Positions 1 through 36,086 of a DNA stretch of 36,086 bases are shown here, in pieces. The notes beneath the pieces are model-generated. The model saw only the letters and a list, made by a program, of their open reading frames with translations. It was not told the DNA's origin and made no database searches. Position 1 is the stretch's first letter; every line of letters begins with the position of its first letter. The position numbers were made by a program, and so were the translations under genes. This stretch comes from a virus, in the IMG/VR virus record IMGVR_UViG_3300022822_000049, positions 1 to 36,086 of that record. One strand, given 5' to 3'.

Positions 1-1
1 A

Positions 2-115
2 TTTAAAGACTATGACAATAAAAATTTAAACGATAAAAAAGGATTAGAGTACGCATCTATAGATGGTGCAGCTACGTTTTATTTATGGGAATTATTACAG
101 GAAACATGTAAATGA
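2..115 (+). CDS. 3'-5' exonuclease of DNA polymerase I type, C-terminal end (partial)
   Basis: Only the last 37 codons are in the window; the reading frame is open from base 2 and stops with TGA at 113-115. The segment YASIDGAATFYLWELL fits the Exo III motif (Tyr-x3-Asp) of the DEDDy proofreading exonuclease domain of family A DNA polymerases, in which this Asp binds a catalytic metal. In most such enzymes the polymerase domain follows in the same chain. Here the chain ends right after the motif and the polymerase domain is a separate gene starting about 900 bases later. The stop overlaps the next start as ATGA, so the genes are probably translationally coupled. The rest of the gene is outside the window, so exonuclease activity cannot be judged fully; the assignment rests on one motif plus context. 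Confidence 0.7.
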   Translation, partial: FKDYDNKNLNDKKGLEYASIDGAATFYLWELLQETCK

Positions 116-306
116 AAAAAATAAAACATGTGTTTAATTATAAAAAAATTAAATATGAAAATTTAAACAAATTTGTTATATTTTTTACTGTAAAAATAAA
201 CAATAAAACACACACAAATTATGTAGAAATTCCTAAACATACAGCAAAAAATTATACATGGCTTTACATGAGACATCTTGTAAAACTAAAACACAAATTA
301 ATATAA
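112..306 (+). CDS. Small basic protein of unknown function
   Basis: A 64-residue, lysine- and asparagine-rich protein that I do not recognise. It starts at an ATG overlapping the stop of the exonuclease gene (ATGA), with AGGAAA just upstream as a plausible ribosome binding site; this is the main support for it being real. It has no Cys pairs, no signal peptide and no clear membrane segment, and its strong positive charge would suit nucleic-acid contact, but that is a guess. It is the first of four small genes lying between the exonuclease and polymerase halves of the split DNA polymerase. Confidence 0.55.
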   Translation: MKKIKHVFNYKKIKYENLNKFVIFFTVKINNKTHTNYVEIPKHTAKNYTWLYMRHLVKLKHKLI

Positions 307-335
307 AATTTAATTTTTAAAGAGAACAATAAATT

Positions 336-536
336 ATGATATATAGAGGTTTTACAATAGCAACAATAGCTAAACCTAAAACAAAAGCATCAGTGCATTG
401 CTTAGTTAAAGCACAAACAGGACTATGGTTATTTTACGAACCTAATCAAAGAGCAGCTAGAAAATCTATAGACATACTTCTTAAACATACATTTAAAATA
501 TTGGAAACACAAAATGACAAACTCATTAAAAATTAA
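336..536 (+). CDS. Small basic protein of unknown function
   Basis: A 66-residue basic protein I do not recognise, beginning MIYRGFTIATIAKPK. An AAAGAGAA stretch about 10 bases before the ATG can serve as ribosome binding site. The N-terminal half looks like a small beta hairpin and the C-terminal half like an amphipathic helix with Arg and Lys (RAARKSIDILLKH). Its last 23 bases overlap the start of the next gene. It sits inside the replication cluster between the two parts of the DNA polymerase. Confidence 0.5.
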   Translation: MIYRGFTIATIAKPKTKASVHCLVKAQTGLWLFYEPNQRAARKSIDILLKHTFKILETQNDKLIKN

Positions 537-705
537 AGGATCTTTAGCAGGAATTGACAGCAACGCTTTTGCGCTAATGGGACACTTTAGAAAATTAGCT
601 GAACGCCAAGGTGTTTTAAAAAAAGACATTGATAATGTACTAGACGAAGCAATGAAAAATGATTACAACCATTTACTTCGTACTTTAGACAGTCATATGG
701 AGTAG
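514..705 (+). CDS. Conserved-looking small helical phage protein
   Basis: A 63-residue protein. The central and C-terminal part (ALMGHFRKLAERQG, then DNVLDEAMKNDYNHLLRTL) resembles a small helical protein that I recall from many unrelated phages, where it has no assigned function; this resemblance is from memory. The start overlaps the upstream gene by 23 bases and GGAAA lies a few bases before the ATG. A - strand reading frame across 429-629 overlaps it but has no ribosome binding site or context. Probably a small accessory replication-region protein. Confidence 0.6.
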   Translation: MTNSLKIKGSLAGIDSNAFALMGHFRKLAERQGVLKKDIDNVLDEAMKNDYNHLLRTLDSHME

Positions 706-710
706 CAATA

Positions 711-1037
711 ATGATAAAATTTACACATAAACACATAGCGTTTAGCTATTGCGATTCAGAGCACATTGGTAATAACGTGTATTATTGCAAAGAAAAAAAC
801 TTATATTGGAAAAATGGTAGAACTTATGACGCTAGATCTGCTGCACACAATGGCTTAATAGGCATTGGTGCAAAACTTAAAAAATTAATTATGTCTAAAC
901 CTAAAGAGTGCTGTAATAAAAATTGTACAAATGTATTTTATGTACCAAATAACAAGTTGCACATGTGTTTGATGTGTCATGTTTGCGTAGAAAAAAAGGA
1001 GAAAATAAATTGCGTCCAATACAACATTTACCAGTAG
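711..1037 (+). CDS. Small Cys-rich protein, possible DnaJ-like zinc finger
   Basis: A 108-residue frame starting five bases after the previous stop. The N-terminal half has scattered aromatic and Cys residues. The C-terminal half carries a dense Cys cluster (ECCNKNC, then CLMCHVC) of the kind that binds zinc, recalling half of a DnaJ-type CxxCxGxG repeat set, although the glycines are missing. It runs 28 bases into the polymerase gene in another frame. I recall that phage HMO-2011 was described with a partial DnaJ central domain between the exonuclease and polymerase parts of its DNA polymerase; here the Cys-rich segment lies at the same place but as a separate gene. A shorter version could start at the internal ATG at 891. 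Possibly a subunit of the split polymerase; inference only. Confidence 0.55.
   Translation: MIKFTHKHIAFSYCDSEHIGNNVYYCKEKNLYWKNGRTYDARSAAHNGLIGIGAKLKKLIMSKPKECCNKNCTNVFYVPNNKLHMCLMCHVCVEKKEKINCVQYNIYQ
996..1001 (+). promoter_or_regulatory. Ribosome binding site that favours a TTG start for the polymerase
   Basis: AAGGAG, preceded by a run of A, lies eight bases before TTG at 1010-1012. This is the best Shine-Dalgarno match in the area. It is too far downstream to serve the in-frame ATG at 965, so the polymerase most likely starts with TTG. Confidence 0.6.
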
Positions 1038-2803
1038 ATTTTCCAGCAAATTTTGATCCTTCAGAAAAACAACCAGATTTTTTTTACGAAAACTTTGCAA
1101 AGCATTTTACAAAAGACATGATTAAAATGACTAGTAAAGGTCTTAACATTAATGAAACTGCAGTAGAGGATTTGCGTAAAGTTATACACAATGTGTTAGC
1201 TGGTGTAGATGAAACTCTTAAAAATAACAAATTAATTAAACAGTATCAAAAACATGTATATCCACAACTAGTTGCAGAGTACAAAGAAAAGGTTCTTGCT
1301 GCTGTTCGTACAAAAGATTATTACCTTAAAGAATACAACAATAAAAATATGCTGCACAGAACGTATGCTGTTAATCAATATTTAATATTTACAGAAAAAC
1401 AAAGTAAAATAAAAGATAAATGGACTATAGCTTGTGTAAAAAAATTAAACATATTTTTGCAATCTAATTTTCTTGACAACGTAGCTAAGAATACTTTAAA
1501 CGTTAAAAACAATCATGCTGTAAATGGCATGTTGCAACTAGCTGAAGATCAAGCAGTATTGTGGAACAAACCTAGATACGATAAATCACATTTACCTGTA
1601 GAGGTGCCTGCGTTTAATCCTGGGTCTGCTAAACAAATGCAACAGTTTTTTGATATGATGAAAATAGAACCTATTAGCGTGTCAGCTAAAACTAATAAAG
1701 CTAGTTGGGACAGAGACAATGTAGAAGTGCTTTACAAAAGTACAACTGATGAAAATTTATTAGAAGTTCTTCAGGCTTTTGTTGATCACTCATTCAGTGG
1801 AATTATTAGAAATAATTTCTTAGCTGCATTTGACAACTTTACTATTGATGGCGTATTGCACGGTAACATTAAAGTGTTTGGTGCTAAGTCTTTTAGACCT
1901 ACATCTAATGCTCCTAATTTGTTAAATATGCCAAGCACTAAGTCTATCTATGCAAAGCCTTTAAAAGCCTGTTTTGTGTCTTCCCCAGGCAGAGTTATAT
2001 ACACAATAGATTTGTCTGCCTTAGAAGATCGTGGCATAGCAAACCTGTCAGGTGACACTAACAAGCAAAACATATTTTTAGAAAATCTAGATGGTCACTC
2101 GTTAAATGCTTGTGGTTATTTTAGAGAAGAAGTTGCTAAAACTTTAGGACCAAATACTGACAACGTAGCTTATGTAAAAGAATTTTTTAGACTTGTCGAA
2201 GAAAAACATCCTGAGCTGTCAATGATCAGGTTTAATTCTAAAGCACCTACGTTTAAGTTAGCTTACGGTGGTTATCCAGATTCACATAAAAATGGTGTTA
2301 TTACACAAGAAATTTTTGATAATTACCATAATGTTCTTTACCCAGGTATTACAGATTATCGTGAAAATTACGTATTGCCGTTTGCTAAAAAGCATGGGTA
2401 CATACATCTAGGTCTAGGATGCAGGCTTTACACCAGTGACGCTGAGAACCACATTAGAACGATTAATAACGCTACTGTACAGTTCTGGTCTATCCTTACT
2501 TTAATCGCTGTTAACGAGCTAAATTACCGCATAGAACAAGCTGGCTATCAAGATAGTATGGATGTTATATCAACAATATACGACAGCGTTTATGTAGACG
2601 TAGACAATGATCCTAAAATAATAAAATGGCTTAATGACAATTTAGTTGAATGTATGTGCGTTCAATGGCTAAAAGAAGAAGTTGTAAGAAATGAAGCTGA
2701 AGGAGAAATAGGTTTAAACTTTGCAAATTTACATAGAGTTGTAAATAACGCATCTGTTAAAGACATAACTAAAGTATTGGAGACAGTTTATGGAAATCAG
2801 TAA
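1010..2803 (+). CDS. DNA polymerase family A, polymerase domain only
   Basis: A 597-residue replicative polymerase lacking its own exonuclease domain. Motif A is TIDLSALEDR (Asp334 counted from TTG). Motif B is RFNSKAPTFKLAYG (Arg407, Lys411, Phe415, Tyr419), with the exact Arg-x3-Lys-x7-Tyr-Gly spacing of E. coli Pol I. Motif C is IYDSVYVDV with catalytic Asp525; the usual His-Asp-Glu reads Tyr-Asp-Ser, which is unusual. Phe415 occupies the Pol I F762 position. Residues 1-200 match the thumb-side region that normally follows the exonuclease domain, so the chain begins where a full-length enzyme would switch domains. Start choice: TTG with AAGGAG, rather than ATG 965, which would lie deep inside the upstream gene. 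It should pair functionally with the exonuclease that ends at base 115. The 3' end overlaps the next gene by 14 bases. Confidence 0.93.
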   Translation: MRPIQHLPVDFPANFDPSEKQPDFFYENFAKHFTKDMIKMTSKGLNINETAVEDLRKVIHNVLAGVDETLKNNKLIKQYQKHVYPQLVAEYKEKVLAAVRTKDYYLKEYNNKNMLHRTYAVNQYLIFTEKQSKIKDKWTIACVKKLNIFLQSNFLDNVAKNTLNVKNNHAVNGMLQLAEDQAVLWNKPRYDKSHLPVEVPAFNPGSAKQMQQFFDMMKIEPISVSAKTNKASWDRDNVEVLYKSTTDENLLEVLQAFVDHSFSGIIRNNFLAAFDNFTIDGVLHGNIKVFGAKSFRPTSNAPNLLNMPSTKSIYAKPLKACFVSSPGRVIYTIDLSALEDRGIANLSGDTNKQNIFLENLDGHSLNACGYFREEVAKTLGPNTDNVAYVKEFFRLVEEKHPELSMIRFNSKAPTFKLAYGGYPDSHKNGVITQEIFDNYHNVLYPGITDYRENYVLPFAKKHGYIHLGLGCRLYTSDAENHIRTINNATVQFWSILTLIAVNELNYRIEQAGYQDSMDVISTIYDSVYVDVDNDPKIIKWLNDNLVECMCVQWLKEEVVRNEAEGEIGLNFANLHRVVNNASVKDITKVLETVYGNQ

Positions 2804-2909
2804 AAAAGATTTTTGTCGTTTAGGTGGAACAGAGAATCCTAATTGTTACAGAAAACAAGATAAAAACAAAAGATGGAGATATTACAAAAGCAGTAAGCAA
2901 AGTCTATGA
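2790..2909 (+). CDS. Very small basic protein of unknown function
   Basis: A 39-residue gene (MEISKKDFCRLGGTENPNC and a basic tail KNKRWRYY). Its ATG lies within the last codons of the polymerase gene, and its TGA overlaps the next ATG as ATGA. This double overlap fills what would otherwise be a 102-base gap in a very compact operon and is the reason to call it. Function unknown; the short Cys pair and basic tail permit nucleic-acid binding, but nothing more can be said. Confidence 0.55.
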   Translation: MEISKKDFCRLGGTENPNCYRKQDKNKRWRYYKSSKQSL

Positions 2910-3103
2910 CTAAAACTTACGAGGAAAAATGGCCTGTTGGGTCACAAACTGTAACTTTATCAGTACAAAATATGTACGTAGCAAACACTAAAAAAGTTAC
3001 TGGTTGGTATGTTAGCAGACCTTTATTTTTAAATGAAATAACTGAAGAGTTACGAATACAAAAATTAAAATTGGACACTTACTATGATAGAAAACAGAGA
3101 TGA
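2906..3103 (+). CDS. Small protein of unknown function
   Basis: A 65-residue protein I do not recognise (MTKTYEEKWPVGSQTVTL), probably mostly beta strand with a helical, basic C terminus (ELRIQKLKLDTYYDRKQR). The ATG is in an ATGA overlap with the mini-gene upstream and its end overlaps the next gene by 20 bases. Part of the + strand replication operon. Confidence 0.6.
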   Translation: MTKTYEEKWPVGSQTVTLSVQNMYVANTKKVTGWYVSRPLFLNEITEELRIQKLKLDTYYDRKQR

Positions 3104-3314
3104 TATTATAGACAAAATTGCACAATTACATTTGTCTAGGTTAAGTCAAGAAGACAAAGAAATTATTGCTTATGAAAAAAGTTATGATTTTTTTGCAAGT
3201 TGCAACGATATGAAACTTATTGATATTGTAGGAACTTATTTTCCTGAAGTAATAGATAAAATTGAATTGTGTGATTTAGGCATTAAAACAACAACTGGAG
3301 ATCAGAGTGAATAA
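3084..3314 (+). CDS. Small acidic protein of unknown function
   Basis: A 76-residue acidic, helical protein (MIENRDDIIDKIAQLHL; later SYDFFASCNDMKLIDIVGTY). There is no catalytic motif I can name. The start is inside the 3' end of the preceding gene (20-base overlap), and the stop overlaps the GTG start of the exonuclease gene by 8 bases, suggesting coupled translation with that nuclease. There is no alternative ATG before residue 40, so the start is fairly secure. Confidence 0.6.
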   Translation: MIENRDDIIDKIAQLHLSRLSQEDKEIIAYEKSYDFFASCNDMKLIDIVGTYFPEVIDKIELCDLGIKTTTGDQSE

Positions 3315-4215
3315 AGAACAAACAATAAAATTTGCTTCAAGTAAAGGATATGATTTTGATTCTAAAGAAGATTTTGAAGAATTTGTACAAAACAATATGA
3401 TTCCTAAATTGCAAACAGAATTAGATTACGATCATAGTACTAGTTATTTACCAAAAGATTGTGTATTAAAAATAAGCCCAAGTCAATTTTCTAAATTTAT
3501 TGATAAGCCACATCAATGGTACAGAGAAGTTATTTTAAAAGAAAAAGGATTTAATTATAGTACTGCTTCAGTAATTGGTACTATTGTTCATTACTTAGCT
3601 GAAAAAGTAGGTAAAAAACAAAATTATATTAAAGATGAAATTTATAAATACATAAATTCTTTTGTAGAAAATGATGATTACTGCAAAAAAACAGTTACAA
3701 ATAGTTTTGAATCTATGGCAACTACATTAATACAAAATTACGTGTTACCTAACATGGATAATTTTTTAGAAGTAGAATCAAAACATTTTGCAGAAATTGG
3801 TTATGGTTACTACGCAAGTGGTACTCTTGACGTTTTGCACGGAACTAAAGATGATTGTATGATTGTAGATTACAAAACTTACAATTCTAAAACTAAACCA
3901 AAAACTATACCGTCTTATTATAAATACCAACTTTTAGTTTACGCATTTATACTTAGAAAAAACGGATATAATGTAAACAGAATACAACTAGTTTATGTTA
4001 ACAGAAACATAGATGGCGGTGTCAGTGACAAAACTAATAAACCATTAAAATCTTATCCACCAGAAGTAGTTGTTTTAACAGAAACAATTACAGATGACGA
4101 CGTAGATTTTATTACATCGTTATTGCAACTGTGTGTAGAAACTTGTTTAGCTACAATAGAATACCCTGAGCTTACTCATGTATTGTGGCATGACGCTAGA
4201 TTGCAGGTAGATTAA
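3307..4215 (+). CDS. PD-(D/E)XK exonuclease, RecB/Cas4 superfamily
   Basis: A 302-residue nuclease. Visible motifs in order: SPSQFSKFIDKPHQWYREV (residues 57-75, the typical entry region), GTIVHYLAE with His95 (RecB-family motif I), GTLD with Asp175 (motif II), VDYKT with Asp188 and Lys190 (motif III, the D-x-K catalytic core), and YYKYQLLVYA with Gln208 and Tyr212 (the QxxxY motif). These are the metal-dependent exonuclease residues of the PD-(D/E)XK_1 group. Family members act in recombination and end resection. I see no convincing four-Cys iron-sulphur set, so it is not a canonical Cas4. It starts at GTG (3307), overlapping the previous gene. Together with the downstream P-loop ATPase and ssDNA-binding candidate it suggests a single-strand-annealing or recombination-dependent replication set. 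Confidence 0.88.
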   Translation: MNKEQTIKFASSKGYDFDSKEDFEEFVQNNMIPKLQTELDYDHSTSYLPKDCVLKISPSQFSKFIDKPHQWYREVILKEKGFNYSTASVIGTIVHYLAEKVGKKQNYIKDEIYKYINSFVENDDYCKKTVTNSFESMATTLIQNYVLPNMDNFLEVESKHFAEIGYGYYASGTLDVLHGTKDDCMIVDYKTYNSKTKPKTIPSYYKYQLLVYAFILRKNGYNVNRIQLVYVNRNIDGGVSDKTNKPLKSYPPEVVVLTETITDDDVDFITSLLQLCVETCLATIEYPELTHVLWHDARLQVD

Positions 4216-4218
4216 TTT

Positions 4219-4389
4219 ATGTTATGTGACAATTATTATTTTCATTGTTATCACAAATGGGAATTACAAAATTGTGATTCTTTTCATGACGATGAATGTC
4301 CTATGTGTGGCAAAGAAATATCTCCTGTAAGTAGTACAGAATATTTAAAAGAAAACCACACTATAACTCATTATCACAAGAAGGATTAG
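4219..4389 (+). CDS. 56-residue Cys/His-rich mini-protein, likely zinc-binding
   Basis: An ATG three bases after the nuclease stop opens a 56-codon frame ending TAG. The protein has Cys at 3, 10, 18, 27 and 30, including ECPMCGKEI, plus several His (FHCYHKW; THYHKKD), as expected for a zinc ribbon or zinc knuckle. The last codons contain AAGGA, which doubles as ribosome binding site for the next gene. Function unknown; many phage mini-proteins of this kind bind host proteins or nucleic acids. Confidence 0.6.
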   Translation: MLCDNYYFHCYHKWELQNCDSFHDDECPMCGKEISPVSSTEYLKENHTITHYHKKD

Positions 4390-4392
4390 TCT

Positions 4393-4614
4393 ATGGAAAT
4401 ACTAGGTATGGGGTTTCTTACTGCTTTAGGTTTTTACATTATAATGTGCAAAATAAATTTACCATTTTTTGTTAAATATCAATGGCAGACAGATTTAATA
4501 GTTTCAGGTACTATGACTTTTATATTCTTTGGCACTTTTACAGGAATGGCTGTAGCAATTGTGGCAGGTATATTTTTAAGTTTGTTTCTATTTTTCAGTC
4601 AACGATTTGTTTAG
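4393..4614 (+). CDS. Small membrane protein with two predicted helices
   Basis: A 73-residue hydrophobic protein with two apparent membrane segments (roughly residues 2-20 and 33-68, the latter possibly two short helices) and few charges. Ribosome binding site AAGGA lies ten bases upstream, inside the preceding gene. It does not show the dual-start or positively charged tail features that would make a holin likely, and it sits in the replication block, not with the lysis genes. Function unknown. Confidence 0.6.
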   Translation: MEILGMGFLTALGFYIIMCKINLPFFVKYQWQTDLIVSGTMTFIFFGTFTGMAVAIVAGIFLSLFLFFSQRFV

Positions 4615-4623
4615 GATAAAATT

Positions 4624-4848
4624 ATGTCAGAAGATTCAAATTACCCAGATGATATTCATATGTATGACAATACTCCTGGTTCACCTTTTTATAATGATAA
4701 CACTTTTGAGTGTGAAAATTGTCAAGGTGAAATGGAATGCACAGATGAAGATGAGTACACTTGTATTTCTTGTAATTACTCAATATCTAAAAACGTAGAA
4801 GAACCACAAGAAGATCCACAACAATTGGATTTAGATTTTAATAATTAA
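4624..4848 (+). CDS. Acidic zinc-ribbon protein
   Basis: A 74-residue acidic protein with two CxxC knuckles, CENC and CISC, about 19 residues apart (roughly residues 30-52), a classic four-Cys zinc ribbon, followed by a very acidic tail ending LDLDFNN. An AGGATAAAATT stretch precedes the ATG. A competing + frame at 4607-4798 lacks a good ribosome binding site and motifs and is rejected. The acidic tail resembles those that contact recombination or replication partners; that is inference. Confidence 0.7.
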   Translation: MSEDSNYPDDIHMYDNTPGSPFYNDNTFECENCQGEMECTDEDEYTCISCNYSISKNVEEPQEDPQQLDLDFNN

Positions 4849-4862
4849 CTAGGGGAAAAAAT

Positions 4863-5600
4863 ATGGCAGGTAAACTGTTAATAAACGGAGTAAGTGGTGT
4901 AGGTAAAACTTCCTTACTGCAGTCTTTACTAAATGCTTTTGTAATATCAAGAGACGGCAAAAACTTTCCTTTTAACATGCCACACATGCTTGTTCCAGCG
5001 TTTTACAACATGAACACATTACTTAATGGTGGCACAGTAGGTGTTGGAGAAGAAGAAGTTGTTGTAGAAGGATTTTTTGATAAAGTAGAAAAATACAATG
5101 ACAAGTTTGGAAAATACCCTGAAACTATTGCTATAGATTCATGCTCTAAAATTATGCAAGATATTATTGACGTATCAAATTTACATTACACAAACTTTGA
5201 CATCCATTCTAACATTAATAAAGAAATTGCTATTTTAACTAGGTTCATACAAGAAGATCTTGTAGCCAACGGAATGAACGTAGTAATGCTTAATCATGTT
5301 ATGGACAATGACAAAAAAGGTTTGGTACCTGTAGGTCAAGGTAAATTTAAAGACAAAGGTGGCTTTTATTCAGAAGTAGATCATTCTATACTAGTTACTG
5401 ACATGAAAATTAAACATCGTGGTGTTGCAAATCAAGCAAGAACTACAATAAATGAATTGCCTGACATTCAGTACATAGAAAACATTGTAGATCCTACTAA
5501 AAGCAAAAAGCTTAAAGAAGGAGAAACGTATTACAATTTACAATCTCATCTTGAGTTAATTTTAGAAACTCATAACAACAATAGTGAATGGTCATTTTAA
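4863..5600 (+). CDS. P-loop ATPase, RecA-like/Sak4-like recombination protein
   Basis: A 245-residue ATPase. Walker A is GVSGVGKTS (residues 9-17, Lys15); Walker B is ETIAIDS with Asp92; a later VVMLNHVMD segment fits the sensor strand of RecA-fold phage ATPases (AAA_24/Sak4-type). Such proteins are short RecA relatives that act with a phage ssDNA-binding protein in strand annealing. AGGGGAAAA precedes the ATG. It lies downstream of the PD-(D/E)XK nuclease and upstream of the likely ssDNA-binding protein, which supports a recombination role. It could alternatively be a generic NTP-binding phage protein; the Sak4 label is by analogy of size and motif order. Confidence 0.8.
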   Translation: MAGKLLINGVSGVGKTSLLQSLLNAFVISRDGKNFPFNMPHMLVPAFYNMNTLLNGGTVGVGEEEVVVEGFFDKVEKYNDKFGKYPETIAIDSCSKIMQDIIDVSNLHYTNFDIHSNINKEIAILTRFIQEDLVANGMNVVMLNHVMDNDKKGLVPVGQGKFKDKGGFYSEVDHSILVTDMKIKHRGVANQARTTINELPDIQYIENIVDPTKSKKLKEGETYYNLQSHLELILETHNNNSEWSF

Positions 5601-5734
5601 TTTGTTGCCCCGGTTGAGAAGCTAACTTTCCATGTAATGTTTAAAGGCGTTACAAAATACTAAGATGCTTAACTATAACTTTAAAAGTAAATTATCTAAG
5701 GGAATTATTCCCACAACCAAAGAGAAATAAAATC
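5601..5734 (+). promoter_or_regulatory. Leader region of the ssDNA-binding protein gene, with a short hairpin
   Basis: This is the largest non-coding gap of the + strand block (134 bases). A perfect 5-bp stem with 3-base loop, GGGAA-TTA-TTCCC, lies at 5700-5712, 22 bases before the ATG. No strong sigma70-type promoter is visible. The likely role is independent expression of the abundant downstream protein. The stem-5/loop-3 geometry matches what is known of N4 virion RNA polymerase promoters, but a single example does not prove it. Confidence 0.4.
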
Positions 5735-6439
5735 ATGGCATTTGCAAAAAAATCAGTAGATAAAAAAGATCTTAAACAAGGTGGAAGCAACTACATTTCA
5801 GGTTCAGGTTTTTACCCTGTAAATATTATTGCTCCATTTGTAACTACTAACGACAAAGGTTCTGACGTTGTAGACTTTTTTGTTGATCATTTAGATCAAC
5901 TTCAAGTTGTGTACGGTAACGTTCGTGTCACTAATAACCAGAAAGACGAAAACGGGTATAACGTAGCTAACGAAATTGGTATGAAAATATTTAATCAATT
6001 GCTTGTTATTGGAGATATAGAAGAGGTTTCAGACCCTGTTGAGAGTAATCTACCAATCGGTAAAGATGCTAAAGAAAAGACTGTAGCAGTACTAGAAGAC
6101 ATGGCTGACATGGAAGTAATTATGCGTGTTCAAATGGAATACGGTTTTTACAATAACAAAATTACTGAAAAGAAAGTTATTAAAGCTTTCTACCGTGCCA
6201 GTGACAATGCTACTGCAGAAGAAATTGTAAATGACGAAAAGTTTGGTGAAACTTTTGAGAAAGAGCAAAAGTACGCTGAAACTGTTACTTACAAAGACAA
6301 TATGACTGCTGAAGGTATTCAAGAATGGATTGACGGTGGACGTAAAGAAACTGGTTCTTCAGCATCAGCTGGATCTGCTTCTGCAACTAATACTAAAAAA
6401 CCTACTTTTGGAGTAAAACGTAAATTTGGCGCTAAGTAG
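5735..6439 (+). CDS. Probable single-stranded DNA-binding protein
   Basis: A 234-residue soluble protein. The N-terminal two thirds look like a compact beta-rich fold (YPVNIIAPFVTT; VVDFFVDHLDQLQVVYGNV) followed by a charged helical region and a low-complexity Ser/Ala/Gly linker near residues 205-222. The C terminus is basic (KPTFGVKRKFGAK) and not the acidic tip typical of T7 gp2.5 or bacterial SSB. The call rests on overall look, position after the RecA-like ATPase and the recombination nuclease, and a dedicated leader region as expected for a highly expressed protein; no diagnostic motif is present. In N4 the phage SSB also activates late transcription by host polymerase. Alternative: a structural or unknown replication protein. 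Confidence 0.5.
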   Translation: MAFAKKSVDKKDLKQGGSNYISGSGFYPVNIIAPFVTTNDKGSDVVDFFVDHLDQLQVVYGNVRVTNNQKDENGYNVANEIGMKIFNQLLVIGDIEEVSDPVESNLPIGKDAKEKTVAVLEDMADMEVIMRVQMEYGFYNNKITEKKVIKAFYRASDNATAEEIVNDEKFGETFEKEQKYAETVTYKDNMTAEGIQEWIDGGRKETGSSASAGSASATNTKKPTFGVKRKFGAK

Positions 6440-6450
6440 GAATTAAATAA

Positions 6451-6651
6451 ATGATTAAATCTATTATATCTTTAATTAAAACTTTAGTATTTGTAGTAAT
6501 AGCAGGTGCAATATTAATTACTACTTTTTATTCCGCTTACATATTTATATTTATATTAGTAATGGCATCTTTGTTTGGTTTAGGAATGCTGTATAACAAC
6601 AGACATTCCATTTCAGATTTATTTTCTGACAAAGATGACTATTACGATTAA
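6451..6651 (+). CDS. Small membrane protein, last gene of the + operon
   Basis: A 66-residue protein with two strongly hydrophobic segments (about residues 9-28 and 30-47) and an acidic C-terminal tail ending DKDDYYD. AGGA lies ten bases before the ATG. It ends eight bases before the convergent inverted repeat. Function unknown; small two-helix proteins of this form can be membrane-disturbing, but it is far from the lysis genes. Confidence 0.6.
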   Translation: MIKSIISLIKTLVFVVIAGAILITTFYSAYIFIFILVMASLFGLGMLYNNRHSISDLFSDKDDYYD

Positions 6652-6658
6652 ATAACAA

Positions 6659-6718
6659 TCACCGTTAGATTGCGTTAGTTGGAAATAAAGCACCCCACTC
6701 AAAACGATCTAACGGTGA
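6659..6718. terminator. 12-bp inverted repeat at the convergent operon junction, likely bidirectional terminator
   Basis: TCACCGTTAGAT at 6659-6670 is exactly mirrored by ATCTAACGGTGA at 6707-6718, with 36 bases between. The right arm and spacer lie inside the last codons of the giant - strand gene and the left arm covers its stop codon. Both sides are followed by T-rich sequence in the direction of travel, though there is no long uninterrupted T run. Its place between two converging operons suggests termination or a long stem-loop that protects the 3' ends of both mRNAs. Confidence 0.5.
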
Positions 6719-9700
6719 GTTTATTAACCCATTAAAATCAGTAGCTTTATTATAAATATTAGAATCAAGAATACTTTGAGCATCTAATCCTGTCATATTT
6801 TGTATTTGTATTTCAATACCCAAGTTAACAGGCTTATCTCTTAGCATTCTGTAAATTACTTTTTGTATTCTTAACCAAAAAGCAGGAAACAATAAAATGC
6901 CTGTATCACTAAGTTGTTTAATTGCCATAGGTAAATTTTCTTTGTAATCAGGAAAAGCTTCAATTACTTGAACTTCTGCTTCTTTATCAGACAACTTTTT
7001 TTCAGTAACTAAATATCTGTAGTAAGTTTCTTTAGCTAAAACATCTGTTAAATCAGTAGCGTAAGAACCTAGTTTAACTGATTCGCTGTTAGGCGTTATC
7101 ATAAACTGAGAAACATAATTAACAACATCAGCATCAGATTTAATTTCTTTAATTCTTGCTGCCGCCTTATCTAGCTCTTTCTGAGCACCTTTTAAAGAAT
7201 CCGCTCTACCTATAATACTACCAAAGTAAGATAATAAATCTTCACCATTTCCACCTAATCTAGACAAGTCTCTTATGTACCTGGCAAGAAAGTTGTTGTC
7301 ACCCCTACTGTCTTTAAGCAAATAACTTAACGCAGTTTGCACATCAGATTGCATACCAGATATTGTGTCAGCATTTTGATGTATTAAATCGGTACCTAAA
7401 GAGTTTACAAAACCTCTTCTAAATACACCATCAGCAGGATGAGCAGCTAGTTCTTCTTGTAAAGCAATAATTTTTTGTTTAGTTGCTGTATCACCATTAT
7501 TAGCACCTTGAACTATTCTTAAATTAATAATTTTATCTTTAATGTCAGTATAGTCTTTATATTCTTTAGCAATAATTCTATAGTCTTTTTGTATGTTAAG
7601 AGGATTTAATCCCATTACAGTTAAGTAAGAAATATTAGACATGTTGTCTTTAGCTATTTTTACCGGGTTAAGAATTACCATACTAATTTTAGAACTAGCT
7701 ACAACGCTTTTAGTTAAGCGCATCATCCATCTTAGTTTAGGGTTTTCTGACAACGAAGATTGGACACCACCTATTAACCAATAAGCTATGTCTTTTCTTA
7801 CTAAATCAACTTCTTTGTCAAAACTTTTTACATCTGACATAGACTTATCAACACGCTTATACTTAGCTTTAATTTTAGGATCTAAATTAATAAAATTGTC
7901 ATTATCAATTTTAAGAAACCAAGGATTGTCAATGTTTTCTGAAGAAAAAATACTAACAAGTTCTTTTTCATCAGATTTATCGTTAATTACCATTCTAGTT
8001 TCTTTCATTAACAAAGTATCTCTAATAATTTGAGAATCTTGTACAGCTAAAGAGTGAGCAGCTGACCTTACAAGGCTCTCTGCAGGGTCTTTTATTAAGC
8101 CTAGTGTTTCTTTCTCATGGTCTTTAAGAACTAGTTTATAGCCGTTTGCTGTAGGTACAACGTTCTTTTGACCCCTGTAACTCTTGTCTACAGTAATGTC
8201 ACCACTTGCTAATTTAATATCAGTATAAATACCTTGCAAATAAGTAGAATCTATAACAGGTCTGTAAACAATACCTAAAGTATCTTGAGTAGGCATTCTT
8301 AATATTTTCCATCCTTTCTTATCAGAACTGTCGTAATTTTTAAGACTAGCTAAAGGTATAACTCTTTTTTCCATAGGCTCTGCGTATTTGTCAGCAATTA
8401 AACTGTCATTTACAGAAACACCGTCACCATTAGCTAGTAGAGCTAGTCTGTTAGCAATTGAATTATCTTTAACTAAATTCATAAGCTTAGTGTTATTTAA
8501 CAACTCAATAAAGTTATCAACTCCTAATGCTTTAATAGATTTTAAAGCTAAAAGTTCTTTAGATTTATCATTGTCTTCAGATTTAGCTGGGTTATTTCTA
8601 TAAAGATTGTAATCAGTTCCTTTTTTAATAAATGCTGTACCGTCAACACCGTCTTTTTCGTAAACAGTTCTCATGTAAACAATTTTATCAACAGCATCAA
8701 CTTGATTTTTATGTAACTTACCCTCTAGCTCTGCTATACGTGTATCAAAATCTTCAGCAGTAACTATTTTGTCAGCTAGTATAAAATAGTCATGCAAAGG
8801 AGTTTTAGTTATAAAATCAAAAAGATTTTCTTTTTGTTGTTTAGGCATAGATTTAGTAATTTTATTAAACTTGCTTAACTCTTCTGCCATTAAACTATTA
8901 TTGTCTGCACGTAATTTAGAAAATATAGATAACAAATAGTTTTTTTTGTTTTTGTCTATATTAAAATTAGTTACTGTGTGAACTAGTTCTTGTAAAGCGT
9001 CAGAACTATCATAAATACCTTGTAACTTTTCACTGGCTCTAGCATAAGCAGGAAAATTAATTTTAAACAATCTGTCTGTAGATCTAGCTAATTTAACAAC
9101 ACCTTTTTCTATTTTAGTAGTAACCATAGAAGCTACAGCCTGGTTTAAATAGTTAAGAGTGTAACCTTTAGCTTCAGATACAGTTTCGTAATTAAACCTG
9201 CCTGCATTTAAAGGACCGTCAAATTTAATCTGGTTTTCGTTAAAGCTGTCATAAGCTGCTTCACGGTAATTAAAACCGTCTTGGATAATACCATTTACAG
9301 AATCTCTAACTTTAACAATATCAATATCTTTAGAGTACAAATCAAAAACAGTTACGTTTTCAAGTATTCTATTGACTTGCTTTTTTATGTAATCAATAGC
9401 AGCTTGAACTCTACTTTTACTACCAGCAAGAATTCCATAAATTTCTTTAGCTACTTTTGGCTCAGTAGACATAATAGCAATAAATTCATTTATTCTAGTA
9501 GATTCGTCAGTGTTAGCAACAATGTAATTAAGACGATCTTTAGTTTTATTTGTAAGCTTAGTACTCATTTTTAATTTACTTAAGCTAGTTATAGCTTTAG
9601 ACAAATACGCTACTCTAAGGTCTTGTTTTTTGCTACGTAAAGCTCTTTCAACGTAACCAACAGTAAAGCTGTGAATTATTTCATGCTCAACTAATTGTTT

Positions 9701-12700
9701 AATTGCTTTATTGCCACTTTCAGTTTTTATGTTCTTTTTTACATCTTTTGCGAACCTGTTGTCTACAGCAGATATTGCAATAGTATCAGTAGCAGGAAGA
9801 AAAGTATTTAAATCTTCTTTAACTAAATTAGGTCTAACTTTGTCTCCAAGAGACAAAAACATATCTATTACTTTAGATGTGCCTTTAAAACTTTCAACTA
9901 CGTCTTGAGCAGACATCTGGTCAAAACTTTTTAATTCAGATTTAGCTTTAGCTTTAGCTTTAACCTCTTGTTCAATTTTTACATTGTTTTCAGAAGCTAT
10001 TTTTATATCATCGTCTAATTTATTAGCTATAGATTCAGCAACAAAATCACCAATAATAGATTTTGTATCAAAATTAAAACTTTCCATAGTTTCTTTTTTA
10101 ATAGCCATAGACTTATCAATACTTTTACGAAGTTTTTCATAAGACTTAGTGCCAACTAATTCAGGACTGTAAGTAGCTATAGATTTTAGTATTTGGTCAT
10201 GTACGTCAAATTCAACAGCTAATTCCTTAGTTACTTTTATGTAAGCTTTTTCAATTAAAGCAACTGTTTTAGGAGTTGACCTAACATCATCGTGTATTAT
10301 CATTAAACCTTGAGGTATTCCTTCACTAACAAGAACGTCGTTAATAGCAGCGTACATTTGTGCTGTGTCTATGCTGTGAATAGTAGAAACATTCATTACT
10401 GTTACAGCTTTAATTTGATTTCTTGTAAGTATTTTTTCTCCGTCAACTTCAATAGCTACATCTTGAATTTTTGATATAGGAACTCCGTACTGTTGTAAAT
10501 TCTTAGGAGTCATTTCTATTTTTTCAGTACCTTTTCTACTATTCATGAGAACAGTATGAGCAGGCAACATTCTAAAATAATTTTTTTGCGTATCGTTCAT
10601 TAGTTGAAATAAAGCAGCAGTTCTGTCTGTGTACTCTTCTAAATATTTATCTAGTATGTCTTCTTTCATTAAACTGTAAAGTTTTTGAGGAACTTTAGAT
10701 TCGACTACGTTGTTTACCAAAGCAGCGTACAAACCTTCTATTTCAGTAGCAGGTGTACCAGATTCCATTTGTTTTGCTATTTCTGTTCCAGAAAGCATAT
10801 CAATAATTAATTCAATAATTTTAGGGTCACTTAAATTATTTTGAATGTCTTGAGCTATTTGCTCACTTAATACTTCAATAGAAGAAAACTCACCTTGACC
10901 GTAAATAAAAGTCAAAGTTGGAGCTTTAGCAAAACCTCGTCTTTTGTTTTTATCAGTGTATAAAACGTTATTAAGTTTAGTTAACAATCTTCTGGCTTTA
11001 TTGTTAGTACCTATTTCTGAAGCTACGTCTGTACGCATGTTGTCAGGTACTATGTCATTAATAAAATCATCAATGCTTTTTTCCATTATGCCGTAAATGT
11101 CGTTTAATTGTGCTTGAGCTTCTGGGGAATCTCTGTCTAAAATGCGTAAATCAGCTAACAGTTCAATAACATTAGCACTGGTACCTACAGCTTGTAAAAA
11201 CGTAAGCGTACCGCCAGAAGCTGTAGCATCTGCAGAAACCATGTACTCAGTACTAACAATGCCGTTAACAGGATTTCTAATATCACTAACAGCTTGAAAA
11301 CCAGTAAGTAAACTAGCGAAATCTATTCCAGGAAAATTAGAAGAAATGTTAGCTAATTGTTTAACTTGAATTTTTAATTTAACGTCTTCAGCACTAAACA
11401 TTTCAAGAGATTTTAAAGCTTTTTTTAATTTTATTTTTTCTGCAGTAAGAGTTTCTTTAGTAACAGACGAGTTTAAACCTGGAGTACTTAAATCCATAAT
11501 TGCATCAGGTGAAACACCTAAAGAATTAGCTACTTGTGAAACAACTCTTTTGTACATGTCACTATCTACTTCAGAGTCGTGTGAACCAGAAGTAAGCATG
11601 TATCTGCTGTGCTTTGAACCGTGGTAATCTAGTATGCTATTAAGCAAATACAAACGTGAGTTACGTCCTGTAGTTAACGGCATATATAATTTAGAATCAC
11701 CTTCTGGATTTATTTCCATATAGTTTTCTACAAGATCATTTAACGGAGAAGTACGTGAAATGTTTTGACCGTTAACACTTTGTTTTCTGTCTTTAGCGTA
11801 CTGATCTGATCTTTTAATATCAAACAAAGATTCCATAAGGCCGCTTTTAGCAGGTATTATACTTGCTAAATAAGTAGAAGCACTTTTACCTACACTAGTG
11901 TCTACTTTTGTGCTTAGGTTTTTTAAAAAATTATGCAGTACGTTGTTTAATTTTATAGGAGTTTTTCCTACAAAATCTTTAGTATTTTTAAGAACTAAGC
12001 CAGGATCATACTCAGTATCATTGTCTAAAATTTCTTGAGTAGGCTCTGTAGTTAAAGGTAAACTTATATTTTGAGGTTGAGTTAAATTACTAACAATATT
12101 TAAAGTGTTTATAATTCTGTTTAATACACTGCCACCGTTACTAGAAGATGCTACTAAAGAATTAGCTCTGTCAGTAAAATAAGAAACTTCTTCAGAAGTA
12201 AAATCTGCTCCTTCTTTAGTAAAAGCTGACAAATTTAAAGCTACTGCAGGCATGTCAGAAACTACAACACCTCTTTCACGAATTACTTCTTTTTCACCTT
12301 TAGTTTTGTCAACATAATCTTTTATTGTATTGGCTTCACCTGCTTTATACAGTTCTACGTAGCCTTTGTTTTTTAACATATTAAGAATTGACATACCTAT
12401 GTCATAGTATCTTTTACTAATTTCTTGAGAAGTAACGTCAGGATTGTTTTTACCACTAAAAACAAAACCTTTTTGATAGACTATCTTACGACCAATAGAT
12501 TCTGCAACTCTAGCTGTAGGCAAATTAGGTAATTCTTTTTTAGGGCTATTGCTTACTCTTTCAATTGTAAGACCTTCGTTAAGTACTTTGTCAGATTCAC
12601 CTTTTATAGATTCAAAAACTTCATGCAAAGCAATAGACATAGGTATTAGTTGATCACTAAGTACAACTTTTTCTTTAAAGCTGTCATTTTTAATTTCTTT

Positions 12701-12928
12701 ATAATCAAGACCTCTAAGAAAATTTCTTATTTTATTTTTAACAGGGTCAGAAGCTACTGTATTTTCTACAACGTTAATACCCCCAAACAAAACACTTCTA
12801 ACTTTTTCAGCATCAAACTCCCAAACTTTTACACGAAGTTCTTTTGATTGCTTATCTAGTTCTTTAGTTTCATCTAGCTTAACTAACCACTGCACGAATA
12901 CATCTTGTGGTACGCACTTCTTTGCCAT
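6665..12928 (-). CDS. Giant virion protein with N4/T7-type single-subunit RNA polymerase and metallopeptidase-like motif
   Basis: A 2087-residue protein. Single-subunit RNA polymerase signatures occur in the right order: PLTTGRNSRLY (Arg422, the DxxGR-type element); motif A DATASGG (Asp567), followed by DIYGIMEKSIDDF as in T7 RNA polymerase after its motif A; motif B RGFAKAPTLTFIYG (Arg664, Lys668, Tyr676), with the exact T7 spacing; motif C LMIIHDDVRST (His879, Asp880), matching T7 LIHDSFGT. Downstream, HEIIH (1082-1086) plus Glu1148 in NEFIA fits a gluzincin-type zinc peptidase. The rest is mostly helical. By analogy with phage N4, whose giant virion polymerase is packaged and ejected to transcribe early genes, this is a virion RNA polymerase. 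Its place as last gene of the late, opposite-strand operon also matches N4. It is shorter than the roughly 3500-residue N4 protein. Weak ribosome binding site; ATG chosen as first in frame. Confidence 0.88.
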   Translation of the reverse strand: MAKKCVPQDVFVQWLVKLDETKELDKQSKELRVKVWEFDAEKVRSVLFGGINVVENTVASDPVKNKIRNFLRGLDYKEIKNDSFKEKVVLSDQLIPMSIALHEVFESIKGESDKVLNEGLTIERVSNSPKKELPNLPTARVAESIGRKIVYQKGFVFSGKNNPDVTSQEISKRYYDIGMSILNMLKNKGYVELYKAGEANTIKDYVDKTKGEKEVIRERGVVVSDMPAVALNLSAFTKEGADFTSEEVSYFTDRANSLVASSSNGGSVLNRIINTLNIVSNLTQPQNISLPLTTEPTQEILDNDTEYDPGLVLKNTKDFVGKTPIKLNNVLHNFLKNLSTKVDTSVGKSASTYLASIIPAKSGLMESLFDIKRSDQYAKDRKQSVNGQNISRTSPLNDLVENYMEINPEGDSKLYMPLTTGRNSRLYLLNSILDYHGSKHSRYMLTSGSHDSEVDSDMYKRVVSQVANSLGVSPDAIMDLSTPGLNSSVTKETLTAEKIKLKKALKSLEMFSAEDVKLKIQVKQLANISSNFPGIDFASLLTGFQAVSDIRNPVNGIVSTEYMVSADATASGGTLTFLQAVGTSANVIELLADLRILDRDSPEAQAQLNDIYGIMEKSIDDFINDIVPDNMRTDVASEIGTNNKARRLLTKLNNVLYTDKNKRRGFAKAPTLTFIYGQGEFSSIEVLSEQIAQDIQNNLSDPKIIELIIDMLSGTEIAKQMESGTPATEIEGLYAALVNNVVESKVPQKLYSLMKEDILDKYLEEYTDRTAALFQLMNDTQKNYFRMLPAHTVLMNSRKGTEKIEMTPKNLQQYGVPISKIQDVAIEVDGEKILTRNQIKAVTVMNVSTIHSIDTAQMYAAINDVLVSEGIPQGLMIIHDDVRSTPKTVALIEKAYIKVTKELAVEFDVHDQILKSIATYSPELVGTKSYEKLRKSIDKSMAIKKETMESFNFDTKSIIGDFVAESIANKLDDDIKIASENNVKIEQEVKAKAKAKSELKSFDQMSAQDVVESFKGTSKVIDMFLSLGDKVRPNLVKEDLNTFLPATDTIAISAVDNRFAKDVKKNIKTESGNKAIKQLVEHEIIHSFTVGYVERALRSKKQDLRVAYLSKAITSLSKLKMSTKLTNKTKDRLNYIVANTDESTRINEFIAIMSTEPKVAKEIYGILAGSKSRVQAAIDYIKKQVNRILENVTVFDLYSKDIDIVKVRDSVNGIIQDGFNYREAAYDSFNENQIKFDGPLNAGRFNYETVSEAKGYTLNYLNQAVASMVTTKIEKGVVKLARSTDRLFKINFPAYARASEKLQGIYDSSDALQELVHTVTNFNIDKNKKNYLLSIFSKLRADNNSLMAEELSKFNKITKSMPKQQKENLFDFITKTPLHDYFILADKIVTAEDFDTRIAELEGKLHKNQVDAVDKIVYMRTVYEKDGVDGTAFIKKGTDYNLYRNNPAKSEDNDKSKELLALKSIKALGVDNFIELLNNTKLMNLVKDNSIANRLALLANGDGVSVNDSLIADKYAEPMEKRVIPLASLKNYDSSDKKGWKILRMPTQDTLGIVYRPVIDSTYLQGIYTDIKLASGDITVDKSYRGQKNVVPTANGYKLVLKDHEKETLGLIKDPAESLVRSAAHSLAVQDSQIIRDTLLMKETRMVINDKSDEKELVSIFSSENIDNPWFLKIDNDNFINLDPKIKAKYKRVDKSMSDVKSFDKEVDLVRKDIAYWLIGGVQSSLSENPKLRWMMRLTKSVVASSKISMVILNPVKIAKDNMSNISYLTVMGLNPLNIQKDYRIIAKEYKDYTDIKDKIINLRIVQGANNGDTATKQKIIALQEELAAHPADGVFRRGFVNSLGTDLIHQNADTISGMQSDVQTALSYLLKDSRGDNNFLARYIRDLSRLGGNGEDLLSYFGSIIGRADSLKGAQKELDKAAARIKEIKSDADVVNYVSQFMITPNSESVKLGSYATDLTDVLAKETYYRYLVTEKKLSDKEAEVQVIEAFPDYKENLPMAIKQLSDTGILLFPAFWLRIQKVIYRMLRDKPVNLGIEIQIQNMTGLDAQSILDSNIYNKATDFNGLINSPLDRFEWGALFPTNAI

Positions 12929-12944
12929 TTTTAAATCTCAATTG

Positions 12945-15900
12945 TTAAGTTTTGCAAATTGATTTTATATCACCAAAGCTTTCAGTAAACGCTTTAGCAT
13001 CTTCTTCAGACACTAATCCGTCTATAGTAGCTTCTTTGTTGTTACCATTTACATAATTCTGAGTTAAGTTATTTTTTTGCTCATCATTTAAAGTGTCCCA
13101 AAGATCTGCAGTAACAGTACCTGGGTTTTTAACTTCTTTAGTAACAGTTTCTTGAGCAGGAACTGGTTCTACAACTTCTTCTTCTACAGTTTTTTCTACA
13201 GTTTCTTCTACAACTGGTTCAGATTCTACAGTGGACTCAACCTTTACGTCTACCGTTTCCGGTTTTGACTCTTGACTAGATGCTTCTTTTTTAACCTCTT
13301 CAACAACTTCTTTCTTAACATCTGCGTTTTCACCTTTTATTAAAGCTATTTCTGGCTTAAAAGCTTTTTGAATAATAAAGTCTGTAAGAGTTCCTTTGCT
13401 GTTAGGCTTAAAACTAGTTAAAGTAGGCATAAGAGCCTCTACAACAGTCCTAATATCAGCTTCCAGCTCTATTTCTAGTTCTGGTGTAATGTCCTTATAC
13501 TTTTTATTTCTAGCTGTTAAAGATTTTTGTATAGCTCTTTTAGTGAAAGTTTTACTGTTAGATTCAGTGTCTTCAAGAACTTCCTGAACTTTTTGCAGTA
13601 AAGGTACAACATTTTCTGCACTTTTATCTTCTAGCGCTACGTACTCTTTTTCTAAAGATTTTAAACTAGATTTGTCTACTGTGTTAGAAAACCCGTCTAA
13701 AACAGAACTTCCAAAACTAGAGGTTTTGTCTCCAGCAGAATTTAAATTTTCAACAACATCATCATAATATTCGTCAAACTTAGCTTTAACTTTATCTAAA
13801 TTTTCTTCTGTAGCAGTCTTGTTAAAAGTATTTACAGCAACGTCTTTTACTTTAGTAGCAGTTGATTTAATTGATTCAACTATTCTGCCAGGTCTAGTAA
13901 GGTACTCTTTTCTAGAAGTTAATTCTGCTTTTATTATGCTTACATCGTTTTCACTAATAGAACCTTCAGTTTGATTTATAAAATCTTCACTTTTAACGTA
14001 AGAATTCATTACTTTTTGGTAAGCGTTAACAGATTCAACGTCAGCTAATCGAGTCTCACCATTAGGTCTAGCACCACGTAATGCTTTAGCAACAGATATA
14101 GAATCATTTGAATTAATAATTTGACCAGCAAGAACACCTTTTATAGGAGTAGGAAGTGTATCTTTAGAAACAGATACACTGTTTTTACCGATAGTGTCTT
14201 TACTAATTTCTTTTCTACGCACTTCACGATTTAACACAACAGTAAGCAAAGGATGCTTTTCTTGCATTAATTTAACTACGTCTTTTAATTCTTTTAAACT
14301 AACATTTTCAGCTAATTTTTTAATTTTTTTAACTTCAATTTTACTGCTTTGTGAAGTGTAATCAGAACCTAGTAAAATTAAACCTTTAACAGAACTAGAA
14401 TTGTAATTTTTAACTGCGTCAACAGTTCCTTCAGCTAAATCTTTACTTAACTCTGTTACAACAGCAGCAGCTTCGTCTAGATTGACAGATTTAAGTACTT
14501 GATTAACTAAAGCAGTACTTTTAGCAAAAGCATTTTTACTAACAGTATTAACTGCTCTTGCAACGTTAGACCCTTCAACACTTGCTTTACTAGCTGTTAT
14601 TAAACCTCTGTATTTAGATTGTACTGCATCTGTAACTCTTTTAAATTGTTTAGGATCTTGTATGTCTTGATCAGTTAATTTAAATCTTTGTTGAAAAGCT
14701 AATATTTCATTTTTTGTTTCTTCATTTTCTATTTCATTAAAAGATTTAGCTGATTCTAAATTAGCTATTTGAACGTTAGTTAAATCTGCAAATTTTTGTT
14801 GTTCTGCTTTATTTATTGCGTAAGTTTTAGCTGCGTCAGCTCTTTCTTCAGGAGAATACAATTTAAAACTAGATTTGATAGCTTGTGTTTTAGCGTATTG
14901 AGCACCTTTTTGTACTGTTCCTGCAACAACGTCAACAGTAGTTCCAGCAACTAAACCTGGAGTAGACACTACAGCTTTAGTAAGTCCACCTGCAGCAGCA
15001 CCTGCCATTGCACCAAATATAGCTTTGTCTTGATTGCTGCCTACACCAATTTCTTTTCTAAAACTAGAAACAGCAGAATCTATACTATCTAAGTCCATTT
15101 TACTTGCAAGTATTTCTTGCCATGTTTGCAAATATTCTTGAGCAGCTTCAGCACCTGATGCAGCTAATACATTTTTACTTTGACTTAAAATCCTAGAAGC
15201 TACTTGTTTGCTGTAACTTTTAGGGATGTTGTCAAACATTGATGTCATTTCTTTAACATACTCCTTTACTGCTTTTGTGTCTTTTACAAGACCTGCAGCA
15301 GAAGGAGTAAAGAATTTTTTAAATATGCCTAACTGAACAGCGTTTAAAGCTATTGCAATAGGTGTGTTTACTGCCCACCATACTTTGTCAGGAGTTTTAC
15401 CGTCATTTTTAAGTATGTAGTCTTCTTTCATTTGTTGAAGAATACTGGCACTCATTAAGCTAGTTTGGCTTGCAACTTTAACTGTTGCTCCTACGCCTTT
15501 TTTAGTAGCTGCTAATCCTTTTTGATACACACTAAGAGTTCTTCCTGATTCACGAGCTAGTACAGCTGCATCAACAGATTCTTGTATGCTTTCAGCACTT
15601 CTAAATATTTTGTTAGCTCTTCTAGCTAAAAATCCAAGACCTGCACCACCAAGAGCTGTAGCTCCAACACCTACAGCACCTTCTACTAAAGAGTTAGTAC
15701 TATCAGCAACTAATTCTGGTGCTATTTGTAAAGTTTGACCAAAAGCAGATGCGTATTTACCTAAACCTTTTAGTGTAAAGCCATCTTTATTAGCAATTCT
15801 GCCATCAGCAATAGTACCTATAATATCTGATTTGTCTTGTTTAAATTGCTGTGCAAATTCAGGATTTATACCTGATTCAATTTCAGCATTTTTAGCAACG

Positions 15901-16220
15901 TTAGGATCACTTTTACCAGTAACAAAATTAGTTAAATTATCTCTGCTTCTAAATAAACTGCCTTCGCTTAAATCTAGCAAACCTTGAACATATCCACCGT
16001 CAGTACTTCCATTGCCTCTATACTTTTCTCTTATTTGCTGACGACGAAGACTTTCAGTTTCTTGTTGAGCTTCTGAATCTAGCTGTTGACTAGATTTTAA
16101 TTTATCTTGTTTAGCAGCAGAAGTTTGTTGCAATTTTTGTATTTTATAGTCTAACAAAGACGCACTACTAGCCATAGGCTGTAGTAAAGGATTTCCTGCA
16201 TTTGAAAAAATACTAGACAT
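12945..16220 (-). CDS. Large internal virion (ejection) protein
   Basis: A 1091-residue protein, mostly helical and Ala/Lys/Ser-rich, with Gly/Ala-rich hydrophobic stretches near residues 178-200 (AVGVGATALGGAGLGF) and again near 400-430 (FGAMAGAAAGGLTKAVV) that could insert in membranes. Its C-terminal part (about 985-1055) is an acidic, Val/Glu/Pro-rich low-complexity tract (EEVVEPVPAQETV) that looks like a flexible tether. It lies directly upstream of the giant RNA polymerase gene in the transcript, as the N4 and T7 ejection proteins do. Inferred role: part of the inner core or the trans-envelope conduit that delivers DNA and the polymerase. No enzymatic motif was recognised. Confidence 0.6.
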   Translation of the reverse strand: MSSIFSNAGNPLLQPMASSASLLDYKIQKLQQTSAAKQDKLKSSQQLDSEAQQETESLRRQQIREKYRGNGSTDGGYVQGLLDLSEGSLFRSRDNLTNFVTGKSDPNVAKNAEIESGINPEFAQQFKQDKSDIIGTIADGRIANKDGFTLKGLGKYASAFGQTLQIAPELVADSTNSLVEGAVGVGATALGGAGLGFLARRANKIFRSAESIQESVDAAVLARESGRTLSVYQKGLAATKKGVGATVKVASQTSLMSASILQQMKEDYILKNDGKTPDKVWWAVNTPIAIALNAVQLGIFKKFFTPSAAGLVKDTKAVKEYVKEMTSMFDNIPKSYSKQVASRILSQSKNVLAASGAEAAQEYLQTWQEILASKMDLDSIDSAVSSFRKEIGVGSNQDKAIFGAMAGAAAGGLTKAVVSTPGLVAGTTVDVVAGTVQKGAQYAKTQAIKSSFKLYSPEERADAAKTYAINKAEQQKFADLTNVQIANLESAKSFNEIENEETKNEILAFQQRFKLTDQDIQDPKQFKRVTDAVQSKYRGLITASKASVEGSNVARAVNTVSKNAFAKSTALVNQVLKSVNLDEAAAVVTELSKDLAEGTVDAVKNYNSSSVKGLILLGSDYTSQSSKIEVKKIKKLAENVSLKELKDVVKLMQEKHPLLTVVLNREVRRKEISKDTIGKNSVSVSKDTLPTPIKGVLAGQIINSNDSISVAKALRGARPNGETRLADVESVNAYQKVMNSYVKSEDFINQTEGSISENDVSIIKAELTSRKEYLTRPGRIVESIKSTATKVKDVAVNTFNKTATEENLDKVKAKFDEYYDDVVENLNSAGDKTSSFGSSVLDGFSNTVDKSSLKSLEKEYVALEDKSAENVVPLLQKVQEVLEDTESNSKTFTKRAIQKSLTARNKKYKDITPELEIELEADIRTVVEALMPTLTSFKPNSKGTLTDFIIQKAFKPEIALIKGENADVKKEVVEEVKKEASSQESKPETVDVKVESTVESEPVVEETVEKTVEEEVVEPVPAQETVTKEVKNPGTVTADLWDTLNDEQKNNLTQNYVNGNNKEATIDGLVSEEDAKAFTESFGDIKSICKT

Positions 16221-16232
16221 ATTTATTTACGC

Positions 16233-18380
16233 TTAAAATTGAGACAATATTTGTTGTACAGTTTTGTATCTTTCTATTAATTGTTTTTCTACTTGCGGCT
16301 CTACCATCGTATTTAACGTTTCTGCTATTTCAGTTAATTCTTCTTCTAACATTCGTTTTTGAGTAGAAGCAATCATTTTAGTAATACGATTATCAGGAGA
16401 ACTTTCAGGTAATCCTAACCCTTTTGTGTTATTTAAATTTGCATTGTTAAAATTTGCATTGTTAAAAATTTTATTATTACCAATACTACTAGTATTTGTA
16501 CTGTTTTGAGGAGATCCACCAAAAGGTAATGCTGTAGGATCATTTTGCATTAAGTTTTGTAATATAGTTCTTTTTTGATTACGAGATTGTAAATTAGGTT
16601 CAGAATCTATTTCTGATTGCAGTTCTTGTACTGCTTTTTTAAATATTCTTGAATCACCATTACTAATTGTTCCTGATAAAGTAGTACCAGTTGTTTTAAG
16701 TGCTTCAACTTCATTATTAAATATTTTAGTATCAGATCTGTTTTTTCTTACTCTGTTAGCAATTACACCATCACGAACATCGTTACCAGGAGCTAAATCT
16801 TTAGTACCAAAAGGTCTTTCTGACTGAACTTCATTGCCACCAAATAAAGATCTAAGACGCTCAAAAGGAAGTCTTGTTTCGTCTTGACCTACTTTAAATT
16901 CGTTGTCAAGTATTTGTTCTTCAGTTAATTCTGGGTTTTTTTGTGCAGATAATTCAGCAGCTAATCTAAGTCTTTCAGTTTCTGCTTTTTCTGCAGCTAT
17001 TTTTTCTTTAGCTTCTGCTGCTATTTTTTCTTTATTTTTACCAGAAGTATCAATTAAAGAATTAGCCGCTTCTTTAGCTTGTGCAGCTGTTTTTACGCCT
17101 TCTGGCCCCATAGCAGTACCGCCTAGACTAGTGACGTACTGATCTATTAAACTGCCCCTATCGGCTTCGCTCATTGTTTTACGAGTACCGCCAGACATAA
17201 TTTGTGATGTGTTTCGTTCGTAGTTAGCTAGTCCACCTTGCAAAATTTTAAGATTTTCTGCTTGAGCATTTTCTGCAGCCATATTGTTAGATTTTTGTGT
17301 AGTAGCTCTGTTTTGTATATTTGTTGCAGTAGCACCTATACCATTAACTAAATTTTCATTTTGAAGAATATTTTTATAACCTTGACCATTTACAAATTCC
17401 TTGTCGTCAATTATTCCTAAAGCAAAAGTAGCTTCCATAAAAGCACTTTTTGATACACCAGGAAAAATTTCTGACAATTCATTAGTGTATTTACTTACAC
17501 TTGCCATAGTTACAGTTTCATCTATAGTATAACCTTTTTCATAAAATTGCTGAAAAAATCCAACAGTAGAAGGCATATTTGCAAGAGCATCTGCAGCACC
17601 AAATTCATTGTCTTGTTTTATGTTGTCTAAAATTGCACCGTATTTGTCTCCTTTTACACCGCCACTAGAACCATTTGCATAAAAGTTGTTAGTACTACCG
17701 CCAGCTTGTTTACTGGCACCAATACTCATAATAGCGTCTAAAACTTTATCCTGTACGCCAAGCTGTGCGTCTATTTGTTCTTGAGTAGCAACAGGAAATT
17801 CAGACAATGCTGATTCTAACCTAGCTGCAGTACGTTCTGGGCTTAATCCTTCAGATTGAGCTTGAGAAAGTATTTGTCGTTGAATTTCTTGAACATTTCC
17901 ATAAGTTTGAAAGTTATTTTTAATAGAATCAACACCAGCATTGTATTGATTAAATATTTTACTTTCTCTGCCAGCTTCTTGAGAAGTCTGTGGAGCAAAC
18001 GGAGTATTGTCTGTGGCAAATCCGTCAGGACCAATTCCAAGACCTCTTTCAAGTCGTGCATTATTATTGTCGCTTAGTTTAAAACTTTCTTTCATAGGAT
18101 CAATTACAGAGTTAACTGCAGCAGAATCCATTTTGCGTAAGTTAGTCAAACGATCACGTTCTACTTGAGGAGCAGCCCTATCAAATAATTTTTGTTCTTG
18201 AACTACAGCCATTTGCTGATCAAAATTAGCTTGTTGTTGTCTAGCAGCTTCTTCTTCAGCAATTTGATTTGTAATGTTACCAAATATTTTAGAACTGTTA
18301 GCTAAGTTTTGTCCTGCTAAATTTGATGCTTGGTTAGAACCGCTAAAATTAACTTTAACTGTTGGTGATCTGTAAGCCAT
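16233..18380 (-). CDS. Internal virion protein, coiled-coil and Asn/Gln-rich
   Basis: A 715-residue protein. The N terminus (residues 1-70) is Asn/Gln-rich with a coiled-coil (AEEEAARQQQANFDQQM). A long Ala/Glu/Lys coiled-coil lies near residues 455-490 (AKEKIAAEAKEKIAAE). A short tandem repeat FNNANFNNANLNN occurs near residue 642. No catalytic motif was seen. It is situated between two other presumed internal proteins with gaps of 9 and 12 bases. Inferred to be an ejected or core virion protein, like the large hydrophilic internal proteins of T7-like and N4-like phages. Confidence 0.55.
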   Translation of the reverse strand: MAYRSPTVKVNFSGSNQASNLAGQNLANSSKIFGNITNQIAEEEAARQQQANFDQQMAVVQEQKLFDRAAPQVERDRLTNLRKMDSAAVNSVIDPMKESFKLSDNNNARLERGLGIGPDGFATDNTPFAPQTSQEAGRESKIFNQYNAGVDSIKNNFQTYGNVQEIQRQILSQAQSEGLSPERTAARLESALSEFPVATQEQIDAQLGVQDKVLDAIMSIGASKQAGGSTNNFYANGSSGGVKGDKYGAILDNIKQDNEFGAADALANMPSTVGFFQQFYEKGYTIDETVTMASVSKYTNELSEIFPGVSKSAFMEATFALGIIDDKEFVNGQGYKNILQNENLVNGIGATATNIQNRATTQKSNNMAAENAQAENLKILQGGLANYERNTSQIMSGGTRKTMSEADRGSLIDQYVTSLGGTAMGPEGVKTAAQAKEAANSLIDTSGKNKEKIAAEAKEKIAAEKAETERLRLAAELSAQKNPELTEEQILDNEFKVGQDETRLPFERLRSLFGGNEVQSERPFGTKDLAPGNDVRDGVIANRVRKNRSDTKIFNNEVEALKTTGTTLSGTISNGDSRIFKKAVQELQSEIDSEPNLQSRNQKRTILQNLMQNDPTALPFGGSPQNSTNTSSIGNNKIFNNANFNNANLNNTKGLGLPESSPDNRITKMIASTQKRMLEEELTEIAETLNTMVEPQVEKQLIERYKTVQQILSQF
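16435..16464. repeat. Two tandem 15-bp repeats
   Basis: AAATTTGCATTGTTA occurs twice head to tail, with a degenerate third start after it. It is in frame within the preceding internal virion protein gene and encodes the NNANF/NNANL repeat. A plausible slippage site. Confidence 0.8.
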
Positions 18381-18389
18381 GTTTATACC

Positions 18390-18974
18390 TTATGCTTGTA
18401 ATTGTGACCCATCTGCAAATCTGCCACGAGCTACTTGTTCTCTTTTTGCAAATTCTTCATCACCTGGTCTAAATCCGTTTAACATAGCTCCATCACGAGT
18501 TCTTTGCATTAAATCAGAATTGTAAGCTAGTGAATCATTAGATAAGTTTCTATTCATGCCAGCTAACTCAAAACCAAATTGCTTTTTAGCTTGTTTGTTA
18601 GCACTGTAAGCATTGTAAGCTGAACCTAAAGCGGCTAATCCTTGGCCTGCTTGACCAAATCCTTTCATAAATCCACTAAATTTATTAAAAACACTAGAAT
18701 TTTGACCTGGGTTAGCGCCAGAAAAATCAAAAGATTTTGGGCTAGTATCAGTAAGATCAGCACTCATTTTAGGTATTTGATAATCTAGTAAACTAATACC
18801 CGGTATTTTACTAAAATTTTGTATTCCGCTTAAAGTAGCCATGTTAGGAATTTTAGGGGAAGGAGCTTTGTAACCAAAATCATAGCCTCTGTTTGAAGAA
18901 CTAAAATTGTTACCGTCCATAAACCTACTCATTGGGACAGAATCTGTTATTGGAGCACGATAGTCATTTGACAT
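18390..18974 (-). CDS. Internal virion protein, small
   Basis: A 194-residue protein. The N-terminal half is Pro/Ser/Asn-rich and probably flexible. The middle has a Gly/Ala-rich helix (GFGQAGQGLAALGSAYNAYS) followed by KQAKKQFGFELAGMNRNLSN, a pattern I associate with small ejection or internal core proteins of podoviruses (an amphipathic, membrane-active helix then a charged helix). It lies between the large virion protein at 18990 and the 715-residue internal protein, consistent with a T7 gp14-like role. No motif proves it. Confidence 0.5.
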   Translation of the reverse strand: MSNDYRAPITDSVPMSRFMDGNNFSSSNRGYDFGYKAPSPKIPNMATLSGIQNFSKIPGISLLDYQIPKMSADLTDTSPKSFDFSGANPGQNSSVFNKFSGFMKGFGQAGQGLAALGSAYNAYSANKQAKKQFGFELAGMNRNLSNDSLAYNSDLMQRTRDGAMLNGFRPGDEEFAKREQVARGRFADGSQLQA

Positions 18975-18989
18975 AATATATTCTCTAGT

Positions 18990-21467
18990 TTATTGTACGC
19001 CTACTTTTAAAGCGTTATCGTAATAATTACCGACTAATGTATCATAATTATACAAAGCATTAAAGTCGTATTGTATTCCTATTGCTCGGTACATAGCAGT
19101 AGAAGGAGACACTAAATAAGCTATAAATTCTACATCTATTCCTGATTCTACAGCTTCTTCCATTTTTTGTATTTCTTCTGCCCTAGAAGAATATATTTCT
19201 TTAAACTCATTAAGTTTTTCTTGAATATCTTGTGTATCTACAGTTATGTCAGTTACGTAAAGTTCTGAAAAAGTAGTTACGGTGATTAACAAAAACTCAG
19301 CACTTAAAAGTTCCATTCCACCGTTAGCGTCACCAACAGCAAACATAGCTGCAACTGCCGCAACTGCTATTACAGCTTTTAAAAAATCGTTGTCTGTCAT
19401 TGCCATAAGCGCTATTGCTACTTTTGCTATAGCTAAAGAAGCTAGTATTGTTATTGCTAATTTAACGACTGCTGCTGTACCTTTTCCTAAAGTTATTATA
19501 GTAATAACAACAATAATTATAATAAGAACAATTTTTACAAGTTCTGTAAAAGCTTTAGTTTTATACCAAGCTAATTCTGTTACTCGTACTGCGTAAATAT
19601 TTAATCTTAAAGCATAAGGGTATAATTCTAGTTGTTCTAAAAATGAAAGACTGTTTGCTGCAAAATAAGATAAAGGTATATTAAAATTTTCGTCTCCTAA
19701 TTTAGAAGCGCTAGTGTTATTAAGACCTGCTGCTTTAATAAATTCTAAAGTAGACAAGTCGTGCAAAACAATAAATACACATTCAGTCACAGTTATTTGT
19801 TTAAGCAAAAACAGTCTTTTACCTGATATGTAATGAAGATAACTGCCTATTGTTCCTATTGATCTAGGGGCGTTATAAAATTCTTGTTTACTCCAAACAA
19901 GAGCACGTTTTACGTTTTGTTCTTCAAAAGTAGCAATATAGCTATTTTCTGTAGAATTAAACAAACTTTGAGAAGGGTCTGTTACAGTGTTAAAAATACC
20001 AGAACTAGTTTGAGTTAAAGGAAAAAATTGTTCAAACAGTACAGCTCCTACTGCAGTAACGTTATCTGACGGATTAACACCAAAATTTAAATAAGCTTCT
20101 TTTATTAAACCTATATCTGGACTTAATTCTACCTGCTCTTTTAAACTTTCAAAAGTTAAACCTACATTTTGTACTAAGTTTTTAACTCCTTCAAAATTTA
20201 TTTCTCCAATACTGTTAGCGCTTACTGTAGTATTATTAGTTCTAAGTATAGCTATAGGCATCATTTGTAAATTATCAAGAGTGTCTGTTTTTAATTTTAA
20301 ATTAGGCAAAACGTTAGTAGCTGTGTCATACAACCAGTAATAAAATTGTTGGTCATTAGAAGTATAGTAAGTAGCAGTTATGTAAACGTTTACAGCAAAA
20401 GCAGGTCTGTTTATTACTTTGTTTAGCTCTTCTTCTTCAGCAAAAGGAGTGTTTGTATTATCAATAAAAACAGGAGAAGAATTACTAAAAACTATGTCAG
20501 TAGTTATTGTTTTTAAATTTTCTACAATTTCTACAACTTCTATAAATCCTAAAGTAGTTACACTGTCTAAATTAATAGACATTTGTACACTTCCAGAAGA
20601 CAAAGAATTAGCTATTGTATTAACATTAAAATTTACAGTATTAGTGTTTTCTAAAATAGTTGCAGAATTTACAGATGTGTAATGAGTACCGTCTACAGCT
20701 GTACCAGAATAAGATAAATTAAAAGTAGCTGAAGCACCTGCAGCTAACATTCTGTCAGAAGAAATTGTGTATGTACCTGTAGTATTGCCTTGTAAAACTT
20801 CTGTATAACCAGACAAATAAAATTTAGTAACAGTTACAGGTCTTTTTATAGCAATATTATAAGTATTGCTACCGCCTTCGTAAGTTACAGTTTCCAGTGT
20901 GTAAGTGTCAAAAGAACCATATTCATCAACGTAAGTTAAAGTATTAGTCCAATTTTGGTAATTATAAGTTGTTTGTAAATAATATTTGTAAAATATTAAA
21001 CTAGTAATGTAGTTATGGTCAGCAGTTAACAATATTATAGATAAACCAATATCATTTTCTACGGCATTTTTTACATCATTATTATCAAGCCTACTACCTC
21101 TTATGTTACTTTCAGGTAAAGCATAAGGATAATCGTTAAGACCAAAAGAATAATAATTTTCTATTTTAGAAAAAGCTTCTGAAGTATTTGACAAAAAAGG
21201 AGACAAGATACCTGCTTTAGGTTGGTTAGAATAAGATAAAGCAGATTGAGTAATAGCGTTATCTTTAATTCCATTTAAATTATCTTCATACAATTTTACA
21301 GATATACATTTTATATCTACAATAGTTTCGTCTTCAACGCCAAATATTCCTACAACTACTTCTGCAATAGGCATTACTATTTCGTCCCAAGCAAAACTGA
21401 CAATACCTTCTACTGCGTCAACAACAGCAGATACAATACTTTTAGTTATTTTTACTACAAAAGACAT
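18990..21467 (-). CDS. Large virion protein with Calx-beta-like domain and membrane segments
   Basis: An 825-residue protein. Residues about 235-310 (AAGASATFNLSYSGTAVDG, then TILENTNTVNFNV) follow the Calx-beta pattern, a calcium-binding beta sandwich common in adhesins. Residues about 640-700 hold two to three strongly hydrophobic helices (KIVLIIIIVVITIITL; LAITILASLAIAKVAIALM), unusual for a phage tail protein. A helical, acidic C-terminal part follows. The amphipathic N terminus (MSFVVKITKSIVSAVVDAV) may also meet membranes. Its 5' end overlaps the upstream gene by 13 bases. Inferred role: virion protein that contacts or penetrates the host envelope, such as a tail tube, plug or ejection protein. 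It is also the first large gene after the ACP/ketosynthase cassette. Confidence 0.55.
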   Translation of the reverse strand: MSFVVKITKSIVSAVVDAVEGIVSFAWDEIVMPIAEVVVGIFGVEDETIVDIKCISVKLYEDNLNGIKDNAITQSALSYSNQPKAGILSPFLSNTSEAFSKIENYYSFGLNDYPYALPESNIRGSRLDNNDVKNAVENDIGLSIILLTADHNYITSLIFYKYYLQTTYNYQNWTNTLTYVDEYGSFDTYTLETVTYEGGSNTYNIAIKRPVTVTKFYLSGYTEVLQGNTTGTYTISSDRMLAAGASATFNLSYSGTAVDGTHYTSVNSATILENTNTVNFNVNTIANSLSSGSVQMSINLDSVTTLGFIEVVEIVENLKTITTDIVFSNSSPVFIDNTNTPFAEEEELNKVINRPAFAVNVYITATYYTSNDQQFYYWLYDTATNVLPNLKLKTDTLDNLQMMPIAILRTNNTTVSANSIGEINFEGVKNLVQNVGLTFESLKEQVELSPDIGLIKEAYLNFGVNPSDNVTAVGAVLFEQFFPLTQTSSGIFNTVTDPSQSLFNSTENSYIATFEEQNVKRALVWSKQEFYNAPRSIGTIGSYLHYISGKRLFLLKQITVTECVFIVLHDLSTLEFIKAAGLNNTSASKLGDENFNIPLSYFAANSLSFLEQLELYPYALRLNIYAVRVTELAWYKTKAFTELVKIVLIIIIVVITIITLGKGTAAVVKLAITILASLAIAKVAIALMAMTDNDFLKAVIAVAAVAAMFAVGDANGGMELLSAEFLLITVTTFSELYVTDITVDTQDIQEKLNEFKEIYSSRAEEIQKMEEAVESGIDVEFIAYLVSPSTAMYRAIGIQYDFNALYNYDTLVGNYYDNALKVGVQ

Positions 21468-21940
21468 TTTATTAATAACCTTTTAATTTTATTTCTTAAC
21501 TTGTCTACTCTTATAACTAATGGGTTTCCTGTTTGATAGTAGTTTTTAATACTGCTTTCTACTAAAATACTTTTAAAGTTTTTTATTTCATTTTTGTTAT
21601 GGGGTAAAAATTCTAATATATTTATTTTTTTGTTTAAAGTATTAAACACCTGTGAAAACAAAACAAACATTCCTGTAGGGTTATCTTTACCGTAAAAACA
21701 ACAACCACTAGCTTTAAAATCTGATTGATTTATATAATAAATAAAACAAGTATTATCTAACAAAGTAAAAGCTGTGTTGTTTATAACAGCTTCTTTCATA
21801 AGAATTTTGTAAGTTTCACAATTGTAGTTGTCTATTTCAACTAAATGTTTAACTTTAGAATAATGAAATTCTATATCTTTTAAACAGCAAGACCTAACTA
21901 AATTTGAAGGTCGAGCAATATCTTTTACTGTGTATTTCAT
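21455..21940 (-). CDS. Unknown protein next to the ketosynthase, possibly acyltransferase-like
   Basis: A 161-residue protein, Cys-rich (SCCLKDIEFH; ASGCCFYG) with a very basic C terminus (RVDKLRNKIKRLLIKC). I do not recognise it with certainty. The order of a helical N terminus, strands (FTLLDNTCFIYYI) and a mid glycine loop faintly resembles GNAT-fold proteins such as the T7 gp13 family, found at a similar place in virion operons. It sits five bases after the ketosynthase stop and overlaps the next virion gene by 13 bases, so it belongs to the same transcript. If truly GNAT-like, it could use acyl-ACP made by its neighbours; this is speculation. Confidence 0.5.
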   Translation of the reverse strand: MKYTVKDIARPSNLVRSCCLKDIEFHYSKVKHLVEIDNYNCETYKILMKEAVINNTAFTLLDNTCFIYYINQSDFKASGCCFYGKDNPTGMFVLFSQVFNTLNKKINILEFLPHNKNEIKNFKSILVESSIKNYYQTGNPLVIRVDKLRNKIKRLLIKCLL

Positions 21941-21945
21941 ATAAG

Positions 21946-22779
21946 TTACTTGTTAATTGTACAAGACCCGTAGAACCCACCTACACCGTTAGCTACAACG
22001 AGTATACTACCACGAATAGAATCATCAGCCATAACTATGCAAAGCTCTAACAAGCTACTTATGCCTTGTGTGTGACCTATGTTTTGCTTATACGTTATAG
22101 GAATTCCTAATTTAGCTAGGTCTTCTTCTGCTGCGTCATTTGATGGAGATCCTGTAGCGTGAAGTTTTACGTAGTTTACCGGGTACCAAGGTATTAAATT
22201 ATTTAAAGTTTCAGCAGTAAATGAAAAAGCATTAGCGTTATAAGCATACCTCCATTTAGTGTGCTCAATATCAACTCCACCACGACCTAGTTTCATGTAA
22301 ACAAAGCCATCACCACAAAGTATACCTATTCTAAGTTCTTTAAATAAACGTATAGTGTCTTCTGTTATACGTTCACCGCCTATAAGTATTACTTCTTCAC
22401 AAACACCTGTTTCCATCCACTCACGAGCTATATGCAAAGCTTGCATACCACTAGCACAAGTTCCTGTAGTGTTAGTAGCGGCTCTAATAAAGTGCTTATT
22501 TTTAAATGTACTTAACCATTTGTGCATTATAAAACTAGTGCCTGAACATACAGCTACAGTATATTTTCCTGTAACTTTATTAGTTACACCACTTTCCGCT
22601 TGAGATATGGCAAAACCTTCAACATAAATAAACCCGGTAGGTTTAGTTAGCTCTATGTCTAATTGAGATAGTTTTATAAATTGGTTTACTGAGGAAGTAT
22701 TTCTTACTAATTCTGGTATTGCAAAATACCCTTCTCGTTTTTCAGAAGGCGCTATGTGCTTGTAGTCGAGGATTTGCAT
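21946..22779 (-). CDS. Compact beta-ketoacyl synthase (KAS/thiolase fold)
   Basis: A 277-residue protein with the full condensing-enzyme signature. TGTCASGMQALHIA has nucleophile Cys108 (as in FabB/FabF nucleophile elbows). KLHATGSPSNDAAEE has His207 (the HGT-TP-ND motif). YKQNIGHTQGISSLLE has Lys231 and His236, with the Lys-x4-His spacing of FabF K335/H340. NGVGGFYGSCTI matches the glycine-rich C-terminal loop. The Cys-His-His triad predicts Claisen condensation of acyl-thioesters on ACP. At 277 residues it is much shorter than the about 410-residue FabF; the reductions fall in the N-terminal part and between Cys108 and His207. The gene overlaps the upstream ACP gene by 28 bases, supporting a working pair. 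It lies amid virion genes, so it should be expressed late. An authentic metabolic role is inferred; activity is untested. Confidence 0.87.
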   Translation of the reverse strand: MQILDYKHIAPSEKREGYFAIPELVRNTSSVNQFIKLSQLDIELTKPTGFIYVEGFAISQAESGVTNKVTGKYTVAVCSGTSFIMHKWLSTFKNKHFIRAATNTTGTCASGMQALHIAREWMETGVCEEVILIGGERITEDTIRLFKELRIGILCGDGFVYMKLGRGGVDIEHTKWRYAYNANAFSFTAETLNNLIPWYPVNYVKLHATGSPSNDAAEEDLAKLGIPITYKQNIGHTQGISSLLELCIVMADDSIRGSILVVANGVGGFYGSCTINK

Positions 22780-22991
22780 AATGTTACCAAATCATATATT
22801 TTTAAATTTTCAACGTTAACATTTTCTACGTATTCGTTTTCTATATTGTATTCAGTACCAATAGTCATAAGTGCTATTAAAGCACCTAGACTATCTAATT
22901 GACTGTCTATAAACATGCTTTTTATGTTTACAGGTTGACCGTTTTCGTGATCTATAGTCTGATTAATAAATTTTAATATTGGGCAATTCAT
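22752..22991 (-). CDS. Acyl carrier protein (ACP)-like
   Basis: A 79-residue acidic protein of ACP size. The segment FIDSQLDSLGALIALMTIG contains Asp33-Ser34-Leu35, the DSL motif whose serine carries 4'-phosphopantetheine, at the usual distance from the N terminus and at the start of helix II. The following EYNIENEYVENVNVENLK fits helices III and IV of ACPs. It starts at a TAATG overlap with the upstream structural gene and overlaps the ketosynthase gene by 28 bases. A ketosynthase directly downstream makes the ACP call much stronger. It would need a host holo-ACP synthase for activation. An isolated DSL motif could be chance in a different acidic protein, but the length, position and neighbour argue against it. 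Confidence 0.8.
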   Translation of the reverse strand: MNCPILKFINQTIDHENGQPVNIKSMFIDSQLDSLGALIALMTIGTEYNIENEYVENVNVENLKIYDLVTLCKSSTTST

Positions 22992-23482
22992 TAAGTTATT
23001 ATAGGATCGTTAGCTACAGTAATACCACCTAAATCACTAATAATATCGTCTTTAAGTTCGTCTATTTCAGTAGTGTTAGCTGAGTTAGGTGGAGCACCAG
23101 CTTTAGCAACAGAATAGTAAATAGCCCATGTTTCCATCATTTTAGCTAATACTTTTTGTTTAGCGTCAGTCCTAAACCCAAGAGTTTGGGCATTAACTAA
23201 ACTAACTTTTTCATCTTCAGTTAATTTTTGAGATTTAATAAGATCTGCTTTAGCTACAGCAGTTTCTCCGCCTAAAAATAATTGAGTTGCAGTACTTAAA
23301 GCTGCTTGCATACCGCCTAAATAAACAGAAGAATATTCAACTCCAGTTATAGAACCTCTATCAAACTGAGCTTGTACATGCTTAGTCATAGTTTCCATAA
23401 TGTCATCTAGTATGCCATCACCAGTAACTTTAAAATCAGCGTCTGTGATTACGTTTCCTGTAAATCCTGTAAAGTCAGTCAT
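22991..23482 (-). CDS. Conserved head/neck-region virion protein
   Basis: A 163-residue helical protein. The pattern SITGVEYSSVYLGGMQAAL, then FLGGETAVAKADLIKSQ and LGFRTDAKQKVLAKMMETWAIYYSVA, resembles a family that I recall near the capsid genes of many podoviruses and myoviruses, where it is annotated only as a virion or connector-region protein. It ends on TAATG with the ACP gene and starts two bases after its upstream neighbour's stop. Role inferred from order: capsid > head protein > this. Function unproven. Confidence 0.55.
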   Translation of the reverse strand: MTDFTGFTGNVITDADFKVTGDGILDDIMETMTKHVQAQFDRGSITGVEYSSVYLGGMQAALSTATQLFLGGETAVAKADLIKSQKLTEDEKVSLVNAQTLGFRTDAKQKVLAKMMETWAIYYSVAKAGAPPNSANTTEIDELKDDIISDLGGITVANDPIIT

Positions 23483-23484
23483 AT

Positions 23485-23958
23485 TTATTCGCCGTAACTA
23501 ATAGCGTATTTAGCAACACGAACAGGAACTTTGTTACCTGTAGCTTTACCGTTTTTAATTTCTGCTTTGTGCAAAGTCATCATTGCTGCTTTAGCAATTT
23601 TAATTAGAGATACTTCTAATTGTACAGGTATATCTAACGGTACATTTTTACCTAAACCAAAAAAGTTATTTTCAAAGCTTAAATGAGCAGTAGTAACTTG
23701 GTCTGCTTCACGAGCATCTTTGTTAGTAATAGTAACTACACGAGTTTCAAATGCAGCTTTCTTTTTAGCTATAATTTTTTGTCGAAAAGTAAGAGGTTTT
23801 TTTAATTTATCTACAATTACAGTAGTTGGTTTAGAAACAATACCTTTAGCTTCATCTACCATATTTTGTAATTTTAAAGTTTTTACATTAGAAGGAAAAT
23901 CTAAAGCAAAAGTGTTTGCTTCAGCAATTAGTTCTTCTCTGTTAATTTCGTCTGTCAT
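23485..23958 (-). CDS. Head protein with HeH/LEM-like N-terminal motif
   Basis: A 157-residue basic protein. Residues 7-35 (EELIAEANTFALDFPSNVKT, then LQNMVDEA) fit the short helix-extended-loop-helix (HeH/LEM/SAP-like) element often found next to phage capsid genes. A beta-rich segment with basic residues follows (QKIIAKKKAAFETRVVTI). It is the first gene after the capsid gene terminator, so its level may be set by read-through. Probable head decoration, completion or DNA-contact protein; exact role unknown. Confidence 0.5.
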   Translation of the reverse strand: MTDEINREELIAEANTFALDFPSNVKTLKLQNMVDEAKGIVSKPTTVIVDKLKKPLTFRQKIIAKKKAAFETRVVTITNKDAREADQVTTAHLSFENNFFGLGKNVPLDIPVQLEVSLIKIAKAAMMTLHKAEIKNGKATGNKVPVRVAKYAISYGE

Positions 23959-23995
23959 GTTAAATCTCTTGAGGTGTTTAACGGGTAAATAAAAT

Positions 23996-24017
23996 ATAAG
24001 GCTCCTAAGAGCCTTAT
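23996..24017 (-). terminator. Hairpin terminator after the major capsid gene
   Basis: On the - strand, ATAAGGCTC-TTAG-GAGCCTTAT forms a perfect 9-bp stem with a 4-base loop, 15 bases after the capsid stop, followed by ATTTTATTT. It fits a Rho-independent terminator that would lower expression of everything downstream relative to the capsid, as the T7 terminator after gene 10 does. A second imperfect hairpin (23959-23982) lies just before the next start codon. Confidence 0.75.
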
Positions 24018-24031
24018 TGTAATGCTATACG

Positions 24032-25255
24032 TTATGCAGAGGCACAAACATAACCTTTAAGTAAACGCTCTTCACGTAATATAATACCTGCATACCACAT
24101 GTTGTAGCTAAAGAAACCCTGGTTTCCGTATGGGTTAGCAAGTTCTACCTTAGAAGGATCTTGTGCAATAAACTTAATCTTTCCACGACCTTTTAGACCA
24201 ACAGTGGCAAAACAGCCTTTAGTTGGAATTAGTATTGGGAACACATCAAAGTTATCACGATTAGTAGCAGTACCAGAAGTATTATCTGTGCCACCGCTAG
24301 AAGACAAACTACCAACATAATTCTGCGGAACAGTACCGCCAGTAGCAGCGTAAACAACAGCAGATTCTGATTCAATAAAACGTAGATCGTTCATTGCACC
24401 AACTTCACCTTCAGCCAAGCTACCTGCATCAGCGTATTTGTACACTGGCACATAAGCAAACTCTTCAGAATTACCAGAACCTTTAACTAAAGATTCTAAG
24501 TCGTACTTAATTTCTGGTCCTATAATAGCGTAAAACGCTTTATTTACAGTTTTTGTATCAACTTTAGTTGAGCCAGAAATTACAGCAGTATGTTTTTCAG
24601 CACGATTTCGTACTAATCGACGAGTCATTTTACGGACCATATCGTAAGAAATACGTGACAAATCATCTTCGGTACCGTCAGCTTCTGTACTGTCATCGCC
24701 CATTTCAGCAATAGTAGTAGCAGAACCAGCATACTGAATAGTATTACTGTCCATCATATCTAGCTGAATCAAGTCTTCTGCACGACGGTTAGCTAGTAAT
24801 CCTAGTTCTTCCCTGTACTGTACTTGAATCATGTCTTCAGAAAACATTTGAACATCATCAGTGTACTCTAGCATTTCACCATACTGAGCAAATGAAGTTT
24901 CAATAGTAACTTTCTTTAGACTTACTTTGTTTACTGCACCAGCACCTTCAGCTAGGGTTGGAAAACCTGCAGAAACGTCTGCAATATCACGAGAAGTTAA
25001 ATAACCTTTTGTAGCAAAAGCTGCATCTGAGCCACCAACTTGTGAATCTGGATCTAGTTGTCGATCATAAATGTGTAAAAACTTACTTACTTTATAAGTT
25101 TTACCCATGTTGAGAGGCATAGAACGACTATCAGCAAATTGTGCATAAACAGAAATTGCGTTAGCAGCTTTAATACCTGCTTTGTCGTAATAATGCGTGA
25201 CTGTGTTCGGTCCTGCACTGCTGTTAGTACCGTTACCGTATACTTGTTTTGACAT
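24032..25255 (-). CDS. Major capsid protein, N4-gp56-like
   Basis: A 407-residue protein with the look of a HK97-fold major capsid protein of the N4-gp56 group. Near the N terminus, TVTHYYDKAGIKAANAISV and SRMP-type residues before KTYKVSKFLHIYDR; an extended-loop region (VSLKKVTIETSFAQYGEML); a long helical spine region (MIQVQYREELGLLANRRAEDL); a C-terminal NPYGNQGFFSYNMWYAGII segment. The gene sits between the scaffold candidate and a strong terminator, typical of the most abundant virion protein. Less skewed codon use than its neighbours (more C- and G-ending codons by eye) also fits high expression. Family label is from memory, moderately sure; the capsid role is more secure. Confidence 0.8.
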   Translation of the reverse strand: MSKQVYGNGTNSSAGPNTVTHYYDKAGIKAANAISVYAQFADSRSMPLNMGKTYKVSKFLHIYDRQLDPDSQVGGSDAAFATKGYLTSRDIADVSAGFPTLAEGAGAVNKVSLKKVTIETSFAQYGEMLEYTDDVQMFSEDMIQVQYREELGLLANRRAEDLIQLDMMDSNTIQYAGSATTIAEMGDDSTEADGTEDDLSRISYDMVRKMTRRLVRNRAEKHTAVISGSTKVDTKTVNKAFYAIIGPEIKYDLESLVKGSGNSEEFAYVPVYKYADAGSLAEGEVGAMNDLRFIESESAVVYAATGGTVPQNYVGSLSSSGGTDNTSGTATNRDNFDVFPILIPTKGCFATVGLKGRGKIKFIAQDPSKVELANPYGNQGFFSYNMWYAGIILREERLLKGYVCASA

Positions 25256-25277
25256 AATAAATTACTCTTAGTAAAAT

Positions 25278-26366
25278 TTAGTTTTTGCTTAGTAAATTTT
25301 TATACCAAGCATTAAAGTTTTCATCATCATCATCGTCTAAATAATCGACGACACCTTTCTTGCCTGAACGAGATGCAGTATTTGTAGCTGCTCTCTTCTT
25401 ATCAGCCGTTGATGATTCTTTACCAAATTTTTCTTCTGCGTCTTGTGCATCCTTATTCAGATCGTCTAATTTGCCTTTGTTTTCATTGGCTCTCATAGAG
25501 TCACGCATTTGGTTGCCTGCAAGAATGTAGTAATCTAAATTGGATCTAGAATTTCCATCTAACATTGCCATTTTTGCTGCTTCAGGAGCTACTTGTGCGT
25601 AAACACCTGATTTAATATCTGTGTGCAGTCCCATAATCATGTCTGGGTTTTCTGCTATTGTACGTCTAGAGTTATCGTCCCACTGGTTGTCAATTACATC
25701 AACTGTAGTTTTATACTCAGGGTCTTTACCAATTTGTGTTTCAATTTCAGCAATTTGTAAATCAAAATCTGATTTGCCGTAGCTGTTAGGTGCGTAAGGT
25801 TTTTCGTCTTCTTCAAAACTTAAATCTCCAAGATCAATATCTCGATCTGCAGCAAGTTTTCTAATAGCACCTTTGTCACCTTTTAATATGTCCATTGCCA
25901 TATTAAATTGGTCTTGAGAAATACTTTCTTCTTCAAGAGCAGAAATCATTTTACGGTAAGGGGCCATTTTTTGCATTTTCTGCGTATAGTCCATCGCCTT
26001 ACCAAACGTGCCTTCAAATTGCTCAAGCATTTCTGCTTCGGTAAAAGAAAACTCTTGACCGTTAGCTTTAAAAGTACGTTTAACTGCTTCAATTAACTCT
26101 TTAGATTCAGCTTTATCGTCAACTTCTTCTTCATCAGTTAATTCTTCTAGATCATCACTAGGATCTTCAAAATTTGCTTTATCATTAGAATCTTTACCAG
26201 AATCATTTTCTTCGAGTGTTGATACTTCTCCTTCAGAGTTGGTATCAATTTCTTTAAAATCTTCTTCTGTTTTATTTTCTTTAGCTTCAGCACGACGTAT
26301 TTCATTGATACCATCAATAGGGTCTACGTCATTTTCAAAAATTTCTTCTTCAGAGAAATCTGGCAT
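25278..26366 (-). CDS. Scaffolding / head assembly protein
   Basis: A 362-residue, highly acidic, largely helical protein with an Asp/Glu-rich N terminus (SDDLEELTDEEEVDDKAES, about residues 68-87), a central helical part (TEAEMLEQFEGTFGKAMDYT) and an acidic patch then a hydrophobic end (DYLDDDDDENFNAWYKNLL). Low sequence complexity, strong charge and position immediately upstream of the capsid gene are the standard signs of a scaffolding protein; no protease motif was seen. It starts at a TAATG overlap with the small gene upstream. Confidence 0.7.
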   Translation of the reverse strand: MPDFSEEEIFENDVDPIDGINEIRRAEAKENKTEEDFKEIDTNSEGEVSTLEENDSGKDSNDKANFEDPSDDLEELTDEEEVDDKAESKELIEAVKRTFKANGQEFSFTEAEMLEQFEGTFGKAMDYTQKMQKMAPYRKMISALEEESISQDQFNMAMDILKGDKGAIRKLAADRDIDLGDLSFEEDEKPYAPNSYGKSDFDLQIAEIETQIGKDPEYKTTVDVIDNQWDDNSRRTIAENPDMIMGLHTDIKSGVYAQVAPEAAKMAMLDGNSRSNLDYYILAGNQMRDSMRANENKGKLDDLNKDAQDAEEKFGKESSTADKKRAATNTASRSGKKGVVDYLDDDDDENFNAWYKNLLSKN

Positions 26367-26686
26367 TATTCAGAATCCTCTTCGTCTAATTCACCGCTAA
26401 GATCTTGTTTAGCGCCTTCATAAAAATTTTCTATCATTGCAAAATAATACTGCAAATTACTAATAGAAACTAATTCTTCCATAACGTCAGGACGTTCGCC
26501 ACGCTTTTTAATTGCAGGTACAGCTAAAAGACTTACTGCACTTAAAGCTTTTTGCTCAATGTAGTTAGTCATAATAACTAGTTTAAAGTCAGGATGTTTT
26601 CTTAAACGTTCTAAGGCTTCTCCTAATTTAACGTACTGCTCAATATCTGTTGTTTCTAATTCTATATTTTGTTCAGGGTTGCTCAT
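26366..26686 (-). CDS. Small helical protein between portal and scaffold
   Basis: A 106-residue acidic helical protein (YVKLGEALERLRKHPDFKLV; ISNLQYYFAMIENFYEG) with no named motif. Small helical proteins occur at this place between portal and scaffold genes in several podoviruses. AAGGAAC precedes the ATG. Function unknown; probably a minor head assembly protein. The 64 bases upstream are AT-rich and hold no clear promoter. Confidence 0.6.
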   Translation of the reverse strand: MSNPEQNIELETTDIEQYVKLGEALERLRKHPDFKLVIMTNYIEQKALSAVSLLAVPAIKKRGERPDVMEELVSISNLQYYFAMIENFYEGAKQDLSGELDEEDSE

Positions 26687-26750
26687 TAAAGAGTTCCTTT
26701 TGTATGTTAATAAAAGTTTATATAAATCTAGTTTGTATTTATACTATAAT

Positions 26751-28706
26751 TTAATTCTTCTGTAAACCTTTCATAAACTCTAATTCTTTTTGAGTTTCAC
26801 GATCATGGTCTTTTTCCATCATTTTTTCATCAAAATTTGCACCAGTAGCGTTTCTAATAAACTCAGCATCTTTAACATCAGTGCCTGAATTAGCAGCTCT
26901 AGCTTGAGCTTCTGCAAGATCAGCTTTAGCAGATTTAAGACGCATATCAATTTTATTTTCTTGAGCACGACTATTACGTTCTGCAATTTCAGACTTCAAC
27001 TTTTCCATTTCAAGCATTTTCATTTGTTCAGCAAACGGATCTGGTTGAGGTTTGTATTCTTTTAGGGACTTGGCTAAATCTGGCATTTTGTTTAATTTTG
27101 CTACTTCTGCCATAAGCATATTTAACTGGTCTGATGGTAAATTTTGACCTAACGTTTGCAGTAAAAAAGATAATTTTTCACCTTTAGCAGCGTTGTCTTC
27201 AGCAGTAGATACTTCAATTTCAATATCAATATTGCCTTTAAGATCATCTCTTTTAATAGGAACAAATTCTTCGTTAGTTATACGAACAACTTCTTCTTCT
27301 TTTAAAAACTCACTGTTATAAGACATCCACTTACGCATAAGAGGCTTAATTAAATTTTCAGCTACGTTACGTACAATATCTAATTTACGTACAGACACTG
27401 CGTCTAATACACCTCCAGCAGCTCTAGCAGTGTTACCTAATCCAGCTCCGTTAATTCCACCAGCAAAACCTTTAACACCTGTAATAGATTCTGTTTCACT
27501 GTTAACTAGTTCTAACATCTGAAAAACACTATTAGGCAAAGAATTGTACGCACCTTCGTAAAAATCATTTGGATTGTTGTTAAACTCAAAGTTTTTACCG
27601 CTAAGAAAACGTTTTCTGTTTAACGTGTCTAAAGCACCTTTACGTATTCCTTTTTGTCCATTGTTAGAGTTTGCCATGTTGTCAATAAGACCACGTTTAA
27701 TAGCAGTAGTAACTTTTTGGTTGTCTCCAATTACTTCAGCATTTGCTTCACCAGTAATTTGAAAAGGAATAGAATTGTTAGCAACAATTAAAAATGGTAT
27801 TTTTTTATCTGGATAAGGATTAGATTCTAATTTAATCATTACTTTATTTACCCAAACGCAAACAATAGGTTTAGCTATTCCGGTACCTTCAATATCGTAA
27901 TTACCCCAATATTCATGCACAAGAATTTTCTTTCTTGGGTCATCTTTAAAAGTAAAATTAGTTTCATCTTCTTCTGTATAATCAGCAGTATCTTTACGTA
28001 AATCTTTAGCTACTTCGTCTAAAAGTTCTTTTTTGTATTTTTGACATGTACGTAAAGTGCTCATATCACTTTCGTAACGATGAATTATAAATTGACATTT
28101 ATCCATATCTCCCATACATGTAGGATCAATATAAATATCTTCAATGCGGCAGGCTTCAGCGTTAGGCTTGTTCTCAATAACGTTAATTTCTGTAACCATC
28201 TTGGTACCGGATTGGTACGGTTCACCAGTAATATCATCTAGCTCATATACAGGGTATTCATTTTCTACTTCTTCGTCTTCGTAATCCCAGCAAGTTTTAA
28301 CAACTAATGTACCTTCAGTGCTCATTAATTTAATAGAATCAGTAATAAATTTATACCGATTAAACTTACGAGTAAATTGATAATTAAGTATTAGTTCGTT
28401 TTGTTCAGCTGCAGCTTTATCTTCAAACGTAATAGGATTACATTTAACAATGTCAGAGCTAGATAAAAAAGGATCTTTAATAGAGGCATGTTGCCATTCG
28501 TCTTGACGTTTAATATCTCTTGATACTAACTTAGATTTGCCTGTTTGTTCGTTACCGTAAAGTTCACCGTTGTAAGCATTTTTCCATGCTTCTACTTTAG
28601 TTACGGTTTCTATTCTAAGACTGTCAGCACTTTGCATATCGTCTTTAAACGATTTAAGCAATGCTACTTTATTTAACTTTTCAGGTTTAGGTTTTTCATT
28701 AATCAT
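26751..28706 (-). CDS. Portal protein
   Basis: A 651-residue protein. Recognisable portal features by overall look: an N-terminal helical clip/wing region with KDPFLSSSDIVKCNPITFED (entry into the portal core), LMSTEGTLVVKTCWDYEDEE, RIEDIYIDPTC, then the wing segment GTGIAKPIVCVWVNKVMIKL and IPFLIVANNSIP, a crown-side helix region, and a C-terminal coiled-coil (KMLEMEKLKSEIAERNSRAQ). Size fits N4/P22-type portals. It lies first in the head cluster, followed by the small protein, scaffold and capsid, the standard order. Role: the dodecameric head-vertex ring for DNA packaging and tail attachment. Confidence 0.8.
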   Translation of the reverse strand: MINEKPKPEKLNKVALLKSFKDDMQSADSLRIETVTKVEAWKNAYNGELYGNEQTGKSKLVSRDIKRQDEWQHASIKDPFLSSSDIVKCNPITFEDKAAAEQNELILNYQFTRKFNRYKFITDSIKLMSTEGTLVVKTCWDYEDEEVENEYPVYELDDITGEPYQSGTKMVTEINVIENKPNAEACRIEDIYIDPTCMGDMDKCQFIIHRYESDMSTLRTCQKYKKELLDEVAKDLRKDTADYTEEDETNFTFKDDPRKKILVHEYWGNYDIEGTGIAKPIVCVWVNKVMIKLESNPYPDKKIPFLIVANNSIPFQITGEANAEVIGDNQKVTTAIKRGLIDNMANSNNGQKGIRKGALDTLNRKRFLSGKNFEFNNNPNDFYEGAYNSLPNSVFQMLELVNSETESITGVKGFAGGINGAGLGNTARAAGGVLDAVSVRKLDIVRNVAENLIKPLMRKWMSYNSEFLKEEEVVRITNEEFVPIKRDDLKGNIDIEIEVSTAEDNAAKGEKLSFLLQTLGQNLPSDQLNMLMAEVAKLNKMPDLAKSLKEYKPQPDPFAEQMKMLEMEKLKSEIAERNSRAQENKIDMRLKSAKADLAEAQARAANSGTDVKDAEFIRNATGANFDEKMMEKDHDRETQKELEFMKGLQKN

Positions 28707-28759
28707 TTACAGTGCCTTAACGTTAAAACGTCATATACATTAAAAATTAAATTTTAAAA

Positions 28760-29176
28760 TTATTTTCTCATTGATAATTCTAAATTAGTTAATTCTCTTA
28801 AAATTTTATTTTTTCTAATTGTGTATTTAGATATTTGAGCACGTATTCTTGTAGGCTGATTTGAGTTTGCTAAAACTACTTCAGTAAGGTTAAATATTTC
28901 CGTATCAATATCATCTATTTGCGATTGAAGTTGTATTTGATATGCAATGTTTTGGCTATTTTCTAATTTTAATTCAAAAGACAACAATTTAGTATTTACA
29001 GCTATTTGAAAACTGTTCATGCTGTTTTTTAAATCAGTTTCTATTTTATTTACGTCAGTAATTTCTGCGTAAGTTTTTACACCATAAGTAGTAATACTTC
29101 CTGCTACAAAAAATATTATAACTATAAGGAAAGGGTGTTTTTTCATTTCTTCTGCAATCATATAGCTAAAACTCAT
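28760..29176 (-). CDS. Membrane-anchored coiled-coil protein, possible spanin-like
   Basis: A 138-residue protein with one N-terminal membrane helix (PFLIVIIFFVAGSITTYGV, residues 15-33) preceded by MKKH, followed by a long coiled-coil (DVNKIETDLKNSMN; IQLQSQIDDIDTEIFNLTEV) and a basic C terminus. This N-in, coiled-coil-out layout and its position immediately downstream of the holin and lysin candidates resemble an inner-membrane spanin (Rz), although there is no nested Rz1-like lipobox frame that I can see. Alternative: a membrane protein of unknown role. Confidence 0.5.
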   Translation of the reverse strand: MSFSYMIAEEMKKHPFLIVIIFFVAGSITTYGVKTYAEITDVNKIETDLKNSMNSFQIAVNTKLLSFELKLENSQNIAYQIQLQSQIDDIDTEIFNLTEVVLANSNQPTRIRAQISKYTIRKNKILRELTNLELSMRK

Positions 29177-29209
29177 TTTAATCCTAAAAAGTAGTTACAT
29201 TAAATCAAA

Positions 29210-29239
29210 ATTTTAACACAATAGTATTTGACATAACAA
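29210..29239 (-). promoter_or_regulatory. Candidate sigma70-type promoter before the membrane-anchored coiled-coil gene
   Basis: In the 110-base gap between the holin and coiled-coil genes, the - strand reads TTGTTA (29239-29234), 18 bases, then TAAAAT (29215-29210), 4/6 and 5/6 matches to consensus. It would feed the portal and capsid genes. The same gap also has TTGACA on the + strand. The region is AT-rich, so chance matches are likely. Confidence 0.25.
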
Positions 29240-29286
29240 TATTTTAAGTTTAATACTTATTTAGTGTAAAAACTAATTTATAAAAA

Positions 29287-29766
29287 TTATTGTTTGTTGT
29301 TACCAAAAACTTTCATTATTAAAGGTGTAAGATTTAGCACAGTTCGTTCACCAAACAAAAACCCTAGAACTAGAAGGTTAATAACAATTAATGCAGTTTC
29401 TTGTTGTTCACTAAAAGTGTACGTACCAAAAAACCATTTAAAATCAATAACTAACGTAGCAAATCCCCAAACAGGTCTTTGTACACCTCTTAAAAACAAT
29501 ATAGGTCTGCCTAAAAACGGCATACTTTTAAGGTCTGAAGCAGTGCCTTCTTGTTCGGCAATACGTTTATCTAAGCTTGCAGAAGCTTCTGCTAGTACTT
29601 TATTGGCTTCTTTTTCTTTTTCGTGTAAAAACCTCTCTATTTGTAATGATGCTTCAGATTTTTCTTGAGGAGACATATCAGGTGGAAAATATGACATAAC
29701 TCCTTCTTTAATTTCTTTAAATAAAGATCCACCTACAAAACTAGTTACTTTGCTTAATATTCCCAT
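29287..29766 (-). CDS. Holin, three-membrane-helix type
   Basis: A 159-residue protein. A charged, helical N-terminal half (PQEKSEASLQIERFLHEKEK) is followed by GRPILFLRGVQRPVWGFATL (residues about 85-104) and then hydrophobic segments FKWFFGTY and TALIVINLLVLGFLFGE. The RPVW element with flanking helices fits the 3TM holin family first seen in gene transfer agents (GTA_holin_3TM). It shares a start/stop base with the lysin candidate upstream, the usual pairing. Role: timed permeabilisation of the inner membrane. Confidence 0.75.
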   Translation of the reverse strand: MGILSKVTSFVGGSLFKEIKEGVMSYFPPDMSPQEKSEASLQIERFLHEKEKEANKVLAEASASLDKRIAEQEGTASDLKSMPFLGRPILFLRGVQRPVWGFATLVIDFKWFFGTYTFSEQQETALIVINLLVLGFLFGERTVLNLTPLIMKVFGNNKQ

Positions 29767-30218
29767 TAGTCATTATCCCAATATTCTATAGTTAATTTGC
29801 CTGCTAATGCAGATTCAATTACTTTACAGTATAAACGTTCATACGCAACAACACTGTTAAGAACACTCCATTGCGCTTTTGTTTTAGCATCGGTACCAGT
29901 ACACAAACACCCTGCTGTGTTTTTGTGTGTGTTGCCAACGTGCAGCAAGATGTACTCAAAGTTAGGTACGTTCATTACTTGCAACATACCTTTATGGAAG
30001 CCAGAAAAACGGTTGGTGTAATTAGCATGAAAGCCACCTACTGTCCGAACTCCAACTGTGTATATGCCACTAGGTATGCGAGTATGACCAGACACTTTAA
30101 CATCACGATGCTCATCTTCTAAACCAAAGCATTCCCATTTATGGTCAATAGCAATGTTAGATAGAGTAGTAGTCTTGTTAGACGCAAATCGGTTAACTGT
30201 TAAGCGTTGCTCTTTCAT
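29766..30218 (-). CDS. DUF5675-like protein, candidate lysis enzyme
   Basis: A 150-residue protein with the pattern MKEQRLTVNRFASN, HTRIPSGIYTV, and ILLHVGNTHKNTAGCLCTG (His93-x-Gly95, Gly103-Cys104). The His-x-Gly ... Gly-Cys arrangement recalls the catalytic site of L,D-transpeptidase-like (YkuD) enzymes, and the family is common next to holins. The start is in an ATGA overlap with the upstream gene and its stop abuts the holin. Inferred: peptidoglycan-active enzyme, possibly the endolysin, as no classic lysozyme or amidase was found in the window. A 19-codon remnant of a homologue lies at 32964-33023. Activity is unproven. Confidence 0.65.
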   Translation of the reverse strand: MKEQRLTVNRFASNKTTTLSNIAIDHKWECFGLEDEHRDVKVSGHTRIPSGIYTVGVRTVGGFHANYTNRFSGFHKGMLQVMNVPNFEYILLHVGNTHKNTAGCLCTGTDAKTKAQWSVLNSVVAYERLYCKVIESALAGKLTIEYWDND

Positions 30219-30610
30219 TGGAAAAACCCCAACCTAAACGGAATCCAAACAGCTTGAAACTCTGCAAAGTTGTCTGCTGTTAAAACTAAAGTGTTACCGT
30301 TCTTAAAGATGAATGGTATAGAATTACCTGCAAGTATAAAGTCTTCAACCGAACTAAGCCCCCACATATCCTCAGCTTGAGCAGAACACAAGATACCCTC
30401 AAAGAGGACACCTTCGATCTTGTTAGCTTTCTTAGTTTCAGCAGCTACTATAACTTCTTTTTCAGCAGTAGCTTCTGTGATAACAGTGCCGTTAAGAACC
30501 CATGTGTCACGATAACCTTTAGACTCAGGCGCTTCTGTAACTTCGATCCATGAGTCGTCTAATTGAATAGCGCAAATTAATACTTTATTGTTTTTTGTTT
30601 TAGCAAACAT
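30215..30610 (-). CDS. Tail-fibre assembly/chaperone-like protein
   Basis: A 131-residue protein: N-terminal beta-rich segment (KNNKVLICAIQLDDSWIEVT), a helical stretch (TAEKEVIVAAETKKANKIEG), and a C-terminal YFR-like end (AVWIPFRLGFF). Such two-part small proteins directly after fibre genes act as fibre assembly chaperones or attach to the tip (DUF4376-like in appearance, from memory). It overlaps the fibre gene by one base and the lysin gene as ATGA. Higher G+C than the central operon by eye. Role inferred mostly from position. Confidence 0.5.
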   Translation of the reverse strand: MFAKTKNNKVLICAIQLDDSWIEVTEAPESKGYRDTWVLNGTVITEATAEKEVIVAAETKKANKIEGVLFEGILCSAQAEDMWGLSSVEDFILAGNSIPFIFKNGNTLVLTADNFAEFQAVWIPFRLGFFQ

Positions 30611-32949
30611 TATTCTTTGCCTCCAAAAATTAATACATCTACGCTTCTACAATCAATACTCTGTGCGCTACTGTTGTAAGACCGTATTTCAATAGAATTT
30701 AGGTCTGTTTCACCTAGTCGGAATGGAGCAACTGTTATTGCGCCACTTGAAGCGTCACCACTGCAAACAACGGTATACTCTTCACTATCCATTAGAGTTT
30801 CAAAATGCAACCTTTGTCTTCCTGGAGATAAATCAACAACTGCTTTAATATTATAACTGTTATTTATTAAAGGAGGATTTTGCGTACCATCGTAATTAAC
30901 CCAAGCAGTAGCAACACCACGATTTTTTAACTCACCATGCACTTTGACATCACCATGATACTCAGCGTCATTACCTTTAACCTTAGCAACAGGATTATTA
31001 ATGACTTGTGTAATGTCGCCGTTGGTATCCGTCTTGACTGAGCCTAAATACGTTCTAACAACAGCAGCTTGAGTAGCGTAATCTGTTAGTGTACCTGCGG
31101 TAACATCGTAGAGGTCTGAAGGTAATATAGTGTTAAACTCTAGTTTTCCAATAGATGTGTGCGACGTTGAACCATTAACTGCTGTAATATCTATATGATA
31201 ATACAAGTAAGCTGTATTATTACTTGATGTTAGCTGAATATCACCCCATAAGTAAACACCGTTACCTGTGTAGTCAGACGCAGTGTAGGTTGAGTCAACA
31301 GCAGTCCAAACAAAACCATCGTTCGATCCTTCTATCGTAAATCGCTTAGGATCTCTGTTTTCCAAGTCTGTTGATTTAATTCTCCAAGATTTAAGAACAC
31401 GCTTTTCTGTAAACTTATATTGCAACCGAGATGGTGAGACATTTTCAATTGTCCATTTAGTTGTAAGTACCTTATCTGTTGTGAAAGCGTTATAAGCAGC
31501 CGCAGAAGATGCTTCACCACTAGCACTAGCAACACCTGTTGAACTTTCATAGTCAAAATGTTGGGCAGTAGTCCTCATGTTTTTATCAAATGATAACGGG
31601 GATTGCACACCAGAGTAGTCTTGGTTTTCTAAAGGTCGATGCTCAGTTGTACCGTAAGAGCCGCCTTGGTTTTTGTAGACGTAATAAATAGAGTCTTCAA
31701 AGCCAGTACCAAATGTCATCGTAGTAGCACTAGGTACAAGCTCTTGAAGATTGACTTCACCGTTTGCATTAAAGCCGTTGGCGTGACTTATGAGCGTACC
31801 GTTCTCGATGCTCAGTGTGTCAGCAGCCGTTGGGTAGTCGTAGTCGGTACGGCCTGTAGTTGAGTTAGTGTCTGCGAATGCTAGGAATAGGTATTCGTCG
31901 TTTAAATCATTAGTGCTATTTGCATCATTTAAAAGTACAAACCCATCAGGTGCAAAATTAAAAACAGTAGTGCTTACTGATTCAGCATTAGATAAATCTG
32001 CAAATAGTAAACCATTACCAGAAGACCTTGCAGAATCTATGATTATCCAATTGCCTATGTCAGATAGTTTTTTGACCATTACCCAAGCAGGTTTAAATCC
32101 GCAGTCAACATAATTACCCGTAGCACCTGTGCCTATGTATTTTCCAACTTTTGATACACCTTCGATTGATGTAAAATTGTATTGTATAAAATCGTCTGTA
32201 CTTTTATTTATGTCATTTGTAGAACCTATTTTAGAAGTGTCAATGTTGAGCATAGCCGATCTATTAGAATCGTTTGCTAACCCAACAGTGTTTTCTAAAC
32301 GTAAATAATCGCCCTTCGAAGGATCTCCAGCAAAAGAGCTAAAAACTGCCCACAACCCCGCGTTAGTTCTGTTTTTAATAATACTCAACTCAGGAACACG
32401 ACCCAAGTGGTGCGGTATCTCGTGACCCGCTACGCCATCACCTTCATAGCCAACAATACTAAAACCAAGCTGAGGGTTATAGTGAGAAGTGTACGCTTTG
32501 TTACGATTGGTTGTACCTGTAAACTTCTCAGTAGTTTGCCATGACCATGATACGTAGGTTGAATTGTTTGAGTTAGCTTGTGCGCTTGTACCTACAGAAA
32601 AACCATCAGGATTAAAAGAAGTAACATGATTAAATGTATTTTCTGCTGCTGTTGAGTTAGAAGAAAGCCCTTTTGAAGTGCCACGAACAGTGTCTACTAA
32701 AGCGTGAGAGTTTGTACCATCTCTTTGTTTTAACCCAACAAGACCCGCAAAATCACCAGTGTCCATATCGACACCAGTATTAATTGACTGAGTAGAACCG
32801 TTACCAGTATAAGTAGTAGCACTAAAACCTACACGCTGAGATTGACCTTGAGATAAAGCTAGTTGTCCGTACACAGTATTTCTAGCGGTAATATTAGTAT
32901 TTAACACATTTTCTTCAAACATGTCTTTGTCTAATTTAGTTAGTGCCAT
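30610..32949 (-). CDS. Large tail fibre / receptor-binding protein
   Basis: A 779-residue fibre protein with modular design. Residues about 41-200: a beta domain with TYTGNGSTQSINTGV and AGHEIPHHLGRVPELSIIKN, a motif repeated in fibre proteins of many marine phages; a second, related module from about 265 (YIGTGATGNYVDCGFKPAWV). Residues about 460-610: an F5/8 type C (galactose-binding-like) domain including YKFTEKRVLKSWRIKS (Trp522) and FTIEGSNDGFVW. The C terminus (about 685-779; AWVNYDGTQNPPLINNSYN, then DVLIFGG) is a domain shared with the smaller fibre gene at 34693. Role: host surface recognition, probably carbohydrate. Local G+C reaches 34/60 at 31801-31860 against 17/60 at 14761-14820, a sign of separate origin. 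Confidence 0.8.
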   Translation of the reverse strand: MALTKLDKDMFEENVLNTNITARNTVYGQLALSQGQSQRVGFSATTYTGNGSTQSINTGVDMDTGDFAGLVGLKQRDGTNSHALVDTVRGTSKGLSSNSTAAENTFNHVTSFNPDGFSVGTSAQANSNNSTYVSWSWQTTEKFTGTTNRNKAYTSHYNPQLGFSIVGYEGDGVAGHEIPHHLGRVPELSIIKNRTNAGLWAVFSSFAGDPSKGDYLRLENTVGLANDSNRSAMLNIDTSKIGSTNDINKSTDDFIQYNFTSIEGVSKVGKYIGTGATGNYVDCGFKPAWVMVKKLSDIGNWIIIDSARSSGNGLLFADLSNAESVSTTVFNFAPDGFVLLNDANSTNDLNDEYLFLAFADTNSTTGRTDYDYPTAADTLSIENGTLISHANGFNANGEVNLQELVPSATTMTFGTGFEDSIYYVYKNQGGSYGTTEHRPLENQDYSGVQSPLSFDKNMRTTAQHFDYESSTGVASASGEASSAAAYNAFTTDKVLTTKWTIENVSPSRLQYKFTEKRVLKSWRIKSTDLENRDPKRFTIEGSNDGFVWTAVDSTYTASDYTGNGVYLWGDIQLTSSNNTAYLYYHIDITAVNGSTSHTSIGKLEFNTILPSDLYDVTAGTLTDYATQAAVVRTYLGSVKTDTNGDITQVINNPVAKVKGNDAEYHGDVKVHGELKNRGVATAWVNYDGTQNPPLINNSYNIKAVVDLSPGRQRLHFETLMDSEEYTVVCSGDASSGAITVAPFRLGETDLNSIEIRSYNSSAQSIDCRSVDVLIFGGKE

Positions 32950-32963
32950 TTTTATTACCTTAA

Positions 32964-33023
32964 TTAATTTTTAATACTTTTGTTAAATACAAATCGATTG
33001 ACGGTTAAGCGTTGTTCTTGCAT
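32964..33023 (-). pseudogene. Remnant of a second DUF5675-like gene (5' end only)
   Basis: A 19-codon frame, MQEQRLTVNRFVFNKSIKN then TAA, lies four bases after the upstream stop. It matches the start of the complete DUF5675-like gene (MKEQRLTVNRFASNKTTT) in 10 of the first 11 residues and then diverges. Four of the five codon differences in those 11 codons are synonymous, so the remnant derives from a diverged homologue and not from a fresh duplication. It lies at the junction of two fibre modules and is best read as a recombination scar. Confidence 0.75.
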
Positions 33024-33026
33024 AAA

Positions 33027-33332
33027 TTATCCGCCTTTTGGAAATTTAACCTTAATTGCTGCGATAGTGTCGGCCCATGTAGTTGTAGAGTTGACTAGAT
33101 CGTCGTACCGCATCTCGTCTTGATTTAACAAATCATACTCTGACTTACGTAAACGAGCGTATTCTAGAGAATTATAAACAGACTCAAGTCGTTTAACTTC
33201 TGCTTCAATTTCTAAATCCGTAGGTTGAGTTTGTTCTGTATCTAGCCACTCTAGTTCTCCATCACGTAACACCCACTGAGCTAACGGTGTTAAAGAGCGT
33301 AGAGCTTCTGCTTTTTCGATATAATCAATCAT
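33027..33332 (-). CDS. Tail-fibre assembly-like small protein
   Basis: A 101-residue helical, acidic protein (LEIEAEVKRLESVYNSLEYA; ADTIAAIKVKFPKG) with WVLRDGELEWLDTEQ near the N terminus, in the style of small chaperone or attachment proteins encoded after fibre genes. It overlaps the upstream fibre gene (ATGA-type) and is followed directly by the DUF5675-like remnant, just as the 131-residue gene is followed by the complete DUF5675-like gene. Function inferred from position. Confidence 0.5.
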   Translation of the reverse strand: MIDYIEKAEALRSLTPLAQWVLRDGELEWLDTEQTQPTDLEIEAEVKRLESVYNSLEYARLRKSEYDLLNQDEMRYDDLVNSTTTWADTIAAIKVKFPKGG

Positions 33333-33796
33333 TGCTTAATCTCCAACGCGTAAAGATGATTGTGACCTGTGTTTATAACAGCAGTAAACCCACTGTTGGA
33401 GCCTTCTTTTTTAACTGCTAAATTATATTCTACAGAGTTTGTTGTATTGGGGCTGTGTAATAATATACCAGATGTTCCTGATCTTCCTGCTGTATTATGC
33501 TCAGAAAATACCATCAAATCAGAACTGCCTGACCTAATACTACAAACAAAAGAGCCATTGCTGCCGTTGGCAATTTGTATGTTAGCAAACAGCATTATTT
33601 TAGAAGATGCATATTTTGGCGTTATATTTAAACTGCCAATTTGATTCGCCGTGTTTACGTTTGTAAATGTTAATGAGTCAATAGCTCCCGCATCTACAAC
33701 TTGTAACACACTACCTGCAGGCATGTTTTCGTCGGCAAGGCTTGCACTTGTAGATACTTTGTTTATACCAGTCGAGCCATTAATTACTGTAGACAT
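33329..33796 (-). CDS. Tail-fibre tip-like beta protein
   Basis: A 155-residue Ser/Asn/Gly-rich beta-strand protein. STVINGSTGINKVSTSASLA at the N terminus looks like a fibre linker; the body (SLNITPKYASSKIMLFANIQ; SVEYNLAVKK; AVINTGHNHLYALEIKQ) follows a trimeric tip-domain pattern found at the distal ends of phage fibres. It is part of the ATGA-coupled fibre cascade. Likely a separately encoded fibre segment or tip. Confidence 0.55.
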   Translation of the reverse strand: MSTVINGSTGINKVSTSASLADENMPAGSVLQVVDAGAIDSLTFTNVNTANQIGSLNITPKYASSKIMLFANIQIANGSNGSFVCSIRSGSSDLMVFSEHNTAGRSGTSGILLHSPNTTNSVEYNLAVKKEGSNSGFTAVINTGHNHLYALEIKQ

Positions 33797-33797
33797 T

Positions 33798-34085
33798 TTA
33801 TGCTCCTAGCTTCTTGCGTAGCTCAGAGATTTTATCTTCTGTCTCGCTAATAAATGTAGTGTCACCAGAGAGTAAAGCTTCTCGTAAACGTCGAGGTGTT
33901 ATTGTCTGCTCTAGCTTTATAATGTCGGAGTAGATAACGTCAATAGGATTAGGCGTATTCGTAATTGCTTTTACATGCCTTCTTTCTCCCTCTGCGTTAC
34001 TGAGCTTAGTTAAGTCATTATGATTTGCGACTATTGGGTCTACAAATAGCTCGCCTTCTTTGTTTTCATAGTAGTTATTAATCAT
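33798..34085 (-). CDS. Small fibre-cluster protein
   Basis: A 95-residue acidic helical protein with no recognised family (MINNYYENKEGELFVDPIVA; KLEQTITPRRLREALLSG; SETEDKISELRKKLG). It is ATGA-coupled with the upstream fibre gene and nearly abuts the next. Helical small proteins at this position usually assist fibre folding or joining; that is all that can be inferred. Confidence 0.5.
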   Translation of the reverse strand: MINNYYENKEGELFVDPIVANHNDLTKLSNAEGERRHVKAITNTPNPIDVIYSDIIKLEQTITPRRLREALLSGDTTFISETEDKISELRKKLGA

Positions 34086-34696
34086 CGTAATTCAAACCAG
34101 TTATTGATTGTGTTGCCAGAAAGTGTAATTTTATACAAGACCTCTACAGGAATAATCTCTTGTAGGTTTCCATCGCCTGAAGCGCCTGACTGCTGAAATT
34201 TTGCGTGTGTTACTGAGTCTAAATCAAGGATTGCAAAACCGCTTCCTGATTGATCAATATAAGCATTAAGCGCAAAAGCTCGATTTGTGTTGTTAGTATA
34301 GTTAGTTGCTGCTGCCCGCGAAGGCTGAACCCAACCCTGACCTAATCCGATGGGCGCGTTTTTAGCTCTTGATAGAAGAGTCACAGTAGCACTTACGGTT
34401 TCATTAACTAAAGATTTAGTAGTTGTGCCGTTGGCATGGGCTTGGTTAACAATAATATTATTAATGTCGGATATTACTTCAACTGTAAAATCTTTATTGT
34501 TGCTAGAAGTACCAGTGACTGTTATCACATCGCCTACTGCGAGGCCAAAATTACCGATGTTGGGTAGCCTTATAGTGTTGCTTGAATTAAAAAAGCTAGT
34601 AGAGCCGCTAACAGATAAAGAACCTGTCAACTCATCAGCGCTAATTGTTTTATTACCCGCATCGTTTTCTATACCTGCCTTAACTGTACCGCTCAT
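34082..34696 (-). CDS. Tail-fibre related beta-rich protein
   Basis: A 204-residue Ser/Thr/Asn/Gly-rich protein. Beta-strand pattern with LPNIGNFGLAVGDVITVTGT and FTVEVISDINNIIVNQA in the first half, and NRAFALNAYIDQSGSGFAIL and VEVLYKITLSGNTINNWFEL in the second. Composition and position fit a virion fibre or tip protein. Start and stop each overlap neighbours by four bases. No enzymatic motif. Confidence 0.5.
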   Translation of the reverse strand: MSGTVKAGIENDAGNKTISADELTGSLSVSGSTSFFNSSNTIRLPNIGNFGLAVGDVITVTGTSSNNKDFTVEVISDINNIIVNQAHANGTTTKSLVNETVSATVTLLSRAKNAPIGLGQGWVQPSRAAATNYTNNTNRAFALNAYIDQSGSGFAILDLDSVTHAKFQQSGASGDGNLQEIIPVEVLYKITLSGNTINNWFELR

Positions 34697-35133
34697 GCTA
34701 AACCTCCAAATACTACGACTGAAATACTAAGCATATCTGTATCTGAGCCTGCACTGTTACTTGTAGATATTGAAAACCCTGTAGTGCTTTGGGAGTGGTA
34801 CGAAAGCATAACAACATTAGAGTCATCTTCTCTATTTGCTGAAATTAAAACAGCGTAAGTGTCTGTGTTCAATGGAGTTTCAAAAGTTAAAGTCCAGTCT
34901 CCTTCGTTAACCCTTACAGGCAAATCGAAGTTTATAGAACTATTAATTGAAACAGTAGGAGTGCCTTTAAAATTAATCCAAGCTGCAGGCAAAAAAGAAG
35001 CTAAACTTTCTTTTGTAGGTATCTCCCCCGACTCATTCGGCAACGTAATCCTTCTGTCTGTGTTTGTGTTAGGCGCTACAAGAGAAACTTTACCTGTACC
35101 GCTTGCGTTTCCTGTTACTACTAATGCACTCAT
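34693..35133 (-). CDS. Tail-fibre tip protein, relative of the C terminus of the large fibre
   Basis: A 146-residue protein. The N-terminal part (VTGNASGTGKVSLVAPNTNT, then ITLPNESGEIPT) is a fibre linker found in many phages. The C-terminal part AAWINFKGTPTVSINSSINF, then LTFETPLNTDTYAVLIS and VVVFGG, follows the same pattern as the last 95 residues of the 779-residue fibre. The chosen start is the ATG that overlaps the upstream TGA as ATGA; an in-frame ATG four codons earlier (35145) is the alternative. Likely a distal tip domain encoded as its own chain. Confidence 0.6.
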   Translation of the reverse strand: MSALVVTGNASGTGKVSLVAPNTNTDRRITLPNESGEIPTKESLASFLPAAWINFKGTPTVSINSSINFDLPVRVNEGDWTLTFETPLNTDTYAVLISANREDDSNVVMLSYHSQSTTGFSISTSNSAGSDTDMLSISVVVFGGLA

Positions 35134-36086
35134 AAAATCACCCATCTTGCGCCAGTAGGCACTGTTACTGTTTTGCCATTAGCAATGCTTATTGGGCCAA
35201 CACTCATAGCATTTTCATTTAATGTGTAATTATTATTCACAGTTGGTGAATTTTCATAAAATACTTTATCTTCACCGCCTCCTTTAGCACCACCACTTTC
35301 GCTAAGTGTTTGTACAACTTCTGCGCTTAATTTATCTAGGGTTACTGCTTCGTTTTGAAGTTTAGCTGTACTAATAGAATCATCAATAGGAGCATTAGCA
35401 GAAGCACTACTTAAAATTCTTACTTCAATAGAAGAAACAGGTGGAGCAGTAGAAAAATTTAAAATATTACCCGAAACAGAGTAATTGTTTGCAGACTGTG
35501 ACACACCACCTACAGTTATAAAACAAGCAAATTTAGAAGGAGGAGCAACTGACAAAGTAAAAGAAGTTTGAGAATTATTACCTGTAAAGGTATCTTCAGT
35601 TAAAGCAACAGCTGACGATGAAGGAATCCAACCAGCATTACTGTAAACATACATGCCAGATTCAGTACTGTTAAAAAACAAAGCACCTACTACTAAATCA
35701 TCACCATCATTGTCTGTTGCCGGGCTAGATGATTTTGCTCCTAAATACCTATCATCAAATTGGTCGTAAAGAGCCAAAGCTGATGCAGCTTGGTTAGTTA
35801 CTTCTGTTCTGTCGTTGCCTGTAGCTGTACGATCTAAAGCAGTTTGAACAGCATCAGCATTAGCACTATTTTCAGAATTTAAAGCAGCTGTTTCAGAAGT
35901 TAAAGCTTTAATAGCATGATGCTTTGAAGAATACTCATCAGACTGATTAGCACCTGCAGCTGCGCTTACTAAAGTATCTTCAGCTTTATTAGCCCATTCT
36001 TCTGAGTAAATTTGTGCGTTAGCAGAGTTTGTTTCAGATGTTTGAGCGTTAGTTTCTGCAGTCTCAGCATCTGTTTTAGCTGTCTG
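35130..36086 (-). CDS. Tail fibre protein, C-terminal part (gene continues past the right edge)
   Basis: The frame is open to the window edge, so this is a partial gene of at least 318 residues. From the edge inwards: an Ala/Ser/Glu/Asn-rich heptad-like region (TAETNAQTSETNSANAQIYS, then EEWANKAEDTL) typical of T7 gp17-type fibre shafts; LYDQFDDRYLGAKSSSPATD; a beta domain TGNNSQTSFTLSVAPP; and a C-terminal domain NAMSVGPISIANGKTVTVPT, then ARWVIL, widespread at fibre ends. A TTG codon at 35777 could be mistaken for a start but upstream sequence is clearly coding. The N-terminal tail-attachment part is outside the window. Confidence 0.8.
   Translation of the reverse strand, partial: QTAKTDAETAETNAQTSETNSANAQIYSEEWANKAEDTLVSAAAGANQSDEYSSKHHAIKALTSETAALNSENSANADAVQTALDRTATGNDRTEVTNQAASALALYDQFDDRYLGAKSSSPATDNDGDDLVVGALFFNSTESGMYVYSNAGWIPSSSAVALTEDTFTGNNSQTSFTLSVAPPSKFACFITVGGVSQSANNYSVSGNILNFSTAPPVSSIEVRILSSASANAPIDDSISTAKLQNEAVTLDKLSAEVVQTLSESGGAKGGGEDKVFYENSPTVNNNYTLNENAMSVGPISIANGKTVTVPTGARWVIL

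Follow-up and report, generated by a model that had tools for sequence, protein, structure and literature searches.

Why does a tailed phage keep an acyl carrier protein (ACP) and a beta-ketoacyl-ACP synthase (KAS) among its virion genes? The question is raised by a 36,086-nucleotide viral record, here called the window, in which a sequence-only reading had pointed out such a pair within the late operon, and for which it had considered three late targets of the product: virion proteins, the host membrane before lysis, or a signalling acyl chain.

The phage and its late operon

The window is a 36-kb Schitoviridae fragment from a marine, N4-like phage. It has a portal of the SU10/N4 type, the gene order gp56-gp54-gp53 and a virion RNA polymerase, which place it in the Schitoviridae, and it also encodes the major head protein and a DNA polymerase. 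The portal shares 62.8% identity with its counterpart in Alteromonas phage PT11-V19. Two adjacent ORFs of 2087 and 1091 aa make up the virion RNA polymerase region (6665-16220), and the same region is likewise split in PT11-V19 (genes 28 and 29); in N4 it is a single protein of 3500 aa, and the sequence match of the two-ORF region to N4 is limited to the C-terminal part. The 1091-aa ORF may correspond to the N-terminal domain.

The late operon runs in the order gp56 (head), gp55-like, gp54-like, ACP, KAS, a 161-aa protein and an 825-aa gp53-like protein, followed by the positions of gp52, gp51 and gp50 (Table 1). In E. coli phage N4 gp54 directly adjoins gp53, with nothing in between, and the cryo-EM work on N4 from 2025 identifies the tail tube as gp54 and the tail plug as gp53, in which a hydrophobic knot built from residues 29-56 and 670-716 closes the tube like a cork (PMC12633501). 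The insertion point of the cassette is thus precisely the junction of the tail-tube and tail-plug genes, and the late-operon placement in the sequence-only reading was correct. The ACP and KAS reading frames overlap by 28 bases (22752-22779), and the gene for the 161-aa protein starts 5 bases past the KAS stop and overlaps the plug gene by 13 bases. Coordinates and lengths of the pair, the 28-base overlap, the DSL serine and the four catalytic residues of the KAS are all as that reading had given them.

Table 1. Features of the cassette and its neighbours in the window.
Feature	Coordinates	Strand	Basis
gp54-like tail-tube gene, 163 aa	22991..23482	-	phrog_2050 virion structural protein 3.5e-29; N4 gp54 position; 1-base overlap with ACP start
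Acyl carrier protein, 79 aa, phosphopantetheine Ser34 in DSL	22752..22991	-	D33-S34 invariance; PDB ACP profile match
Compact beta-ketoacyl-ACP synthase, 277 aa, C108/H207/K231/H236	21946..22779	-	FabF profile match; residue alignment with E. coli FabF
Predicted GNAT-fold acyltransferase-like protein, 161 aa	21455..21940	-	AlphaFold model, Foldseek; homologues in PT11-V19 and R22Y
Tail plug, 825 aa, homologous to N4 gp53, putative substrate of acylation	18990..21467	-	phrog_2220 2.9e-27; hhalign to N4 gp53 6.6e-11
N-terminal amphipathic tag of the plug, about 39 residues (MSFVV...MPIAEVV), proposed acyl acceptor region	21351..21467	-	absent from cassette-less gp53; matches P22-like tags
gp52-position ejection gene (context)	18390..18974	-	phrog_2646 1.5e-8; N4 gp52 position

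The acyl carrier protein and the ketosynthase

As single sequences the ACP and the KAS have marginal Pfam matches, and the KAS alone as query retrieved next to nothing; the matches are firm once relatives are aligned, and the family was reached by alignments alone. A profile of 38 viral KAS proteins matches 142 PDB sequences at E<=0.001, the best of them FabF at 2.5e-30, and a profile of 32 viral ACPs matches PDB ACPs at E=8.8e-7, with NodF and the ACPs of complex I among the matches. Judged by profile search the phage proteins are thus a true ACP homologue and a true FabF-like ketosynthase homologue, and the identities first proposed for the pair hold.

Residues C108, H207, K231 and H236 of the window KAS align with the corresponding Cys, His, Lys and His of E. 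coli FabF and are invariant in 38/38 viral KAS, at about 22% identity between the two main groups, indicating selection for catalysis. Loss of the cysteine or of the histidines in homologues, which had been put forward as an observation that would overturn the assignment, is therefore not seen. In the ACP the phosphopantetheine motif is D33-S34-L35 (DSL), and D33-S34 is invariant in 32/32 aligned viral ACPs. In a tree the viral KAS lie on one side of a branch with E. coli FabF, FabB and FabH on the other (support 99/94), and the N4-like KAS form a clade (99/99), both to be read with caution because of the long branches.

ACPs serve as structural subunits elsewhere, and the complex I ACPs among the profile matches would fit a pair of structural or chaperone parts, comparable to the ACPs of mitochondrial complexes and catalytically idle. 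With all four catalytic residues of the KAS kept invariant across such distant groups, an idle pair is very improbable.

The window ACP has diverged far from AcpP. As no phosphopantetheinyl transferase was seen, a host enzyme would have to charge this diverged carrier. As the sequence-only reading had remarked for ketoreductase and dehydratase, a scan of the late-operon ORFs and their neighbours shows no other fatty-acid enzyme (reductase, dehydratase or FabG). Phage ACPs have been noted in the literature as being of unclear function (PMC5463345).

Distribution and gene order

One pattern scan of IMG/VR, built from a two-sequence alignment, gave 117 viral contigs with confirmed relatives; another alignment (A2) gave no confirmed relative, and that of the N4-like GNATs is too variable to be used for such a scan. 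The earlier statement that such enzymes are very rare in phages can therefore not be kept, and the pair is widespread in environmental phages. The search for conserved pairs that had been suggested places the ACP directly upstream of the KAS, overlapping or nearly so, in 39 of 40 non-redundant viral KAS loci. Most environmental pairs are located upstream of a gene for a predicted GNAT-fold protein and of an N-terminally tagged tail protein. Counted from the GNAT side, over loci with at least 2 kb upstream, both ACP and KAS are present at 67 of 69 loci and neither at the other 2. The sequence-only reading was right about the pair but overlooked the adjacent GNAT-fold gene and the tagged plug gene, both of which point to a mechanism.

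The cassettes fall into two main groups, the N4-like group, to which the window belongs, and one that we call P22-like, a name that follows the nozzle annotation of a single member and is not a taxonomic assignment. In the P22-like group a P22 gp10-like gene is located upstream (annotated as 'phage stabilization protein' in MW202545), and the tagged gene is directly followed by a DNA ejection protein (phrog_4287). The order is tail nozzle, ACP, KAS, GNAT, tagged protein and ejection protein, which is the same order as in the N4-like cassette. Most P22-like KAS sit in phrog_35856, a PHROG without annotation. The Alteromonas phages PT11-V19 and R22Y, both cultured isolates, have an ACP, a GNAT and a plug with a tag starting in MG at the same place, without a KAS, and their ACP and GNAT genes carry no functional annotation (L001 11983-12733; L002 11980-12748). 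The link between ACP, GNAT and tag is thus separable from chain elongation.

Other arrangements are also found. On the freshwater contigs L018, L019, L020, L030, L033, L035, L036, L078 and L081 the ACP-KAS pair stands beside helicase-like and small DUF3310-like genes, and a protein of about 105 aa follows in place of the GNAT. The freshwater records carry no GNAT gene, on fragments that are too short to be informative, and other uses of the pair, beside replication-type genes, are possible there. On a 125-kb viral contig from a larger and different phage type (L016, 5390-8749) the pair is followed by a 302-aa gene that is not a GNAT. In L088, L089 and L158 a GNAT-family gene and a tagged tail protein were found with no ACP or KAS nearby, L088 having 1.8 kb of upstream sequence, and the GNAT may sometimes use host acyl-ACP.

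Pairs next to replication-type genes in some freshwater fragments would suit auxiliary metabolic genes, with ACP and KAS raising or redirecting the fatty-acid synthesis of the host during infection, for membrane or energy, and with an unrelated GNAT. The acpP-fabF-fabG genes of Rhodobacteraceae prophages, also a phage-borne ACP and KAS, are listed as metabolic genes and have been interpreted in this way (PMC8224337). Those genes, however, keep the bacterial fab-operon order fabG-acpP-fabF, whereas the phage cassette has no FabG and instead a GNAT and a tagged tail protein, to which it is strongly linked. The family is also virtually absent from cellular genomes at the sensitivity of the scan, the sole relative among 84,980 bacterial and archaeal genomes, searched with strict patterns by which relatives may be missed, being a phage-like contig with the same cassette. 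Taken with the divergence of the ACP from AcpP and the absence of a reductase or dehydratase in the ORFs scanned, this makes a metabolic role unlikely.

The third gene is predicted to encode a GNAT fold

The gene following ACP and KAS encodes a protein of about 143-171 aa in both groups. For the 161-aa protein of the window a GNAT fold is predicted, with the GNAT order of strands and helices in an AlphaFold model of moderate confidence (pLDDT 80.7), and the model of the P22-like family shows GNAT topology with a pLDDT of 92.6. In Foldseek the top match of the window protein is the N-terminal acetyltransferase Ard1 (4e-4, TM about 0.5), and the top matches listed are GNATs; those of the P22-like family are GNATs as well, RimI among them. 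A sequence link between the two third-gene families was looked for and rejected, since they are not alignable by profile (hhalign 0.19).

In neither family is the CoA pyrophosphate-binding loop [QR]xxGx[GA] conserved at its beta4-alpha3 position; three single sequences match the motif, two of them elsewhere in the chain. Among 11 N4-like and 23 P22-like members there is no Pfam match to any acyltransferase family, RtxC/HlyC included. ApxIC, which is related to HlyC, folds as a GNAT and has no CoA-binding elements; the acyl donor of characterised RtxC enzymes is acyl-ACP (PMC8339906). The phage proteins resemble the RtxC/HlyC enzymes in their predicted fold, in their similar small size and in lacking the CoA-binding loop, and, as those enzymes do, they would modify a membrane-active protein encoded next door (PMC8339906). 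They differ in having no Pfam acyltransferase match, in bringing their own ACP and KAS, and in that the tag is often without lysine. The N-terminal acetyltransferases Ard1/NatA and RimI, which give the best structural match of the window protein and one of the top matches of the other family, use acetyl-CoA by means of the [QR]xxGx[GA] loop, which the phage GNATs lack. The natural acceptors of N-terminal acetyltransferases start with small residues, for example Ser, Ala, Gly or Thr.

GNAT-like enzymes of the FeeM/LuxI kind also use acyl-ACP, and ACP, KAS and GNAT would suffice to make a small molecule, such as an N-acyl amino acid or a signal resembling an acyl-homoserine lactone, in the manner of FeeL/FeeM or LuxI. 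Such a product would leave unexplained both that the tag accompanies the cassette in two phage groups and that the position beside the tagged gene is fixed, and we consider it quite improbable.

An N-terminal tag on the tail plug

In the N4-like group the gene after the GNAT is a gp53 homologue with an extra N-terminal amphipathic tag of about 40 residues. For comparison seven gp53 proteins were taken from six cassette-less Schitoviridae and from N4, in all of which gp54 is directly followed by gp53. These align with the cassette plugs at hhalign 9e-46, but from about profile position 42 on, and are without the tag (the first 41 residues or so), which is thus found only with the cassette. The tag is an amphipathic stretch whose first residues are M-S or M-G and whose end lies near a conserved Pro. 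The N4-like and the P22-like tags, on proteins that are otherwise unrelated, align with an hhalign score of 43.4, whereas the best of 200 column shuffles reaches 15.8. The P22-like tag profile matches N4-like cassette plugs (L009 2.7e-7, L013 5.4e-6, L008 8.2e-6), the window plug at only 0.18, and none of the seven cassette-less gp53 proteins. The association of cassette and tag probably rests on two independent lineages, as the N4-like carriers may stem from one acquisition.

Some of the cassette-less gp53 proteins (L085, which is N4 gp53, L167, L169, L170 and L171) have MG(L/F)F(S/G)... at or near the annotated start. This resembles an N-myristoylation signal; no acylation genes are located beside these genes, and some of the annotated starts seem too early.

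Gly or Ser occupies position 2 of the tagged proteins in 41 of 49 cases, compared with 21 of 158 control ORFs (near-copies included), and the counts in a second set are G35 S35 A4 C1; Ser at this position is partly forced by ATGA start-stop overlaps. A small residue at position 2 was rejected as evidence because 83% of the control ORFs have one, and the evidence from this position is limited to the G/S bias and the scarcity of Ala. Lysine is lacking in 23 of 45 tags and cysteine in 45/45, which disfavours acylation of Lys or Cys side chains within the tag and leaves the N-terminal amine or Ser/Thr side chains as the acceptor common to all tags.

The acyl group could instead be destined for internal lysines of the plug, for an ejection protein or for lipopolysaccharide, with the tag as a docking site or membrane helix. 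GNATs of the HlyC type do acylate internal lysines (PMC8339906), and ejection-protein genes are located directly downstream. The G/S bias at position 2, retained in two unrelated proteins, is however most simply explained by an N-terminal acceptor, so that another destination is doubtful.

A putative lipidation module

The rhizobial NodF-NodE-NodA system consists of a dedicated ACP, a dedicated ketosynthase and an N-acyltransferase that moves the chain to an amine. The phage cassette has the same composition, a special ACP, a special KAS that would make or load the chain and a putative acyltransferase to an amine, but the Nod acceptor is a chitooligosaccharide, whereas we propose a virion protein acylated at its N-terminus. 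In addition the phage KAS is far shorter, and the viral genes form a group of their own relative to E. coli FabF, FabB and FabH. By analogy, the cassette would act like the known acyl-ACP-dependent acylation operons, Nod and RTX.

We propose, with a probability of roughly 0.55, that the cassette is a phage-encoded protein-acylation module, similar to NodF/NodE/NodA, which lipidates the N-terminus of a tail protein. Several lines of evidence point this way: the homology of ACP and KAS is firm and their catalytic residues are invariant; the pair is linked to the GNAT and the tagged tail protein at nearly all loci counted; third genes that cannot be aligned with each other are both predicted to fold as GNATs and are both without the CoA loop, as in RtxC/ApxIC; the tags match across N4-like and P22-like proteins and are absent where there is no cassette; and residue 2 of the tagged proteins is biased to G and S. 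Virion proteins are accordingly the best supported of the three late targets first considered, over the host membrane before lysis and a signalling acyl chain.

The acyl transfer, the type of chain, the target residue and the role in infection are what we infer from these computational observations. A dedicated phage ACP would be charged with phosphopantetheine by the host and would receive an acyl chain from host fatty-acid synthesis, and the phage KAS would load or extend the chain on it. The GNAT-fold protein without a CoA loop would then take the chain from the phage ACP and move it to the N-terminal amine of the plug tag, on a Ser or Gly exposed by removal of Met. The lipid-bearing N-terminus of the plug might help or tighten the hydrophobic cork of the tail tube; alternatively, it might insert in the host envelope once the plug is released, or hold the plug in the outer membrane during insertion of the pore protein.

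The wider proposition, that two unrelated groups of tailed phages share a dedicated, virus-specific lipidation system in which a portable tag at the N-terminus of tail-gating or ejection proteins is acylated by the phages' own ACP, KAS and acyl-ACP-dependent GNAT, stands in our judgement at even odds. The sequence-only reading knew of no such system, and in the open papers we found no published description of it, nor any phage acylation system or viral counterpart. If the proposal is true it would, to our knowledge, be the first pathway for N-terminal lipidation of proteins to be described in bacteriophages, one in which phage enzymes fatty-acylate virion proteins. It is an open question how short-tailed phages close the tail and drive proteins and DNA across the cell envelope, and a lipid anchor made by the phage for its plug would offer a new chemical means of doing so. 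Many unannotated 'fatty-acid AMGs' would then become virion-assembly genes, and the cassette would offer a small modular set of enzymes and tag for acylating protein N-termini in bacteria.
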